DNA from: Muribaculaceae bacterium
GTDB lineage: Bacteria; Bacteroidota; Bacteroidia; Bacteroidales; Muribaculaceae
Direction: 5' to 3'
NCBI GenBank assembly: GCA_017553785.1
Contig: JAFZKD010000111.1
Coordinates: forward strand, 1 to 64,000
Length of the DNA stretch: 64,000 bases
Position numbers and translations under genes: made by a program. The number at the start of each line of letters is the position of its first letter. Within the stretch, counting starts at the first letter, position 1. Positions 1-64,000 of this stretch are shown here, piece by piece. The notes below the pieces were generated by a model that worked only from the letters and a program-made list of their open reading frames with translations, was not told the origin of the DNA and searched no databases.

Positions 1-263
1 ATCTTGGAGTTCTGAGAATCAAAATAGATGGTGTGTGGGTCAAGTCCTTTGAGGATGAGAGGAATGCTCCTCTCCATCAGGTCGCCGGGAATCACCGTGT
101 CCACATATTCCTTGGCGATAAGATCAAGGATGGCTTTGACTTTTGGGTTCCTGCGGTCAGGTTTTGTCTCAGGATTAAGAAAACTTCGGTCAACAAGCAA
201 ACCTGCCACAAACGCTATCAGAGCGATGGCGATGGTTGTCCAGATGGGCAAGTTCCTTTTCAT
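1..263 (-). CDS. S41 family C-terminal processing peptidase, N-terminal part (cut by window edge)
   Basis: Only the first 87 codons lie in the window; the gene continues off the left edge. The visible protein starts MKRNLPIW, has one hydrophobic segment (about residues 8-24) that would anchor it in the inner membrane with the protease outside, then a helical stretch ending in the LDPHT motif typical of the N-terminal region of CtpA-like proteases. It is clearly a paralogue of the next gene upstream, which shares the basic N-terminus, the WLP/WTT-type anchor, the KAILDLIA-EYVDT stretch and LDPHT. It lies 21 bp after that gene, so the two are probably co-transcribed. The PDZ and catalytic regions are not visible, so activity cannot be judged. 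Confidence 0.8.
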   Translation of the reverse strand, partial: MKRNLPIWTTIAIALIAFVAGLLVDRSFLNPETKPDRRNPKVKAILDLIAKEYVDTVIPGDLMERSIPLILKGLDPHTIYFDSQNSK

Positions 264-284
264 ATTATGTCATTATTGGAGTCC

Positions 285-1904
285 TCAGTCAGTGATTGGG
301 AAAGCCGCCTTGTGCTTGTTCAATGCCTTGAGAGCCGCTTGGACAGTCTTGTCATTACGGTTCAAGATGGGATAGAAAGCTTGATTCCCGAAGATGTCCC
401 TTGCGATAAGCGCTTTCAGGTTTGTGGCAATCACGTCTTGTGACAGATTGATGTAGTACCAGCGAGGCGCAATGCCGTTGCTGGCGGCAAAGTCGGCAAA
501 GTCCTTTGTGATAGCATCATCGCTAGGTGCCGTACTCATGAACTGGTGATAGTCCTCCAACTTGTTGAGCGCTGCACGGTTGTTGTTGCAGTAATTGAAC
601 GCATAGCGTTGCAGAAGACCTGCGTTGGCCACCTCGACATAATAGTTTGTGATGCCGCTGGTATCACGGGCAACAAAGAGGTCGGGGACAATGCCACCTC
701 CTCCATAAACAGTACGGCCATGCATTGTGGTGAACATCTGGCTCTTGTCGATTTTCATGCTGTCACGGCTATATAATTCACCGTTCATATACCTGTCAAC
801 CAGTTCCTTCTCATAATTGAGCATGCCTTCTTTGTAATCCTTTTGGATGCAGCGGCCGCTCGGCGTGTAGTAGCGTGCTGTGGTAAGACGGATGGCACTG
901 CTGTCGGGGAGTATAAACTCTTTCTGAACTAGTCCCTTGCCAAAGGAACGGCATCCGACAATCAGTCCACGGTCATTATCCTGCAAAGCCCCTGCGAAAA
1001 TCTCGCTGGCGCTGGCACTGAACTCGTCGATAAGCACAGCGACCTCGGCATCTTGGAAAGACCCGTTGCCGTCACTCCACACCTCGCTGTCATCACGTTT
1101 GTAGCGGCCCTTGGTGAACACGATGGGCTCATTGTTGGGCAGGAATTCATTAACCATGAGCACTGCCATTTCCATGAACCCGCCGCCATTGCCGCGCAAG
1201 TCGATCATGTAACGCTTGGCGCCTTCATCCTCGAGACTGGCCATAGCGGTGACGAATTCGTCATAGGTGTGACGTCCAAACTGGTTGATCTTGATATAAC
1301 CAGTGTTCTTGTCCAGCATGTAGTAGGAATCCACAGTGTTGACAGGAATGTCTCCACGTGTCACGGTAAAGGTGAGCATTTTGGTGGTGTTTTGGCGCTT
1401 GATGCCCAGTTTCACTTTGCTACCTTTGTCTCCGCGCAGCCGTTTGATTACCTCACCATTGGTCATCTTGGGGCCTGTAGCGGTTGAGTCGTCGATCATG
1501 ACGATTTTGTCACCAGCCAGGATGCCCACTTTCTCACTGGGCCCGCCAGGGATGACCTCAACAACACCTATCGTGTCGTTCACCATCACAAATGAGATAC
1601 CGATGCCGCTGAATGATCCGTTCAACTCATCGGTGGCGGCTTTTAGGTCCTCGGCGGAAAAGTAACTTGTGTGAGGGTCCAGATTGCTTAGGATCTCAGG
1701 AATACTCAGTTCGATGAGGTCTTGCAGATTGGTCGTGTCAACATAGTCTTGGGCAATCAGGTTAAGGATCGCATTGAGTTTGCGGTCGTTTTCGGCAACA
1801 GGCTTGTTGGTGGTGAAACGACTGCCGATGAAGATGCCCACCACCACCGCCACGGCTATGGCGAGGGGTAACCAGATGGGTTGACGTGTGGACTTCTGTT
1901 TCAT
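285..1904 (-). CDS. S41 family C-terminal processing peptidase (CtpA-like)
   Basis: A 539-residue periplasmic serine protease anchored by one N-terminal membrane segment (about residues 10-28). Domain order is N-terminal helical region with LDPHT, PDZ domain (about 90-180, with GIGI and the GPSEKVGILAGD loop), then the S41 core. The catalytic Ser is in FSASASEIFAGAL (about S298) and the Lys in FGKGLVQ (about K323), the 25-residue spacing known for this family. Such enzymes clip C-termini of envelope proteins; the substrate here is unknown. It sits 27 bp after the dCMP deaminase gene and 21 bp before a second S41 gene, suggesting a three-gene leftward operon driven from the promoter at 2473-2503. 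Confidence 0.9.
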   Translation of the reverse strand: MKQKSTRQPIWLPLAIAVAVVVGIFIGSRFTTNKPVAENDRKLNAILNLIAQDYVDTTNLQDLIELSIPEILSNLDPHTSYFSAEDLKAATDELNGSFSGIGISFVMVNDTIGVVEVIPGGPSEKVGILAGDKIVMIDDSTATGPKMTNGEVIKRLRGDKGSKVKLGIKRQNTTKMLTFTVTRGDIPVNTVDSYYMLDKNTGYIKINQFGRHTYDEFVTAMASLEDEGAKRYMIDLRGNGGGFMEMAVLMVNEFLPNNEPIVFTKGRYKRDDSEVWSDGNGSFQDAEVAVLIDEFSASASEIFAGALQDNDRGLIVGCRSFGKGLVQKEFILPDSSAIRLTTARYYTPSGRCIQKDYKEGMLNYEKELVDRYMNGELYSRDSMKIDKSQMFTTMHGRTVYGGGGIVPDLFVARDTSGITNYYVEVANAGLLQRYAFNYCNNNRAALNKLEDYHQFMSTAPSDDAITKDFADFAASNGIAPRWYYINLSQDVIATNLKALIARDIFGNQAFYPILNRNDKTVQAALKALNKHKAAFPITD

Positions 1905-1931
1905 TTCCGGGTGGTGGTTGACTGGATCGTG

Positions 1932-2453
1932 TTACTGGTTTCGTGTGGATAAATACTGCTCTACTTCCTGATAGTGGCTCTCGCTGTTGTCGCTCGTGAT
2001 ATGCACTTGCTCATATTCACCGTCTCGTTCCCACAGGTGGATGACCTCGATGCCTGCGCGGCACAGCAGGTCGACACCATCGTGCATGCGGTAGTATTCG
2101 CCGAACACCACACGCTGGATGCCTGACTGAATAATGAGTTTGCTGCACTCCATGCAGGGTGATGTGGTGACGTATAGCGTTGCACCGTCGCTGCTGTTAT
2201 TGCTGCGGGCCACCTTGGTAATGGCGTTGGCCTCGGCATGCAGAACATAGGGCTTAGAGTGGTCGGCATCTTCTTCACACACGTTTTCAAACCCCGAAGG
2301 CGTGCCATTGTAGCCGTCACTGATAATCATCTTGTCCTTGACAAGTAATGCTCCCACCTGACGGCGGCGACAATAAGAATTCTCGGCCCAGATCCGCGTC
2401 ATTCGCAGGTACCTTGAGTCGAGCAACAGCTGTTTTTTTTCGCGAGCATCCAT
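1932..2453 (-). CDS. dCMP deaminase family protein
   Basis: A 173-residue zinc-dependent deaminase of the cytidine/deoxycytidylate deaminase family, expected to convert dCMP to dUMP for thymidylate synthesis. Visible motifs are the zinc-binding and proton-shuttle HAEANAI and PCMECSKLI, plus the N-terminal SYCRRRQVGALLVKD stretch typical of dCMP deaminases. A longer reading from a TTG nine bases upstream (2462) is possible, but the ATG at 2453 is preferred. A well-formed promoter lies just upstream (2473-2503), giving a leader of about 16 nt. It is the first gene of a probable operon with two S41 proteases; no functional link between them is known. Confidence 0.88.
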   Translation of the reverse strand: MDAREKKQLLLDSRYLRMTRIWAENSYCRRRQVGALLVKDKMIISDGYNGTPSGFENVCEEDADHSKPYVLHAEANAITKVARSNNSSDGATLYVTTSPCMECSKLIIQSGIQRVVFGEYYRMHDGVDLLCRAGIEVIHLWERDGEYEQVHITSDNSESHYQEVEQYLSTRNQ

Positions 2454-2472
2454 TTCTTTCAATTTTAATCCG

Positions 2473-2503
2473 CAAAATTACTGCAAGACAAACACAAAAA
2501 CAA
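2473..2503 (-). promoter_or_regulatory. Bacteroidota-type promoter for the dCMP deaminase/S41 operon
   Basis: On the minus strand TTG (2503-2501) is followed after exactly 20 bp by TAATTTTG (2480-2473), matching the TTG / TAnnTTTG sigma-ABfr consensus. Predicted transcription start is about 2469. Confidence 0.7.
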
Positions 2504-2569
2504 AATTATTTTTGTTTTTCTTAAAGCAAGGGCGTTTTTCGGTGTTTTTTCCTGTTTTGTGGATTGGTT

Positions 2570-2589
2570 TATCCCTATAAATAGGGATA
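2570..2589. promoter_or_regulatory. 20-bp palindrome upstream of feoAB, operator candidate
   Basis: Two perfect 9-bp arms, TATCCCTAT and ATAGGGATA, are separated by AA. It lies in the divergent space between the dCMP deaminase promoter and the feoAB promoter, about 50 bp upstream of the feoAB -7 box, with no T tract, which fits a dimeric repressor site better than a terminator. The regulator is unknown; an iron-responsive factor is an inference from the neighbouring gene. Confidence 0.5.
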
Positions 2590-2619
2590 GAACACCATCA
2601 AAAACACTAAAAAAAGTGA

Positions 2620-2650
2620 TTGTGTGATAGATGCGACGCTACTATATTTG
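2620..2650 (+). promoter_or_regulatory. Promoter of feoAB
   Basis: TTG (2620-2622), 20-bp spacer, TATATTTG (2643-2650). Predicted start of transcription is about 2654, which places the ATG at 2678 in a short leader and argues against the longer reading frame that would begin inside the promoter. Confidence 0.7.
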
Positions 2651-2677
2651 CAAACTGAAAAAGACTGCATAATCGAC

Positions 2678-5056
2678 ATGATAAAAAAACAAGATAATAA
2701 CAATAGCCAATTAACCCGGCTGCTGGATGATGAGCCGGTGGGCATGACTGTACAAGTGGTAAGGGTGTTGGGCGACGGAGCCTTCAGACAGCGCTTGCTC
2801 GAGATGGGCTTTGTGCGTGGCGCAAAGGTGACTGTGCTCAAGAATGCGCCGCTCAAAGACCCCGTGGAGTACATGATCATGGGATCACACATCTCGCTGC
2901 GCCACAGCGAGGCGGCACAGATCGAGGTGACTGACAAGGATGCTGAGTTCTGTGACATGGAGGATGTTTTTCAAGGTGTTGTTGAGACCGAGGTGGCAGG
3001 TGTTGACCCAATGAGTGACAACGTCTTGCGTGTGGCACTCGTCGGGAATCCCAACTGTGGCAAGACATCGCTTTTCAACTGCGTGACAGGAGCTAAAGAA
3101 AAGGTGGGTAATTACGGTGGCGTGACCGTTGACAGCAAGGAAGGCTGGTTCAACATTGGAGGACGCAAGGTGCAACTGGTGGATCTTCCCGGCACTTACT
3201 CCCTGACTGAGTATTCACCCGAGGAAATGTATGTGCGTACCTATATCCGAGATAACCACCCTGACGCAATTCTTAATATCGTGGATGCGGGAAACCTGGA
3301 ACGTAACCTCTACTTGACGACCCAGGTGATGGATATGAACATCCCGATGGTGGTTGCCTTGAACATGTGGGATGAGTTGGAGAAGAGTGGAGACCATCTT
3401 GACATCGAGATGATGAGCCGTTTACTGGGTGCGCGCATGTTACCAATCACTGCCTATAACGGACATGGTGTGAAGGAAGTGTTGCAGGCCACGATGGATG
3501 CCATCGACGAGAGTGAGCAGGAGACGCTTCACCACAACGTGAATTACGGTACGCTGATCGAGGACTGCCTCAAGGAACTGGGGGAAATGTGTCCTGAATT
3601 AGACCGTTATACGGTGCTAAAAATCATAGAGAACGATCAACATGCCATTCGACTGCTTGACGTAAACGACAATGCCGAGATGGTCAGGAACATGGCCGAT
3701 GAAATGCGCCAGCGCATCGAGCGCGACTTTAACAGCGACATCGTCAGTATTATCACCGATTTGAAATATGGATTTGTGCGTGGCGCGCTTGCCGAGGCTC
3801 TCAAGCCCAATCCGGATCGTACCACAGGCGAGACAAAGCCCGGTTATTCGATGGATAGGCTATTGACCAATCGGTGGTTGGCGTTGCCCATCCTGATGGT
3901 GCTCATGTGGCTGATGTTTGAGATGACATTCACGCTTGGTGCTTATCCGCAAGGGTGGATTGAGCGTGGCATCGAGTTGTTTGGAAACTGGATTGGCGGC
4001 ATCATGCCTGATGGCATACTCAAGGATTTGATCGTTGACGGCATCATCGGTGGCGTGGGCGGTGTGCTCGTGTTCCTGCCACAGATTCTGATTCTGTTTT
4101 TCTTTATCTCGCTACTCGAGGACAGCGGTTACATGGCGCGTGCGGCATTCATTGTGGACCGAATCATGCACCGTATGGGTTTGCACGGCAAATCGTTCAT
4201 TCCTTATCTCATCGGTTTTGGATGTGGTGTTCCTGCAATCATGGCGACCAGGACGTTGGAGAATCGCCGTGACCGACTGGTGACCATTTTGACTGTGCCG
4301 TTCATGTCCTGTTCGGCGAGACTACCTGCCTATCTGCTACTTGTGGCGGCATTCTTTACTGCTCACCAAGGCCTCATCTTGATGAGCATCTATCTGATTG
4401 GAATCCTTGTCGCTGCGCTAACTTCCATCATGATGAGTAAGACCTTCTTGAAACATGACAAGACCCAGTTCGTGATGGAGTTGCCGCCTTATCGCAAACC
4501 TACCGCTCGAAACGCCATGATCCACATGTGGAGCAAGGGTAAACAGTATCTGCAAAAAATGGCAACAGTCATTCTTGCCGCCTCAATCATTGTGTGGGCG
4601 TTGGGTTATTTCCCTCGTCATGAGGGCCAAACACCGCAGGAGCAGATCGAGAATTCTTACATGGGACAGATGGGCAAGGCCATAGAGCCCCTAGTGGAAC
4701 CGTTAGGCTTCAACTGGCAAATGGGTGTGAGTGTGCTGACTGGAGCCGCTGCTAAGGAAATTGTCGTTTCCACGATGGGCGTTCTTTATACGGGTGAGGT
4801 CGATGCCGACGAGGAATCGGCTCCGCTGAAGGAAAAACTGCAGACGGCCACTAAACCCAACGGAGAGCACGTCTTTGACCAGAAAGTCGCCTATTCATTC
4901 ATGCTGTTTATCCTGCTTTATTTCCCCTGTATTGCGGCATTGGCAGCCATCAGGCGTGAGGCCGGGTGGAAATGGGTTGTGTTTGAGATGGTTTACACCA
5001 CAGCTGTGGCATGGATCGTGTCGTTCATCTTCTACCAGATAGCAATTAGAGTGTAA
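2678..5056 (+). CDS. feoB: FeoA-FeoB fusion, ferrous iron transporter
   Basis: A 792-residue inner-membrane Fe(II) uptake protein. Residues about 15-85 form an FeoA/SH3-like domain (LLEMGFVRGAKVTVL). A GTPase domain follows, with G1 GNPNCGKTS at about 123-131, the G3 DLPG and the G4 NMWD. The FeoB membrane core follows, with the GFGCGVPAIMATRT and PFMSCSARLPAY gate motifs and about eight or more helices. Fusion of FeoA to FeoB is common in Bacteroidota. The start is chosen at MIKKQDNNN because the upstream in-frame codons overlap the promoter. The gene stands alone and is preceded by a 20-bp palindrome that may couple it to a metal-responsive regulator. Confidence 0.95.
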   Translation: MIKKQDNNNSQLTRLLDDEPVGMTVQVVRVLGDGAFRQRLLEMGFVRGAKVTVLKNAPLKDPVEYMIMGSHISLRHSEAAQIEVTDKDAEFCDMEDVFQGVVETEVAGVDPMSDNVLRVALVGNPNCGKTSLFNCVTGAKEKVGNYGGVTVDSKEGWFNIGGRKVQLVDLPGTYSLTEYSPEEMYVRTYIRDNHPDAILNIVDAGNLERNLYLTTQVMDMNIPMVVALNMWDELEKSGDHLDIEMMSRLLGARMLPITAYNGHGVKEVLQATMDAIDESEQETLHHNVNYGTLIEDCLKELGEMCPELDRYTVLKIIENDQHAIRLLDVNDNAEMVRNMADEMRQRIERDFNSDIVSIITDLKYGFVRGALAEALKPNPDRTTGETKPGYSMDRLLTNRWLALPILMVLMWLMFEMTFTLGAYPQGWIERGIELFGNWIGGIMPDGILKDLIVDGIIGGVGGVLVFLPQILILFFFISLLEDSGYMARAAFIVDRIMHRMGLHGKSFIPYLIGFGCGVPAIMATRTLENRRDRLVTILTVPFMSCSARLPAYLLLVAAFFTAHQGLILMSIYLIGILVAALTSIMMSKTFLKHDKTQFVMELPPYRKPTARNAMIHMWSKGKQYLQKMATVILAASIIVWALGYFPRHEGQTPQEQIENSYMGQMGKAIEPLVEPLGFNWQMGVSVLTGAAAKEIVVSTMGVLYTGEVDADEESAPLKEKLQTATKPNGEHVFDQKVAYSFMLFILLYFPCIAALAAIRREAGWKWVVFEMVYTTAVAWIVSFIFYQIAIRV

Positions 5057-5092
5057 CAAAAAAGTAATCAAGGCGTTATGAAAATAAGGTGA

Positions 5093-5125
5093 TTACTGCA
5101 GTTGCGATGACAGCAACTGCAGTAA
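5093..5125. terminator. Hairpin between convergent feoAB and acyltransferase genes
   Basis: A perfect 13-bp stem (TTACTGCAGTTGC and its complement) with a 7-nt loop lies 37 bp after the feoAB stop and 27 bp after the stop of the opposing gene. T runs beside it are weak, so it may work as a two-way terminator or mainly protect 3' ends. Confidence 0.55.
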
Positions 5126-5151
5126 ACCGTTATTTCGAGGTTTGAAAAAAC

Positions 5152-6150
5152 TCAATAGACGCTAATGACTTCCTTCCAATTGTAGGGCGCATCTTGGAAT
5201 GTCTGCCTGATGAGCCGGCCTAAGCAGCTGCAAAGGTATGCGACCACGATGAGGATGATGAAGAAAATCGGGATGTTCAGCGGGAACAGGAAATTCAGTT
5301 TGGTGGTAAACAGGCAGATTTGGATGATGTAAATCTCCAAACAAAGTCCGCCTACAAAACGCACGATGAAATTCCCGGCTTTTGTGTTGTATATCGACTT
5401 GGCCCACTGGCCCATGCACAGCCAGTATAGGTAATATGCAACGGCAATCATTGGAATGAGACTGTATACGTGCAGGAAACTCAGGCTCTCGACCCTGTCG
5501 GTGACCCCGGTGAGGAGATAGAACCCTGCCACACCCAACAGGCAATAGATCAGGTTGCGCCATTGGTGGTCGGCCTGTTGATGATTCTGATTAATGGAAC
5601 TCATCATGCCCATTTTGGCACCCAGGAGCATGTACAGGAAATACAGAGGCCATCTGATGTTGTTTGTGCTGTAACTGAACATGGCAAAGGGGAAGTCACG
5701 GTTGAGAATGAAGTAGAACCACAAGATGGTGATAAGAGCCACCGCAGCGATGACCCAGTTGAGCCAACGCCACAGATACAGCCCGACAAAGTAGATGAAG
5801 ATATACAGAATCATGATGGTCGGAACAAACCATCGTCCTCCATCAGTTATTACCGAAATGATATCAACATGAAAATCGTCGAAGAAGACGCACCGCACAA
5901 TAGAGATAGCGAACACAACAGGGTAAATGCGATTGATGCGGCGCTTGTACCAGTTGGGAAAATCAGATGCGCTTTTAAAGGGCTTCAAGAACAACGTGAA
6001 ACCCGAGCAAAAGAAAAATAGCACATTTCCTATGGCGCCTCCAGTCGCTAGCCAATTGAACTTCACATACAGGAATCCGATGTGAGAGTTGGTGATGAGA
6101 AGTACAGCTAGAAACTTGAGGATATCAATTCCGACATTTCGTTCTTTCAT
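5152..6150 (-). CDS. acyltransferase 3 family membrane protein
   Basis: A 332-residue protein with about ten hydrophobic segments and the family's N-terminal signature (GIDILKFLAVLLITNSH, with the conserved His after the first helix) and FFFCSGFTLFLKP. Acyltransferase 3 enzymes O-acetylate or succinylate surface polysaccharides, lipid A or peptidoglycan at the inner membrane. The substrate cannot be read from the sequence. The gene is monocistronic and convergent with feoAB. A promoter-like TACTTTTG lies at 6193-6186, with a TTG 22 bp upstream of it. Confidence 0.85.
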   Translation of the reverse strand: MKERNVGIDILKFLAVLLITNSHIGFLYVKFNWLATGGAIGNVLFFFCSGFTLFLKPFKSASDFPNWYKRRINRIYPVVFAISIVRCVFFDDFHVDIISVITDGGRWFVPTIMILYIFIYFVGLYLWRWLNWVIAAVALITILWFYFILNRDFPFAMFSYSTNNIRWPLYFLYMLLGAKMGMMSSINQNHQQADHQWRNLIYCLLGVAGFYLLTGVTDRVESLSFLHVYSLIPMIAVAYYLYWLCMGQWAKSIYNTKAGNFIVRFVGGLCLEIYIIQICLFTTKLNFLFPLNIPIFFIILIVVAYLCSCLGRLIRQTFQDAPYNWKEVISVY

Positions 6151-6185
6151 TGTGTATCTATAATAGATGGGCTATTGTGGTGGCA

Positions 6186-6218
6186 CAAAAGTACATAAAA
6201 AATGTAACACTACACCAA
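6186..6218 (-). promoter_or_regulatory. Promoter of the acyltransferase gene
   Basis: Minus-strand TTG (6218-6216), 22-bp spacer, TACTTTTG (6193-6186); predicted leader about 30 nt. Confidence 0.55.
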
Positions 6219-6294
6219 TAATAGCCTAAAAACCAAACCATATTTGGGTTGGTGACGGGTTATGTTTCCTGATAATGGCTGGAGGACGATTCCG

Positions 6295-7680
6295 TTAGCC
6301 GAAAAGATAACGGAATGTGTCTTCGACACGGGCTACCTCGACGACTTTGATGGTCCAGGCGTCCTGTTTCACTCCTTTTAGGTTATTTCTGGGTATGATA
6401 ATGGTATTGAAGCCGAGTTTCTGTGCTTCACTGACCCGTTGCTCACAACGGGTGACTTGACGTATCTCGCCTGTAAGTCCCACTTCACCGGCAAAGCATA
6501 CGCTTGCGTTGATAGGCATATCCACATTGGACGATAGGATGGAGCTGATGACAGCAAGATCCAATGCAGGGTCATTGACCTTGATGCCGCCCACAATATT
6601 CAGGAAGACGTCTTTCTGTGCCAATTTGAATCCCAACCGCTTTTCCAGCACGGCAAGCAGCATATTCATCCGTCGCTGGTCAAATCCCGTGACCGAACGC
6701 TGGGCCGTGCCATAGGCCGCCGTGCTTGCCAAGGCTTGCACCTCGATCAGGAAAGGTCTCATGCCGTCGATGGTTACGCCGATGGCGGTGCCCGACAGTT
6801 CGTTGTCGCGGTCCCCAAGCAGCAGTTCGCTGGGGTTAACCACCTCGCGCAGACCGTCTTCTTTCATCTCGTAGATACCGATTTCATTCGTGTTCCCGAA
6901 GCGGTTCTTGATGGGGCGCAGGATACGGTACAGATAATTGCGGTCGCCCTCGAACTGGATGACGGCGTCAACGATGTGCTCCAGCACCTTGGGACCGGCG
7001 ATGCTACCTTCCTTGTTGATGTGCCCGATAAGGATGACGGGTGTGTAGGTCTCCTTGGCGTAACGTTGGAATGCGGCGGCGCATTCACGAACCTGCGTCA
7101 CACTGCCTGGTGCGCTTTCCAACTGTTCGCTGGCAATAGTTTGAATGGAATCCACGATAATCAGGCCAGGCTGGAACGACCTGATGCTCTTGAAGATGTT
7201 GTCAAGTGATGTCTCGCACAGCAGGTAACATTCGCAGTCCATGCGTCCGCCAGCAATGCGGTCGGCACGCATGCGCAACTGTTGCGGACTCTCTTCGCCC
7301 GAGACATAGAGCACCCGGCGGGAGCGGATGCGCAAGACATTCTGTAAAACCAACGTCGATTTGCCGATGCCGGGCTCTCCACCCAGCAGCACGATGCTGC
7401 CAGGCACAATGCCGCCGCCCAGCACGCGGTTCAGCTCTCCGCTAGGAAGGTTAATGCGAGGCTGGTCTTCGGCTCGTATTTCTGAGATTTTGATGGGATC
7501 CACTACCCTTGGACTTTTTTCGCCCGTGGGGTTGTAGCGCATGGTGGATGTTTTAGGCGTTTTGGGTTCTTCGATATAGGTATTCCATTCTCCGCAGGCT
7601 GGGCACTTGCCAAGCCACTTGGGTGACTCGTTGCCGCAATTCTTGCAGAAGAAAGTGGTCTTGATTTGTTGCTTGGCCAT
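6295..7680 (-). CDS. radA: DNA repair protein RadA
   Basis: A 461-residue RecA-like ATPase that drives branch migration during recombinational repair. The order is an N-terminal C4 zinc finger (CKNCG...CPACGEW, residues 12-32), Walker A GGEPGIGKS (about 100-108), Walker B LIIVDSIQT, the RadA-specific KNRFG motif (about 258-262) and a C-terminal Lon-like domain. Length matches the family. It is the last gene of a leftward group with a SpoU methyltransferase (52 bp upstream) and an ADP-ribosylglycohydrolase. Confidence 0.96.
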   Translation of the reverse strand: MAKQQIKTTFFCKNCGNESPKWLGKCPACGEWNTYIEEPKTPKTSTMRYNPTGEKSPRVVDPIKISEIRAEDQPRINLPSGELNRVLGGGIVPGSIVLLGGEPGIGKSTLVLQNVLRIRSRRVLYVSGEESPQQLRMRADRIAGGRMDCECYLLCETSLDNIFKSIRSFQPGLIIVDSIQTIASEQLESAPGSVTQVRECAAAFQRYAKETYTPVILIGHINKEGSIAGPKVLEHIVDAVIQFEGDRNYLYRILRPIKNRFGNTNEIGIYEMKEDGLREVVNPSELLLGDRDNELSGTAIGVTIDGMRPFLIEVQALASTAAYGTAQRSVTGFDQRRMNMLLAVLEKRLGFKLAQKDVFLNIVGGIKVNDPALDLAVISSILSSNVDMPINASVCFAGEVGLTGEIRQVTRCEQRVSEAQKLGFNTIIIPRNNLKGVKQDAWTIKVVEVARVEDTFRYLFG

Positions 7681-7732
7681 ATGCGGTGTTTTTTAGACCT
7701 TAGAGTTTATATGTTAGACGGTTTGAACGGAT

Positions 7733-8482
7733 TCAACGGCGGAAGAATTCACTAATGGTGATGGCGGCAGCGACACCGACGTTGAGTGATTCGCTGCCAG
7801 CGGTTTTGGCTTTGGGAATGAGCAGGCGATGGTCAACGTGCTTCGCGACTTTGGCGCCGATGCCTTGGCCCTCGTTGCCGAACACGACAAAGCCAGTCTT
7901 CCCCAATTCACTCTTATAGATGACCTTGCCATCAAGGAAAGTGCCGTAGATGGGCAGCTCGGGAAAGTCTTCGAAAAATGCCTCTAAGTCGCCATAGTGC
8001 ACCTTGACCCGGGCGATAGCGCCCATCGTAGCCTGTACCACCTTGTGGTTATACACATCAACGGTGGTGCGGCTGGCAAAGATGTCGCGGATTCCGAACC
8101 AGTCGGCAAGGCGGATAATTGTGCCCAGGTTGCCGGGATCCTGAATGTTGTCAAGCACAATGTTCAGGCTCTTGGACACGCGGTCGGCATCGATGGTATC
8201 AACGGGTTTCTCATACACGGCGATGACATCGCTGGGTGTGTCAAACTGCGAAATGCGGGCCATCTGTTGGCCGTTAGCGAAAACAATCTTGTCATAGTGC
8301 TCGGCTGTGCCGCACTGTTCATACCACGAGCGCTTGGCAATCAGCCATCGACAGTTGAAATGCTGCCATGTGTCACGAACGCATTTTGTGCCTTCGGCGA
8401 CAAACAGCCCTTCATCATCGCGGTATTTCTTGGCAGCCAGGTTTTTCACCACCTTAAGGATGCCGTTGTTCATGTCCATCAT
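7733..8482 (-). CDS. RNA 2'-O-methyltransferase, TrmH/SpoU family
   Basis: A 249-residue SPOUT-fold enzyme. The N-terminal substrate-binding part carries the LAAKKYRDDEGLFVAEG stretch, and the C-terminal knot has NIQDPGNLGTIIR, VFGNEGQGI and SLNVGVAAAI, the three SpoU motifs that bind S-adenosylmethionine. It probably methylates the 2'-O of a ribose in rRNA or tRNA; the exact nucleotide is not predictable. Several in-frame ATG codons lie at the start (MMDM); the first is used. It starts 5 bp after the ADP-ribosylglycohydrolase stop, so the two are co-transcribed. Confidence 0.9.
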   Translation of the reverse strand: MMDMNNGILKVVKNLAAKKYRDDEGLFVAEGTKCVRDTWQHFNCRWLIAKRSWYEQCGTAEHYDKIVFANGQQMARISQFDTPSDVIAVYEKPVDTIDADRVSKSLNIVLDNIQDPGNLGTIIRLADWFGIRDIFASRTTVDVYNHKVVQATMGAIARVKVHYGDLEAFFEDFPELPIYGTFLDGKVIYKSELGKTGFVVFGNEGQGIGAKVAKHVDHRLLIPKAKTAGSESLNVGVAAAITISEFFRR

Positions 8483-8487
8483 ATGGT

Positions 8488-9288
8488 TTATATTTCTCGT
8501 TTTGCCACTAACTCGTTAAAGCGTAGCAGCGTTACACAAAAATCCTCGCTCAGTCGCGCGATGACGGGTTGGGTAATGTCGTTAGGCACATCATCGATGG
8601 CCGATGAGATAGAACCGGCGATGGCCGCCAACGTGTCAGCATCACCGGCAAGTGTCACCGCAAGCCTGACCACATCCTCATAGTCTTTGCCCTCCATGAA
8701 GCAAGTGATGGCTTCAGGCACTGTGCGCTGGCAAGTCTCGTCAAATGTGAAAGTTGGGCGGATCTGGTCGAGCGTACGGGAGAGGTCGTAGCCGAAACTC
8801 TTTTCCACATACTCGCTAATCTCACGTTTCGTCTTGCCTTGACGGGCCATAAAGATGGCGGCAGCGGTTGCCTGCGCTCCCTTGATGCCCTCAGGATGGT
8901 TGTGGGTCACTTCGGCCGATATCTTGGCCAATGCCAAGGCCTCGTCGATGGTTCTCGCGTAATAGCCCACCGGACTGACGCGCATGGCTGAGCCATTCCC
9001 GAATGAATTGTATGGTTGTGGATCACCGTCATGGATCCAATGGGCAAAACGGCCGCCATATCCGCGGTCAGGATATTTCCAGCACATATCCAACATGATG
9101 GAAACCAACTTTTCGGGGGTGTGTTGCTCGTCTTCCAGCAACCACATGGCATTTGCCATAGTGAGCACCGTGTCGTCGGTAAAGGTGCTGTCTGGCGTGA
9201 ACAGTTCAAAGTCATGATCACGGGTCGGGTTAAATTCATATGCCGACCCGATTACGTCTCCGGCAATGGCTCCAATAATTCCTTTCAT
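8488..9288 (-). CDS. ADP-ribosylglycohydrolase family protein
   Basis: A 266-residue all-helical DraG/ARH-type protein. The metal-binding motifs of the family are present: GAIAGDVIGSAYE at the N-terminus, FTDDTVLTMA, and GDADTLAAIAGSI near the C-terminus. Such enzymes remove ADP-ribose from proteins, nucleic acids or small molecules. No ADP-ribosyltransferase is visible in the window, so the substrate is open. It is the first gene of the group with the SpoU methyltransferase (5 bp) and radA, with a TATATTTG promoter box at 9320-9313. Confidence 0.9.
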   Translation of the reverse strand: MKGIIGAIAGDVIGSAYEFNPTRDHDFELFTPDSTFTDDTVLTMANAMWLLEDEQHTPEKLVSIMLDMCWKYPDRGYGGRFAHWIHDGDPQPYNSFGNGSAMRVSPVGYYARTIDEALALAKISAEVTHNHPEGIKGAQATAAAIFMARQGKTKREISEYVEKSFGYDLSRTLDQIRPTFTFDETCQRTVPEAITCFMEGKDYEDVVRLAVTLAGDADTLAAIAGSISSAIDDVPNDITQPVIARLSEDFCVTLLRFNELVAKREI

Positions 9289-9312
9289 AATTAATAGAGT
9301 GTTTTAGGATGA

Positions 9313-9320
9313 CAAATATA
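9313..9320 (-). promoter_or_regulatory. -7 box for the ADP-ribosylglycohydrolase/SpoU/radA group
   Basis: Minus-strand TATATTTG, 25 bp upstream of the start codon; no clear TTG was found at the usual spacing. Confidence 0.45.
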
Positions 9321-9363
9321 CAACTAATTTCTAATCGTGGCATTATTGGAGCCACACATTTTT

Positions 9364-9669
9364 TTAGGATGCCCAGGGTATGAGATACTGCCCGCCTATC
9401 TGGGGCGCGCTATCCACAGGGTGTTGAGGCAGGGTGGGGCGGCGCAGGGTAGCGACGGCGCTCACGTCTCGCCATCCCTGGGTACAGTTGCGCACGGTAA
9501 GGAGCGCCATGCCGGTATAACGGCCCGCTAGGTCAAGCAATGTCCGTTTCACTTCGTCCAGGCTTGTAAAGGCCATTCCACTGACCTTGGCAAGACAGCG
9601 TCCGTTGCAATCAAGTGTGGCCCGGATGTCATCGCCACAGTGCACATTGTTGGTCAAGTTCTTGTTCAT
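9364..9669 (-). CDS. unrecognised 101-residue protein with operator-like promoter
   Basis: I do not recognise this protein. From the ATG at 9669 it reads MNKNLTNNVHCGDDIRATLD, has three cysteines in its first half, a predicted helix around KRTLLDLAG, then a strand-rich VRNCTQGWRDVSAV segment and a Pro-rich tail. It has no signal peptide or membrane segment and is probably a small cytosolic protein. The start is decided by an AGGAGG ribosome-binding site 7 bp upstream, which is unusually strong for Bacteroidota and argues against the longer frame. The -7 box TACCTTTG (9708-9701) sits between two 8-bp inverted arms, suggesting tight control by a repressor. The gene is flanked by tRNA-Gly and the ADP-ribosylglycohydrolase operon. 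Confidence 0.6.
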   Translation of the reverse strand: MNKNLTNNVHCGDDIRATLDCNGRCLAKVSGMAFTSLDEVKRTLLDLAGRYTGMALLTVRNCTQGWRDVSAVATLRRPTLPQHPVDSAPQIGGQYLIPWAS

Positions 9670-9691
9670 TGTAGTTCCTCCTGTTCTTTGT

Positions 9692-9736
9692 TTTACACTG
9701 CAAAGGTATAAGTGTAAAGTGCCAAAACATGGCACT
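9692..9736 (-). promoter_or_regulatory. Promoter embedded in inverted repeats, operator candidate
   Basis: Arms TTTACACT (9692-9699) and AGTGTAAA (9711-9718) flank the 11-bp segment that holds the minus-strand -7 box TACCTTTG (9708-9701). A second inverted repeat, AGTGCC/GGCACT with a 7-nt centre (9718-9736), abuts the first. A protein bound to either would cover the promoter. Confidence 0.5.
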
Positions 9737-9814
9737 ATAATCAAAAAGAACTATAAAATTGAAGGAAACGCCAAAAGGGCGCTTCCTTCAATCTGTACTA
9801 TTATCCCATCTTCG

Positions 9815-9887
9815 AGCGGTAAACGGGACTCGAACCCGCGGCCCTCAGCTTGGGAAGCTGATGCTCTACCAACTGAGCTACTACCGC
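9815..9887 (-). tRNA. tRNA-Gly (anticodon CCC)
   Basis: On the minus strand the cloverleaf is complete: 7-bp acceptor stem GCGGTAG/TTACCGC with one weak pair, D arm GCTC..GAGC, anticodon stem TCAGC/GCTGA with loop TTCCCAA (anticodon CCC, reading GGG), a 5-nt variable region, and T arm with TTCGAGT. The discriminator base is T and CCA is not encoded. It stands alone between the 101-aa gene and a lipoprotein gene. Confidence 0.95.
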
Positions 9888-9931
9888 AATTGGCCGTCAA
9901 AAAGATGACGGTAATATCTATTCTTCATTTT

Positions 9932-10261
9932 TCACGCGTCAGCGTGGTTGATGACCTCGGTGACGCTGTCCCCGTTCTCGGTCTTGATGTAATGAACAGT
10001 TAACGTGTCGTTGATTTCCCATGACGCGCGATGGTCACTATCGAGATCCGGATAACTGAACTCAACGGTGTCATCACCCACCTTGAGGTACACGCTGTTC
10101 ATGGCTCCGTCCACTGCCACACCAGTGACAAGTAAAGTAGTATCGGCGTCGGCGGCTGAATCTGCCAACACAATCTTGTTGTTGTCCTGTTGGCCATCGC
10201 CCGTACATGCAATGAACGAGAGGGCAACTATCGTACCGAAAACAAAAACTAATTTCCTCAT
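9932..10261 (-). CDS. small hypothetical lipoprotein
   Basis: A 109-residue protein with a lipoprotein signal peptide: MRKLVFVFGTIVALSFIAC, lipidation at C19. After an Asp/Asn-rich linker it has about 75 residues with strand-like alternation (YLKVGDDTVEFSYPDL, LTVHYIK). No known domain is recognised. It is likely held in the inner or outer membrane facing the periplasm. A TAACTTTG promoter box lies at 10303-10296, 35 bp upstream. It is followed by tRNA-Gly on the same strand. Confidence 0.75.
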   Translation of the reverse strand: MRKLVFVFGTIVALSFIACTGDGQQDNNKIVLADSAADADTTLLVTGVAVDGAMNSVYLKVGDDTVEFSYPDLDSDHRASWEINDTLTVHYIKTENGDSVTEVINHADA

Positions 10262-10354
10262 TATCCCAAAATAATAAAAGTTTGTTTTACGTCGGCAAAG
10301 TTAGTGATTTTTAGTAAGGGAACCAAATAAAGGTTGATTTTTAAAGAACTATGG

Positions 10355-10918
10355 CTAGAATTTGTAATTGTCGGTATCCAGGTTGTCTAGCTCTTCAAAA
10401 TCAGAAATCTCGTCTTTGTCGTACTCTTCGTCGCCATAGAATTCACTCTTGTCAATTGCCTCGATGTTGTTGGCGTCGGGGATCTTGGGGATGGTGATGA
10501 ATTCGGTGATGTCGATACTCTCGGCTGGCGGGTTACCCACCTTGCTCTCACAAAGGGGGTCATGAAGCGACTTGCCTGGAACGACCTCTTTGAGTTTGAC
10601 CTTAAAGAATCTCTCGGTCATATAGTCAAAGATGAACTTGAGGCGTTGTCCTTCGTCCTCGACAAGCTCATCGAGTTGTGTCTCGTCCATGATCCAAATG
10701 TCCTCATCGGTTTCGGTGCCCATATCCATGCATGTGATTTCTTTCTCTTTGTTCCATTCATCGTCACAAATGTAGAAAGAATCCATCTGGTCCTTGTTAT
10801 AACCTGCAGAATCAAGGATAATGTTGCGCAACTGCATGAAGGTGGCAGTTGAGTCAATAGCAATCTGTAACTTGAAGTTATCAGCCTCGTCCGAGACAAT
10901 GACAAATCTGTAAATCAT
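10355..10918 (-). CDS. plasmid pRiA4b ORF-3-like family protein
   Basis: A 187-residue protein whose N-terminal 120 residues resemble the pRiA4b ORF-3/IS1096 TnpR-like family: a starting strand MIYRFVIVSDEA, a FMQLRNIILDSAGY helix, the FYICDDEWNKEKEITC segment and RLKFIFDYMTERFFKVKLKEV. The last 60 residues are very acidic and probably disordered. The function of the family is unknown; the name comes from a plasmid reading frame and does not imply mobility here. No neighbouring gene suggests a role. Confidence 0.7.
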   Translation of the reverse strand: MIYRFVIVSDEADNFKLQIAIDSTATFMQLRNIILDSAGYNKDQMDSFYICDDEWNKEKEITCMDMGTETDEDIWIMDETQLDELVEDEGQRLKFIFDYMTERFFKVKLKEVVPGKSLHDPLCESKVGNPPAESIDITEFITIPKIPDANNIEAIDKSEFYGDEEYDKDEISDFEELDNLDTDNYKF

Positions 10919-11062
10919 ATCAGTAGTGTTTTAGACTATTGTTTTGATGTTGCGAAATTAGTAATACATTTTTATCACACAAACCTTTTTAAGATTTTTT
11001 TTCGTTTTGTGCTCTAGATTGTCGCTTTTTGGCTCGGATTTCGTGCCAATAACCGAATACAA

Positions 11063-11093
11063 GAAGTCATGCCGAAACCTGCGGCATGACTTC
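11063..11093 (-). terminator. Hairpin downstream of spt
   Basis: A perfect 12-bp stem (GAAGTCATGCCG and complement) with a 7-nt loop begins 32 bp after the spt stop codon. The T tract is poor, so the terminator call is tentative. Confidence 0.5.
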
Positions 11094-11125
11094 TCATTAT
11101 GATAACAATCATTGTTCCGACGCTA

Positions 11126-12313
11126 TCAGGGAACAAGGTTGTAGGCACGGAATACCTTTTGGATCTTCTCGAGTGCGAAAGCCACTTGCTCGCTGGTATG
11201 GGTCGCCATCAGGCTGAAGCGGATAAGCGTGTCGTTGGGTGCCACGGCAGGCGAAACGACAGGATTGACAAAAATGCCCTCGTTCAACAGGTCACGCGTG
11301 ATGGCAAAGGTCTTGTTGTTGTCACGGATGAACAGGGGGATGATGGGTGTCTCGGTGTGACCGATCTCGCAACCCATGTCACGGAATCCCTGCAATGCCT
11401 CGTGGGTGATCTTCCAAAGGTGTTCCTGACGCTCGGGCTCGTTGAGAAGAATGTCAATGGCCTTCATCGCGGCAGCAGTCGACGCGGGAGTGATGCTGGC
11501 AGTGAAGATATAGCTGCGGGAGTGATGGCGCAAGTAATTGGTGATCACTTTGCTAGTGGCGATGAAACCGCCAAGCGAAGCGATGGATTTGGAGAAGGTT
11601 CCCATGATCAGGTCCACCTCGTCGCGCAGACCAAAGTGGTCGCACACGCCACGGCCACCTTCGCCAAAGACGCCGATGCCATGAGCCTCGTCAACCATAA
11701 TGCTGGCATTGTACTTGTGCGCCAAGTCCACGATGTCGGGAAGTTTGCACACGTCGCCCTCCATCGAGAAAACGCCATCGGTCACAATCAGCTTTACCCT
11801 GTCAGGCTCACACTTCTTGAGCTGAGCTTCGAGGGATGCCATATCGTTGTGCTTGTACTTGAGCGAGTTGGAGAATGACAAACGACGACCCTCGATAATC
11901 GATGCATGGTCCTGTTCGTCCCACAGGATATAATCTTCACGGCCTGTCAAGGTGGAAATCACACCTAGGTTCACGCCGAATCCGGTGCTGTAGATCATCG
12001 CGTCCTCTTTGCCTTCATAGTCGGCAAGCTTGCGCTCAAGTTCCTTGTGAAGATCAAGGGTGCCATTCAGGAAAGGCGACCCTGCGCATCCGGTACCGTA
12101 CTTTTGGGTGGCTTCGATGGCGGCCTGTTTAATGCGCTCATCGTTCACCAATCCGGAATAGCAGTTGGAACCAAACATGAGCACCTTCTTGCCATTCATG
12201 ATGACTTCAGAATCCTGTTCACTTGAAATGGCGCGAAAGTAGGGATAGATGCCTGCGGCTTTAGCTTTCTGAGGCTCCTCATATCGCGCTAACTTATTCT
12301 CTAATAGATTCAT
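11126..12313 (-). CDS. spt: serine palmitoyltransferase (aminotransferase class II)
   Basis: A 395-residue PLP enzyme of the alpha-oxoamine synthase family. It condenses L-serine with an acyl-CoA to 3-ketosphinganine, the first step of sphingolipid synthesis. Visible features are the Lys in GTFSKSIASLGGF (K242), Asp208 of VDEAHG, and His136 stacking on PLP in DHASI. The FGSNCYSGL and GCAGSPFLNGTLDLH segments closely resemble, from memory, the Bacteroides Spt sequence. The alternative, 2-amino-3-ketobutyrate CoA ligase, is less likely because of this overall resemblance. It is monocistronic, with a TATATTTG box at 12394-12387 and a leader of about 70 nt. Confidence 0.88.
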   Translation of the reverse strand: MNLLENKLARYEEPQKAKAAGIYPYFRAISSEQDSEVIMNGKKVLMFGSNCYSGLVNDERIKQAAIEATQKYGTGCAGSPFLNGTLDLHKELERKLADYEGKEDAMIYSTGFGVNLGVISTLTGREDYILWDEQDHASIIEGRRLSFSNSLKYKHNDMASLEAQLKKCEPDRVKLIVTDGVFSMEGDVCKLPDIVDLAHKYNASIMVDEAHGIGVFGEGGRGVCDHFGLRDEVDLIMGTFSKSIASLGGFIATSKVITNYLRHHSRSYIFTASITPASTAAAMKAIDILLNEPERQEHLWKITHEALQGFRDMGCEIGHTETPIIPLFIRDNNKTFAITRDLLNEGIFVNPVVSPAVAPNDTLIRFSLMATHTSEQVAFALEKIQKVFRAYNLVP

Positions 12314-12386
12314 ATATCTTAAATCTGAGTGCTTGATGTGCCGGTTGTGGCATGTGTCACTAACGGCATCACATTATTATTGGCTG

Positions 12387-12394
12387 CAAATATA
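12387..12394 (-). promoter_or_regulatory. -7 box for spt
   Basis: Minus-strand TATATTTG; the surrounding AT-rich DNA has no TTG at ideal spacing. Confidence 0.45.
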
Positions 12395-12540
12395 CAACAA
12401 TAATTGTTAAGCAGATGTTAAAAATGAGACTAATCTTGATGAATTGAACTAAAGGAATTTGTCTAAACCCATAAGTGTCAAAAGATTGTGTCTTTTAACG
12501 TTTTTTAAAAAGAATGTAAATAAATGTTGCTGCACACATG

Positions 12541-12726
12541 TTAATAGCGGTCCATGTCGTCCATGTCAAGTTCGGCATTATGAATCAGATCATAGTCTGT
12601 GAACTCGGCACCGTCAAAATCGCCATCCTCATACATCACGTAATTCTGCCTGTAGCAACTGCTGCTCAATAGTGTGATACCAGTGACAGCGGTAGTTAGC
12701 AGGAGGTATTTCAACAAATTTTTCAT
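12541..12726 (-). CDS. small acidic lipoprotein
   Basis: A 61-residue protein with signal peptide and lipobox (LLSSSC, Cys at 24). The mature part is only about 38 residues, rich in Asp, Glu and Tyr (YEDGDFDGAEFTDYDL). No domain is recognised. A TATTTTTG promoter box lies at 12760-12753. It is divergent from ligA. It is short but has a sensible start and a clear lipoprotein signal, so it is probably a real gene. Confidence 0.6.
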   Translation of the reverse strand: MKNLLKYLLLTTAVTGITLLSSSCYRQNYVMYEDGDFDGAEFTDYDLIHNAELDMDDMDRY

Positions 12727-12839
12727 ATATACTGAATCTTCTTTTTAAAGCGCAAAAATAGTGAAAAAAGTAAAACAATGAACATGATTTAGCGAAATTT
12801 CACTAATTTAGCGCTTTAAAATCACTAGAAACCACAAAA

Positions 12840-14843
12840 ATGGATCTGTTTGAACAACGAATCAAAGAGTTGCGGGAAATCATCAACCGCCATAACCACA
12901 ATTACTATGTGTTGAACGCTCCAACCGTAAGCGATCAGGAGTTTGATGCCTTGTTGCGTGAGCTACAGGAACTGGAGCGCGATTATCCTCAATACCAGGA
13001 TCCGCTGTCACCAACCCAACGTGTGGGCAGTGACATCAGCAAGGGTTTCACTCAAGTGCGTCATGAACGTCCCATGATGTCGCTCTCTAACAGCTACAGC
13101 ATTGAAGAGGTCCAGGACTTCCTGCTGCGTGCCCAGGATGGTCTGGGCGGAGAGTCCAGCGAGATCGTGGGTGAAATGAAGTACGACGGCACATCCATCT
13201 CCATCACCTATGAGCACGGGCGCCTTGTTCGCGCTGTGACCCGTGGCGATGGCGTTCAGGGTGATGATGTGACAGCCAATGTGATTACAATCAAGAGCGT
13301 GCCGCTTGAGATAACTGGTGTAGACGGCTTGCCCGAGAGGTTTGAGGTGCGTGGCGAGATCCTGCTGCCGTGGAAGAGTTTTGAGAAACTCAACGAGGAG
13401 CGCCAGTTCAACGAGGAACCCCTGTTCGCTAATCCCCGAAACGCAGCTGCTGGCACCTTGAAACTGCAGAACAGCGCCGAGGTGGCGCGTCGTGGACTGG
13501 ATGCCGTTTTCTATTATTTGCTGGGCGATAATCTGCCATTTGAAACCCATTACGACAGCATTATGGCACTCAAGCGTTGGGGTTTCAAGACAGGGGATAT
13601 TACTGTTTTGCCCAGCATCGATGCCGTGAAGGATTTTATCGGCTACTGGGATGTTGAACGCAAAAAACTCCCCGTCGCCACCGATGGTCTGGTTTTCAAA
13701 ATCAATTCCCTGCGACAGCAGCTCAACTTGGGTGTCACAGCCAAGTCGCCCCGATGGGCTATCGCCTACAAGTTCGCACCCGAGCGCGAGTGCACTAAAC
13801 TGCAGTTTGTGTCGTTTGAGGTGGGTCGTACCGGTGTCATCACCCCTGTCGCCAATCTTGACCCAGTGTTGCTAAGCGGTACCATAGTCAAGCGGGCGTC
13901 ATTGCACAATGCCGACATCATTGAGCATCTCGATATCCATGAGGGAGATATGCTGTATGTGGAAAAAGGCGGTGAGATTATCCCTAAGATTGTGGGCGTT
14001 GACGGGAAACGGCGCCAACCGGACAGCCAGCCAATCGTCTTTGTCACACATTGCCCGTCATGCGGTACCCCTTTGCAGCGTGTCGAGGGTGAAGCGGCAT
14101 GGGTTTGTCCCAACAAGTGGGGCTGTGGGCCACAGATTTGCGGACGCATTGAGCATTTTGTGGGTCGTCACGCGATGGACATTGACGGCATTGGCGAAGA
14201 AGTGGCAGTCATCCTCAACAAGAGCGGTCTGGTGAACGATGTGGCAGACCTGTATGACTTGACCCAGGAGAAACTTATCGCTCTAGACCGTTTCCAGGAA
14301 CGCAGCGCACAGCGCATCCTGCGTGGTATTAAAGCCAGTCTCAAGATGCCTTATGCCCGTGTGATATTCGCCTTGTCAATCCCCTTTGTGGGCGAGACAA
14401 CGGGCAAGGTGCTTGCCCGCCACACACACGATATCGACAACCTGATGTCGATGCCTGCCGAACAGCTTGCCGCTATTCCCGAAATTGGTCCAAAGATCGC
14501 TCAGTCGATTGTCGATTTCTTTGCCGAGGAGCGCAACCGGGTCATCGTGGAGCGCTTGCGTGACGCTGGCGTGCAACTGGCTCTGACCGAAGAGGAGACC
14601 GCTGGCCAAACCGACAAGCTGTCGGGCAAGAAAGTGGTGATCAGTGGCGTGTTTGCCAAGCATTCCCGCGAGGAGTACAAGGCGATGATCGAGCAGAACG
14701 GCGGCAAGAACGTGAGCAGCATCTCGAGCGCCACGAGCTTCATCCTCGCAGGAGAGAATATGGGTCCTGCAAAACTGGAGAAGGCCCGAAAACTGGGAAT
14801 TGACATTATTGACGAGAATCAGTTCCTGCAAATGTTAGAGTGA
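12840..14843 (+). CDS. ligA: NAD-dependent DNA ligase LigA
   Basis: A 667-residue replicative and repair ligase that seals nicks using NAD+. The order is the N-terminal Ia domain, the adenylation domain with the nucleophile in EMKYDGTS (K114), the OB fold with [11 protein letters not shown], the four-cysteine zinc finger (about residues 404-432), helix-hairpin-helix repeats, and a C-terminal BRCT domain (about 590-667). Length is standard. The following gene begins 3 bp after the stop and is probably co-transcribed. Confidence 0.97.
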
Positions 14844-14846
14844 TTG

Positions 14847-15467
14847 ATGAAACGGACTTTTAGCATTGTGTTATCGATGCTGTTGACTTTAAATGTGGCG
14901 ACATCGGCCCAAGAGGTAGAATCGTTTGTGGCTGGTCTGCTGAACCGTTATCCCAAGTCCCGGTTACTGGATATCTATAAATCAAGTTTCCAGGACTATA
15001 TGGGTGCCGAGCACCTGGTGGGTGACACGGCAAGCGTTAGCGCCTATCTGGAACGAGAACTCGCTTCGGCAGGGCTTGATGATTTGATGCCGTGGTATTA
15101 TGAGCCATGTGGTATGCGCGGTAATTACGTCAGGGTGAGTCTGCGGGCCGTCAACGAGGGTTTCATCACCGCCGAGGCTTTGCTGGACGCATTCATCAGC
15201 AGTGCGAACACAACAGAGCGTCCATCGGTTGAACAATGGGCGGCCAGGTGGCATGAGATTGTCGGAGTCATCGACCTGATGGAGCTGTCGTTGCCGTTTT
15301 ACGGACAGGACACACGGTTTATCGATGATATGCTGAGCCAGGGTAAATATGCGCTCAGTCACTCTCCTGAGTATCGTCAGGCCTACAATCCGCATTACCG
15401 TATCGTCAGACGCGATATCTTTGAGCGGGATATTCTGCCATCACTTCCCTGTCGTTGCTGCCAGTAA
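14847..15467 (+). CDS. conserved hypothetical secreted protein
   Basis: A 206-residue protein with a signal peptide (MKRTFSIVLSMLLTLNVATSAQ) and a helical mature part. Distinctive stretches are RYPKSRLLDIYKSSFQDYMGAEHL, MPWYYEPCGMRGNYVRVSL and PSVEQWAARWHEI. I recall unnamed Bacteroidales proteins with the same arrangement but no assigned function. The C-terminus ends in CRCCQ, with three cysteines close together. The start is the ATG at 14847, directly after the ligA stop, so it depends on ligA transcription. A strong terminator follows at 15487-15526. Confidence 0.7.
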   Translation: MKRTFSIVLSMLLTLNVATSAQEVESFVAGLLNRYPKSRLLDIYKSSFQDYMGAEHLVGDTASVSAYLERELASAGLDDLMPWYYEPCGMRGNYVRVSLRAVNEGFITAEALLDAFISSANTTERPSVEQWAARWHEIVGVIDLMELSLPFYGQDTRFIDDMLSQGKYALSHSPEYRQAYNPHYRIVRRDIFERDILPSLPCRCCQ

Positions 15468-15486
15468 ATATCTAATAACAAAGAAT

Positions 15487-15526
15487 GCCCCGCTCGAGAC
15501 CTTCACAGGAAGAGCGGGGCTTGTTC
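15487..15526 (+). terminator. Rho-independent terminator after ligA operon
   Basis: A 9-bp GC-rich stem GCCCCGCTC/GAGCGGGGC with a 16-nt loop, then TTGTT. Confidence 0.7.
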
Positions 15527-15584
15527 ATTGCTCACACTGAGCACACATGCGAACGTTTATAAAATTCAAATCCGTATATCTTAA

Positions 15585-16190
15585 TTATCGATGCTCTTTG
15601 TCACGGTAGGGCAGGATATCACCGTAGATGGTGATGGGGATTCCACCGGTGATTCGAGCCACAGCATGCTTGCCGTTGTGGAAAAGGGTGATGGAAACAT
15701 GTGCGTTGACTTTGCTGCTGATCAAGTTGTAATCCAGATGGATGTCGCCATTGTCATCACACTTGATGCGCTTGTCCTTCACTTGGCCTTTGCCGGTCCA
15801 TCCGCCAATGCCGTTGCTGCCAAATTTGCCGTTATTTAGTGCAACCTGGACGATGCCGTCATTATCTTGAACGAGAACGAAGTTGGAGTTGCTGTTGATA
15901 TCATAACGACAGTAACCCGTGTTGCCTAGTTGAATGTTTTCGGCTACGAGGACAAAATAGCCACGCTTCAATGAGTTGCATGCCTTGGCATAGGCAATAT
16001 CGTCATTGAGCATGCGCAAATTCTTCTCTCGTTCTTTGATTTCTTCCTTAGTCTCGGTTACAGGAACGGCTGGAGTCAACATCTGAAGTTGTACTCCTTC
16101 TTCCTCATCATTTACTATTTCGTTGGTCTGCGCTGTGGCACAAATGCCGGTTGCCAACGCTAATGCCAATGCTATAAAAAACTTATTCAT
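15585..16190 (-). CDS. DUF4251 domain-containing secreted protein
   Basis: A 201-residue exported protein. After a signal peptide (MNKFFIALALALATGICATAQ) and an acidic linker there is a DUF4251-like beta-rich domain: GYFVLVAENIQLGN, a strand with SNSNFVLVQDNDGIVQVAL, a GSNGIGGWTGKGQV turn and the closing strands. The family is restricted to Bacteroidota, periplasmic or lipoprotein, and of unknown function. It is convergent with the ligA operon and divergent from the CPBP protease gene. Confidence 0.78.
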   Translation of the reverse strand: MNKFFIALALALATGICATAQTNEIVNDEEEGVQLQMLTPAVPVTETKEEIKEREKNLRMLNDDIAYAKACNSLKRGYFVLVAENIQLGNTGYCRYDINSNSNFVLVQDNDGIVQVALNNGKFGSNGIGGWTGKGQVKDKRIKCDDNGDIHLDYNLISSKVNAHVSITLFHNGKHAVARITGGIPITIYGDILPYRDKEHR

Positions 16191-16256
16191 TGTTGTATCG
16201 TTTTTTTAGTTTATGATTATTGTTTTCCTTTTAGACACTGATTATTTAAAAATGTT

Positions 16257-16264
16257 TAATTTTG
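16257..16264 (+). promoter_or_regulatory. -7 box for the CPBP protease gene
   Basis: TAATTTTG, giving a predicted leader of about 20 nt. Confidence 0.45.
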
Positions 16265-16287
16265 CACTGTAAAAAAATAAGAATCCG

Positions 16288-17157
16288 ATGGAAAGAAAAA
16301 GAAATATGAAACTTGGCACGAGGTTGTTGGTGCTGTTGTGTATGATGGCTTTTGGGCTGGTGCTGCTTTCGATTGCAAGTGTTCTGTTGGCAAAAAGTGA
16401 TATGCTTATCCAGCTTACGGCCCAAGATATTCTTGTGTTTATCGTACCGGCTGTTGCCGCCATGGCGATATTTTATCGCCGTCCGTTGCATGCGATGCAA
16501 CTGGATCGTGCCCCCAGTTGGCGGGCTATCATGGTGGTCGTTCTGTTCTATTTTTTGTCATTGCCAGCTATGAACTGGCTAGTTGAGTTCAACAAGTCAA
16601 TGGCGCTTCCAGCATCGCTGAGTGCGATAGAGGAGGCGATGAGGGTTGCCGAGGATGCTGCAGCCGAGCTGACTGAAGACCTGCTCAGTTTCAAGAGTGT
16701 GGGCATGCTGATCGCATGCACTCTGGTCGTTGGTTTTATGGCTGGCCTGAGCGAGGAGATGCTGTTTCGTGGTGCCATGTTGCGCACGATGCAGGATAGC
16801 CGCCTGGGACCGCATGCCGCAGTGTGGATTGTGGCTATTTTGTTCAGTGCGTTCCACTTGCAGTTCTATGGTTTTATCCCTCGCATGGTGTTGGGCGCAT
16901 GGCTAGGCTATCTGCTCGTGTGGACACGAAGCTTGTGGGTACCCATCATCGCGCATACCTTAAACAACAGCACGGTGGTCGTGTTGAGCTACCTCGCCAA
17001 CATTGGTGTCGTGGACCAAGATATGGGTGACACAATAGGTCTTCCTGCCGACGGTGCCTTCCCATGGCTCGCCTTGTGCAGCTTAGTCGCTTGCCTGGCT
17101 CTTGCCCTGTGGGCCGGAAAACATATCACGCATTCTGAAAAAAAACCGCAAATTTGA
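16288..17157 (+). CDS. CPBP family intramembrane glutamic endopeptidase
   Basis: A 289-residue membrane protein with about eight helices. It has the Rce1/CPBP catalytic motifs: the paired glutamates in LSEEMLFRG (E156, E157 and R161), FSAFHLQF and IIAHTLNNS. Members cleave near prenylated or hydrophobic C-termini, process bacteriocins or have immunity roles; the substrate here is unknown. The start at 16288 is used, with an in-frame ATG at 16306 as alternative. It stands directly upstream of sppA but has its own promoter. Confidence 0.9.
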   Translation: MERKRNMKLGTRLLVLLCMMAFGLVLLSIASVLLAKSDMLIQLTAQDILVFIVPAVAAMAIFYRRPLHAMQLDRAPSWRAIMVVVLFYFLSLPAMNWLVEFNKSMALPASLSAIEEAMRVAEDAAAELTEDLLSFKSVGMLIACTLVVGFMAGLSEEMLFRGAMLRTMQDSRLGPHAAVWIVAILFSAFHLQFYGFIPRMVLGAWLGYLLVWTRSLWVPIIAHTLNNSTVVVLSYLANIGVVDQDMGDTIGLPADGAFPWLALCSLVACLALALWAGKHITHSEKKPQI

Positions 17158-17186
17158 TTCTTTATCACAAAAATATCTTACCTTTG
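17153..17186 (+). promoter_or_regulatory. Promoter of the sppA-lpxK-pnp-thiL run
   Basis: TTTG (17153-17156), 22-bp spacer, TACCTTTG (17179-17186); predicted start about 17190, giving a 100-nt leader. Confidence 0.6.
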
Positions 17187-17222
17187 TAGCTTGGTGTTTG
17201 GCGCACCAGCGGCAAATTTCGG

Positions 17223-17246
17223 ATCGGCCTATATTAATAGGCTGAT
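17223..17246 (+). other. Stem-loop in the sppA leader
   Basis: Ten-bp arms (ATCGGCCTAT and ATAGGCTGAT, one G-T pair) with a 4-nt loop, followed by an A/T-rich run. It lies between the predicted transcription start and the sppA start codon, so it could be an attenuator or a 5' stabilising structure. Confidence 0.4.
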
Positions 17247-17289
17247 ATTAAATTATTTATAGATATTAACACAAAAATACTATACCGTT

Positions 17290-19083
17290 ATGATGAAGAA
17301 ATTTATCCTTATTGTGTGTGGCTCATTTGTCGGAGCTTTTCTTGCGTTCCTGATTTTTTTATTCGTGGGAATGATTATGAGCTTTTCCATCATGGGATCG
17401 ATGTCCATGAAGGGCAATAAAGCCCCTGTTAGCATCGGCAAACACTCCATCTTGAAAATTGACCTTGGCACAACGATACAGGAGCGGGGCGATGTCGAGC
17501 CCATGGACATGATGTCTTTGTTGCAAGGCGAGGGCCTTCCCTCAACGTTGGGTTTGAACACCTTGATCTCGGCTGTCGAGAACGCGGCCCAAGACGATAA
17601 GGTGGATGGCATCTACATCGAGTGCAATGGTGTGAGTGCCGCTCCGGCAACGCTCGAGAAGGTGCGCCACACGCTCAAACAGTTCAAGAAATCCGGTAAA
17701 TGGATTGTGGCTTACGGCTACGAGGGTATCAATCAATCGGACTACTATCTGGCTAGTATTGCCGATAGCATCTTCCTGAACCCAGTAGGTGCGCTTGACC
17801 TTCATGGACTTGGCAGTGTGACGCCCTACATGAAGAAAATGTTTGATAAGATTGGTGTCGAAATGCAGGTTGTTCGTGTCGGTTCTTTCAAGAGTGCTGT
17901 TGAGCCTTATATGCTTGACGACATGAGCGAGGCCAACCGCCTGCAGCAAGAGCACTATCTGGGTGCCATCTGGAAAGAGATGCGCGACAGCATAGCCGCC
18001 GACCGCAAAATGACATCCGAGGCTTTGAACGCGTTGTGCGACAGCGTTCTTCTCACTTTTGACGCAAAAGATCTCGTCACGCTGAAACTGATTGATAAAT
18101 TGGTTTATGGCAACGAGATGGACGATATTCTTCGTGCAAGAACCGATGTGGACAAGAAAGATGATTTGAACTTTATAAGCCCTGAGGACCTTGCCTCAGA
18201 TGTTGAGGCAAGTGTGTTGGGTGACCACATCGCTGTTGTTTATGCCGTAGGTGAGATTTACAGCACCAGTGGCGACAGCAACGAGGACATCAATGGACAA
18301 GAACTGTCAAAGACCATTCTCAAACTCAAGGATGACGATAAGGTGAAGGGTATGGTGCTCAGGGTGAACTCACCCGGCGGTAGCGCTTTTGCCAGCGAGC
18401 AGATTTGGAAGGCCATCCAGGACTTCAAGGCTGCAGGCAAGCCGGTTGCCGTGTCAATGGGTGATTATGCGGCATCCGGTGGCTATTATATCTCATGTAA
18501 TGCCGACCGCATCTTTGCCGAGCGCACCACAATCACTGGATCGATCGGTATCTTTGGCATGATTCCTTCAGTCAACGAGTTGGTTGAGAACAAGCTAGGC
18601 GTCCACATGGCATCGGTAAAGACCAACGAGAACGCCGACATGGGTGCAGTGGGCAAGAAGCTCACGCCTGCCCAGTTAGCGGCATTGCAGAACATGGTGA
18701 ACCAGGGTTATGAGCTCTTCACCAAGCGTTGCGCTGATGGCCGCCACGTGAGTCAGGACTCCATCAAGAGCATTGCCGAGGGTCGCGTGTGGGACGCAGT
18801 CACCGCCAAGCAGATTGGACTGGTTGACGAGTTCGGTGGTATTAAGGAGGCTGTGGAATGGGTTGCCAAGAAGCTCAAATTGGGTGATGACTACAAGACT
18901 CAGAACTATCCTGCTATCAAGGATCCGTTCGAGGTGTTCCTCAACAAGTATATGGCGAAGAATTACCAAACCCGTTTGCAGCAGGAAATGGGGCCATTAT
19001 ATGATTATCACAAACGTCTTCAGCGCATCATGAACCGTGATCGAGTACTGTGCCTGATGCCTGAATCTGAAATTGCTTATTAA
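17290..19083 (+). CDS. sppA: signal peptide peptidase SppA, 67K type
   Basis: A 597-residue inner-membrane S49 serine protease that degrades leftover signal peptides. One N-terminal membrane segment is followed by two tandem S49 domains. The catalytic Lys is in VRVGSFKSAVEPY of the first domain (K201) and the nucleophile Ser in DYAASGGYYIS of the second (S396), as in the long E. coli type. Two adjacent ATG codons mark the start; the first is used. It leads a group with lpxK (46 bp), pnp and thiL. Confidence 0.95.
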   Translation: MMKKFILIVCGSFVGAFLAFLIFLFVGMIMSFSIMGSMSMKGNKAPVSIGKHSILKIDLGTTIQERGDVEPMDMMSLLQGEGLPSTLGLNTLISAVENAAQDDKVDGIYIECNGVSAAPATLEKVRHTLKQFKKSGKWIVAYGYEGINQSDYYLASIADSIFLNPVGALDLHGLGSVTPYMKKMFDKIGVEMQVVRVGSFKSAVEPYMLDDMSEANRLQQEHYLGAIWKEMRDSIAADRKMTSEALNALCDSVLLTFDAKDLVTLKLIDKLVYGNEMDDILRARTDVDKKDDLNFISPEDLASDVEASVLGDHIAVVYAVGEIYSTSGDSNEDINGQELSKTILKLKDDDKVKGMVLRVNSPGGSAFASEQIWKAIQDFKAAGKPVAVSMGDYAASGGYYISCNADRIFAERTTITGSIGIFGMIPSVNELVENKLGVHMASVKTNENADMGAVGKKLTPAQLAALQNMVNQGYELFTKRCADGRHVSQDSIKSIAEGRVWDAVTAKQIGLVDEFGGIKEAVEWVAKKLKLGDDYKTQNYPAIKDPFEVFLNKYMAKNYQTRLQQEMGPLYDYHKRLQRIMNRDRVLCLMPESEIAY

Positions 19084-19129
19084 TCATCACCATTAAATAA
19101 AAATCAAGGTCTAAAATCTCAAGGTAATA

Positions 19130-20245
19130 ATGGACCTTTCCAAGTTACTGAACAAGGAACAACGCAAGTCGATCATGGACGCACTCCTGACGCCGTTCTC
19201 ATGGGGGTACGGCGCTGGTGTGTGGCTGCGCAACACGGCATTCAACATGGGCTTGCTGCCTCAGGAGGAATTTGATGTGCCCGTCGTATCGGTGGGTAAC
19301 ATCACTGTGGGCGGCACTGGAAAGACCCCCCATGTGGAATACATTGTTGAGGCACTTTATCGCCGCTATCATGTGGCGGTGCTGAGCCGTGGCTACAAGC
19401 GCAAGACCAAAGGGTTTATCTTGGCAAGTAACAACATGACTCCACGCGACATCGGGGATGAGCCTTATCAAATCTACCGCAAGTATAGCGGGCTGATTAT
19501 CCTTGCCGTGTGTGAGAAACGTCGCAAAGGCATTCGTGAGCTCTTGCGCATCGATCCCGACATCAACCTTATCCTGTTGGACGACGGTTTCCAGCACCGA
19601 TATGTGAAACCCAAGGTCAACGTGGTGCTGGTGGATTACAACCGTCCGCCGTTTGAGGATAAACTGATGCCGTTGGGCACTTTGCGAGAACCCGCCGAGC
19701 GTCTGTTGCGATGCGACATGGTGGTCGTGACAAAATGTCCTAGTGACTTAAAGGCCATGGACATCAGGATGATTAAGAAAAACCTTGATTTATTCCCTTC
19801 GCAGCAACTGTATTTCAGTAATATCCGTTATGCCGACCCCATTCCTGTCTTCCCCGTACAGTCGCCGCAGTTCTCATCGCTGCAATGGTTGCGCGATGAT
19901 GATACGATTCTGTGTCTGACCGGCATTGCCACACCCAAACCTCTGGTGCGGTATCTGCGTTCATTCCCGGCTAAGGTCAAGGTGATGCACTTCGATGATC
20001 ACCACTTCTTCACCCGTCGCGACTTTTCGGACATCTTTAAGGTGTATAACGGACTTGAAGGGAAACGCAAGCTCATCATTACCACCGAGAAGGATGCGGT
20101 ACGCATCTTGAATAATCCTTACTACCCGCCAACGATGCGTAATTGCATTTATTATATTCCCATGAGGGTGGGATTCCTTGAGATGGAGGGACCCAATTTC
20201 ATTGAGAGCCTTGTTGAAAAGATCGACGAGCAAGGCGAGCCATGA
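19130..20245 (+). CDS. lpxK: tetraacyldisaccharide 4'-kinase LpxK
   Basis: A 371-residue membrane-associated kinase that phosphorylates the 4' position of the lipid A precursor, the sixth step of the Raetz pathway. It has the unusual LpxK P-loop VGNITVGGTGKTP (about residues 55-67), SRGYKRKTKGF, and LLDDGFQHRYVKPKVNVVLVD. Its presence shows the cell makes lipid A. It is 46 bp after sppA and about 49 bp before pnp. Confidence 0.96.
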   Translation: MDLSKLLNKEQRKSIMDALLTPFSWGYGAGVWLRNTAFNMGLLPQEEFDVPVVSVGNITVGGTGKTPHVEYIVEALYRRYHVAVLSRGYKRKTKGFILASNNMTPRDIGDEPYQIYRKYSGLIILAVCEKRRKGIRELLRIDPDINLILLDDGFQHRYVKPKVNVVLVDYNRPPFEDKLMPLGTLREPAERLLRCDMVVVTKCPSDLKAMDIRMIKKNLDLFPSQQLYFSNIRYADPIPVFPVQSPQFSSLQWLRDDDTILCLTGIATPKPLVRYLRSFPAKVKVMHFDDHHFFTRRDFSDIFKVYNGLEGKRKLIITTEKDAVRILNNPYYPPTMRNCIYYIPMRVGFLEMEGPNFIESLVEKIDEQGEP

Positions 20246-20294
20246 TCTAATCTATTAAAAAACGAATAACCATATCAAAAAGAAAGGAATGTTT

Positions 20295-21137
20295 ATGGCA
20301 AAAGAAACCAACTTGCTGGATATGATCCAAGAAACCAGCGAATACATTAAGAAACGCGTAAACAACAGACTCCCGAAGACTGCTATCATTTTGGGAACCG
20401 GTCTTGGTGCGGTGGTCGACCACATTGATATTGAGGTTGAGATTCCTTATGGTGAGGTGCCTAACTTCCCTGTCTCGACCGTCCAGGGCCATAAGGGCCG
20501 GCTCATCTTCGGCACGTTGGGCAACAAATACATCATGGCGATGCAGGGTCGTTTCCACTACTATGAGGGTTACACGATGCAACAGGTGACATTCCCCATC
20601 AGGGTGATGAAGGCGTTAGGTGTCAAGACCCTGTTTGTTTCAAACGCTTCGGGCGGTATGAACCCCGACTTCAAGGTGGGAGACCTGATGGTGATTACCG
20701 ACCACATCAATGTGTTCCCCGAGCATCCGCTGCATGGCAAGAATATCGATGAGTTGGGTCCGCGCTTCCCCGCCATGGTTGACGCCTATAGCCCCCGTCT
20801 CATCCAGATGGCACGTGACATCGCCAAGGAGAAGGGCATCCGCCTGATGGAAGGTGTCTATGTGGGCACCCAAGGACCCACCTTTGAGACTCCTGCCGAG
20901 TACCGCTACTTTTGGCGCATCGGTGGAGATGCCGTGGGCATGAGCACCGTTCCCGAGGTAATTGTGGCTCGTCATGGGGACATGGAGGTGTTCGGCATTT
21001 CAATTATCACCGATTTGGGCGTGGAAGGGGCTGTAGAAAAGGCTTCTCACGAGGAGGTGCAGAAGGCGGCAGCGGCCGCCCAACCTATTATGGCGATGCT
21101 CGTGAGGGAAATCATCAATCGTTTCGATGAGCAGTAA
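20295..21137 (+). CDS. purine-nucleoside phosphorylase
   Basis: A 280-residue trimeric-type PNP that splits inosine or guanosine with phosphate. Visible motifs are ILGTGLGAVVDHI (phosphate site), GRFHYYEGYTMQQVTFPIRVM, the VSNASGGMNPDFKVGDLMVITDHIN signature, and MSTVPEVIVARH. The ATG at 20295 is preferred to that at 20289 because an AAGGA lies at the right distance. A small GC hairpin follows the stop. Confidence 0.94.
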   Translation: MAKETNLLDMIQETSEYIKKRVNNRLPKTAIILGTGLGAVVDHIDIEVEIPYGEVPNFPVSTVQGHKGRLIFGTLGNKYIMAMQGRFHYYEGYTMQQVTFPIRVMKALGVKTLFVSNASGGMNPDFKVGDLMVITDHINVFPEHPLHGKNIDELGPRFPAMVDAYSPRLIQMARDIAKEKGIRLMEGVYVGTQGPTFETPAEYRYFWRIGGDAVGMSTVPEVIVARHGDMEVFGISIITDLGVEGAVEKASHEEVQKAAAAAQPIMAMLVREIINRFDEQ

Positions 21138-21179
21138 GCCTTGGAATGGCATAATAGACCGAGTTTTATCATGACAATT

Positions 21180-21197
21180 ACCGCCCCGACGGGCGGT
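21180..21197 (+). terminator. GC hairpin between pnp and thiL
   Basis: ACCGCCC/GGGCGGT with a CGAC loop, followed by GATTGTTT. It may end pnp transcripts or only partly separate thiL. Confidence 0.5.
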
Positions 21198-21223
21198 GAT
21201 TGTTTATCAGATATCATTTTGTT

Positions 21224-22276
21224 ATGAAAGAGACCGAAATATCGACTTTGGGAGAATTTGGATTGATAGACCACATCACCCGCTCATTTGCTGTACGCAA
21301 CGAGTCCACCCGTCGCGGGGTGGGCGATGACTGCGCAGTCATCAACTACGGCAAGGATCGTGAGACCTTAGTCACCACCGACCTGCTGCTCGAGGGCATC
21401 CACTTTGACCTGACCTACGTGCCCTTGATGCACTTGGGTTACAAGGCGATAGTGGTGAATCTGAGCGACGTGTATGCCATGAACGGCACGCCGCGTCAGG
21501 TGACCGTGTCGTTGGGTATCAGTAAGCGGTTCACCCTGGAGCACATCGAACAGTTGTACGAAGGCATGCGCATTGCCTGTGAGCATTATGGCGTTGACCT
21601 GGTGGGCGGCGACACGAGCGCATCGGTCACGGGATTGATCATCAGCGTGACCTGCTTGGGAGAGGCGGCAAAAGGAGATATCGTTTACCGTACCGGAGCC
21701 AAGGATACCGATCTCATCTGTGTGAGCGGCAACTTGGGTGCGGCCTATATGGGTTTGCAGCTGTTGGAGCGGGAGCGTCGCGTTAGTGCCGAAATGAAAG
21801 ATAAGGATTTCCAGCCCGACTTTTCGGGTAAGGAGTATATCATTGAGCGGCAACTCAAACCTGAGGCAAGGAGAGACGTGATTGAGGAATTGCATGAACT
21901 GGGCATCCGGCCGACCGCGATGATGGACGTGAGCGATGGCCTGTCCAGCGAGCTGCTGCACATCTGTAAGGATTCGGGAGTGGGTTGCAGGGTCTATGAG
22001 GACCGCATCCCTATCGACTATCAGACAGCCCTTATGGCCGAGGAACTGAACATGAATCTTGTCACTGCGGCCATGAACGGTGGTGAGGATTATGAACTCT
22101 TGTTCACCGTGCCTCTTGCTGACCATGACAAAGTCGAACGCATGAAGACCGCTAGGCTCATCGGCCGCATCACCAAGCCCGAACTTGGAGCCTATATGGT
22201 AACCCGCGATAATCAGGAACTCGCTATCCAGGCCCAAGGCTGGAATGCTTTCAAATCTGGCCCGGCCGAAGGGTAA
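21224..22276 (+). CDS. thiL: thiamine-monophosphate kinase ThiL
   Basis: A 350-residue PurM-fold kinase that makes thiamine diphosphate from thiamine monophosphate. It shows GDDCAVI near the N-terminus, TTDLLLEGIHFDL, the SDVYAMNGTPRQVTVSL metal/nucleotide motif, LVGGDTSAS, MDVSDGLSSEL and NGGEDYELLF. The start is the ATG at 21224; a TTG 24 bases upstream is a less likely alternative. It is the last gene before a strong terminator and a gene-free stretch. Confidence 0.94.
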   Translation: MKETEISTLGEFGLIDHITRSFAVRNESTRRGVGDDCAVINYGKDRETLVTTDLLLEGIHFDLTYVPLMHLGYKAIVVNLSDVYAMNGTPRQVTVSLGISKRFTLEHIEQLYEGMRIACEHYGVDLVGGDTSASVTGLIISVTCLGEAAKGDIVYRTGAKDTDLICVSGNLGAAYMGLQLLERERRVSAEMKDKDFQPDFSGKEYIIERQLKPEARRDVIEELHELGIRPTAMMDVSDGLSSELLHICKDSGVGCRVYEDRIPIDYQTALMAEELNMNLVTAAMNGGEDYELLFTVPLADHDKVERMKTARLIGRITKPELGAYMVTRDNQELAIQAQGWNAFKSGPAEG

Positions 22277-22299
22277 ACGTGTCTTTTGAGAATCCCTGC

Positions 22300-22344
22300 C
22301 GGATTGCAGGAAAGGTGTTGGACTTTCTGTAATCCGCTTTTTTT
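22300..22344 (+). terminator. Rho-independent terminator after thiL
   Basis: A 14-bp imperfect stem (CGGATTGCAG-AAAG and its partner, with one bulged G and one G-T pair) followed by seven T residues. Confidence 0.8.
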
Positions 22345-22514
22345 GTTTCAAATTCACGGTTTGAGTTAAAAATGTGGTTTCAAAATGACGCTTTTGGGTG
22401 CATTATTATGTTATTTCGATGATTTTTTGCCGATTTTTGCTAATTAGTGTTAAATATTGGCATTTTTTAATCGAAAAATTAGGATATAAAAAATATTTGG
22501 CGTTATATTTGCAA

Positions 22515-22666
22515 AGGTTTTCATGGTATTAGTTTTTAAGATTAAGGTAAATTGATTGTCGGGAGACAGGTAGATTTTTCCGAAATGTTTAAGGTTTATG
22601 TTAATGGTATTAGAAGGTTAATTAGTTAAAACAAGCCCTTGACGTCGAGTCAAGGACTTGCTTTTT
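22515..22666 (+). ncRNA. candidate small RNA 1
   Basis: A TATATTTG -7 box (22504-22511) is followed by about 150 nt without an ORF, containing a TGTC-GGGA-GACA hairpin near 22558-22569. It ends in a terminator (CAAG-CCTTGAC paired with GTCAAGG-CTTG, then CTTTTT, 22632-22666). The unit has its own start and stop signals and lies between terminated neighbours. No TTG at ideal spacing was found. I could not place it in a known RNA family. Confidence 0.45.
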
Positions 22667-22752
22667 AGGTATATACTTCACTGGTTTTAAATGGCTGTTT
22701 TGTTGTCATTTTGAACAACGTTTGTTAATAAACGTTAAAATCAATTTTGCCG

Positions 22753-22940
22753 TTAAACCTTCTATGTTTTATTTAGTCAATATAACAAATCAATGAAGAT
22801 TTATAGGCTTCAAACGATTAAAACTGACTTTTTCTTAATAATAAAACACTTCAACCTTGTGCCGAACTGCTGACGAAGCATCACTAGACACAGAACATAT
22901 AGGTCCCGCCTGACAAAAAAGTCTCGGGACTTTTGTTTTT
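22753..22940 (+). ncRNA. candidate small RNA 2
   Basis: The 3' end is supported by a terminator: GTCCCG (22903-22908) pairs with CGGGAC (22925-22930), followed by TTTTGTTTTT. The 5' end is weak: CAATTTTG (22742-22749) differs by one base from the -7 consensus and has a TTG 17 bp upstream. No ORF is present. Confidence 0.35.
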
Positions 22941-23042
22941 GTGCCAGCTCACAATAATAGTTTAATGTTAATCGCGATGCTCTAGCTATGTTTTTTTGAG
23001 CTCACCCGATATGACTGGGGAATGTGGATGCTTTTGTTTTGG

Positions 23043-23753
23043 TTACATTTTCAGATAGAAATCACCTGTCAGGGAGACGTATTCGCTGGTGAAGGCGCCA
23101 TCGTTGTGGGCTATGGTCAGTGTGTTCTCATGATAAGGGATATCGTGGCGTGAGAGCAACCATAGGATGCGCTTTGCAGCTCCGCCCTCAACGGGGATGA
23201 TACGGGTGAGACAGCATACTGGCAGCGAGGCAAAGGTTGCCGCCTCGATGATGGTGCCTTCGGCCTCGGTGGGCGAGATGAGCGCCAACGATCCGTCATC
23301 GGTCAGTCGTTGGGCCGCACCCTCGATGAGTTGGCGGTAAGAAAGCGTCGCAGTGTGGCGTGCTAACGTGCGCGCCGCATCAGGTGGCAGCAGGCTATCG
23401 GTGAAGTAGGGTGGGTTAGAGACAATCAGGTTATAGCTCTCACGGCTTCCCAGCTTGTTGAAATCCTGCAATTGGGCTGTGAGCCGATCGCTCCAGGGTG
23501 AGTTGGCGAAGTTTAGTGCCGCTTCCTCGATAGCTCCCGGGTCGATGTCGATGCCCTTGATGAGTGCGTGCTCGTTGCGCTGCGCTACCATCAAGGCTAT
23601 CACACCGCAGCCGGTCCCCACGTCGAGCACGCGTTGCGCCCCGCAGACAGGGCACCATGCCCCCAGAAGGACACCATCGGTGCCCACTTTCATCGCCGTG
23701 CGGTCATTCACGACCGCAAACCGCTTGAACCTAAATATCTTTTCTCTTCCCAT
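23043..23753 (-). CDS. trmN6: tRNA1(Val) (adenine(37)-N6)-methyltransferase family protein
   Basis: A 236-residue class I methyltransferase of the YfiC/TrmN6 group, which methylates A37 of tRNA1(Val). It shows the N-terminal FRFKRFAVVNDRTAMKVGTDGVLLGAW, the SAM motif RVLDVGTGCGVIAL, and the catalytic NPPY of adenine-N6 enzymes (IVSNPPYF). The ATG at 23753 (MGREKIF) is chosen over an upstream TTG because the promoter box TATCTTTG (23770-23763) would otherwise overlap the coding start; the predicted leader is only about 6 nt. Confidence 0.88.
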   Translation of the reverse strand: MGREKIFRFKRFAVVNDRTAMKVGTDGVLLGAWCPVCGAQRVLDVGTGCGVIALMVAQRNEHALIKGIDIDPGAIEEAALNFANSPWSDRLTAQLQDFNKLGSRESYNLIVSNPPYFTDSLLPPDAARTLARHTATLSYRQLIEGAAQRLTDDGSLALISPTEAEGTIIEAATFASLPVCCLTRIIPVEGGAAKRILWLLSRHDIPYHENTLTIAHNDGAFTSEYVSLTGDFYLKM

Positions 23754-24029
23754 TTCTGTCGGCAAAGATAGCTATTTTGTCGATACTTTTTGGGCGTGTT
23801 AGCACTGGTTTTTAACACGATGGCATGATTTTTGCATTTCGGAGGAGCATGCTATATTGTTAAAAATGTTACATTTAGCATTTTTTCACTATCAAAAAAA
23901 GCACTTGTATCACTTTACTTTATAACTTGCGGCAGTTTTAAAAGATTTTTATACAGTTCTTAAACTTTTTAAAAGTATTGTGGTCTAAAAGACAAACGAA
24001 ATTAATGGATTTTTAAAACGTAATTGATT

Positions 24030-25235
24030 ATGAAGTACCGACTTTTAACATTGTTAGGCTTGCTGGCGTTTTCCGCCGGATCGATGATGCAGGCCCAGGA
24101 CTATGACGACATCTATTACGATGCGTCCAAGTCCTCAACAGGTACGACCAAGGAGAAGACTAAGGTCGTTAAGCCTGTTAAGACGATCGCTGTTTATGGC
24201 GATGTGCCAGAAACCTATAAGGTGACGGCCCAGAGTAATTACCGCGTTGAACGTGATGAGGACGAGTACAACCGCCATGGTGAGTATGCGCCCCAGTATG
24301 AGGTGGACATCAACGGCGATACTGTCTATTATGATGAGGAGACATTCGCCAACACTCGTCGCATTGAACGCTTCTACAACCCTGACGTCGTGATCCTGAG
24401 CGATGATGATGACCTCGTGGAACTTTACTATGACGAGTCTCCCACAATTAATCTGTTCATAGGTGACGATTGGGGATTTGGTCCCTCCTATGGATGGGCT
24501 TCGTCATACTATTCCTGGTATACCTATGACTCATACTATCCTTGGTATTACGGATGGTATGGCCCTTGGTATTATCCTTGGCGTTATGGCTGGTATTCTT
24601 CCTATTATTGGCATGGATATTGGAATTATTACCGTCCCGGTTGGATTCATGGTTGGGATCACTGGGCATGGGATGGCGGTTGGCATAATCATGGCTACTG
24701 GAATGATCATCATAACAGGCCTATCTACAATAACAGTCATTCAGGAACAAGTGTCGACAGACGTCGCGTTGGGCTTGCCACTAATCGTAATGGGCGTGGT
24801 CGTGTAGATGCTGCTGCACCACATACTAACCGCAACAGTATCGCAGCCCGTGGCGCTGACCGCACCAGCCGCAGTGGTGTGGGTACTGCAACGAATCGCT
24901 CCCGTGGCGGATATGCCTCCAGTCGTGGTGGCGGCAATATGGGATCGCGCAACAGTAGTGGCGTGACACCCCGCAGCAGTGGCTCTGTATCTCGCTCTTC
25001 TGGCGGTTCTCGCTCATATAGCGGCAGCTCAGGCTCTTATAGTGGAGGCCGTTCGTCCAGCAGCTCATCGAGTGGTAGCGCTTGGCGTGGTAGCCCCAGC
25101 TCAAGTTCCGGCTCCAGCTATAGCGGTGGAGGCCGTGGTTCAGGTGGCGGCAGCTATAGCGGCTCAAGTGGCGGTGGCAGCAGCCATAGTGGCTCTTCAG
25201 GTGGCTCTTCAGGAGGTGGCGGACGTCGTCGCTAA
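24030..25235 (+). CDS. secreted aromatic-rich and Ser/Gly/Arg-rich low-complexity protein
   Basis: A 401-residue exported protein of unknown function, starting at the ATG at 24030. It has a signal peptide (MKYRLLTLLGLLAFSAGSMMQAQ), then about 120 acidic residues rich in Tyr and Asp (YDDIYYDAS). Residues about 145-235 are dominated by Trp, Tyr, Gly and His in short repeats such as YPWYYGWYGPWYYPW. The last 160 residues are Ser, Gly and Arg with almost nothing else, ending GGGGRRR. The two tail types look like an aromatic sticker region and a flexible basic tail, which is inference. It is followed 84 bp later by a FadL-like outer-membrane protein. Confidence 0.7.
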   Translation: MKYRLLTLLGLLAFSAGSMMQAQDYDDIYYDASKSSTGTTKEKTKVVKPVKTIAVYGDVPETYKVTAQSNYRVERDEDEYNRHGEYAPQYEVDINGDTVYYDEETFANTRRIERFYNPDVVILSDDDDLVELYYDESPTINLFIGDDWGFGPSYGWASSYYSWYTYDSYYPWYYGWYGPWYYPWRYGWYSSYYWHGYWNYYRPGWIHGWDHWAWDGGWHNHGYWNDHHNRPIYNNSHSGTSVDRRRVGLATNRNGRGRVDAAAPHTNRNSIAARGADRTSRSGVGTATNRSRGGYASSRGGGNMGSRNSSGVTPRSSGSVSRSSGGSRSYSGSSGSYSGGRSSSSSSSGSAWRGSPSSSSGSSYSGGGRGSGGGSYSGSSGGGSSHSGSSGGSSGGGGRRR

Positions 25236-25319
25236 ACTAACAATCCTGTCACTCACACATTTTATATAGACACACACACATTGTGTTAGTTAATGACTAA
25301 TCTCAAAATATTAGAAGTT

Positions 25320-26945
25320 ATGAAGAAGATAGTTTTTGCCTTCTTGTGCGGTCTTCCTCTTATGATAAACGCTCAGGATGCCTTTGATGTCCTGCAGATG
25401 TCTCAAAACGAACTCCGTGGAACATCGCGTTTCCAGTCAATGGCTGGCGCATTCGGAGCCCTCGGTGGTGATCTCTCGACGCTCACCCAAAACCCGGCAG
25501 GTATCGGTGTATATCGCAACTCCGATTTGGGTATCACCTTCAGTCTGGACTTTAACAGCTCCAAGGCTGGCGTGACCAAGCTGAATGAGACCAAATTCAA
25601 CGTGAACAACGTGGGTTATATAGGCGCGATCCGTCTGGATAGCGAGGCTGTTCCCAATCTGAATTTTGGATTCACATACAACCGTCTGCAGTCCTTTAAT
25701 CGCCATTACACTGGTGGCGTGGGAAACATCCAGACCTCGATGAGTAACTTCATCGCCGATGAATTTGTGAACGTCCCGGGCTTTAATGCAGGCGACCTGT
25801 ATTGGACCGATGACTTTAACCCCTATTTTGACGAGTATGCTCCCTGGGCCGCTGTCACTACATTTGATATGAAGACCAACAACGGAGGATACGTGGGCAT
25901 TATTAACGCTGGTGACGGGTTCATGCAAGGCCTTTACGGATATGGTACTACTGGTAATGCCTACTATGAGGTGGATGAGCGTGGCCATGCCGACGAGTAC
26001 AATATCGCTTTCGGCGGTAACGTCGCCAACAAGTTGTATTTTGGCCTTGACTTCGGTATCCTCGACTTGGATTACAAGAGCTACCAGGCTTATGAAGAGG
26101 ACTTGGACAATGCCTATATCATGACTGATGACGAGGATTTGTTCCAGAGTCCGATTGACAACCAGAACACACGTGCCGATTGGGGCTTGTACAACTACCT
26201 CCATAGCGAGGGAACTGGTGTGAATTTCAAGCTGGGTCTTATCTGGAAGCCTGTTCAGGAACTGCGTATCGGTGCCGCATTCCATACTCCCACCTACTAT
26301 GATATGCGTGACACCTATTATGTGAGTGCCAAGTTGAATGCCTATCAGGATAACAACCTGCTCTATCGCGCCGACAAGGGTAGCAATGATGGCTATAATT
26401 ATTCAGGCACCTACACTTTAAGTACTCCCTGGCGCTTCATAGGTAGCTTGGCTGGAGTAATCGGTACCAATGGCATCATCAGCCTCGATTATGAGTATGT
26501 GGCTAACGAGACGATGCGCATCGGTGATGACCGTGGTGACAACTACACAGATGTGACTAATAAGGTCAAGGATTATTTCAAGCCTTCGCACATCATCCGC
26601 ATCGGTGGTGAGTACCGTGTGAACCCCAACTGGAGCCTGCGTGCCGGTTACAGCTACAAGACCACACAGGTTGAAAAGGGTGTTGACGAGTACGAATACA
26701 ACATCGCTACTGTGGGTACCAATCCCACTTACCAGTATGACAACACTGTGCAGAACATCACCTGTGGTGTGGGTTACCGCTACAAGTCGTTCTATACCGA
26801 TCTGGCCTATGTCCACAAGATGCGTGAGAGCGTGTATAACGCATTCTCTCCCATTAACGACAACTACGGCTATGAGCCAAACGTCAGTGCCGACGTGACA
26901 GATCACAACAACCGTATCTCGCTCACATTGGGCATGAGATTCTAA
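25320..26945 (+). CDS. outer membrane protein transport (OmpP1/FadL-like) family protein
   Basis: A 541-residue outer-membrane beta-barrel with a signal peptide cut after INAQ. The N-terminal plug signature is typical of the Bacteroidota FadL-like group often annotated as hemin receptor: NELRGTSRFQSMAGAFGALGGD, then LTQNPAGIGVYRNSDLGITFSL. Alternating aromatic/hydrophobic strands run to a C-terminal SLTLGMRF, ending in Phe as expected for barrel assembly. The ligand is unknown. The start is the ATG at 25320. A strong terminator follows at 26998-27040. Confidence 0.85.
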   Translation: MKKIVFAFLCGLPLMINAQDAFDVLQMSQNELRGTSRFQSMAGAFGALGGDLSTLTQNPAGIGVYRNSDLGITFSLDFNSSKAGVTKLNETKFNVNNVGYIGAIRLDSEAVPNLNFGFTYNRLQSFNRHYTGGVGNIQTSMSNFIADEFVNVPGFNAGDLYWTDDFNPYFDEYAPWAAVTTFDMKTNNGGYVGIINAGDGFMQGLYGYGTTGNAYYEVDERGHADEYNIAFGGNVANKLYFGLDFGILDLDYKSYQAYEEDLDNAYIMTDDEDLFQSPIDNQNTRADWGLYNYLHSEGTGVNFKLGLIWKPVQELRIGAAFHTPTYYDMRDTYYVSAKLNAYQDNNLLYRADKGSNDGYNYSGTYTLSTPWRFIGSLAGVIGTNGIISLDYEYVANETMRIGDDRGDNYTDVTNKVKDYFKPSHIIRIGGEYRVNPNWSLRAGYSYKTTQVEKGVDEYEYNIATVGTNPTYQYDNTVQNITCGVGYRYKSFYTDLAYVHKMRESVYNAFSPINDNYGYEPNVSADVTDHNNRISLTLGMRF

Positions 26946-26997
26946 TCAAGATGATTTTTACCCGGAAATTACGTTTATAAAATTCATTAACTGAATG

Positions 26998-27040
26998 TCC
27001 GGCAATGTGCGGTGATCGCACGTTGCCGGATTCGTTTTTG
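26998..27040 (+). terminator. Rho-independent terminator
   Basis: A 14-bp stem (TCCGGCAATGTGCG with one G-T pair) and a 5-nt loop, followed by TTCGTTTTTG. Confidence 0.8.
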
Positions 27041-27125
27041 TTATTGTTCTAGTATATTGAAATCCCTTGCTGAAGTTGGCGCAAGATGAGGAGCCGTCTT
27101 CGACTTGCGATGACAGTTTGTCATG

Positions 27126-27482
27126 TCACTTTGCGGCGGGGATGTCGGGGAACAGCTCGTCCAGGGAATGCTGGAATGCCATGAGCTGTTTTTTGATGCC
27201 CTTGAGCTGGTCGATGGCATCAAACCGCTTGTCCACGCCGTCGCGGTTGTGGCGGATCTGGGCTTGGGCAGCATCTAGTTTCAGGCCCTTCTCCTTCACC
27301 AGATAATAGACTTTACTGATGATCTCGATATCATTGGGAGTGTAGTAACGGATATTCTTCTTGTTGCGTTTGGGACGGATGATGGTGAATTGGCTCTCCC
27401 AATAGCGCAAGGTGGATTCGGGGATGCCTAATATCTTTGAAACATCTCCGATTTTATAGAATTTTTTATCTAGTTCCTGCAT
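27126..27482 (-). CDS. MerR family transcriptional regulator
   Basis: A 118-residue DNA-binding protein. The MerR winged helix is clear (KKFYKIGDVSKILGIPESTLRYWESQF, then YTPNDIEIISKVYYLVKEKGLKLDAAQ), followed by a coiled coil (about residues 75-105) for dimerisation. There is no C-terminal effector domain and no cysteine pair, so the signal is unknown. The ATG at 27482 is chosen because it starts right before the conserved motif; the longer frame runs into the promoter region. It is divergent from alaS with overlapping promoters. Confidence 0.85.
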   Translation of the reverse strand: MQELDKKFYKIGDVSKILGIPESTLRYWESQFTIIRPKRNKKNIRYYTPNDIEIISKVYYLVKEKGLKLDAAQAQIRHNRDGVDKRFDAIDQLKGIKKQLMAFQHSLDELFPDIPAAK

Positions 27483-27486
27483 GGTC

Positions 27487-27544
27487 TTGCACAAATTAAC
27501 TAAATTATCTAACTTTGCAAGTTGGTAACAACCCTGCAAAGATA
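27487..27544. promoter_or_regulatory. Overlapping divergent promoters of alaS and the MerR gene, with nested inverted repeats
   Basis: Plus strand: TTG (27487-27489), 20-bp spacer, TAACTTTG (27510-27517) for alaS. Minus strand: TATCTTTG (27544-27537) for the MerR gene. Predicted starts (about 27522 rightward, 27533 leftward) make the two 5' ends overlap. Between the boxes, CTTTGCA (27513-27519) mirrors TGCAAAG (27535-27541), and GTTG-GTAA-CAAC (27521-27532) sits in the middle. Confidence 0.6.
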
Positions 27545-27606
27545 AATATAAAGTTTAAACTTTGCAATAAAAACCGAACATTTATAACATATTAAGATAA
27601 AAGATT

Positions 27607-30225
27607 ATGCTTACTGCAAAAGAAATTCGCGAGACGTTCAAACGTTACTTTGAGGAACATGGACACCATATCGTACCGTCTGCTCCTATGGTAATCAAGG
27701 ACGATCCAACCCTCATGTTTACCAACGCCGGAATGAACCAGTTCAAGGATATTATTCTAGGAAACAAAGAAACCCAATGGTGCCGAGTCGCCGATTCACA
27801 AAAGTGCCTTCGAGTGAGCGGCAAGCACAATGACCTGGAGGAGGTCGGACATGATACCTATCATCACACGATGTTTGAAATGTTGGGAAACTGGTCCTTT
27901 GGCGACTATTTCAAGCACGAAGCCATTGACTGGGCATGGGATCTGCTGGTTAATGTATATAAACTGAATCCCGAGAATCTGTACGCAACAGTTTTTGAGG
28001 GCGATGATACCATTGGTGTGGGACGTGACGATGAGGCTGCAAGGTTCTGGGAAGCGCATCTGCCCAAGGATCACATCCTTAACGGTAACGCTCATGATAA
28101 CTTTTGGGAGATGGGGGACACCGGCCCCTGTGGGCCTTGCAGCGAGATCCACATCGACCTGCGAAGCGATGAGGAAAAGGCTAACATGCCAGGCGCATCG
28201 CTTGTGAACAAGGACAACCCCTTGGTGATAGAGATTTGGAACCTCGTGTTCATGCAGTATAACCGCAAGGTGGATGGTTCGCTGGAGCCGCTGCCCAACA
28301 AGGTCATCGATACCGGTATGGGTCTGGAACGTCTGTGCATGGCACTCCAAGACAAAAAGTCCAATTACGATACCGACGTCTTCCAGCCCCTGATTGGCAA
28401 ACTGGGTGAGATGTGTGGCAAGAAATATGGCGACAGCAAAGATGTGGATATTGCCATGCGTGTGATCGCCGACCATGTGCGTACAATCGCATTCTCGGTA
28501 GCTGACGGACAGTTGCCCAGCAATGCCAAGGCTGGTTATGTCATACGCCGCATCCTGCGTCGTGCCGTGCGCTACGGCTACACTTTCCTGGGATTCCGCG
28601 AGGCCTTCATGTATCGTCTGGTTGATACGCTCATCGACAGCATGGGAGAGGCTTATCCCGAAATCAAAGCTCAGGCCGATCTTATCAAGCATGTCACCAA
28701 GGAGGAGGAAGACGCTTTCCTGCGCACGCTGGAGACGGGTATGAAGCTCATCGAGAAAGTCATTGCCGACACCAAGGCCGCAGGCAAGACTGTCGTTGAC
28801 GGTAAGGAGGCCTTTACGCTTTATGACACCTTTGGTTTCCCCTTGGACCTTACCGAACTTATCCTGCGCGAGAACGGCATGACCGTCAACGAGGAGGAGT
28901 TCAACGTCGAGATGCAGAAACAGAAACAGCGTGCTCGCAACGCTGCCGCTGTCGAGGCCACCGACTGGGTCGAACTCAAGGACGGTGTGACCGAATTCGT
29001 CGGTTATGATCTTACCGAGTGTGACGTGAACATCCTGCGTTACCGCAAGGTGACCCAGAAGAACAAGTCCTTCTACCAGATTGTGCTTGACCGCTCTCCG
29101 TTCTATGCCGAGATGGGTGGCCAGGTAGGTGACCGCGGCACCCTCTCCCTGGGTGACGAGGTAATTGAAGTGACTGATACCAAGCGTGAGAACAACTTGC
29201 CCGTGCACCTCACAGCCAAGTTGCCCAGCGACGTCAATGCCACATTGCACGCCGCCATCAATCTCGAGGCACGCCGTTCCACCGAGTGCAATCACACGGC
29301 AACCCATTTGCTTCACGCCGCATTGCGCCAGGTGCTGGGAACACATGTTGAGCAAAAAGGCTCCTATGTCGACCCGGTTTCGTTGCGCTTTGACTTCTCC
29401 CACTTCCGTAAGGTCACTCCCGAGGAAATCCGTCAAGTCGAGCATCTTGCCAACAAGATGATTCGTGACGCCATGCCGCGTGAGGAACATCGTGAGGTGC
29501 CTATTGCCGAGGCCAAACAGATGGGTGCGATGGCACTCTTCGGTGAGAAATACGGTGACCGTGTTCGTGTCATCAAGTACGGTGATTCGGTCGAGTTGTG
29601 TGGTGGTACCCATGTTGCCAACTCGGGTAATATCGGTATGGTGCGCATTGTGAGCGAGAGCAGTATCGCAGCCGGTATCCGCCGCATCGAGGCTGTCACC
29701 GGTTCCCGTGTCGAGGAAATGCTGGATACGGCTCAGGATATGATGAGCAAAATCAAGGAGATGCTGAATAACGCTCCCGATGCCATCACCGCATTGCAGA
29801 AGTCGCTGGCCGAGAATGCCGACCTCAAGAAACAGGTCGATGAGTTCATGAAGCAACGCATCGCCATCTTGTCCCAGCAGCTCAAGGATGAGGCCAACCA
29901 GGAAAATGGCATTAATGTCATTACCCTTACCGGCAACCGTTTGCCCGATATCGTCAAGGGTGTGGCTCTCGCCATCAAAGCTGATTGCCCTGCAGCAACT
30001 GCATTCTTGGCAGCTACCGAGTTTGAGGGCAAGCCCATGCTCACGGTCATGCTGAGCGAGGACCTTGTCAAGGACGGAAAGAAGGCTGGCGACATCGTGC
30101 GCAACGCTGCCAAGGCTATCCAGGGCGGAGGCGGTGGACAACCGCATTTTGCACAGGCTGGAGGACGCAATCCCCAAGGCTTGAACGACGCCATGCAGAT
30201 CATGCGTGACGCATTAAATCAGTAA
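27607..30225 (+). CDS. alaS: alanine--tRNA ligase
   Basis: An 872-residue class II aminoacyl-tRNA synthetase. The N-terminal catalytic domain carries [11 protein letters not shown] and [13 protein letters not shown]. The editing domain has HTATH (H563, H567) and CGGTH (C665, H669), the four zinc ligands that remove mischarged Ser or Gly. The C-terminal oligomerisation domain ends in the Gly-rich [14 protein letters not shown]. Length is normal. It has its own promoter with a leader of about 85 nt and a hairpin after the stop. Confidence 0.97.
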
Positions 30226-30236
30226 CAACATTTTTA

Positions 30237-30276
30237 CTGCTGCATCACTGCCCCTATGGTGGTGCAGCAGCTTTAT
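30237..30276 (+). terminator. Hairpin after alaS
   Basis: A 12-bp stem (CTGCTGCATCAC with one G-T pair) and 10-nt loop, followed by CTTTAT. Confidence 0.6.
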
Positions 30277-30290
30277 CAACAGCTCTCGAT

Positions 30291-31271
30291 ATGGACTATC
30301 TATTTCTCATTTTGGGATTGGGCTTGTTGCTGCTCGCCGCTAACTACCTCGTAGACTCGTCGGTGGCCATTGCACAGCGTGCCAAAATCTCTAATTTTAT
30401 CATTGGTCTCACCATTGTGGGAATCGGCACCAGTGCGCCTGAGCTGTTTGTCTCGGTGTCATCGGCGTTGGACAATGTGCCTAATAACGGAGATATCGCC
30501 ATGGGAAACGTGTTGGGATCCAATATCGCCAACATCTTTCTGATTCTTGGTGTCTCATCGATAATATTGCCGTTCTCTATCGAGAGGCTGCAACGGGTTC
30601 GTGACATACCATTCCTCATTTTCATGTCGGTTATGGTCATGGCCATTGCCAATGACAATATTGTTCCGGGTCCTGGCAGCTCGCTCAATCGTCTGGATGG
30701 CATCGTGCTGCTTATCGTCTTTATTGGATACATGTGCTGGGTCATCATCCAAAAAGGGAAAGATCCGAAAAAGGCGATCGAGGAAGCTGACGAGGAGACC
30801 AAATCGTCATTGACGGGTAAAAGCCCATGGCTCCTATGGCTCATCGCCGTTGTCTCGCTGGTGGCCCTGATTTTTGGTGGCAATCTGTTTCTTGACAGCG
30901 CCAAGCATCTGGCAAAAGCATGGGGCATGAGCGACGCCGTTATCGCCATCACCATTGTTGCAGTGGGAACCTCTCTGCCCGAACTGGTTACAGCAATCAT
31001 CGCCGCCACCAAGCGTAATCCCCAGCTTGTGCTAGGTAATGTCATTGGCAGCAACCTTTTTAACCTGATGTTTATCCTGGGAACGGCATCGACTGTTAAA
31101 CCGTTGCATTTCCAATCGATCAATATCGTGGACTATGCAATGATGATTTTGTCTGCCGTGATGCTCTATGTGGTTATCTATACGTTCAAGAAGAATAAAC
31201 TTGACCGTGTCGAGGGCGTGATTTTCTTTGTGCTCTATGTGGGCTATACTATCTATTTGCTTCTGCGTTGA
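30291..31271 (+). CDS. calcium/sodium antiporter, CaCA family (YrbG-like)
   Basis: A 326-residue inner-membrane exchanger with about ten helices arranged as two inverted halves. Each half has the alpha repeat that forms the ion site: GIGTSAPELFVS with MGNVLGSNIANIF in the first, and VGTSLPELVTA with LGNVIGSNLFNLM in the second. A hydrophilic loop (about residues 155-180) separates the halves. It probably exports Ca2+ in exchange for Na+ or H+. Confidence 0.93.
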   Translation: MDYLFLILGLGLLLLAANYLVDSSVAIAQRAKISNFIIGLTIVGIGTSAPELFVSVSSALDNVPNNGDIAMGNVLGSNIANIFLILGVSSIILPFSIERLQRVRDIPFLIFMSVMVMAIANDNIVPGPGSSLNRLDGIVLLIVFIGYMCWVIIQKGKDPKKAIEEADEETKSSLTGKSPWLLWLIAVVSLVALIFGGNLFLDSAKHLAKAWGMSDAVIAITIVAVGTSLPELVTAIIAATKRNPQLVLGNVIGSNLFNLMFILGTASTVKPLHFQSINIVDYAMMILSAVMLYVVIYTFKKNKLDRVEGVIFFVLYVGYTIYLLLR

Positions 31272-31330
31272 CGCATCCTGTTAAACCTAGGTAAATTTAT
31301 TTCGTCAAATAGGAAATAATCCATCACGCT

Positions 31331-32608
31331 ATGAAAGGAATAAACAGATCATACTTGTTGTTGTGTGCTTTTTTAGTGGCATTGACAGCTGTGGCTCAGA
31401 GTAGGGTGGATACACGTCCCCACATTTTCGATAACAATGTGCGTTCGCTCAAGGTGTGCTTGGCTAGCAACATGTACGTTCCGCCCATCCTCAATATGAA
31501 TAATAATGACCATTTGATCGTCAATTTCGATTATTTGGATTATAATGTGCATTATTTGCGCTATAGCGTGACCCATTGCAATGCCGACTGGCAGCCGTCA
31601 GTTTTGGTTGAAAGTGAGTATGTGAGCGGATTTAATCAAGTCGATATAGATGATTACGCCTTGAGCGAGGCTACATTTGTCCACTACTATAATTACCAAT
31701 TCATGCTTCCTAATGATGATATGGAGCTGTTGGTCAGTGGAAACTATCTGCTCACGGTATATGAACAGGATAATTCAGACGATATCCTGTTCCAGACTCG
31801 TTTCTCGGTGTGCGAGGACCAGGTGGGTGTATATCCTCAGGTTACTTCAAGGACTGATGTAGAGTATAATAACCGTTTCCAGCAGGTGTCGTTCGATGTG
31901 CGGTACAAGCCCAACCAGATTAAGGATCCCTATAGTGAGTTCACTTGTGTGGTTTCCCAAAACTCCCGTGAGGATAATACCGTGACTGTCAAACGTCCCA
32001 TGATGGTGGGTGTGGATTATGTCACCTTTGACCACAATCGTGATCTGATTTTCGCCGCTGGTAATGAGTTCCGCCGTTTTGAGACAGTCAATGCCCATCG
32101 CCTCAATATGGGTGTTCAGTCGATTAGGTACTATAATCCCTTGTATCATGCCACACTGTTGACCGATGAGCCTCGCAACCAGATGCAGTATCTGTATGAC
32201 CAGACCCAGTTCGGACGTTTCACCATCCGCAATGGGGAGACAAACGGTGAAAGCGCAGTTGAGGCCGATTATATGATTACCCATTTCTGCCTTGATACGG
32301 GTGGTAAGCTGAATGGAGGCAATGTGTGGTTGTATGGGGAGTTTACTCAGGGATACCCGGCTTCGCAGTATATGATGAAATATGATACCTCAAGCGGTTG
32401 CTACACTGCTGACGTGTTGTTGAAGCAGGGCGCATATAATTACTTGTACCTGTGGGTCCCTGACGGAACCGCTGTCGGTCTGACATCAAAGATTGAAGGC
32501 GACCACTACGAGACCATTAACGAGTATCTTGTCAAGGTTTATGACCGGCCCATGGGTGAGCGCTATGACCATCTGGTGGGCTACGGCTTCACTTATTCAG
32601 GCAGATGA
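31331..32608 (+). CDS. type IX secretion system plug protein (DUF5103)
   Basis: A 425-residue periplasmic protein with a signal peptide (ending AVAQ). The N-terminal DUF5103 domain is recognisable by VRSLKVCLASNMYVPPILNM, LIVNFDYLD and YRYSVTHCNADW-like segments, with later KPNQIKDPYSEF and WLYGEFTQGYPASQY. In the type IX translocon of Flavobacterium a protein of this family blocks the periplasmic side of the SprA pore when no substrate is present. Its presence implies a T9SS elsewhere in the genome; no other component is in the window. It converges on nspC with a 14-bp gap. Confidence 0.87.
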   Translation: MKGINRSYLLLCAFLVALTAVAQSRVDTRPHIFDNNVRSLKVCLASNMYVPPILNMNNNDHLIVNFDYLDYNVHYLRYSVTHCNADWQPSVLVESEYVSGFNQVDIDDYALSEATFVHYYNYQFMLPNDDMELLVSGNYLLTVYEQDNSDDILFQTRFSVCEDQVGVYPQVTSRTDVEYNNRFQQVSFDVRYKPNQIKDPYSEFTCVVSQNSREDNTVTVKRPMMVGVDYVTFDHNRDLIFAAGNEFRRFETVNAHRLNMGVQSIRYYNPLYHATLLTDEPRNQMQYLYDQTQFGRFTIRNGETNGESAVEADYMITHFCLDTGGKLNGGNVWLYGEFTQGYPASQYMMKYDTSSGCYTADVLLKQGAYNYLYLWVPDGTAVGLTSKIEGDHYETINEYLVKVYDRPMGERYDHLVGYGFTYSGR

Positions 32609-32622
32609 TATCACGGTATGTC

Positions 32623-33768
32623 TTACGACATCCGTGTCTTATAGTCCAGATAATCATATTCCCGCAATACCTCTGTCGTGCCGTCCATTCGCTTAAACAG
32701 GATGGACGGATGATGAATGCCGTTGAACATATTGGTCTTGACAGTCGTGTAATGATTCATATCCTCAAAGGTGATGCGGTCGCCGCGTTTGAGGGGGTCT
32801 TCAAAACTCCAGTCTCCCACATAGTCACCGCTTAGGCAGGAATTGCCGCCAATACGGTAGGTGGGTTTTGTCTTGTCTACCTCGTCGAGTGCTTGGGTGA
32901 TTTTGGGCTTATATGGCATCTCCAGGCAGTCGGGCATGTGGCATGCGAAAGACACATCGACAATCGCCGTGGTGATGCCACTGTTGGTTACGACATCAAC
33001 CACGGTTGCCTCCAGGTCGCCAGTCTGCCAGCACCATGCGCTACCGGGTTCAAGAATAATCTGCAGGTTGGGATAAGCGCCTTGGAAGGCACCTAGCACT
33101 TGCTCCAGATGTCGGATGTTGTACCCTTCACGTGTCATCAGGTGTCCGCCTCCCATGTTTAGCCATTTTAAATGAGGCAGATACGCGCCAAATTGCTGCT
33201 TTAGCGCCAACAACACCTTCTCCAGGTCAAAGCTCGTGCTCTCGCATAGGGCATGAAAGTGGAAACCATCGATGCCGTCAGGCAATTCCTTGAGATCGCT
33301 TGCCAGCACACCGAAGCGTGAACCTGGGCAGCACGGGTTGTAGATGTCTGTCTCAATAACCGAGCACATGGGGTTGACCCTTAACCCGCAACTTACCTGT
33401 TCATCAGGCCAGTCGGCATTGTGGGCCCTGACCTTGTCGGCAAAGCGCAGATATTGCTCCACTGAGTTGAAAGTGATGTGCGAACTGCCAGCGATGTAGG
33501 CATCAATTGTATCATCGGTATAGGCAGGACAATAGGTGTGGGTGCGGCATTTGAGTTCGTCTAAGGCAAGCAACATCTCGTTCACCGAGCTGGCAGTGGA
33601 CTCGATGCCATATTCCCTGAACACGTTGAAGGTGCGCCACAAGGCGTTGGCCTTAAATGCCATGATGATGTCCACACCTGTACGTTCGGCGACACTGGTG
33701 ATCAGCTCGATGTTTTTGCGAAGCTTTTCCTCATATACGATGTAGTAAGGGGTTTTGTACTCTTCCAT
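32623..33768 (-). CDS. nspC: carboxynorspermidine decarboxylase NspC
   Basis: A 381-residue PLP enzyme of the alanine racemase-like fold that makes norspermidine or spermidine from the carboxy form, completing the alternative polyamine route common in gut Bacteroidota. The PLP Lys is in IIMAFKANALW (K39). Other marks are HFHALCES, LNMGGGHLMT and EPGSAWCWQTG, with a C-terminal GNSCLSGDYVGDWSF. Its partner, carboxynorspermidine dehydrogenase, is not in the window. It starts 15 bp after the uvrD stop, so the genes are co-transcribed. Confidence 0.94.
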   Translation of the reverse strand: MEEYKTPYYIVYEEKLRKNIELITSVAERTGVDIIMAFKANALWRTFNVFREYGIESTASSVNEMLLALDELKCRTHTYCPAYTDDTIDAYIAGSSHITFNSVEQYLRFADKVRAHNADWPDEQVSCGLRVNPMCSVIETDIYNPCCPGSRFGVLASDLKELPDGIDGFHFHALCESTSFDLEKVLLALKQQFGAYLPHLKWLNMGGGHLMTREGYNIRHLEQVLGAFQGAYPNLQIILEPGSAWCWQTGDLEATVVDVVTNSGITTAIVDVSFACHMPDCLEMPYKPKITQALDEVDKTKPTYRIGGNSCLSGDYVGDWSFEDPLKRGDRITFEDMNHYTTVKTNMFNGIHHPSILFKRMDGTTEVLREYDYLDYKTRMS

Positions 33769-33783
33769 GATGATATATCTGGG

Positions 33784-36159
33784 TTAAAGGATTTCGAATT
33801 TGGCGAATTTCAACAGCAGTTTGCGCGTTTGCCCGTCACTGAAAGTGACATCGATTTTGGCATCGCTTCCGCTGGTATCGATGTTTGTAACCATGCCGCG
33901 ACCGAAACGTTGGTGCAGTATTGTGCAGCCCACTTTTAATTCATCGGCAGTGTGAATGGAAAAACTGCCATTAGCAGGCGTAGAGGCGGGCGCTGGTGCG
34001 GGAGGAGGTGTAATGTTTCTTGTGGCAGGCGCGGTTTTTGTGGTCCCGTTTTTTGTGGACCGAGGCTTAGCCTCGGAGTACTTGGACAGGCTGTCCATAA
34101 AAGAAGGTCTTGATGGTCTCGACTGCCTTGACGGCATGGTTGACATGTTGGTGCTACCCATGAGTAGGAAATCTGCATCGATGTCTCGCAGAAAACGGCT
34201 CATGACGCACGTTTTGGTTTGTCCGTTGTGGTATCGAGAGGTGGCATAGGTGATGACACAATTCACTTCGGCACGCGTGATAGCAACGTAAAGTAACCTC
34301 CGTTCCTCCTCGATCTGATAAAGGGAGCCAGCACTCATGGCACTCGGGAACAGATCTTCTTCCACTCCCACGATGATAACGTTTCTGAATTCCAAACCCT
34401 TGGCCGCATGCACGGTCATTAGGGTAACCTTCTCTCCATCGGGGTCGTTCATGTCTTGGTCAGTGAGCAGAGAGGTCTCGGCAAGAAAATCCCCTATCTG
34501 GCAACGCTGGTCACCGCTCTCTTCCTTGCCTTGCTGGAAGTCATTGACCGCATTCACCAACTCGTCAAGGTTCTCAATGCGGCTGATGTTCTCGGGTGTG
34601 TTGTCACCAAGGAGCACGCTCTTGAGCCGTGACCGCTTAATGGTTTCTTGTGCGACCGTCAACGCGTCAGCGCCATTTTGGTTGAGTTCAATGAGACCGG
34701 TAATCAGGCTGGTGAAGCCCTCGAGTTTGGTTAAGGTGCCGCGGTTCACGTTGAGTCCGAATTGTTCTGCATGGTTGATCACTTGCCACATGCTCACGCC
34801 GTTCTCGGTGGCGCAATGGTTGATTTTTCCCACGGTGGTGTCGCCAATGCCTCGACTGGGGTAATTGATGACACGCCTGATCGCCTCATCGTCATCGGGG
34901 TTGATGACTAGCCTGAAGTAACAGATGGCGTCTTTGACCTCTTTTCGCTGGTAGAACGACAAACCGCCATAAATGCGGTAGGGGATAGCGCTTCGCACAT
35001 TCCCGTGTTTGTCACGTCTGCCGCCGTTACTCAGGGCTTCCTCCAGTAAACGGGATTGGGCGTTAGTGCGGTAGAGCACAGCATAGTCCTCGTAACTGTC
35101 TCCCTGTTGAGCTTTGAGCGCCGCAATCTGGTTTGCGACAACGTAGGCTTCCTCGTAGTCGCTGTAGCATTGGATGACGGGAATGCGATTGCCCACCATA
35201 TTCTTGCTGAACAGATGTTTGGGAATCTGTCCCTTGTTTTTCTTAATCAGACTGTTGGCGGCATCGGTGATAGTTTGGGTCGAGCGGTAATTGCGCTCAA
35301 GCTTAAAAGTCTTGATGTCCGGGTAAAATCGTTGAAGCCGCAGGATGTTGTCGATATTCGCGCCGCGGAAGCTGTAGATGCTTTGCGCGTCATCGCCCAC
35401 TACACACAGTCGGTTATATTTCTGGCTCAACTGGTGGACAATCATGTGCTGCGAGAAGTTGGTGTCCTGGTACTCGTCAACGAGGATATAGCGGAAAAAT
35501 TCCTGATACTGTTCTAGTACGTCCTTGTGGTCTCTCAGCAATATGTTGGTATAGAGCAGCAGGTCATCGAAGTCCATTGCCCCAGCAATGCGGCAGCGGT
35601 TCCAGTAAGCCTTGTAGATGTTCACTAACTCGGGACGCATGGCATCCTTGTCAGCATCAATGAGCCCTTGGTTGCAGGCATAGTCGTCGGGAGTGATAAG
35701 GGCATTTTTGGCGTTGCTGATCTGGGTCTGCACGGTGGCAGGTTTGTACAGCTTGTCATCAAGTCCCTTGTCCTTGACAATGAGCTTGATGAGTGAGCGC
35801 GAGTCGCTTTGGTCATAGATCGTGAAATCGGGTTTGAATCCGATGCGCTCGGCATTGCGGCGCAGCAGGCGGGAGAAGATGGAGTGGAACGTGCCCATCC
35901 ACAGTTGGGCGGCAACCTCGGGGCCGGCAAGCGGCTCGATACGTTCGCGCATCTCTCGGGCTGCCTTGTTAGTGAACGTGAGCGCCATGATACGCCATGG
36001 CTCGTATCCCTGCCTCAATAGGTGCACAATTTTATAGGTCAGCACGCGGGTTTTGCCCGACCCGGCACCTGCAATCACCAGTTGGGGCCCGTCGCAATAC
36101 TCGACCGCCGCGCGTTGTTGTTCGTTCAATAGATCAAGATACTCCTCAGTCATGGTCAC
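33784..36159 (-). CDS. UvrD/PcrA-type ATP-dependent DNA helicase
   Basis: A 791-residue superfamily 1 helicase with 3'-5' polarity expected. The order is the Q motif (LNEQQRAAV), Walker A AGAGSGKTRVL, ALTFTNKAAREMRER (Ia), VDEYQDTN (II), DDAQSIYSFRGA (III), NYRSTQTI (IV), VTLMTVHAAKGLEF (V) and LLYVAITRA (VI). A disordered Ser/Pro/Thr-rich linker (about 655-720) leads to a C-terminal Tudor-like tail (VGCTILHQRFGRGMVTNID) like that of PcrA. It lies 23 bp after the HsdR-N-like gene and 15 bp before nspC. Confidence 0.94.
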   Translation of the reverse strand: MTMTEEYLDLLNEQQRAAVEYCDGPQLVIAGAGSGKTRVLTYKIVHLLRQGYEPWRIMALTFTNKAAREMRERIEPLAGPEVAAQLWMGTFHSIFSRLLRRNAERIGFKPDFTIYDQSDSRSLIKLIVKDKGLDDKLYKPATVQTQISNAKNALITPDDYACNQGLIDADKDAMRPELVNIYKAYWNRCRIAGAMDFDDLLLYTNILLRDHKDVLEQYQEFFRYILVDEYQDTNFSQHMIVHQLSQKYNRLCVVGDDAQSIYSFRGANIDNILRLQRFYPDIKTFKLERNYRSTQTITDAANSLIKKNKGQIPKHLFSKNMVGNRIPVIQCYSDYEEAYVVANQIAALKAQQGDSYEDYAVLYRTNAQSRLLEEALSNGGRRDKHGNVRSAIPYRIYGGLSFYQRKEVKDAICYFRLVINPDDDEAIRRVINYPSRGIGDTTVGKINHCATENGVSMWQVINHAEQFGLNVNRGTLTKLEGFTSLITGLIELNQNGADALTVAQETIKRSRLKSVLLGDNTPENISRIENLDELVNAVNDFQQGKEESGDQRCQIGDFLAETSLLTDQDMNDPDGEKVTLMTVHAAKGLEFRNVIIVGVEEDLFPSAMSAGSLYQIEEERRLLYVAITRAEVNCVITYATSRYHNGQTKTCVMSRFLRDIDADFLLMGSTNMSTMPSRQSRPSRPSFMDSLSKYSEAKPRSTKNGTTKTAPATRNITPPPAPAPASTPANGSFSIHTADELKVGCTILHQRFGRGMVTNIDTSGSDAKIDVTFSDGQTRKLLLKFAKFEIL

Positions 36160-36182
36160 AAAATCACTGCATTAAATTGATG

Positions 36183-36635
36183 TTATAGCTCACCATAGCA
36201 TGGAATCTCCTCCAGAAACCTGTAACTGTTGTTCTCATAGTCGATTTGGCAGCAATAGTTGTTAAGGCCGTTGCTCACGATCAGGTACCGTGCCCTGAGC
36301 ACCATGTTGTAGCGCACGATTTGGTCAAACGTCTTCTGTGTGATGGTGATGCTGGGCGCTTTGTATTCGATAATTACCAGCGGTTCGCCTGTGCGGTCTC
36401 CAACCACAGTGTCGCAACGTCGCGAGATGCCGTTCTGCGTGAGCGATACCTCGTTGCCCATCAGCGAGGCGGGAAACCCTTTCTCATCGATGAGCCATTC
36501 CACAAAGTGCTGCCTCACCCATTCCTCAGGTGTGAGAGCAACCCAGCGGTCCCGCAGCCGGTCATGGATGGTCCACGAGCCGTCCCCGGTCTTCCTCACT
36601 TTGTACTCATATTTCGGCAAATTCAACTTCACCAT
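36183..36635 (-). CDS. type I restriction enzyme HsdR N-terminal domain protein (stand-alone nuclease-like)
   Basis: A 150-residue protein consisting only of an HsdR-N-like PD-(D/E)XK fold: CDTVVGDRTGEPLVIIEYKAP holds the Asp and the E-x-K of the site, with VRQHFVEWLIDEKGFP before it. No helicase, specificity or methylase subunit is nearby, so it is not a restriction system as it stands. Such stand-alone versions are common in Bacteroidota and of unknown role. The ATG at 36635 is used because a TATCTTTG promoter box lies at 36664-36657. It heads the uvrD-nspC operon. Confidence 0.8.
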   Translation of the reverse strand: MVKLNLPKYEYKVRKTGDGSWTIHDRLRDRWVALTPEEWVRQHFVEWLIDEKGFPASLMGNEVSLTQNGISRRCDTVVGDRTGEPLVIIEYKAPSITITQKTFDQIVRYNMVLRARYLIVSNGLNNYCCQIDYENNSYRFLEEIPCYGEL

Positions 36636-36656
36636 CGCTTTTTCAATTTCTCTCCA

Positions 36657-36705
36657 CAAAGATACTACTTTTCTATTATTTTTCTCGAGAAAAACACTAC
36701 CTTTG
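36657..36705. promoter_or_regulatory. Divergent promoter boxes for hsdR_N-uvrD-nspC (minus) and M64 peptidase (plus)
   Basis: Minus strand TATCTTTG at 36664-36657 and plus strand TACCTTTG at 36698-36705, back to back with 33 bp between them; leaders of about 18 nt in each direction. Confidence 0.55.
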
Positions 36706-36726
36706 CAAAAAAACAGTTTAACAATA

Positions 36727-38142
36727 ATGAAAAAACCGATTATCCTTCTTTTACTTGCTGCATTAACGGTAATCACCGCCAGTGCCCAATCGTTTGACGA
36801 CTGTTTCAATGACAGCACCCTGCGTCTTGATTATGTTTTTGCAGGGAATCATGACACCCAGCAGATTTACTTCGAGAAAGCCTGCGTCACTCCGCTTTGG
36901 GCAGGACGCAAGGGCCGCTTGACCGAAGCCCCCCTAAAGGGCAATGGCCAATTGATGGTCAAAGACCATGCAACGGGTCAGCCGATTTATGTCCACACCT
37001 TTTCAACGCTTTTCCAGGAGTGGCTGGCAACCGAGGAGGCCACCCAAGTCAACCGCGCTTTTGAGACCAGCTACAACGTGCCCCTGCCTAAGTGCCCCGT
37101 TGACATTACTGTGACTCTCACAGACTTCCATGGCAAGGTGGTGACCAGTATGACCCACATGGTTGACCCCGCAGATATCCTTATCCGTCGTCTGGGGCCA
37201 AATGGTGTGCCGTTCCATTATGTCTGGAAAGGTCAGACCCTCCCTGTTAAAGAGAAACCTGTCGATAGCCAAGACAACCGCAATTTCACGCCGAGTGAAG
37301 GTGTCATTGGCGGTGAGCCTAATGTCACTGACTGCATCGATTTGGCCATTGTCGCCGAGGGATATACCCACGCTCAGATGGGCAAATTCTATAATGACTG
37401 CCAGCGCGCTGTCGATGCCCTTTTTGCACGTGAGCCGTTCAAATCGCTCAAGCACCGTTTCAATGTCGTTGCCGTCGCTGCCGAGTCGCTTGACGGTGGC
37501 CCTAGCGTGCCCCATTTGGGCCGCTGGCGCAATACTGCTGTGAGCACCAACTACGACACCTTCTACAGCGACCGCTATCTCACAACCCGCGACATCCACC
37601 ACCTGTATGACCTGTTGTCGTGTGTCCCCTTTGAGCATATTATCGTTCTTGTCAATAGCGACACCTATGGTGGCGGTGGTATCTACAACCAGCTCATGGT
37701 CACTACCAGCGACCATCCGACCTTTGCCCAGGTGCTCGTCCATGAGTTCGGGCATTCCTATGGTGGCCTGGGTGACGAGTATTTCTATGATGATGCATAC
37801 GAGACTATGTACCCTGCTGATACTGAGCCCTGGGAGCCCAACTTGACCACCCTTGTTGACTTCAACAGCAAGTGGGCCGATATGCTCCCCAAGGGAACGG
37901 CTATCCCTACGCCTCAAGATCCCAAGGTGCCTAACTACCGCAAAATCACCAACGATAAAGAACGCCGTCTGCTTAACGCCGCGACACAGCGAGTCGGAGT
38001 CTTTGAGGGTGGGGGATACCAGTCTAAGGGGGTTTACCGGCCCGCCCAGGAATGCCGTATGAAGATCAATGAGGTTGAGGACTTCTGCCCTGTCTGCATC
38101 CGCGCCATCCAACGCATCACAGTTTTCTACACTGCCCAATAA
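36727..38142 (+). CDS. M64 family zinc metallopeptidase
   Basis: A 471-residue exported protease of the IgA-peptidase-like M64 family. The signal peptide (MKKPIILLLLAALTVITASAQ) is followed by an N-terminal beta domain of about 130 residues. The metzincin-type zinc site follows in VLVHEFGHSYGGLGDEY (H339, E340, H343, D349). The reading frame is open far upstream (to 36340), but the ATG at 36727 is chosen because of the signal peptide and the promoter at 36698. Some members cleave immunoglobulin A; the substrate here is unknown. Confidence 0.9.
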   Translation: MKKPIILLLLAALTVITASAQSFDDCFNDSTLRLDYVFAGNHDTQQIYFEKACVTPLWAGRKGRLTEAPLKGNGQLMVKDHATGQPIYVHTFSTLFQEWLATEEATQVNRAFETSYNVPLPKCPVDITVTLTDFHGKVVTSMTHMVDPADILIRRLGPNGVPFHYVWKGQTLPVKEKPVDSQDNRNFTPSEGVIGGEPNVTDCIDLAIVAEGYTHAQMGKFYNDCQRAVDALFAREPFKSLKHRFNVVAVAAESLDGGPSVPHLGRWRNTAVSTNYDTFYSDRYLTTRDIHHLYDLLSCVPFEHIIVLVNSDTYGGGGIYNQLMVTTSDHPTFAQVLVHEFGHSYGGLGDEYFYDDAYETMYPADTEPWEPNLTTLVDFNSKWADMLPKGTAIPTPQDPKVPNYRKITNDKERRLLNAATQRVGVFEGGGYQSKGVYRPAQECRMKINEVEDFCPVCIRAIQRITVFYTAQ

Positions 38143-38178
38143 CTGATGTCAGATTACAGACAACAGAAATATTATTAC

Positions 38179-38186
38179 TATCTTTG
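38179..38186 (+). promoter_or_regulatory. -7 box for holA
   Basis: TATCTTTG, 23 bp upstream of the start codon. Confidence 0.5.
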
Positions 38187-38209
38187 CGAGAGAAATCAAA
38201 TCGACAACA

Positions 38210-39256
38210 ATGGCAGTAAAACGGGAAACGGTTACATTTGCTGAGTTGAGCAAGGAAATCAAGGACGGCAAGTTCAGGAACATCTATGTTCTTCAAGGCG
38301 AGGAGTCATACTACATTGATTACTTGCAGCAGCTCATCATAGACACGGCATTGACCGAGGATCAGCGTGACTTTAACCTCTCGTTGTACTACGGCAACAC
38401 CGCCAATGTGCGTGAGGTCATCAGTGCCTGTAGGCAGTACCCGGCTTTCTCGCAACACAAGGTCGTCGTGGTGCGAGAAGCACAACTCATACCCAAACAA
38501 CCTGGTCATAAGGATGACCTGGACCTTTTTGCCTCCTACGCCGAGAAACCTCTGCCCTCGACTATCCTTGTCATCTGCAACAAGGGTGAGTCGTTGAAGA
38601 GCAAGTCTTTCATCACAGCGCTGAAGTCATCTCAGGCGGGTGTTGTGTTTGACTCTAAAAAAGTGCGCGAGGGCCGTGATCTGGAGAATCTGATCACGGG
38701 ATATGCTAATTCAGTTGGGTGCAATATAGACACCAAGGCCACACGAATGCTTGCCGACCATATCGGGACTGATATCTCGCGGCTATTTAGCGAATTGGAT
38801 AAACTCGCGATGCTCGCCGATGATGGTAACATCACGCCGCTCCTCATTGAGACGAACATCGGCATCAGCAAGGATTTCAATAATTTTGAGTTAGAGGAGG
38901 CTCTTGCCAGACGTGATGCAGAAAAAGCATTCCGCATTGTGGATTATTTTGAGCGTAATCCCAAGAACAACCCTTCGGTGGTGAGTGTGGCAATGCTGTT
39001 CTCGTTTTTCTCCAATGTTTTGCTTACCGCAACTGCTCGTGACAAATCCCCCGAGGGGATTATGGCGCTGGTGGGCACGCGCAGTTCATGGCGGGCTCGT
39101 AAATTCCTTGATGCCACGCGAATGTACGACACCCGTGCGCTAGTGTTTATCATAGGTTGTCTGCGCGAGTGCGACACCCGCAGCAAGGGCATAGGTTCCC
39201 GACAAGATCAATATGCTTTACTCAAGGAACTGATTTATAAGATTCTGCATGCATGA
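38210..39256 (+). CDS. holA: DNA polymerase III subunit delta
   Basis: A 348-residue clamp-loader subunit that opens the sliding clamp. The AAA+-like fold lacks a working P-loop, as usual for delta. Recognisable parts are the N-terminal IYVLQGEESYYIDYLQQLI, KVVVVREAQLIP, the middle DISRLFSELDKLAML and the C-terminal helical collar (about residues 215-348) with KGIGSRQDQYALLKELIYKIL. Confidence 0.92.
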   Translation: MAVKRETVTFAELSKEIKDGKFRNIYVLQGEESYYIDYLQQLIIDTALTEDQRDFNLSLYYGNTANVREVISACRQYPAFSQHKVVVVREAQLIPKQPGHKDDLDLFASYAEKPLPSTILVICNKGESLKSKSFITALKSSQAGVVFDSKKVREGRDLENLITGYANSVGCNIDTKATRMLADHIGTDISRLFSELDKLAMLADDGNITPLLIETNIGISKDFNNFELEEALARRDAEKAFRIVDYFERNPKNNPSVVSVAMLFSFFSNVLLTATARDKSPEGIMALVGTRSSWRARKFLDATRMYDTRALVFIIGCLRECDTRSKGIGSRQDQYALLKELIYKILHA

Positions 39257-39376
39257 CTTTTTCAAGGCAGTTCGTTAGTGTAGAAGAGGTGTAAACTTGA
39301 ACTCAGGAATTGCCATTATCCAGGGACGTTTTTCGTTGAAGTGGATAGTCCGTTGGCTTTAAAAATAAACAAGTGC

Positions 39377-39407
39377 TTGGTTAGTTGGGAATTATTGACT
39401 AATTTTG
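39377..39407 (+). promoter_or_regulatory. Promoter of the S8 peptidase pair
   Basis: TTG (39377-39379), 20-bp spacer, TAATTTTG (39400-39407); predicted leader about 20 nt. Confidence 0.7.
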
Positions 39408-39431
39408 CAGGCTCAAATTATAAAGAAGAGA

Positions 39432-41756
39432 ATGAAAAGAATATTATTGGTTGCCCTCGCAGCGCTGTCGTTGGCAATCTCATATGCTCATTTGCATCAA
39501 TTTGTTCCTAGTTCAATAGGCCATTTTCTGGAAGAACGTTCGATTCATGATCGTTTGGCAAAAGCCAATAAAACAGATGAGTTAGCAAAACTGACCCCTG
39601 TTTACGCATCACCACGTTTAATCGATGGCATCGAAACAATCGACGCATTTATTGAATTTGATGATAACAATGTGATACAATCTCTAAAGGGCCATGGGGT
39701 GATTGTTGAGTGCGAATTTGATGGTTTTGTGACAGCCCATATCCCGGTTGACCGCTTGTATGAAATCTCCCAAATCCCTGGAGTGATCAATGTCGAGGTC
39801 AGCAGGGTGCTGGAGCAATGCACCGACAGCACCATGAAAGTGACCAATGTGGATGATGTGTTAGATGGCGTTGAGCATGGTCTGCCACAAGCCTATGATG
39901 GCAGTGGTGTCATAGTCGGTATCATTGATTCAGGTTATGATTACCAGCACTATGCCTTCCGTGATCCAAGTGACCCTACACGCAGCCGTATTTCAAGGGT
40001 GTATGACACTCAGAATAGCACAGGCCACCCGGCACGTCTGGGTTCGACGGTACTGTCAGGCTCTATATTCATGGGCGAGCAGATAGACACTTTGATTACC
40101 GATAGCGATGGCACTCATGGTACCCACACTGCAAGTATTGCCGCTGGCACTCACTATAAGGGTTACGGAGGTATGGCGCCAGGTGCAGACATCGTGCTGT
40201 GTGTGTCTTCAAACTATCTGGAGACCGAGATGGCGAATTGCATGAAATACATCTATGCATATGCCGATAGCGTGAACAAGCCCTGTGTGATCAGTTTGAG
40301 CGTTAGCGTTTATAACGGGGACCATGACGGAAGGAGTTATTTGTCAAGAGCCGTTGCTCAACTAGTTGGTCCGGGCAAGGTGTTTGTGATTGCGGCAGGA
40401 AACAATGCGGGAAACGTTAACGGATATTCGAAATATGTCTATGGCCCTACGACGACTAAGCATCCTTTTAACGCTAAATTAGCCTATCGTAACCTAGAGT
40501 TAGCCGAGACAGATTATTCCTTTTATTATCGTTCCCTTTGGGGCGAGATTTGGGCGCGTGAGCGAAATGTGATACCCGTGCTGCAGTTCCATATCTTGGA
40601 TAAGAGGAACAGACAAATTGTGTGGAAATCGCGAATGTTGAATAGCTTCGATACGATTCCCGCGAGTGAGTTCAGCGACTATTTCGAGCCTAACTCGTGG
40701 ATTGACAGTGTCGGTTACATGATGTTGTCTAAAGTCTATATTAATTCCAATTCCAGGAAGTACGGCGTGCGGTTTAGCGTATATAACCTGCGTTCTAAAT
40801 CGTATACGGTCAACCAGTTTGGGGCCTATGACAGTAATTATCAGATTGGCTTGACCATATTTCCCCCGTCAATCTCTAATCCCACAAATTCGCGTTTGGT
40901 TGACAGTTGCTTCCTTGACGTGTGGATCAGCGCAGGAGAGAATTATTTTGCACTTGACGATAGACCAATCCCTGTCGAGAGTTTATGGGTTGAAGACAAC
41001 AGCATCCACACGCAGGAGATTGAGGGTTATTACGCAGTCCCGAGTGACAAATGCACGATTAATACGTTTGCGGTTAATGACTCTTTGATCTCTGCGGGTA
41101 ACTATGCCGCCCGCAACAGTCATTATTCCTTGAACAGGGATTCGGTGGTCAGCAATCCAAGCATCAAGATAGGAGATATATACTATAATTCTAGTTATGA
41201 AGAAGAAGGATATGGCCCGACCGGAAAGGCCCTTCCTACCGTGTGCGCTCCTGGCGTGTTTGTTGTTGCTGCCGGTAACCGATACTCCTATTTCCACAAT
41301 CCTTTGCCCGATGCGAATCCCGACCTTGTGCTGATGGGGCCAGACCGTAGCCGTTGGGGTGTGATGACAGGCACGTCGATGGCGGCACCGACTGTTGCCG
41401 GTATTATTGCGCAATGGCTGCAGATTAATCCGAATCTGTCTCCTGGTGATATCAAACGGATTATTGCCGCTACCGCCAAAAAAGACGGATTCTCAATGTC
41501 GCCCCGATTTGGTCCAAACGGAAAGATTGACGCACTGGCAGGTGTGAGATATCTGCTTGGACTGCCTTACGAACCTGTATTAGGCGATGTGAATGGTGAT
41601 GGTATACGATCAATTAAGGATGTCACATGGATGATTGACAAACTGTTGAACGATGATTTATCGATAGATATGAAAGCAGCGGATGTTAATCAAGACGGTT
41701 TGTTCTCCATCAAGGATGTAACGTTATTGATTGACATGTTATTGGCATCAGTATAA
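39432..41756 (+). CDS. secreted S8 family serine peptidase with dockerin-like C-terminus (first of pair)
   Basis: A 774-residue subtilase with signal peptide (MKRILLVALAALSLAISYAH). A propeptide-like N-terminal region is followed by the S8 core. The triad is Asp166 (VIVGIIDSGYDYQH), His229 (DGTHGTHTASIAAG) and Ser649 (GTSMAAPTVAG). The 420 residues between His and Ser hold an inserted beta-rich domain (about 330-560), as seen in some large subtilases. The last 55 residues are a pair of calcium-loop repeats, GDVNGDGIRSIKDVTWMID and ADVNQDGLFSIKDVTLLID. The next gene, 23 bp on, is a full paralogue. Confidence 0.9.
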   Translation: MKRILLVALAALSLAISYAHLHQFVPSSIGHFLEERSIHDRLAKANKTDELAKLTPVYASPRLIDGIETIDAFIEFDDNNVIQSLKGHGVIVECEFDGFVTAHIPVDRLYEISQIPGVINVEVSRVLEQCTDSTMKVTNVDDVLDGVEHGLPQAYDGSGVIVGIIDSGYDYQHYAFRDPSDPTRSRISRVYDTQNSTGHPARLGSTVLSGSIFMGEQIDTLITDSDGTHGTHTASIAAGTHYKGYGGMAPGADIVLCVSSNYLETEMANCMKYIYAYADSVNKPCVISLSVSVYNGDHDGRSYLSRAVAQLVGPGKVFVIAAGNNAGNVNGYSKYVYGPTTTKHPFNAKLAYRNLELAETDYSFYYRSLWGEIWARERNVIPVLQFHILDKRNRQIVWKSRMLNSFDTIPASEFSDYFEPNSWIDSVGYMMLSKVYINSNSRKYGVRFSVYNLRSKSYTVNQFGAYDSNYQIGLTIFPPSISNPTNSRLVDSCFLDVWISAGENYFALDDRPIPVESLWVEDNSIHTQEIEGYYAVPSDKCTINTFAVNDSLISAGNYAARNSHYSLNRDSVVSNPSIKIGDIYYNSSYEEEGYGPTGKALPTVCAPGVFVVAAGNRYSYFHNPLPDANPDLVLMGPDRSRWGVMTGTSMAAPTVAGIIAQWLQINPNLSPGDIKRIIAATAKKDGFSMSPRFGPNGKIDALAGVRYLLGLPYEPVLGDVNGDGIRSIKDVTWMIDKLLNDDLSIDMKAADVNQDGLFSIKDVTLLIDMLLASV

Positions 41757-41779
41757 AATACTTCAATTATCATACCGTA

Positions 41780-44035
41780 ATGACTAAGATGAAAGAAAGG
41801 CTACTTTGTCTGATATTGCTACTGTTTTCGATGAGTGTGAGTCATGCTCAGAGCTTGCTGCCCGCATCAGTTCAGGAGTTCCTCAATGAGCATGCTTATA
41901 TAGAGAGCATCAAGCCTAATCGCTCGGTGCCTCTTCATGAGTATGCACGCTTTGCTCCTACCAAGTTGATTGATGGTCAGGAAATGGTAGATGCCTTTAT
42001 AGGCATTCGGGATAACAGCATGGTATCTGTGCTGCAGAATTCTGGAGTTGTCGTGAACTGTCTGTTTGATGGCTTTGTGACCGCCCAGATTCCATTGGAC
42101 CGTCTGACCAGTGTGTCGCGGATGAAAGGCGTGACTGACGTGGAGATCAGCAAACTGGTTCAACTGTGTACTGACAGCACACTGAGTGTCACCCACACAA
42201 ACCAGGTGCTGAACGGGATGATGTATGACCTGCCCCAAAACTATGATGGCACAGGAGTGATTGTTGGTATTATTGACAATGGATTTGATTACCAGCACAG
42301 GGCATTCAGGTGCAGTGATAACGTTGCCAAGTCCCGAATTGTCAGGGTATACAGTACCCAATTGAAAACCGGTCATCCGGCACTTTATAATAAGGTGATT
42401 AAGTTACCGGGATCGGTGTTCATGAATGAGGAGATACTCAGCCTCACCTACGACAATACCAGCACTCATGGCACTCATACGGCAAGTATTGCCGCAGGTA
42501 CTCATGTGAACGGTTATGGCGGCATGGCTCCGGGAGCCGACATCGTGCTGTGCTCAGCGACCAATGTTGACGGCAGCATGTCGTTGGTGGAAATCGCAAA
42601 CTGTGTGCGGTATATTGATGCCTATGCCGACAGTGTTGGCAAGCCATGTGTGATGAGCCTTAGCGTGAGCACGGCAGATGGTCAGCACGATGGCAACGAT
42701 TACCTCACTAAAGCCATTTCTCGCATTGTCGGTCCAGGCCGCATCTTTGTCATTGCAGCAGGTAATAATGCCCGAATGCCATTCTATTCACACAAGGTGG
42801 CCAGTGAGTCTGATCCGATTAACCTCATGTTCAATTCTTATAGTTCAGACACGGCTGACTCCACGTATTATTTCCGTGGCCATAATTCTGACATCTGGGT
42901 TCGGGAACCCCGAACCAACCTGTATTATAAATTCCATGTTCTAGACAAGTTCACTGGGCGTATTGTTTGGGAGTCGGAACAGTTCTCGTCATCCCAGACC
43001 CTTGATGTGAGCACATTCCAAGGTTATTATCGCCCCGATTCGACCATTGGAGAGACAGGTGCTATCAAAGCGACCTTAAAGACCTCATCTGATGGCTCCA
43101 AGTATGGCATGAGCATCGCCGTGTATAATTTCCTGTGTGAGAGTTACGCGACCTTGAATGGTGTGAAGATGAGCCGGTATGCCTTAGGTGTCAGCATATG
43201 GCCAAGAAAGGAGACGCCTTGCACGATAGATGCCTGGACATATGTGACTAAATCTGGATTCGGTTCGTACAAAGGAACCGTAAGGACGTTGGATGGAATC
43301 ACACACACTAACTTCTATTCTCAAGGCACTGACTCATGTTCCATTGGTACCTATGCTGTCGGCGACTCGATCATCTCGGCAGGTGCCTATATCGCAAGAA
43401 ACAGCTATTATTCCTACTTTAAGAACAAGATCATTACTGACCGGACATTAACCGTTGGAGATATTTATAACCTGTCGGCTTATGAGGCTGAAGGCTATGG
43501 CCCAACAGGAAAAGCATTGCCGACCATCTGCGCCCCTGGTGTGAATGTAGTTGCCGCAGGAAGCCGTTATTCGTATTTTGCCAATAAACATCAGAACACG
43601 GTGATGGTGACCGATGATGGCTGCTATTGGGGTGTGATGACTGGCACCTCGATGGCTTCACCAACCGTGGCAGGCATCATTGCCCTTTGGATGGAGGCAT
43701 ATCCTCAACTCTCAGTCGCCGAGGCTAAAGACATTATAGCTGAAACTGCTATCCATGACAGTTTTACCAACGGCACTAATAGGGAACACTTTGGTCCTAA
43801 TGGCAAGATTGATGCTTATGCAGGTATGCAACTCGTACTGTCTCGTCATGGCTTCATCATTGGTGATGTCGATGATAACGGAGTTGTCAATATTGATGAC
43901 ATCACGGCATTGATTGACTATATGCTTAATGGCGGAGGCTCGATTAATGAAAGGGCTGCCGATATTGACCAAAACGGAATCATCCAGATATCCGATTTGT
44001 CAGATTTGATAGACTTGTTGTTATATCCGGGCTAA
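41780..44035 (+). CDS. secreted S8 family serine peptidase with dockerin-like C-terminus (second of pair)
   Basis: A 751-residue paralogue of the preceding gene with the same plan: signal peptide ending SHAQ, propeptide-like region, Asp166 (IVGIIDNGFDYQH), His230 (STHGTHTASIAAG), inserted domain, Ser624 (GTSMASPTVAG). The C-terminal repeats are more diverged: GDVDDNGVVNIDDITALID and ADIDQNGIIQISDLSDLID. The identical position of Asp166 and the conserved propeptide indicate tandem duplication with divergence. It is co-transcribed with the first and ended by a strong hairpin. Confidence 0.9.
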   Translation: MTKMKERLLCLILLLFSMSVSHAQSLLPASVQEFLNEHAYIESIKPNRSVPLHEYARFAPTKLIDGQEMVDAFIGIRDNSMVSVLQNSGVVVNCLFDGFVTAQIPLDRLTSVSRMKGVTDVEISKLVQLCTDSTLSVTHTNQVLNGMMYDLPQNYDGTGVIVGIIDNGFDYQHRAFRCSDNVAKSRIVRVYSTQLKTGHPALYNKVIKLPGSVFMNEEILSLTYDNTSTHGTHTASIAAGTHVNGYGGMAPGADIVLCSATNVDGSMSLVEIANCVRYIDAYADSVGKPCVMSLSVSTADGQHDGNDYLTKAISRIVGPGRIFVIAAGNNARMPFYSHKVASESDPINLMFNSYSSDTADSTYYFRGHNSDIWVREPRTNLYYKFHVLDKFTGRIVWESEQFSSSQTLDVSTFQGYYRPDSTIGETGAIKATLKTSSDGSKYGMSIAVYNFLCESYATLNGVKMSRYALGVSIWPRKETPCTIDAWTYVTKSGFGSYKGTVRTLDGITHTNFYSQGTDSCSIGTYAVGDSIISAGAYIARNSYYSYFKNKIITDRTLTVGDIYNLSAYEAEGYGPTGKALPTICAPGVNVVAAGSRYSYFANKHQNTVMVTDDGCYWGVMTGTSMASPTVAGIIALWMEAYPQLSVAEAKDIIAETAIHDSFTNGTNREHFGPNGKIDAYAGMQLVLSRHGFIIGDVDDNGVVNIDDITALIDYMLNGGGSINERAADIDQNGIIQISDLSDLIDLLLYPG

Positions 44036-44056
44036 AAGACATTGGCCAAAGAAATC

Positions 44057-44095
44057 AAACAGGACGCATCTGGAATGTGTCCTGTTTTGTTATGT
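44057..44095 (+). terminator. Rho-independent terminator after the S8 pair
   Basis: A 13-bp stem AAACAGGACGCAT paired with ATGTGTCCTGTTT (one G-T pair), 5-nt loop, then a T-rich tail. It may also serve gpmI from the other side. Confidence 0.75.
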
Positions 44096-44117
44096 TATTT
44101 ATCTGATTTACAGATGT

Positions 44118-45641
44118 TTATTTGGTTATATCAATGAGCCCGACTCCTGTCATCTCTTTGGGCTGTGGAAGCTCCATGATTTGAAGGATGCTGGGTGCCA
44201 CGTCGGCGAGACGGCCCGTGTTGATGATGAGTTCGGGATTCTCGGTCACATAGATGATGGGCACGGGGTTCAACGAGTGTGCCGTGTTGGGCGTGCCGTC
44301 GGTGTTGATGGCATGGTCGGCATTGCCGTGGTCGGCAATGATGATGACCTCATATCCCGTGGCGCGTGCCGCCTCGACGGTGTCATGGACACAGCGGTCA
44401 ACTGCTTTGACCGCTTGGCTGATGGCATCATATACACCGGTGTGACCGACCATGTCGCCGTTGGCGTAGTTCACGACGATGAAGTCATACTTGTCCTCGC
44501 GGATTGCGGCAACCAGCTTGTCTCGCACCTCATAGGCGCTCATCTCGGGCTTCAGGTCATAGGTGGCGACATCGGGCGAAGGCACGAGGATGCGGTCCTC
44601 GTTCTCGAAGGGTTGCTCGCTGCCACCGCTAAAGAAGAAGGTCACATGGGCATATTTCTCGGTCTCGGCGATATGGAGCTGTCGCTTACCGAGGCTTGAC
44701 AGGTACTCCGACAGGGTGTTATCGACATTCTCCTTGGGGAAGAGCACGTGCATGTCCTTGAACGTCGGGTCGTAGGGGGTCATGCAGTAGTATTGCAGGC
44801 CCGGGATGACCTTCATGCCGTCGGCGGGTTTGTCCTCCTGGGTCAGGGCGATGGTGATCTGCTTAGCGCGGTCGTTGCGGAAGTTGAAGAAAATCACCAC
44901 GTCACCCTCTTGGATGCGACCCCCGACAGTTGAGTTGACGATAGGCTTGATGAATTCGTCGGTCACTCCCTCGTCATAGGATTCCTGAATGGCCCTGACC
45001 ATGTCGTCGCTTTGTTTGCCGACACCGGCAGTCAGCATGTCATAAGCCACCTTGATGCGATCCCAGTTGTTGTTGCGGTCCATGGCATAGTAGCGTCCGA
45101 TGACCGTAGCCACCGTGCCGGCACTCTGCTTGCAGTGTTCAACCACCTGAGATACAAAACCTTTACCACTCTCAGGGTCAGTATCTCGGCCATCCATAAA
45201 GCAATGGATGAATACTTTTTCCAATCCATACTGCTGGGCGATATCGCATAGAGCCATCAGGTGTTCCTGTGAACTGTGCACACCGCCGGAGCTGGTCAGA
45301 CCCATGATGTGGAGGGACTTGCCGTGTTCCTTGGCATAGGAGTATGCGCTGACGATTTCGGGATTCTTCAGGATTGATCCGTCCTTGATGCTCTTGTTAA
45401 TCTTCACCAGATCCTGGTAAACCACACGGCCGCCACCGATGTTCAGGTGGCCCACTTCGCTGTTGCCCATTTGTCCGTCGGGCAGACCTACGTCCTCACC
45501 GCAGGCTTTGAGGGTGCTGTGAGGATAGGCGGCTCTCAGGAAGTCAAGATAAGGCGTCGGTGTACTGTAAATCGCATTGCTGTGGCCGTTGGGACCCTCG
45601 CCCCAACCGTCCAATATCATTAATAATGCTTTCTTTGCCAT
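44118..45641 (-). CDS. gpmI: 2,3-bisphosphoglycerate-independent phosphoglycerate mutase
   Basis: A 507-residue dimanganese enzyme of glycolysis that interconverts 3- and 2-phosphoglycerate. The N-terminal DGWGEG metal site and the phosphorylated Ser61 in [14 protein letters not shown] are clear. The inserted transferase domain shows [11 protein letters not shown] and [14 protein letters not shown], and the second metal site is in [10 protein letters not shown]. Length is standard. Two promoter candidates lie upstream: a near one (TAACTTTG at 45691-45684) and a distal perfect one (45939-45909). Confidence 0.96.
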
Positions 45642-45683
45642 AATTGTATAATACCTTATTAGAAATTTACCTGTTTTGGACTA

Positions 45684-45691
45684 CAAAGTTA
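45684..45691 (-). promoter_or_regulatory. Near -7 box of gpmI
   Basis: Minus-strand TAACTTTG, leader about 40 nt; no TTG at ideal spacing. Confidence 0.45.
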
Positions 45692-45908
45692 GTACAAACT
45701 TTTCAGTTGTCGGTTTTTAACTGGGGGATATTTTGAAATACTGCTTTTGTTGGTGGTGAGCCGTGTCTGTCAAAATGCAGAAAGGAAGTTTTGATCGCTG
45801 TTTTCTTATTTAGTTCATTGCCAATGGTTTTTGAGAATGACTGTTTATAAATAGGGAGGGGCGGAACTGTTAAAGAACTGTTAAATGTAAAAAATCCCCT
45901 TCATGGCG

Positions 45909-45939
45909 CAAAGGTAATACCGTGGCATGTTGTTCACAA
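45909..45939 (-). promoter_or_regulatory. Distal promoter reading toward gpmI
   Basis: Minus-strand TTG (45939-45937), 20-bp spacer, TACCTTTG (45916-45909). It would give a leader of about 260 nt before gpmI, or a separate short RNA. A 7-codon ATG frame begins within a few bases of the predicted start. Confidence 0.55.
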
Positions 45940-45947
45940 GGGTAAAA

Positions 45948-46026
45948 ATAGTTGTTAGTTGTTAGTTGTTAGTTTTTAGACGTTAGACATTAGACTTTAG
46001 ACATTAGACGTTAGGGGGCATCCGCG
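45948..46026 (+). repeat. Heptanucleotide tandem array A with GGCATCCGCG end
   Basis: Ten units of 7 bp in strict register, consensus TTAGNNN (variants TTAGTTG, TTAGTTT, TTAGACG, TTAGACA, TTAGACT), from 45948 to 46017, followed at once by GCATCCGCG. The same array type and the same end sequence recur at 50719-50805. Confidence 0.85.
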
Positions 46027-46141
46027 GGCTTTTTGGGCCCACGTATTATGGTGACATCGGCAGGGGCGGTGCATCATTCCAGCTGATAGCACCCGCTTTG
46101 ATCGGGAGAGCTGAGGTTTCGCCCTGGGTGAGGCAAGAGGG

Positions 46142-46182
46142 GCAAAAGAAGAGTGGCACTCCACTAGTTGGGAATGCCACTC
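46142..46182 (-). terminator. Terminator downstream of the large BspA-type gene
   Basis: On the minus strand GAGTGGCA (46182-46175) pairs with TGCCACTC (46158-46151), followed by TTCTTTTGC. It lies beyond array B, about 140 bp after the stop codon. Confidence 0.65.
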
Positions 46183-46194
46183 CTTCTAATAACG

Positions 46195-46327
46195 CTAGTC
46201 TCTAGTCAACTATTCACTGTTCACTGTTAACTATTCACTGTTAACTATTCACTGTTAACTATTCACTGTTAACTATTCACTGTTAACTAATAACTATTAA
46301 CTAGTAACTGTTCTCTGTTAACTGTTA
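46195..46327 (-). repeat. Heptanucleotide tandem array B abutting the stop codon
   Basis: Nineteen 7-bp units, read on the minus strand mostly as alternating TAACAGT and GAATAGT, with degenerate units at both ends. The unit next to the gene contains its TAA stop codon, so the array begins exactly at the end of the reading frame and lies in the 3' untranslated region before the terminator. Confidence 0.85.
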
Positions 46328-49300
46328 ATTGCTCAGGAGCATGTCGATGAGTGCGGTCACGTCGGCGATGGTCACGAAGCCGTCGCCGTTCACGTCGGCA
46401 GCAGCTGAAGCATTGATGTTATTCAGCAGGATGTCGATGAGAAGGGTCACGTCGGCGATGGTCACGCTGCCGTTTCCATCCACGTCACCAGTCAGGCCGG
46501 CGTTTTTATCGGTGAAGTAGCCCGGGTTGCTCGTGCCACCATCGATATGGGCGTAAGCCTTATCCGTGTGACTGCTGTCGTAGGTCGTGCCCTGGCCACC
46601 CACCAGCTTGGTGCAGTTCGTGAACATATAATTAGAAGATGTGACCGCATTAGTCGTCCAGCCGCTGCCAGCATAGATGGTTGTCAAGTTAGTGCATCCA
46701 TAGAACATGTATGCCATGTCTGTTACCTTGGAAGTATTGAAGTTGCTCACGTCAAGACTCGTCAACTTTGAGCAGCCATTGAACATTCTGCTCATGGTTG
46801 TCACCTTAGCCGTGTTAAAGTTGCTCACGTCAAGGCTCGTTAAACCAGAGCAGCCAGAGAACATATAGGACATGGCTGTCACGTTAGCTGTGTTGAAGTT
46901 GCTCACGTCAAGGCTCGTCAATTTGCTGCATTGATAGAACATTGTATACATGCTAGTAACCTTAGCCGTGTTGAAATGGCTCACGTCAAGGCTCGTTAAA
47001 CTAGAGCAGCCATAGAACATAGAGCCCATGGTCGTCACTTTGGCCGTGTTAAAGTTGCTTACGTCAAGGCTCGTCAACTTACTGCATTTATAGAACATGG
47101 ATCCCATGTATGTAACATCCTCGGTATTGAGGTAAGATATGCCGGTAATGGACGTAAGGTTTGTCATATTCGAGAACCAAGAGCGGGTGGAGATGGGTCG
47201 GGCATTGGCAAATGACGAGTTAAAGACGACCTTGGTCACGTTGAAACAGGTGCTGTCGGTGCGCCAGCCTGGGTTACTGTTGGCGTCGTTCAGGTCGTAG
47301 GTCGTACCCGTGCGTGTGCTGCGCAGGTTGTCGTAGTAGAACGTCAGCGTCGTGTTTGAGGGCGTGTAGCAGGCGTAGGCCTCTGCCCATTCGGTGAAGT
47401 AGCCGGGGTTGCTGTATCCGCCGTCGATATGGGCGTAGGCCTTATCCGTGTGGCTGCTACTGTAGGTCGTGCCCTGACCACCCACCAGCTTGGTGCAGTT
47501 CTTGAACATTTCGGTAGAATATGTAACCGCATTAGTCGTCCATCCGTCGCCAGCATAGATGGTCGTCAGATTCGTGCAGCCATAGAACATGTTCAACATG
47601 GTTGTCACCTTGGCCGTGTTGAAGCCGCTTAGATCAAGGCTCGTCAACTTCGAGCAGCCATTGAACATGTAATACATGGTTGTCACATCCTCGGTATTGA
47701 GATAAGAAATGCCGGTAATGGACGTGAGGTTACTCATCTTCCAGAACCAAGCATGTGTTGATGTGGGACGGGCGTTGGCAAATGACGGGTCAAAGACGAC
47801 CTTGGTCACGCTGCGACAGGTGCTGTCGGCGAACCAATCAGGAGCAATGGATGCTTCTTGTAGGTGGTAGATCGTGCCCGTGCGGGAACAGCGCTGGTTG
47901 TCGCAGTAGAACGTCAGCGTCGTGTTCGATGGCGTGTAGCAGACGTATGCCTCCTTCAAATCGCACAGGTAGCCGGGGTTGCTATATCCGCCGTCGATAT
48001 GGGCGTAGGCCTTGTCTATGTGATTGTAATTGTAGGTCGTGCCTCGGCTACCCACCAGTTTGGTACAGGCATAGAACATATTGGTAGATGATGTGACGGC
48101 ATTAGTCGTCCATCCGTCTCCAGCATATATGGCCATCAAATTCGTGCAGCCATAGAACATGTTTAACATGGTTGTCACCTTGGCTGTGTTGAAGTTGCTC
48201 AAATCAAGGTTCGTCAACTTCTTGCACTCATTGAACATATAACTCATGTTTTTCACATTCTCGGTATTGAGGTAAGTCAGGCCGGTAATGGACGTGAGTT
48301 TACTCATCATCGTGAACCATTGACGGGTTGAGGTGGGTCGGGCATTGGCAAATGACGGGTCAAAGACGACTTTAGTCACGTTGGCATAGGTGCCATCTGT
48401 GTACCACTCTGGAGAATCATAACCTTCGTTCAGGAGGTAGAGCGAGCCTTCATGGTATTGGATTGCACCATCGTAATAGAACGTCAGCGTCGTGTTCGAG
48501 GGCGTGTAAACGACATAGGCCTCGAGATCCAGCTTCACGTTCCTCACGGCGAAGTAGTCACCCTTTTTATTGACACTGCTGTCCTTGGTGTAGGTCCAGG
48601 TCAGGGTGTGGGTGCCTTCGCTCAATTCGTCGCTCCTGTAGGTCTCCCAGTCGTTGTCACGTGCACCGTAGGAGAATTGCTGAACGCCGTCGATCGAGAA
48701 GATGCACTTGTCGTAGGAGGTTCCCTCACCCCATGCCTTGAAGTCGAACGACAATGTGGCTCCGCCAGCGGGCACGGAGACTGTGGCAGTCAGCGTCGAG
48801 GAACTGCTGTGAACACTGTTGTTGCTGGACATGGCATAGAAGCTGCCATCATATACCATCGTCTTCCAGGGATAGGATCCCGTTGAGGTAAAGGTGATGT
48901 TGCCGTCGCCGTTGACAGTCAGCGCTTCGTTGAGGGTCGGCAGGGCCTTGATGGTGGGGAAGTTCTTCCAGTTGGTCGCTGCCTTATAGGCGTTCACGGC
49001 CGAAGAGGGCACATATAGCGTCGCACCCGTATAGTTGGAGAAACCGCTTGAGAGCGTCGGCGGCGTGGTGGCACGGCACACCACTGTCTTCAACGCATCA
49101 CATTTAACGGAACCGCCACTAATGCTAGTAACACCTGTGCCAATATCCACTGTATGCAAGTAGTTATCATAATTAAAGGCCATTCCCATCGTGGTGACGT
49201 TGTTAGGGAGAACAACACTCTCCACATGGTATTGGTTGGCACGAGTCTGGTCTTCGCCATTAACAGCACCCTTATTCTCCATTGGCTGTTCACTGAAGGC

Positions 49301-50344
49301 CCTACTGGCAACACCAGTCACATTGTATGTCGTGCTGTTGTATTTGACCTGCTCGGGGACGAACACATCACCCACGTAGTTTACCATGCCATTTTCTAAA
49401 TAGTCCCATTGATAGATAACGCTGACGGTGTTGGTGCCAGTCAAGAGATAATAAATGTTGTCTACTGCAAAGTCGTATGGGTAGTCAACTGATATTCTGC
49501 TTTGGCCATTTGAATTGCGGAAGTTACTCCAATAGGGTGCCGCCTCATAAAGGGACTTCGCATAGGGGCCAGGGACAACAACAATTCCAGTGGTATAATG
49601 CCCGGTATCAAATGTGTTGCTCTGGATGGTAGGTGGCGTTACAGATTTGCAGTAGATATATAATAGGCTGTAGTAATATTGGCCATCTTCATAGTGGCGG
49701 GCGCAATGCTGGAATGCATGGGAGCCGATGCTGGTCACACCACTGCCGATGGTGACTTCCCACAAATCATTACATTCATTGAAGCAGTAATCAGGAATAC
49801 TGGTAATACCAGAGCCCAGGGTCACCTTTTGCAAAAACCAACAATTCGAAAAAGCACTTGGGCCTATTGAAGTTACAGAATTGGGAATGGTGATTGTAGT
49901 AAAATTACTATTGAGGCAACGATAGAATGCACCTTCTCCAATAGTAGTAAGGCTGGAGGGCAGCGTGATGGATGAAATACCAGTTCTTTGGAATGCTCCT
50001 TGTCCAATGGAAGTAATTGTATTGGGGAGAGTCATAGATGTGAAATTGCTCACATCGTAGCCCGCCTCATAATTGGCAAACGCATAATCTCCAATAGCGG
50101 TCACCGTATAGGTATAGCCATTATAGGTCACGGTGCTGGGGACGGAATAGGAAGAATTCGGATAGTCTGCTGCTGTGCCGTTTGTGCCGCCGCTATTGGT
50201 CACCTCAACAGTTCTGCTGCTTGACGTGTTTGTGAGGATGTTGTAATAGAAGTTTCCAGATTTGAAGGTGTAGGCTGTGGCGGTTAGGGCGCTCGAGAGG
50301 CACGTCACAAGGGCGAGCAGTTTTAGGAATAATAATTTTTTCAT
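46325..50344 (-). CDS. large BspA-type leucine-rich-repeat surface protein with dockerin-like C-terminus
   Basis: A 1339-residue exported protein. Signal peptide (residues 1-24), then LRR_5/BspA repeats (about 60-270 and again about 335-470). A jelly-roll-like segment follows (about 480-620). Then come three modules of about 130-190 residues, each opening with YTPSNTTLTFYYD and SFANARPTST and carrying DUF285-type repeats (SLDVSNFNTAKVTTM, FYGCSSL). The last module holds about seven such repeats. The final 60 residues are two calcium-loop repeats, GDVDGNGSVTIADVTLLID and ADVNGDGFVTIADVTALID. BspA proteins act in adhesion. The gene has a strong promoter, a 340-nt structured leader and 7-bp repeat arrays on both sides. 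Confidence 0.9.
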   Translation of the reverse strand: MKKLLFLKLLALVTCLSSALTATAYTFKSGNFYYNILTNTSSSRTVEVTNSGGTNGTAADYPNSSYSVPSTVTYNGYTYTVTAIGDYAFANYEAGYDVSNFTSMTLPNTITSIGQGAFQRTGISSITLPSSLTTIGEGAFYRCLNSNFTTITIPNSVTSIGPSAFSNCWFLQKVTLGSGITSIPDYCFNECNDLWEVTIGSGVTSIGSHAFQHCARHYEDGQYYYSLLYIYCKSVTPPTIQSNTFDTGHYTTGIVVVPGPYAKSLYEAAPYWSNFRNSNGQSRISVDYPYDFAVDNIYYLLTGTNTVSVIYQWDYLENGMVNYVGDVFVPEQVKYNSTTYNVTGVASRAFSEQPMENKGAVNGEDQTRANQYHVESVVLPNNVTTMGMAFNYDNYLHTVDIGTGVTSISGGSVKCDALKTVVCRATTPPTLSSGFSNYTGATLYVPSSAVNAYKAATNWKNFPTIKALPTLNEALTVNGDGNITFTSTGSYPWKTMVYDGSFYAMSSNNSVHSSSSTLTATVSVPAGGATLSFDFKAWGEGTSYDKCIFSIDGVQQFSYGARDNDWETYRSDELSEGTHTLTWTYTKDSSVNKKGDYFAVRNVKLDLEAYVVYTPSNTTLTFYYDGAIQYHEGSLYLLNEGYDSPEWYTDGTYANVTKVVFDPSFANARPTSTRQWFTMMSKLTSITGLTYLNTENVKNMSYMFNECKKLTNLDLSNFNTAKVTTMLNMFYGCTNLMAIYAGDGWTTNAVTSSTNMFYACTKLVGSRGTTYNYNHIDKAYAHIDGGYSNPGYLCDLKEAYVCYTPSNTTLTFYCDNQRCSRTGTIYHLQEASIAPDWFADSTCRSVTKVVFDPSFANARPTSTHAWFWKMSNLTSITGISYLNTEDVTTMYYMFNGCSKLTSLDLSGFNTAKVTTMLNMFYGCTNLTTIYAGDGWTTNAVTYSTEMFKNCTKLVGGQGTTYSSSHTDKAYAHIDGGYSNPGYFTEWAEAYACYTPSNTTLTFYYDNLRSTRTGTTYDLNDANSNPGWRTDSTCFNVTKVVFNSSFANARPISTRSWFSNMTNLTSITGISYLNTEDVTYMGSMFYKCSKLTSLDVSNFNTAKVTTMGSMFYGCSSLTSLDVSHFNTAKVTSMYTMFYQCSKLTSLDVSNFNTANVTAMSYMFSGCSGLTSLDVSNFNTAKVTTMSRMFNGCSKLTSLDVSNFNTSKVTDMAYMFYGCTNLTTIYAGSGWTTNAVTSSNYMFTNCTKLVGGQGTTYDSSHTDKAYAHIDGGTSNPGYFTDKNAGLTGDVDGNGSVTIADVTLLIDILLNNINASAAADVNGDGFVTIADVTALIDMLLSN
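46536..48080 (-). repeat. Three near-identical blocks of about 90 bp within the BspA-type gene
   Basis: Blocks at about 46536-46628, 47427-47519 and 47989-48080 encode the same DKAYAHIDGG/TKLVGGQGTTY segment and are nearly identical at DNA level. Recombination between them would delete or add whole modules in frame. Confidence 0.75.
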
Positions 50345-50474
50345 AAGCGTAAACGGTGCCTCCTGAGCCCCCCGAATTCGGCTTTAAAGTATCAGTAAAA
50401 TGAAAGCGCAGGGACTTAGTTTGTCTGCTCGCTTCTATTGAGGTATCGCCAAACACCTTCTCCACTGCGAACAG

Positions 50475-50529
50475 TCATCCCCCACGCTCGGCCTTATGGT
50501 CGGGCCCTATCCCATGGTCAGGGGGATGA
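50475..50529 (-). other. Strong stem in the leader of the BspA-type mRNA
   Basis: TCATCCCCC (50475-50483) and GGGGGATGA (50521-50529) form a perfect 9-bp stem around a 37-nt GC-rich interior. It lies about 130 nt upstream of the start codon inside the predicted 340-nt leader. Confidence 0.5.
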
Positions 50530-50659
50530 GAGCGTACCACTCAACCAGCGACGGAGCGTTACTGACTGCCTTTGACCAGTGGATGAAAATTGGCGAAATT
50601 TCAATAGAAGGTCAAAAACAAAACGCTTTCGTCTTGTTAAAAATATGTCATGCTCGGCA

Positions 50660-50675
50660 GCGGGACACGTCCCGC
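50660..50675 (-). other. Hairpin near the 5' end of the BspA-type mRNA
   Basis: GCGGGAC-AC-GTCCCGC, starting about 9 nt after the predicted transcription start; likely a stabilising 5' hairpin. Confidence 0.4.
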
Positions 50676-50687
50676 CACTTCACGCTG

Positions 50688-50717
50688 CAAATATAGCATA
50701 AAAAAACGAAAAAACAA
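50688..50717 (-). promoter_or_regulatory. Promoter of the large BspA-type gene
   Basis: Minus-strand TTG (50717-50715), 19-bp spacer, TATATTTG (50695-50688). The -33 element lies one base from the start of heptamer array C. Predicted start is about 50684, 340 nt before the ATG. Confidence 0.7.
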
Positions 50718-50718
50718 A

Positions 50719-50805
50719 ATAGTTGTTAGTTTTTAGTTGTTAGACTTTAGACTTTAGACATTAGACATTAGTTGTTAGTTGTTAGTTGTTAGTTGGGCAT
50801 CCGCG
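50719..50805 (+). repeat. Heptanucleotide tandem array C with GGCATCCGCG end
   Basis: Eleven 7-bp units in strict register (ATAGTTG, TTAGTTT, TTAGTTG, TTAGACT twice, TTAGACA twice, TTAGTTG four times) followed by GGCATCCGCG. Same orientation, unit types and end sequence as array A, 4.8 kb away, with units in a different order. Confidence 0.85.
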
Positions 50806-51106
50806 TACACGTCGCCTCACTTATTTTAACCGCCCTGATGGGCGGGAAATTGAACAAATTATATTATAAAATTTTTAAATAAAAATTTCTCGCGCGTTGC
50901 GCGATCACAAGTTTTTAGGCACCCTCGCTATTTTATTAAGCTGATTTCACGAACAGGAAATGGAGTACGGCGGCATAGCCGCCGCCCACGAAACAAGCCG
51001 ACTACACATTTAGACTAACATTCCACATGTCATTCGACGAAACATGCCATGTAACATTACATGGGCCTGTTAGGGGCATTAATGAAGAAACAGGGAGTGG
51101 GTTGTG

Positions 51107-51135
51107 TTGAAAGTCGGATTTTTTGTGTACATTTG
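51107..51135 (+). promoter_or_regulatory. Promoter of the 566-residue BspA-type gene
   Basis: TTG (51107-51109), 18-bp spacer, TACATTTG (51128-51135); predicted leader about 43 nt. Confidence 0.65.
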
Positions 51136-51181
51136 CAAAATCAGTACAAAGAATGATATATCATTAAATATTTCCAGAACA

Positions 51182-52882
51182 ATGAAAGAGATTACGAAAC
51201 CTTCAAAAATGTATTGCGTGCTGGCAGTCCTGCTTGTTGCCTGCCTGTTCCCTGCCTTGGCTGCCGACTTTGAGGTTGACGGCATCTGCTATAACGTGAT
51301 CAACGAGAATGAGGTGGAAGTCACCAGCCCCGATTCGGTAAAATATGCTGGTGAGGTATTAATCCCCTCTACTGTCGTCAACGCTGGCACGACCTATCGT
51401 GTCACCCGCATAGGCAACAAGGCTTTCTACAGTTGTAAAGACTTGACCGTGGTCGATATACCCGAGGGTGTTACCTCGATCGGGGATAACGCTTTTGCCT
51501 ATAGCACGAAACTCGAGAACGTTGAATTGCCCAACTCACTTGTTTCTATTGAAAGATTTGGCTTCTATGGCTGTTCTTCGTTCACAACCTTTCATGTACC
51601 CCGCAATCTTGCGCAGTTTGGCGACCGTGCATTAATCGGATGCAGACAGATCCGGTTTTTCTCGTGCAGTTCTCTGAGCCAGCATTTCAAGGCCGTTGAC
51701 GGCGTGCTTTATTCCAAGGATATGACCGAGCTGTACTACTATCCGATAGCCGACCCGCGGACCACATTTGACGTTCCTGCCCCAGTAGCCCGTATCCATG
51801 AATATTGTTTTTATGGCAGCCCGACCCTGACGCAAGTGAATTTCCCCGAAACGCTCCGCTGGATAGACATGAACATCTTCAGGGATTGTAAAGGTATAGA
51901 GACGGCCTATATTCCTGACGGTGTGACGCACATGGATATGACCGTATTCGGGGGTTGCAGCAATCTGACCAGCGTTCATCTGCCAGCCGGTCTTGATTCC
52001 CTCGCGAACAGCACATTCATGTTGTGCGGCAAACTGACTGAGGTCGTTATCCCACGCAACGTGAAATACATCGGCACCTATGCCTTTTATCAGTCTGGTG
52101 TCAGGACTGTCACCTTTGAGGAAGGCAGTTGCCTTGAAACGATAGACCATGATGCTTTTCTCGAATGCCGCAGTCTGCAGTATGTGGATATGCCCAACAG
52201 CATCAAGACGATAGAATACCAGGCATTTTACAGATGCGATTCACTGGCGTGGGCTCATGTCAGTGATAGCCTGACAAACATGGGAACTTGCGTATTCGCT
52301 TATTGCCCATTGCTCACCGAATGTGAGATTCCCGGAGGCGTTACCACCATCTGGAATGCAATTGCCAAGTGTGAGGGGTTGAAGCGCCTGAAAATCGGCA
52401 GCAAAGATTCCGCACCAGGTGTCACGTTAATCAAGAATTGCGGTATTGTCGATTGTGAACAAATCGAACACCTCGAGTTAGGTGCTAATGTCGATTCACT
52501 GGAATCCCACGCACTGGTTGACCTGAAACACCTAAAGGTACTTATCAGTTGGGCGCCTGTTCCTCCCCGTTGCGATGGTTATTGGCACAGTTTCGACCCC
52601 TATCCGCAACAGATGTCGGTTGTTCTCTATGTTCCCAAGTCCTCGCTGGAAACCTATCGGACAGCTGTTGAATGGGAAAACTTCAAGACTATTGTCGCTA
52701 TCGAGGACGTGGGCGACGTGAATGGCGACGGCATGGTCAGCATTGCTGACGTGACGGCTCTCATCGATATATTGCTGGGCGGGAATCTTGACCGGGCCCC
52801 CTATTGCGACGTGAACCTTGACGGTGATGTCACGATCGCCGATGTGACGGCGCTGATTGACTTGCTATTGGGTAACGGTTAA
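51182..52882 (+). CDS. BspA-type leucine-rich-repeat protein with dockerin-like C-terminus
   Basis: A 566-residue exported protein. The ATG at 51182 is chosen because the upstream part of the frame overlaps the promoter. The signal peptide (ending ALAADF) is followed by LRR_5 repeats across most of the protein (ITRIGNKAFYSCKDLTVVDIP-type units of about 23 residues) to about residue 470. A linker leads to two C-terminal calcium-loop repeats: GDVNGDGMVSIADVTALID and CDVNLDGDVTIADVTALID. It is divergent from the larger BspA-type gene and ended by a very strong terminator. Confidence 0.9.
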   Translation: MKEITKPSKMYCVLAVLLVACLFPALAADFEVDGICYNVINENEVEVTSPDSVKYAGEVLIPSTVVNAGTTYRVTRIGNKAFYSCKDLTVVDIPEGVTSIGDNAFAYSTKLENVELPNSLVSIERFGFYGCSSFTTFHVPRNLAQFGDRALIGCRQIRFFSCSSLSQHFKAVDGVLYSKDMTELYYYPIADPRTTFDVPAPVARIHEYCFYGSPTLTQVNFPETLRWIDMNIFRDCKGIETAYIPDGVTHMDMTVFGGCSNLTSVHLPAGLDSLANSTFMLCGKLTEVVIPRNVKYIGTYAFYQSGVRTVTFEEGSCLETIDHDAFLECRSLQYVDMPNSIKTIEYQAFYRCDSLAWAHVSDSLTNMGTCVFAYCPLLTECEIPGGVTTIWNAIAKCEGLKRLKIGSKDSAPGVTLIKNCGIVDCEQIEHLELGANVDSLESHALVDLKHLKVLISWAPVPPRCDGYWHSFDPYPQQMSVVLYVPKSSLETYRTAVEWENFKTIVAIEDVGDVNGDGMVSIADVTALIDILLGGNLDRAPYCDVNLDGDVTIADVTALIDLLLGNG

Positions 52883-52903
52883 ATCCAGCTGTTAACATGA
52901 CCT

Positions 52904-52937
52904 AAAAAAAGAGACGCAAATGTGCGTCTCTTTTTTT
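52904..52937. terminator. Strong bidirectional terminator
   Basis: A 14-bp stem made of seven A, GAGACGC, a 6-nt loop, and the complement ending in seven T. Works for the BspA-type gene (plus) and ridA (minus). Confidence 0.9.
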
Positions 52938-52996
52938 ATGCAATGCCAAAAGCCGTTGGCATATAGAGTCAGCTTCAATACTAAGCTCAGATTCCG

Positions 52997-53374
52997 TTAT
53001 TGGGCCTCGGCGATGAGTTCGATTTCGACGAGGGCTCCCTTGGGGAGGTCCTTTACAGCGAAGGCACAGCGTGCGGGGTAGGGTGCCGTGAAGAACTCGG
53101 CATATACCTCGTTCATGGGCCCGAAGTTGGCGATTTCGCTCAGAAAGACCGTTGTCTTGACTACATTACACAGGTCTAGCCCCTCGCTTTGGAGAATGGC
53201 GCGTGCGTTGAGCAGGCTTTGACGGGTTTGTTCCTGTACGCCTCCCTCGGGGAATGCTCCTGTCTCGGGGATAATGGGGAGCTGTCCTGAAACGAAGACG
53301 ATGTTACCAGTGCGGATAGCTTGGCTGTAGGGGCCAATGGCAGCGGGTGCCTTGTCGGTGTTTAATGCTTTCAT
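52997..53374 (-). CDS. ridA: RidA family reactive intermediate/imine deaminase
   Basis: A 125-residue trimeric YjgF/RidA protein that hydrolyses reactive enamines and imines formed by PLP enzymes. Typical parts are KAPAAIGPYSQAI, VFVSGQLPIIPETG, the VVKTTVFLSEIANFGPMNEVY stretch and the substrate Arg in PYPARCAF. Length is standard. A TATCTTTG box (53439-53432) drives it, back to back with the promoter of the AlkD-like gene. Confidence 0.95.
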   Translation of the reverse strand: MKALNTDKAPAAIGPYSQAIRTGNIVFVSGQLPIIPETGAFPEGGVQEQTRQSLLNARAILQSEGLDLCNVVKTTVFLSEIANFGPMNEVYAEFFTAPYPARCAFAVKDLPKGALVEIELIAEAQ

Positions 53375-53431
53375 TGAAATGTGAGTTTTAATTCTTAATG
53401 ATGTTAATAATGTTAGTCAATTAGAATACTG

Positions 53432-53458
53432 CAAAGATACATTTTTTTCCTATATTTG
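53432..53458. promoter_or_regulatory. Divergent -7 boxes of ridA and the AlkD-like gene
   Basis: Minus-strand TATCTTTG (53439-53432) and plus-strand TATATTTG (53451-53458), only 11 bp apart, so the two promoters compete for the same DNA. Confidence 0.6.
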
Positions 53459-53479
53459 CACTTCAAAAAGTGCTGTTAA

Positions 53480-54187
53480 ATGAAAAATCTCGAGTCAGTC
53501 AGGATTATTGGCGAGTTGGAGTCGTTGGGTACTGAGGCGAAAAGGGAGACGTTGCCCCGTTTCTTCAAGACCGGCAAGGGCGAGTATGGCGAGGGCGACA
53601 AGTTCCTGGGCGTTGTGGTGCCGTTGACGCGTCAAGTGGCGCGTGGACATCTGGAGGCCTCATGGGAGACGCTGTACGAGCTGCTGGCATCGCCATGGCA
53701 TGAGGCCCGGTTGTGCGCGCTCTTAATTATAGTACTGCGGTGGAAACGCAGCGATGAGGAGGAGCGACGCAAGGCATTTGACTTTTACCTTGCCCATAGC
53801 GAACGAATCAACAATTGGGACCTTGTGGACCTGTCGGCACCGACAATTGTGGGCCAATATCTGCTGGACAAGCCCCGTGACGTGCTCTATCGTCTTGCCG
53901 AGAGCCCGCTGCTGTGGGACAACCGTATCGCTATGGTGGCGACATTGGGCCTGATGCGAGGTGGAGAACTTGATGACACCTACCAACTGTCAACCAAGTT
54001 GCTGGGTCATCCTCATGACCTGATGCACAAGGCCGTGGGCTGGATGCTGCGTGAGGCGGGCAAGCGTGACGAGGCACGGCTGTTGTCCTATGTGCGATCG
54101 CATGTCAAGGAAATGCCCCGCACGACGCTGCGCTATGCCATTGAACGCCTGCCGCAACCGCTGAGGAAAGAACTGATGGCTTTATAG
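53480..54187 (+). CDS. DNA alkylation repair protein (AlkD-like)
   Basis: A 235-residue all-helical HEAT-repeat protein of the AlkC/AlkD superfamily that removes bulky or positively charged alkylated bases. Recognisable parts are FFKTGKGEYGEGDKFLGVVVPLTRQVA at the N-terminus, WDLVDLSAPTIVGQYLLDK, and HDLMHKAVGWMLREAGKRD near the end. The Asp of the WDLVD motif matches the residue placed near the lesion in AlkD. Confidence 0.9.
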   Translation: MKNLESVRIIGELESLGTEAKRETLPRFFKTGKGEYGEGDKFLGVVVPLTRQVARGHLEASWETLYELLASPWHEARLCALLIIVLRWKRSDEEERRKAFDFYLAHSERINNWDLVDLSAPTIVGQYLLDKPRDVLYRLAESPLLWDNRIAMVATLGLMRGGELDDTYQLSTKLLGHPHDLMHKAVGWMLREAGKRDEARLLSYVRSHVKEMPRTTLRYAIERLPQPLRKELMAL

Positions 54188-54203
54188 ACATTAAACATAA
54201 AAT

Positions 54204-54242
54204 AAGACCTGCATGCCGATGAGGTGCGCAGGTCTTTATCAT
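54204..54242. terminator. Bidirectional terminator
   Basis: AAGACCTGC (54204-54212) pairs with GCAGGTCTT (54228-54236), loop 15 nt, flanked by A/T runs, between the convergent AlkD-like and pepC genes. Confidence 0.7.
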
Positions 54243-54260
54243 TAAAGTCGGTTGTTCCGA

Positions 54261-55466
54261 TTACTTCTTGATGCCCATTTTCTTGGCAATCTTAGCGGGG
54301 ATAGCATCCTTGTGAACGAGGATGTTCAACGTCTTGGCGCGGAAGAAGGCCTCGCTGCAGTAGAAGTATCCCTCGTAGAGCTGGTTGGTGTCCCAGCTGT
54401 TCTGCACCTTGAAGTACTTGTTACCCTCCTGGTCAACGGCCTTGCCCATGATAACCATGCCGTGGTCGTCGGTGGTCTCCTTGTTGTCAAACATCTCCTG
54501 ACGCTCCTCGGGAGTTACCCACTGCTCTTTTACCGGGCCCTTGATGTCCCAAAGTTCGGCCTCGCGGTCCTTGTCGCTGAGTTGTGCCCAACGGGCCATG
54601 TCGGTGCCGGCTGCATCGGGGACTTCCTTCTTGACGGGCAGGATAGCATAACCATTGCGCCACTTGAAGCCTTTCTCGCTCACGTCGGCACCCCAAGCGA
54701 TGGTGTAGCCGTTGTCGATGGCATAGTTGGCAATCTCCAGCAGTTCGTCGATGGGAACATTCTGGTAGCTGGACCACAGCCAGTTGTCAGCCACCTCAAG
54801 GATGAAGGGCTGATAGTAGGGATGGTGGGTAAACGAAGCGATGGGCACATAGTCGTCGAGGTTGATGCCCAGGCTGGCAGCCCACGTCTTCGGTGTCCAG
54901 GTCTTGCCCTCATAGACGAAAGTCTCGGGCATCTTGCCCATGTAGCTGTCGAGGATGGCCTGAAGACCGTCCTTCCATGCGGGAGTGAGTTTGCCGCGGC
55001 TGTGCTTGTTGATGGTGCCAACATAGCCACTCAGCAGCGTAGTCAACTCATGGGTATCGAATTTCTTGTCACCATAGGTCATGCCGGTGTACACCTCGTT
55101 GGGCACCATACCGTAGTTGCGCCATACGTAGGGAACATCCTCGGCAGCGCCACCCTCGGCAAAGTTGATCTCGCCATCCATGCGGATGTACTTGATGGCC
55201 TTGTCATAGTAGCAGTGGTTAACGACGAATCCCTCGCTCAGGTGTACCTCTTTGCCGGTGAGACGCAGGATCTCATCCTCGAAGAATGAGTTGGTCGAGT
55301 AGCACCAGCACGTACCGGACTTGTTCTGGTCCTTGACGGGGGTGTGACGGATCTCCTTGGTGTCGGTGAACTTGAAGCCGGTGCTGTCGGGGATGACAAT
55401 CTTGTTATCGGCCATCACGTTGATAGCGATTGCCGAAGCCAGTAAAGCAAAAACTAATTTCTTCAT
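54261..55466 (-). CDS. C1 family aminopeptidase C / bleomycin hydrolase-like protease
   Basis: A 401-residue papain-fold peptidase. The active-site Cys is in QNKSGTCWCYST (C53), with oxyanion Gln47, the catalytic His in DDHGMVIMG, and Asn in VQNSWDT. VHLSEGFVVNHCYYDKA, FAEGGAAEDVPYVWRNYGMVP and the middle YTPIAS-type strands match PepC. Unlike cytosolic PepC it has a signal peptide (MKKLVFALLASAIAINVMAD), so it acts outside the cytoplasm, as is usual in gut Bacteroidota. A TAAATTTG box lies at 55538-55531. Confidence 0.92.
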   Translation of the reverse strand: MKKLVFALLASAIAINVMADNKIVIPDSTGFKFTDTKEIRHTPVKDQNKSGTCWCYSTNSFFEDEILRLTGKEVHLSEGFVVNHCYYDKAIKYIRMDGEINFAEGGAAEDVPYVWRNYGMVPNEVYTGMTYGDKKFDTHELTTLLSGYVGTINKHSRGKLTPAWKDGLQAILDSYMGKMPETFVYEGKTWTPKTWAASLGINLDDYVPIASFTHHPYYQPFILEVADNWLWSSYQNVPIDELLEIANYAIDNGYTIAWGADVSEKGFKWRNGYAILPVKKEVPDAAGTDMARWAQLSDKDREAELWDIKGPVKEQWVTPEERQEMFDNKETTDDHGMVIMGKAVDQEGNKYFKVQNSWDTNQLYEGYFYCSEAFFRAKTLNILVHKDAIPAKIAKKMGIKK

Positions 55467-55530
55467 AAATACTGATTTTGTTTTAGAGTTATAAATGTTT
55501 TAGGTTAATAGTTTCTTAGTTTCAAACATG

Positions 55531-55538
55531 CAAATTTA
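55531..55538 (-). promoter_or_regulatory. -7 box of pepC
   Basis: Minus-strand TAAATTTG, leader about 60 nt; it lies downstream of the terminator of the candidate small RNA, so pepC is transcribed independently. Confidence 0.5.
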
Positions 55539-55582
55539 GTAGTTTTTTTTGAAATTTCACCTAACCAAGCGAATAATTGTTC

Positions 55583-55705
55583 CGAAAAAACAAAAAGTGT
55601 CCTCTGGCGGTTGGATGAACCACTGTCGAGGACACCGTTTTTTAGGATCAGACAGATAAGATTTGATTGATGATTACATCACAGGGGCATGTCGCCCCAA
55701 TGATG
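55583..55705 (-). ncRNA. candidate small RNA between mutS2 and pepC
   Basis: Minus-strand TATATTTG (55716-55709) predicts a start near 55705. The first 29 nt of the RNA form a stem-loop: CATCA and TGATG outer stem, GGGGC and GCCCC inner stem, 5-nt loop (55705-55677). The RNA ends with GTGTCCTC/GAGGACAC (55635-55597) and TTTTTGTTTTTTC. No ORF is present. The fit of promoter, 5' stem and terminator in about 120 nt makes a small RNA likely. No TTG at the ideal -33 position was found. Confidence 0.6.
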
Positions 55706-55769
55706 CCGCAAATATACTAAATTTCACCTTGAAATGGATAAAAACAATTTTTTTATTGTGAAAAATATT

Positions 55770-55777
55770 TACCTTTG
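55770..55777 (+). promoter_or_regulatory. -7 box of mutS2, predicting a leaderless mRNA
   Basis: TACCTTTG ends 4 bp before the ATG at 55782. With the usual spacing the transcript would start at or within a base of the start codon. Confidence 0.5.
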
Positions 55778-55781
55778 TACC

Positions 55782-58235
55782 ATGATATATCCCTCAAACT
55801 TTGAGACAAAGATAGGTTTTGACACCGTGCGCCGTGAGCTGGAGCGGTATTGTGTTAGCGCATTGGGAGCCGCCAATGTGCCTAGGTTGCGTTTCTCGAC
55901 CCGCCGCGATGAGGTGGTCCGTTGGTTGGAGGAGACCAATGAATTCCTGTCCATTGTTCAGACAGGCAAGGAGTTCCCGCTGAGTTACTATTTTGACCTG
56001 CGCGTCGTGCTCAAGGAGGTGGCCACTCCAGGCACATTTCTGTCGGCCGAACGATTGTTTGACCTGCAGCGGCTGCTGGTGACGGTGAGCCAGGTGGTGC
56101 GCTTTTTCGCTACAGAAGCCGAAGGCGGAACGCCCTATCCACGGTTGCGCGAGCTCACTAGCGGCTTGCAGGCCTTTCCCGAATTGAGCAACGCCATCGG
56201 TCATGTGTTGGACAAGGCGGGCAATATCAAAGATACGGCCTCGCCCCAGTTGCAGGACCTGCGCTCCACAATCGCCCGAGTGACCAGCAGCATCAATGGC
56301 ACCCTGCGCCACATCATCGCCCAGGGCAAGCAGGACGGTATCCTTGACAATGACGTTCAGCCCTCGTTGCGTGACGGCAGGCTGGTGTTGCCCGTGAGTG
56401 CCATGAACAAGCGCAAACTGCATGGTATCGTCCATGACGAGAGTGCCACAGGAAAAACCGTGTTCATTGAGCCGGATGCCATTGTCGAGGCCAATAACCG
56501 CATCCGCGAGACCGAGGCCGAGATTGCCCGTGAGATCATCCGCATCCTGACCGCAGTTACAGACCAGATACGCCCTCATCTTGATGAATTGTCGGGAGTG
56601 CTGGAAACACTCGGACAGTTGGATTTCATCCGTGCCAAGGCCTTGTTCGCCCAAGATGTGGGCGCACAGATGTGCCACATCGACCGCAAACCCGTGGTAG
56701 AATGGTACAATGCCTTGCATCCCTCATTGCTGTTGTCGTTGCGTAGCCAGGGCAAGGAGGTGGTTCCGCTTAACATCACTCTCAACCGCCAGGACCGTAT
56801 CCTTGTCATATCAGGACCTAATGCCGGCGGCAAATCGGTGTGTCTCAAAACAGTGGGTGTTGTTCAATACATGATGCAGTGCGGTCTGTTGCCCACGCTG
56901 CGGGATAACTCACACATGGGCCTTTACCGCGACATATTTATCGATATCGGTGACCAGCAGAGCATTGAGAATGACTTGAGTACCTACAGCAGCCACTTGC
57001 AGAACATGAAGATGTTCCTGTCTAAGGGTGGGAAAGAGACCCTGATTCTTATTGATGAAATGGGAAGCGGCACCGAGCCCCAGATTGGCGGCGCCATCGC
57101 CCAATCCATCCTGGAACAGCTGAATGAGCACCAGGTGATGGGCGTCGTGACCACACATTACCAGAACCTCAAGCACTTTGCCGAGGAGACAGCTGGCGTT
57201 GTCAACGGTGCGATGCTCTATGACCGCCAGCGCATGCAGCCGCTATTCCAATTGTCAATGGGCTATCCCGGAAGCTCGTTCGCGATAGAGATTGCCCGAA
57301 AGACGGGGTTACCGCAGCAGGTCATCGACAAGGCCAGTGAGATTGTGGGCAGCGACTATATCAACATGGACAAGTACCTGCTCGACATCGTGCGCGACCG
57401 CCGTTATTGGGAAAACAAGCGCCAGGACGTTCGTGCCAAGGAGAAACGCCTTGACCAACTGATCGCTGACTATGACGAGCGACTTGACGGCATTCGTGCC
57501 GAGCATCGCCAGATTATTCATGACGCCCGAGCCGAAGCCCAGGAAATCCTGCGCGGCAGCAATGCGCAGATTGAGAAGACCATCAAGGAAATTCGTGAAC
57601 AACAGGCTGAGAAGGAGCGCACTAAGGAATTGCGCCGCCAGCTTGACGAATTCAAAAAACGGCTGAATGACTTGGAACCCGAAGAACCCTCACGACTTAA
57701 GGAACTCGCACCCAAAGAGAAACCTCGCCGCAAAACCTCCAAAAAATCAACGCCGAAACCTGTCGTTAAGGATCGTCCCTTGCAGGCTGGCGATAACGTG
57801 GTGCTCAAGGGCTCTACCACGGTGGGTACGCTCATCAGCATCGACGAGAAGTATGCCCTGGTAGCATTCGGTAACATCAAGACCCGCATCGAGGCCAATA
57901 TGGTAGAACGCACCATGCGCAAGGAGAAACTGCCCAAGCCCGAGTCTCTAGGCCGCGTGACCACCGATGAGATCCGCAACCGGCAGCTGAACTTCAAACC
58001 CGATATTGATGTGCGCGGTATGCGGGCCGATGAGGCATTGCAGGCCATCACCTATTTCATTGATGATGCCATCCAGTTCAGTGCCCAACGGGTGCGCATC
58101 CTGCATGGCACAGGAACCGGAGCCTTGAAAGTGGCGATCCGAGAGTATCTGCAAAGTGTGAACGGGGTGAAGAGCTACCGCGATGAGCATGTGCAGTTTG
58201 GCGGCGCTGGCATCACAGTTGTTGAGCTGGAGTGA
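55782..58235 (+). CDS. mutS2: endonuclease MutS2
   Basis: An 817-residue MutS-family ATPase with a C-terminal Smr nuclease domain, linked in other bacteria to suppression of recombination and to rescue of collided ribosomes. The order is core helices, Walker A SGPNAGGKSV, the signature DLSTYSSHL and Walker B LILIDEMGSGTEP. A long coiled coil follows (about 500-625), then a KOW-like segment (LQAGDNVVLKGSTTVG) and the Smr domain with DVRGMRADEAL and LHGTGTGAL. The start MIYPSNFETK is chosen because the upstream frame overlaps the promoter. The M3 peptidase gene follows 33 bp later. Confidence 0.94.
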   Translation: MIYPSNFETKIGFDTVRRELERYCVSALGAANVPRLRFSTRRDEVVRWLEETNEFLSIVQTGKEFPLSYYFDLRVVLKEVATPGTFLSAERLFDLQRLLVTVSQVVRFFATEAEGGTPYPRLRELTSGLQAFPELSNAIGHVLDKAGNIKDTASPQLQDLRSTIARVTSSINGTLRHIIAQGKQDGILDNDVQPSLRDGRLVLPVSAMNKRKLHGIVHDESATGKTVFIEPDAIVEANNRIRETEAEIAREIIRILTAVTDQIRPHLDELSGVLETLGQLDFIRAKALFAQDVGAQMCHIDRKPVVEWYNALHPSLLLSLRSQGKEVVPLNITLNRQDRILVISGPNAGGKSVCLKTVGVVQYMMQCGLLPTLRDNSHMGLYRDIFIDIGDQQSIENDLSTYSSHLQNMKMFLSKGGKETLILIDEMGSGTEPQIGGAIAQSILEQLNEHQVMGVVTTHYQNLKHFAEETAGVVNGAMLYDRQRMQPLFQLSMGYPGSSFAIEIARKTGLPQQVIDKASEIVGSDYINMDKYLLDIVRDRRYWENKRQDVRAKEKRLDQLIADYDERLDGIRAEHRQIIHDARAEAQEILRGSNAQIEKTIKEIREQQAEKERTKELRRQLDEFKKRLNDLEPEEPSRLKELAPKEKPRRKTSKKSTPKPVVKDRPLQAGDNVVLKGSTTVGTLISIDEKYALVAFGNIKTRIEANMVERTMRKEKLPKPESLGRVTTDEIRNRQLNFKPDIDVRGMRADEALQAITYFIDDAIQFSAQRVRILHGTGTGALKVAIREYLQSVNGVKSYRDEHVQFGGAGITVVELE

Positions 58236-58268
58236 TTTCTCAGTAGGGGTTAAGTGAAGAATTGAGAT

Positions 58269-60332
58269 ATGATTGAGAATAATATATTTTTGAGGCCTTT
58301 CAGGACGCGTGGAGGTGCGGTGCCTTTTGACCGCATCACGACTGCTGATTATGAGCCGGCTATCCGTCAAGGAATTAAAGAGCATGATGCCGAGGTGCGA
58401 GCCATTGCCGAAAGCAATGATGAAGCGACCTTTGAGAACACCATTGTAGCCCTTGAGCGTGCTGGAGCGACACTCAACCGTGTGCTGGGTGTGTTTTATC
58501 CTATGCTGTCGTGCAATGCCGATGATGCGTTGCTGAAGGTGAGTGAGCTCATGGCCCCCGTGTTGAGCGAGCACTTCAACAGCATCACCCTAAACGAGCG
58601 GCTGTGGCAACGGGTGAAATATGTTAAAGATCACTTTGATGAAGCCAGCTACGACGTGGAGGACCAGATGCTGATGCGTGAGACCTATGACGGCTTTGTG
58701 CGTAGTGGCGCTAACCTGCAAGGAGAGGCTAGAGAGCGTTATCGGGAATTGTCCAAGCGATTGACCGAACTGACGTTGAAATTTGACCAGAATGCCCTCA
58801 AGGAGACCCCTCGATATGAACTGTGGCTTACCGAAAAAGACTTAGACGGCCTCCCTGAAAGTGCCCTTGACTCCGCCAAACAGGCCGCCAAGGACAAAGG
58901 CCGTGAGAACGAGTGGCTGGTCACTCTAGACGCACCCAGTTACGGCCCCTTCATGAAATACAGCGACCGCCGCGACCTGCGTGAGCAGTTGTATAAGATG
59001 TATAACCGCCAGTGCACTAGCGGAGACTACTGCAATCTTGATGTGCTGCGTGATATCGCAAACACGAGGCTTGAAATCGCACAACTGATGGGCTGTAAAT
59101 CGTTTGCCGAATACAAGTTGCAGCACACGATGGCCCAGACGCCGGCAAACGTTTACGGCATGCTGAACCAACTGCGTGACGCCTATTTGCCTGTGGAGCG
59201 TGATGAGATGAAGCGGTTGACGGAGTTCGCGAGCAAGCTTGAAGGCAAGCCAACCGTCATTATGCCTTGGGACTATAGCTATTACAGTAACAAGGAAAAA
59301 GACTCGAAGTATGAGATTAATGACGAGTTGCTGCGGCCATATTTCGAATTGGGTCGTGTCACCCAAGGCGTTTTTGGCTTTGCGAAGCGTATGTACGGCT
59401 TGCGTTTCACGCACAATCATGACGCCCAGGTGTTTCATCCCGAGGTGGAAGTCTATGACGTGACCGATGAAGACGGCAAGGCAGTGGGTATGCTATATCT
59501 GGACTTTTTCCCACGACCCACCAAGCAGAGCGGGGCATGGATGACCAGTTTCAGAGAGCAGTATATCGATGATAACGGCAATGATGTGCGACCACTGGTG
59601 ACGCTGACGATGAACTTCACCCGTCCCACCGATGCGAAGCCCTCGTTGCTCACTGTGCGTGAGTTGGAGACGTTTATGCACGAGTTTGGTCATGCCCTTC
59701 ATCAGTTGCTGAGCCGCTGCAAGTACCAGTCCTTATCGGGTACCAACGTCTATAGAGATTTTGTTGAGGTTCCGTCGCAGTTCAACGAGAACTACGTGTA
59801 TGAACGTGAATTTCTCGATAGTTTTGCCTGTCATTACAAAACAGGCGAGCCAGTGCCTCAAGAGCTGATTGATAAACTGATCGCGTCGTCACAGTATGGC
59901 GCCGCCTATGCCTGTGTGCGGCAGTTGGGCTTCGGCTTCATCGACATGGCATGGCACAGCATCACTGAGCCATATCAGGGCGACGACTTTGATTTTGAGT
60001 ATCATGCGGTGAAAGATGTCCAGGCTTTTGAACCCGTTGAAGGCTGTATCATGTCTCCCCAGTTCACCCATATCTTCTCAGGCGGCTATGCGGCAGGTTA
60101 CTATGGGTATAAGTGGGCCGAGTTGATCGAGTGTGACGCCTTCGACAAGTTCAAGCAGACCAGTATCTTTGACCGTGATACCGCCCGGTTGTGGCAGACG
60201 CATGTGCTCTCACGGGGCGGGACTGAGGCTCCGATGACGCTTTACAAGCGTTTTCGAGGCGCAGAGCCAGGCATTGAAGCCATGATGCGTCGCGACGGAG
60301 TTTTTCATAAATCCGATACAAATAAAAGATAA
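58269..60332 (+). CDS. M3 family metallopeptidase (oligopeptidase A / Dcp type)
   Basis: A 687-residue zinc peptidase that degrades short peptides. The helical N-terminal part (NIFLRPFRTRGGAVPFDRI, LNRVLGVFYPM) is followed by the M3 core with MHEFGHALHQ (H471, E472, H475) and the distal glutamate segment RDFVEVPSQF. FSGGYAAGYYGYKWAE lies near the end. No signal peptide, so it is probably cytosolic. It is likely co-transcribed with mutS2. Confidence 0.93.
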   Translation: MIENNIFLRPFRTRGGAVPFDRITTADYEPAIRQGIKEHDAEVRAIAESNDEATFENTIVALERAGATLNRVLGVFYPMLSCNADDALLKVSELMAPVLSEHFNSITLNERLWQRVKYVKDHFDEASYDVEDQMLMRETYDGFVRSGANLQGEARERYRELSKRLTELTLKFDQNALKETPRYELWLTEKDLDGLPESALDSAKQAAKDKGRENEWLVTLDAPSYGPFMKYSDRRDLREQLYKMYNRQCTSGDYCNLDVLRDIANTRLEIAQLMGCKSFAEYKLQHTMAQTPANVYGMLNQLRDAYLPVERDEMKRLTEFASKLEGKPTVIMPWDYSYYSNKEKDSKYEINDELLRPYFELGRVTQGVFGFAKRMYGLRFTHNHDAQVFHPEVEVYDVTDEDGKAVGMLYLDFFPRPTKQSGAWMTSFREQYIDDNGNDVRPLVTLTMNFTRPTDAKPSLLTVRELETFMHEFGHALHQLLSRCKYQSLSGTNVYRDFVEVPSQFNENYVYEREFLDSFACHYKTGEPVPQELIDKLIASSQYGAAYACVRQLGFGFIDMAWHSITEPYQGDDFDFEYHAVKDVQAFEPVEGCIMSPQFTHIFSGGYAAGYYGYKWAELIECDAFDKFKQTSIFDRDTARLWQTHVLSRGGTEAPMTLYKRFRGAEPGIEAMMRRDGVFHKSDTNKR

Positions 60333-60377
60333 TCAGCGGTTTAGATGTAATTATTTGTATTTTTTTAAGACAGTATG

Positions 60378-60408
60378 TTGTGAGTTAGAGAAAAAAGTGT
60401 TATGTTTG
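60378..60408 (+). promoter_or_regulatory. Promoter of the Big_2/FGE-like gene
   Basis: TTG (60378-60380), 20-bp spacer, TATGTTTG (60401-60408); predicted start about 60412, leader about 185 nt with no obvious strong hairpin. Confidence 0.7.
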
Positions 60409-60597
60409 CAGCGTGATAAATGAACCATTACAGTTCTCCCATGGTTTGGGAGTAATTGGATTTATTGTTGTTAAGTCTTCTATTATGGCTGTAGGAGATA
60501 GGTGATCGATGGGGCTTATGTTTTTGCGCCATTTGCTTGTATTTGCTTATATGAAGCGTTTTTTGTATATTCAATGACTTTATAAATTTATTGTCAC

Positions 60598-62574
60598 ATG
60601 AAAAATAGTTTACATACGTTTATCTTGTTTCTAGTTGCGCTGATAATGCCGACTGCTGCAAGTGCTTTTGAGTTGATTACCGAGGGCGTGTACATGGACG
60701 GTAATGCGCTGTACATCGGTAGTAATGTGACCTCCATCACGGGCTTGCAGGTGAATCCGAGTGTGATTTACACATTTGCCGCTAACCCGCCTGAGTGTGA
60801 TGAGAACACGTTTATGGGTTATGATGGCGTTCTTCATGTTCCCGCCACATCATTTACTGACTATTTCATTTCAGACTACTGGGGAAATTTTGCTGACATT
60901 AGAAATGATGCTGTTGAGCCGACAGACGTTAACCTCAATTATTATCAAATCGAGTTGATTGTTGGTGACAGCTTCAATCTCTATGCCACAGTTCAACCTT
61001 CAAACGCCACACCACAGACTGTGGATTGGACATCGAGCGATCCACTCGTTGCTGAGGTGAGCGCTGGCCGAATTAGTGCCATTGCTCCTGGCGAATGTGA
61101 TATTATCGTTTCCTGCCTTGATAAGCAGACGGTTTGTCACGTGTCGATCGTGGAACCCATATCGGTGACATTGGACCAGACCGAGTTGACGCTTGAACAG
61201 ACTGATCAAGTGACGCTTACCGCAACCGTCACGCCCGAGAGTTCCAGTGGCGTTAGTGTAACATGGAGTTCTACCGACGAGTCGATTGCGACCGTTGAAA
61301 ACGGCGTTGTTACAGCAATAGGCGTGGGAGAGTGTGACATCATCGCATCCTATTTCGACAAGCATGCTGTATGTCATGTGACAGTTGTCGAAACGACCAT
61401 CTACATTACTCTAGACAGGCATGAGGCAAGGCTTCTTCCTAACCACCTGCTGACTCTCACTCCCACCATGTCGCCTATCTCAACAACCCTCAAGGTGACA
61501 TCAACCAATCCCGCAGTTGCTATCGCAAAGCTGGTTAACGGCAGTGTTCAAGTTGCCGGTCGAGTCGAGGGCACAACGTTGATCATCGTTGGTTCGGAAG
61601 ATGGTAATGCAATCGCTGACACCTGTGAGGTTACCGTTTATACCGAGTTGGGCGATGTGAACTGCGATGGTTATGTGAGCATCAAAGATGTTACTACCTT
61701 GATTGACTATCTGCTTACTAATAATGAAACCGGTTTAAACGTATCTAATGGTGATGTGAACCGTGACGAAATTGTCAGCATTAAGGACGTGACAGCCATG
61801 ATTGATTATCTTTTGGGTGGTAACATCTGGCCTTGGGAAGGCGAGGTGATCAATGTCAAGGGTGTGTCATTCATGATGATCAATGTCGAGGGTGGCACAT
61901 TCACGATGGGTGCTAGTGACATCGATGAAGACGCCGCCAGCAATGAACGTCCAGCCCATGAGGTGACATTGTCAAGCTATAGTATCGGCCAGATGGAGGT
62001 TACCCAGGAACTGTGGCAAGCTGTAATGGGCGTCAATCCAAGCCGTTTCTCGAGTGCTAATGGCTATAGTGAGAATCTCAAGCGTCCAGTTGAACAGGTT
62101 TCCTGGAACGACTGCCAAGAGTTCGTGGCAAAATTGAACGAAATGACGGGCAAATCGTTCCGTCTGCCCACTGAGGCAGAATGGGAGTATGCTGCACGAG
62201 GTGGCAATAAGAGCATGAGTAACAAATATGCCGGCAGCAATACGGTTGATGATGTAGCGTGGTATATGTCCAACGCTGGTAGTGGCGTGGGAACTAATAA
62301 CCCGAACTATGGTACTCACGAAGTGAATTCCAAGGACGCTAACGAGTTGGGTCTGTATGGCATGAGCGGAAACGTGTCAGAGTGGTGCCAGGATTGGATG
62401 GCGCAATACAGAAGCACAGCGCAAACTGATCCCACTGGACCGGTAAACGGCTCGATCCGTGTTCATCGTGGTGGCGGTTGGAATTCTAATGCGATTAATT
62501 GCCGCGTGTCGGCCCGTAATGGCAGCGCCATGGCATTCAAGGCTAACACGATTGGATTGCGTTTAGCGCTTTAA
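60598..62574 (+). CDS. secreted Big_2 / dockerin-like / FGE-sulfatase-domain protein
   Basis: A 658-residue exported protein with signal peptide (ending TAASAF). Residues about 25-100 are a short strand-rich region. Three Big_2 immunoglobulin-like domains follow (about 105-182, 184-262, 265-345; typical VDWTSSDPLVAEVS and VTWSSTDESIATVENG). Next come two calcium-loop repeats (about 352-410; GDVNCDGYVSIKDVTTLID, GDVNRDEIVSIKDVTAMID). A formylglycine-generating-enzyme-like domain ends the protein (about 420-658; MGASDIDEDAASNERPAHEV, RLPTEAEWEYAARGG, GNVSEWCQDW, RVHRGGGWN). The catalytic cysteine pair of true FGE is not seen, so this domain is more likely binding or structural. Confidence 0.88.
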   Translation: MKNSLHTFILFLVALIMPTAASAFELITEGVYMDGNALYIGSNVTSITGLQVNPSVIYTFAANPPECDENTFMGYDGVLHVPATSFTDYFISDYWGNFADIRNDAVEPTDVNLNYYQIELIVGDSFNLYATVQPSNATPQTVDWTSSDPLVAEVSAGRISAIAPGECDIIVSCLDKQTVCHVSIVEPISVTLDQTELTLEQTDQVTLTATVTPESSSGVSVTWSSTDESIATVENGVVTAIGVGECDIIASYFDKHAVCHVTVVETTIYITLDRHEARLLPNHLLTLTPTMSPISTTLKVTSTNPAVAIAKLVNGSVQVAGRVEGTTLIIVGSEDGNAIADTCEVTVYTELGDVNCDGYVSIKDVTTLIDYLLTNNETGLNVSNGDVNRDEIVSIKDVTAMIDYLLGGNIWPWEGEVINVKGVSFMMINVEGGTFTMGASDIDEDAASNERPAHEVTLSSYSIGQMEVTQELWQAVMGVNPSRFSSANGYSENLKRPVEQVSWNDCQEFVAKLNEMTGKSFRLPTEAEWEYAARGGNKSMSNKYAGSNTVDDVAWYMSNAGSGVGTNNPNYGTHEVNSKDANELGLYGMSGNVSEWCQDWMAQYRSTAQTDPTGPVNGSIRVHRGGGWNSNAINCRVSARNGSAMAFKANTIGLRLAL

Positions 62575-62594
62575 TCGTTGTGTGAATCAGAAAC

Positions 62595-62645
62595 ACAGGC
62601 AACCTGACTGCTCGGATGCAGGAATGGTTGCCTGTTTTTTTTATA
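62595..62645 (+). terminator. Rho-independent terminator
   Basis: ACAGGCAACC (62595-62604) pairs with GGTTGCCTGT (62626-62635), followed by a run of T. Confidence 0.85.
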
Positions 62646-62717
62646 TTCTAGTATTGTGGCTAGCAAATGATTGTGAGGGATTTTTATGGTCTGTGAGAAG
62701 AAAAAAGGCCTGAATGG

Positions 62718-62748
62718 TTGCTGTTGGGCGTGATTTGTTCTATATTTG
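62718..62748 (+). promoter_or_regulatory. Promoter of the GNAT gene, predicting a leaderless mRNA
   Basis: TTG (62718-62720), 20-bp spacer, TATATTTG (62741-62748). The ATG at 62753 is 5 bp from the box, so the transcript should start at or one base before the start codon. Confidence 0.65.
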
Positions 62749-62752
62749 TGGC

Positions 62753-63253
62753 ATGAAGAGGAAGATTAGAAGGGCAAGGCTAGATGATGTGCCGGCAATC
62801 ATGCGGCTCATTGACGAGGCGCGGGGCATCATGCGCTCATGCGGGAACATGAACCAGTGGATTGATGGCTATCCCGATGAGGAGACCATCGAGAATGACA
62901 TCAATAACTGCCATTGTTACGTGTGTGAGGAGCAGGGTGGGGTGATTGTCGCTTCATTTGCCTTTATTCCGGGTCCAGAGCCGACATACAAAGATATCTA
63001 TGAGGGTGAGTGGCTGGACGACCATCCTTATCATGTCGTTCATCGTTTGGCGAGCACGGCGTCAAGTCACGGTATCTTTAATGATGTGATGGACTACTGC
63101 TTGGCTGTGGCGAGAAACTTGCGCATCGACACGCACCGTGATAACGTCATTATGCGTCATGTGATTAAGAACTACGGCTTCACCTATTGCGGCATCATCT
63201 ATCTGGCTAACGGTGACGAGCGGTTGGCTTATCAGTTGAATAGGGCGGAATAG
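62753..63253 (+). CDS. GNAT family N-acetyltransferase
   Basis: A 166-residue GCN5-related acetyltransferase. The N-terminal strand-helix MKRKIRRARLDDVPAIMRLIDEAR is typical, as are the central strand GGVIVASFAFIPGPEPTY, an acetyl-CoA-region helix after HRLASTASSHGIFNDVMDYCLAVA, and the final IMRHVIKNYGFTYCGIIYL. The substrate is unknown. The frame is open further upstream, but the promoter at 62718-62748 fixes the ATG at 62753. Confidence 0.85.
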   Translation: MKRKIRRARLDDVPAIMRLIDEARGIMRSCGNMNQWIDGYPDEETIENDINNCHCYVCEEQGGVIVASFAFIPGPEPTYKDIYEGEWLDDHPYHVVHRLASTASSHGIFNDVMDYCLAVARNLRIDTHRDNVIMRHVIKNYGFTYCGIIYLANGDERLAYQLNRAE

Positions 63254-63279
63254 CCGTCGTTTTAGTATAGACATTAATC

Positions 63280-63315
63280 AATTAGGGCCGACTCGGTTGG
63301 GAGTCAGCCCTAATT
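63280..63315. terminator. Bidirectional terminator between convergent genes
   Basis: AATTAGGGC-GACTC pairs with GAGTC-GCCCTAATT across a 6-nt loop, with one mismatch (C/A). Confidence 0.75.
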
Positions 63316-63346
63316 TGATATTAAGGATTAATCTTTTTCTTCCAGA

Positions 63347-63901
63347 TTATTTCTTCAGCTCGTCGGCAACCTTCTGAGCAGCCTCAGCGCCTTTCTCCTT
63401 AGCCGCGTCAACGGCGTCGCCAGCGGCGTCCTTAACGGCCTCGGTAGCAGCCTCAACCTTCTCACCAGCAGCGTCAACGGCAGCGTCAACAGCCTCACCA
63501 ACCTTCTCGGCGGCAGCCTTAGCTACGAAATCAGCGAAACCAGCTTTCAGGTTCTCGGGAACATCGATGTAGTTAGTCATCTTGTCAGCGAGGGTCGGGA
63601 TCTTAGCGAGGAGGGCTTCCTTGTTGTTTTCCCAAACGGTCTTCAGGATGTTGATGATGTTGAAGTAACCAGCCTCGTCACCACCATCCAGAAGTTCCTG
63701 AGCCTTAGCCTTGATGCCATCGAGCAGAGAAAGAGCAGAAGCCTCATCGGCGCAAGCCAGCAGGTCGTTAGCAACACCGTCAACAGTGTACTCAGCTACG
63801 GGAGCCTCTTCAGTAACTTCCTCAGCGGGCTTGGTCTCAGTCTTGCAACCAACAAAAGCGATAGCAGCAACAGCTGCAAACATCAATAAAAATTTCTTCA
63901 T
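63347..63901 (-). CDS. Ala-rich amphipathic lipoprotein
   Basis: A 184-residue lipoprotein: MKKFLLMFAAVAAIAFVGC, lipidation at C19. A short acidic linker is followed by a helical domain (about 35-125; KTVWENNKEALLAKIPTLADKM) and a C-terminal 55-residue stretch made almost only of Ala, Glu, Lys, Asp and Val. Repeated VDAA, EKVEAATEAVKDAAG and DAAKEKGAEAA units give it the look of late-embryogenesis or apolipoprotein-type amphipathic helices. Function unknown; a membrane-surface or stress role is inference. It has a well-formed promoter. Confidence 0.8.
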   Translation of the reverse strand: MKKFLLMFAAVAAIAFVGCKTETKPAEEVTEEAPVAEYTVDGVANDLLACADEASALSLLDGIKAKAQELLDGGDEAGYFNIINILKTVWENNKEALLAKIPTLADKMTNYIDVPENLKAGFADFVAKAAAEKVGEAVDAAVDAAGEKVEAATEAVKDAAGDAVDAAKEKGAEAAQKVADELKK

Positions 63902-63952
63902 AATAAAACAACTTTTAAAATAAATGATTAATAATAAAACGATTCAACGCCG

Positions 63953-63982
63953 CAAAAGTAACGGCTATTTTTGAATTACCAA
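63953..63982 (-). promoter_or_regulatory. Promoter of the Ala-rich lipoprotein gene
   Basis: Minus-strand TTG (63982-63980), 19-bp spacer, TACTTTTG (63960-63953); leader about 48 nt. Confidence 0.7.
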
Positions 63983-64000
63983 ATTTTTTTGCTCCTAATT

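What the first reader, a model, noticed from the sequence alone, without database searches (positions are those of the whole stretch)
45948..50805. Heptanucleotide arrays bracket the transcription unit of a large surface protein
Three arrays of 7-bp tandem repeats lie around one gene. Array C (11 TTAGNNN units) starts one base beyond the -33 element of its promoter. Array B (19 units) starts in the stop codon. Array A (10 TTAGNNN units) lies past the terminator. Arrays A and C share units, orientation and the same end (GGCATCCGCG). Strict 7-bp register with shuffled unit types suggests slippage or recombination. Unit number next to the promoter could change expression, and A and C could act as direct repeats for excision or exchange of the 4.8-kb unit. 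Heptanucleotide repeats of this general kind are known from cyanobacteria (STRR).
Basis: partly seen in the sequence, partly recalled or inferred. Interest (0 to 1): 0.75.

Follow-up and report, generated by a model that had tools for sequence, protein, structure and literature searches.

The report
Heptamer arrays of S23 mobile elements
The 7-base repeat arrays around this surface-protein gene are of the same kind as the inverted repeat arrays that flank small S23-type (four-helix-bundle) genes in Bacteroidota and cyanobacteria, so they are likely gene-less copies of a little-recognised mobile element, which would give a dispersed class of 7-base repeats a likely origin.

Summary
The arrays are real, but they are not a device of this one gene. 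TTAGNNN arrays sit at 22 sites on 16 contigs of this genome.

Their partner is the four-helix-bundle gene family PF05635 (23S_rRNA_IVP, "S23"). Of 71 S23 loci in the genus (34 independent sites), 61 have inverted flanking repeats, against 0 of 96 scored control genes. These are mostly heptamer arrays: AG-type before the gene, CT-type after it. Fourteen of 17 loci on plasmids, 15 of the 17 cyanobacterial, also have inverted flanks. One insertion, compared with three empty plasmids about 98% identical, shows a 5-bp target duplication; a fourth plasmid keeps only an array and a stump of the gene there.

Array B shares 42 identical bases with an S23 element 116 kb away. A and B face each other like the two ends of an S23 element, but with different unit families. 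C is single.

Excision of the 4.8-kb unit is not supported. How S23 elements move is inferred: clean target-duplication evidence is one site, no nuclease is known, and 2 genomes with many arrays lack a clear S23 hit.

The parts
45948..46014 (+). Array A: TTAGNNN heptamers, AG-type on the + strand. Outer (left) end abuts the gpmI promoter; inner (right) end leads into GGCATCCGCG
46017..46026 (+). GGCATCCGCG at the inner end of A; the same 10-mer is one arm of a hairpin GGCATCCGCG...CGCGGATGCC elsewhere in the genome (L097, L093)
46027..46200 (.). Interior between A and B: no S23 gene, unique in this genome; holds the likely terminator stem of the minus-strand gene (46152-46165)
46205..46331 (-). 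Array B: (A/C)ACT(A/G)TT heptamers (AG-type on the - strand), convergent with A; shares 42 identical bp with the right array of the S23 element at C119:162.7-163.2 kb; overlaps the stop codon 46325-46327
50719..50795 (+). Array C: TTAGNNN heptamers, single, AG-type on the + strand, next to the -33 element of the surface gene's promoter
50796..50805 (+). GGCATCCGCG at the inner end of C
46325..50344 (-). Host gene: 1339-aa protein with LRR_5 and DUF285 repeats and a C-terminal type I dockerin
50688..50719 (-). Likely Bacteroidetes-type promoter of that gene (-7 TATATTTG, -33 TTTTG); consensus recalled
   Evidence: sequence
45909..45916 (-). Likely -7 element (TACCTTTG) of the gpmI promoter, beside array A
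   Evidence: sequence
44118..45641 (-). gpmI (2,3-bisphosphoglycerate-independent phosphoglycerate mutase), neighbour downstream

Best explanation
Arrays A, B and C belong to the same class of heptamer arrays that flank S23 (PF05635, 23S_rRNA_IVP) four-helix-bundle genes as inverted ends, and they are likely gene-less relics or non-autonomous copies of such S23 elements. An S23 element is [AG-type heptamer array] - S23 gene - [CT-type array], about 450-550 bp, with the two arrays in inverted orientation. Shown here: the architecture at most S23 loci examined; a 5-bp target duplication at one plasmid site against empty sites; a decayed copy that kept one array and a stump of the gene; other gene-less array pairs, all convergent like the ends of the gene-bearing element. 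A and B in the window form such a convergent pair, 194 bp apart and with different unit families, between the surface gene's stop codon and the gpmI promoter; C is a single array. Inferred: the S23 protein, a homopentamer in the one solved structure described in the literature, likely binds its cognate array (modal length five units) and helps the element or a lone array to spread, together with an unknown nuclease, integrase or polymerase. Slippage and exchange between arrays then likely change unit number and homogenise units within an element and a genome. Also inferred: the stop-rich heptamers, in a register that is not a multiple of 3, likely make insertions at gene ends harmless by ending translation in all frames.
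For: TTAG arrays at 22 sites in this genome; TTAGx6 arrays in 55 of 101 species of the genus, with unit dialects that differ by species. S23 loci in the genus: 71 examined; arrays on both sides in 51 of 71 against 1 of 342 control genes; inverted flanks (score >=14) in 61 of 71 against 0 of 96 scored controls; inverted beats direct in 70 of 71. The 71 loci fall into 34 sites by flank homology and 29 of 34 show it. AG invariant in 41 of 51 upstream arrays, CT in 42 of 46 downstream. Plasmids: 14 of 17 loci inverted, 15 of the 17 being cyanobacterial. Full S23 sites L336, L338, L354 against empty sites L346, L347, L348: GTAAT on both sides of the insert and once when empty; L349 keeps array plus S23 stump; L351 keeps both arrays, no gene. 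Array pairs within 600 bp: 8 of 8 convergent, of which 6 lack an S23 gene, A-B included. B shares 42 identical bp with an S23 element of the same contig. Unit likeness between lone arrays and S23 flanks of the same genome: reached by 2 of 5000 label permutations. TTAG arrays in 51 of 81 genomes with a strong S23 hit against 4 of 20 without (p=0.0008). Specificity control: 20 of 20 Y1_Tnp (RAYT) genes of the genus have inverted repeats but 0 of 20 have heptamer arrays. Own S23 protein matches the solved Xcc0516, 2gsc, E=2.6e-24.
Against: Only one clean target duplication; a second site (L335 against paralogue L334) shows TTCTA on both sides but differs by one base, and sites 2, 3, 4 and 5 were not clean. 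S23 proteins have no known nuclease. 4 of 20 genomes without a strong S23 hit have TTAG arrays, two of them many (G075 86, G078 178 hits; drafts 85% and 80% complete). TTAG counts include arrays that flank S23 genes, so part of that correlation is built in. The dialect signal comes from 10 of 21 genomes; 11 of 21 scored zero (few S23 loci per genome were fetched). 10 of 71 genus loci, 3 of 17 plasmid loci and 13 of 29 phylum-wide loci fall below the inverted cut-off, and only 1 of 29 phylum-wide loci has strong arrays on both sides. Many genus loci are orthologous old insertions, so protein-unit coherence on the tree (13 changes, shuffled mean 20.1) may be plain vertical descent. A and B have different unit families, which no intact S23 element in the genus sample shows. 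160 kb of own sequence taken without regard to arrays held no lag-7 array at the threshold used.
Confidence: 0.7

Rival explanations
1. The arrays are ordinary heptanucleotide microsatellites that grow by replication slippage at AT-rich intergenic sites; S23 genes only happen to lie in such places.
For: Unit number varies (L336 against L338, 14 bp); arrays hug gene ends of both kinds (35 of 97 facing 3' ends and 23 of 65 facing 5' ends within 15 bp, control 16% and 13%).
Against: Slippage does not make inverted array pairs on the two sides of one gene family (61 of 71 against 0 of 96), fixed AG/CT polarity, a 5-bp target duplication or 8 of 8 convergent pairs. Other periods are nearly absent.
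Confidence: 0.12
2. The arrays belong to another mobiliser, such as the REP/RAYT (Y1_Tnp) system that is also in these genomes, and S23 elements are passengers of it.
For: Y1_Tnp genes are in 92 of 101 genomes of the genus; REP/RAYT is a repeat-plus-gene system of the same general plan (abstract of PMC3116915).
Against: 20 of 20 Y1_Tnp loci examined have their own non-heptamer inverted repeats and 0 of 20 have heptamer arrays. G013 has no Y1_Tnp hit but 25 TTAG hits and 4 S23 matches. Y1 transposition is not known to make target duplications (recalled).
Confidence: 0.08
3. One reading: the arrays serve the surface gene as a phase-variable promoter region (C) and as direct repeats for excision or exchange of the 4.8-kb unit (A and C).
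For: C abuts the -33 element and A abuts the gpmI promoter; promoter-like TAnnTTTG lies within 70 bp on the outer side of 12 of 93 lone arrays, control 6.6%, p=0.019. Three relatives have heptamer arrays of another dialect at the gpmI promoter (L156, L160, L161).
Against: A and C share only 26 identical bp, less than C shares with arrays on C82 and C83 (32 bp); TTAG arrays are at 22 sites. Four related loci at the same promoter have no array there (L154, L155, L157, L158).
Confidence: 0.07

Closest known systems
23S rRNA intervening sequence (IVS) with S23p ORF, as in Coxiella burnetii (PMC4990558; passages read)
   Same: About the same size (428 nt), an S23 ORF, terminal inverted repeats, and tandem heptamers (GACAGAT) just before the S23 start codon that vary between strains (two or three sets).
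   Different: The IVS lies inside the 23S rRNA gene and is cut out by RNase III; the elements here lie between protein genes, have full arrays on both sides and are accompanied by many lone arrays.
Heptanucleotide STRR repeats of cyanobacteria (recalled, Mazel et al. 1990; the listing shows only papers that mention STRR)
   Same: Intergenic tandem heptamers dispersed in the genome; cyanobacterial S23 genes examined here carry such arrays as inverted ends, and lone arrays of the same units lie on the same plasmids.
   Different: STRRs have no assigned partner gene that we know of; chromosomal STRRs were not examined here.
REP/REPIN elements with RAYT (Y1_Tnp) transposases (PMC3116915, abstract read)
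   Same: A gene flanked by inverted copies of a short repeat that is also dispersed genome-wide without the gene, in pairs and singly.
   Different: REPs are palindromes and RAYT is a nuclease; here the repeats are tandem heptamers and the protein is a four-helix bundle with no known nuclease. Both systems coexist in this genus.
Avd, accessory protein of diversity-generating retroelements (recalled; PMC10053308 seen in a listing only)
   Same: Related four-helix-bundle pentamer (recalled).
   Different: No DGR parts were looked for or seen beside the arrays.

Membership tests
S23 (PF05635) element as defined here | S23 gene between the arrays | tested here: not met
   No PF05635 match in the window; the six matches of this genome lie elsewhere. 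A-B and C could only be derivatives.
S23 (PF05635) element as defined here | Two heptamer arrays, AG-type then CT-type, convergent | tested here: met
   A (+) and B (-), 194 bp apart; but with different unit families, and C has no partner within 600 bp.
S23 (PF05635) element as defined here | Units shared with S23 elements of the same genome | tested here: met
   B: 42 identical bp with the C119 element; A and C: 22 and 20 identical bp with the C2 element.
S23 (PF05635) element as defined here | Target duplication at the ends of A-B or C | not tested
   No empty orthologous site of this locus was found or sought at usable identity.
23S rRNA IVS | Insertion in the 23S rRNA gene | tested here: not met
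   The arrays lie between protein genes; no rRNA family match in 44000-52000.
23S rRNA IVS | Removal from the transcript by RNase III | not testable with these tools
   The A-B region folds better than shuffles (z -3.27), which does not show cleavage.
STRR heptanucleotide repeats | Tandem heptamers, intergenic, dispersed | tested here: met
STRR heptanucleotide repeats | Cyanobacterial host | tested here: not met
   Closest gpmI matches are rumen Bacteroidales named Prevotellaceae, Muribaculaceae or Bacteroidales.
REP/RAYT | Y1_Tnp gene between the inverted repeats | tested here: not met
   0 of 20 Y1_Tnp loci have heptamer arrays.
REP/RAYT | Palindromic repeat unit | tested here: not met
   Units are tandem heptamers with AG/CT polarity.

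The most novel reading that the evidence does not exclude
A bacterial mobile-element system that spans phyla, in which a pentameric four-helix-bundle protein (S23) recognises tandem heptamers, each protein clade with its own heptamer, and spreads both its own cassette and lone arrays. On this reading the intergenic heptamer arrays of Bacteroidota, the cyanobacterial STRRs and the 23S rRNA intervening sequences are one family, and the 7-bp stop-rich unit is an adaptation for harmless insertion at gene ends.
Probability: 0.35. Interest if true: 0.92.

Novelty: new variant of a known kind. Interest (0 to 1): 0.8.

Why it matters
Dispersed heptanucleotide arrays have been used as markers in cyanobacteria (recalled), and the function and origin of S23 intervening sequences is called unclear in the one paper read on them (PMC4990558). 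Joining the two gives both a testable partner: a small protein of known fold and a defined DNA ligand. If right, many unexplained intergenic arrays near promoters and stop codons would become traces of one mobile family, with possible effects on neighbouring gene expression. Our 10 paper searches in the open-access library showed no paper that makes the link; subscription papers and preprints are not held there.

Tried and rejected
Excision of the 4.8-kb unit between A and C: rejected as special to this locus, because A and C are no more alike than either is to arrays elsewhere. Arrays as a property of BspA/dockerin genes: only a partial enrichment at 3' ends. Protein-unit coherence on the S23 tree as proof of co-evolution: rejected as proof, because clade mates proved to be orthologous insertions. 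Further target duplications at sites 2-5: not clean. Interior of A-B as a dispersed repeat: it is unique in the genome. Interior beyond the C82 array: partly shared with C20, C49, C38 and C5, not followed further. Rfam on 44000-52000: only sub-threshold chance-like matches. A telomerase-like template for the TTAG units was considered and dropped: several unit types mix in one array. Dropped rows: of the six S23 matches of the own genome, L258 and L259 (weak, in long frames) were left out of the flank counts, and L316 and L317 (second copies of L255 and L256). The inverted-flank control was scored on 96 of 342 control genes, namely those with some upstream periodicity plus a random fifth, which works against my reading. 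The GGGANNA pattern is nearly its own reverse, so its backward control is void, and the surroundings of its six single arrays were not checked for S23 genes.
Full report
What is there. The TTAG pattern is far beyond chance: 86 hits against 1 when read backwards. But the same arrays sit at 22 sites on 16 contigs of this genome, and the AACTRTT kind of array B is at further sites. In 969 kb around gpmI in more distant Bacteroidales, period 7 gave 21 arrays, while other periods that are not multiples of 7 gave 0 to 4 each. In 313 kb of congeners it gave 13, other such periods 0 to 2. In 160 kb of own sequence taken without regard to arrays it gave 0. In the genus 55 of 101 species have TTAGx6 arrays, with unit dialects that differ between species. 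The closest gpmI genes belong to rumen Bacteroidales, named Prevotellaceae, Muribaculaceae or Bacteroidales in the records; the genus is not named by any search.

The partner gene. Inverted pairs of heptamer arrays turned out to enclose small genes of one family: PF05635, 23S_rRNA_IVP or S23, a four-helix bundle. In this genome that is so at C2 (TTAG arrays) and at C119:162.7 kb (AACTRTT arrays, the kind of array B); in Parabacteroides and Bacteroides (L188, L197, L199; also L172) it is so just downstream of gpmI. S23 genes are in 91 of 101 genomes of the genus. I took 71 S23 loci (33 returned as loci fetched). Arrays on both sides: 51 of 71, against 1 of 342 control genes. Inverted flanks with score >=14: 61 of 71, against 0 of 96 scored controls. 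Inverted beats direct in 70 of 71; direct repeats reach 14 in 4 of 71. Periods 7 and 14 lead; a few loci have 8 or 16. By flank homology the 71 loci are 34 independent sites, and 29 of 34 show the inverted repeats. Upstream arrays keep AG in 41 of 51 cases, downstream arrays CT in 42 of 46; five units is the commonest length (32 of 97 arrays; 22 have four, 16 have six).

Outside the genus. A phylum-wide draw found S23 in 193 of 247 Bacteroidota genomes. Of the 29 new loci returned, 16 have inverted flanks and 25 have inverted above direct, but the arrays are degenerate there and only 1 of 29 has strong arrays on both sides. On plasmids S23 turned up in 29 records, most of them cyanobacterial. 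I fetched 17 loci, 15 cyanobacterial plus Gemmatirosa and Azospirillum, and 14 of 17 have inverted flanks with score >=14; L329 has direct arrays, L343 and L345 none. Lone arrays of the same kinds of unit lie elsewhere on five of six such plasmids (neighbours not checked).

Evidence of movement. At one site in a conjugative plasmid operon, Scytonema and two Trichormus plasmids carry the element, while three plasmids about 98% identical (L346, L347, L348) are empty. The empty site reads AAAAAGTAATTAACA; the full one has GTAAT on both sides of the insert. That is a 5-bp target duplication, at the stop codon of the upstream gene. Scytonema and Trichormus copies differ by 14 bp, two units, in one array. 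At the same site a Nostoc plasmid (L349) keeps the left array and a stump of the S23 gene (AKTFQYLIVWQKAHQF...), so a lone array can arise by decay. At another site L351 keeps both arrays without the gene. A second possible duplication (TTCTA, L335 against L334) is off by one base; sites 2 to 5 were not clean.

Gene-less pairs and the window. In 58 noncoding arrays of the stretches read, pairs within 600 bp were 8, and 8 of 8 were convergent (AG-type then CT-type), as in the S23 element. Two of them hold S23 genes and six do not; A-B is one of the six. B shares 42 identical bp with the right array of the S23 element 116 kb away on the same contig; A and C share 22 and 20 bp with the C2 element and up to 32 bp with other lone arrays. 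A-B has mixed unit families, which is a weak point; C109 (L086) shows a similar mixed pair around a GCATCCGC hairpin beside a gene end. The GGCATCCGCG 10-mer at the inner ends of A and C is an arm of a hairpin found elsewhere.

Link between lone arrays and S23 within genomes. Unit likeness to the S23 flanks of the same genome is 0.223 on average against 0.074 under permuted labels; 2 of 5000 permutations reach it. It rests on 10 of 21 genomes; 11 of 21 score zero with the few S23 loci sampled. TTAG arrays occur in 51 of 81 genomes with a strong S23 hit and in 4 of 20 without (p=0.0008; tallied, tested). The 10 genomes with no S23 hit at all have none. G075 and G078, with only weak hits, have many; both are drafts. 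Array units of one element resemble each other more across the gene (0.73) than they resemble the arrays of orthologous elements (0.41; 25 of 33 higher, 3 equal, 5 lower), which points to homogenisation within an element.

Control system. Y1_Tnp (RAYT) genes are in 92 of 101 genomes. All 20 loci fetched have inverted non-heptamer repeats and none has heptamer arrays. So the test recovers a system of the REP kind where expected, and the heptamers are not its repeats.

Why seven, why AG. The heptamers carry stop codons in 4.89 of 6 frames within 24 bp on average, against 2.89 for the same columns in permuted order; 54 of 97 cover all six. In a register that is not a multiple of 3 a stop in the unit hits every frame. 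Lone arrays lie within 15 bp of 35 of 97 facing 3' ends and 23 of 65 facing 5' ends, controls 16% and 13%. I infer that this makes insertions harmless to neighbours. Promoter-like sites on the outer side are about doubled (12 of 93 against 6.6%, p=0.019; inner side 5 of 93), and A and C are two of the 12.

Mechanism. The S23 protein of this genome matches the solved Xcc0516 (2gsc, E=2.6e-24), which PMC4990558 describes as a homopentamer of four-helix bundles (passage). I infer array binding by the pentamer. The enzyme that cuts and joins DNA is unknown; a 5-bp duplication suggests a staggered cut.

Known background. The Coxiella 23S intervening sequence has an S23 ORF, inverted ends cut by RNase III and tandem heptamers before the start codon with two or three sets by strain (passages of PMC4990558). 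Ten paper searches showed no paper that links dispersed heptamer arrays to S23 genes.

Noticed in passing
L156, L160, L161, just upstream of gpmI: Three relatives have CTAA/ACT heptamer arrays of other dialects abutting the gpmI promoter, as array A does here; L154, L155, L157 and L158 do not.
   Followed up: partly
L329, L330, L337: Cyanobacterial S23 genes sit inside CRISPR operons: between cas6 and cas4 (L329, L330) and between cas10 and cmr3 (L337); PCC 7002 (L384) lacks the insert.
   Followed up: partly
L213 just after gpmI; L189 at the same place: In L213 the stem after gpmI is built of inverted 9-mer repeats, and in L189 of inverted heptamers, where other species have a plain GC-rich hairpin.
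   Followed up: no
L080:5986-6104 (own contig C49): A third heptamer family (TTATCTN) forms a 119-bp array.
   Followed up: no
L097:2500-2720 (own contig C78): GGCATCCGCG...CGCGGATGCC hairpins lie beside an AGTTTAG array and CGCNAAGA octamer-like repeats.
   Followed up: partly
window 51104-52882(+) and 41780-44035(+): Two more dockerin proteins close by: LRR_5 + dockerin, and subtilase + dockerin.
   Followed up: no
L414-L433: Y1_Tnp (RAYT) genes with inverted REP-like flanks are common in this genus.
   Followed up: yes
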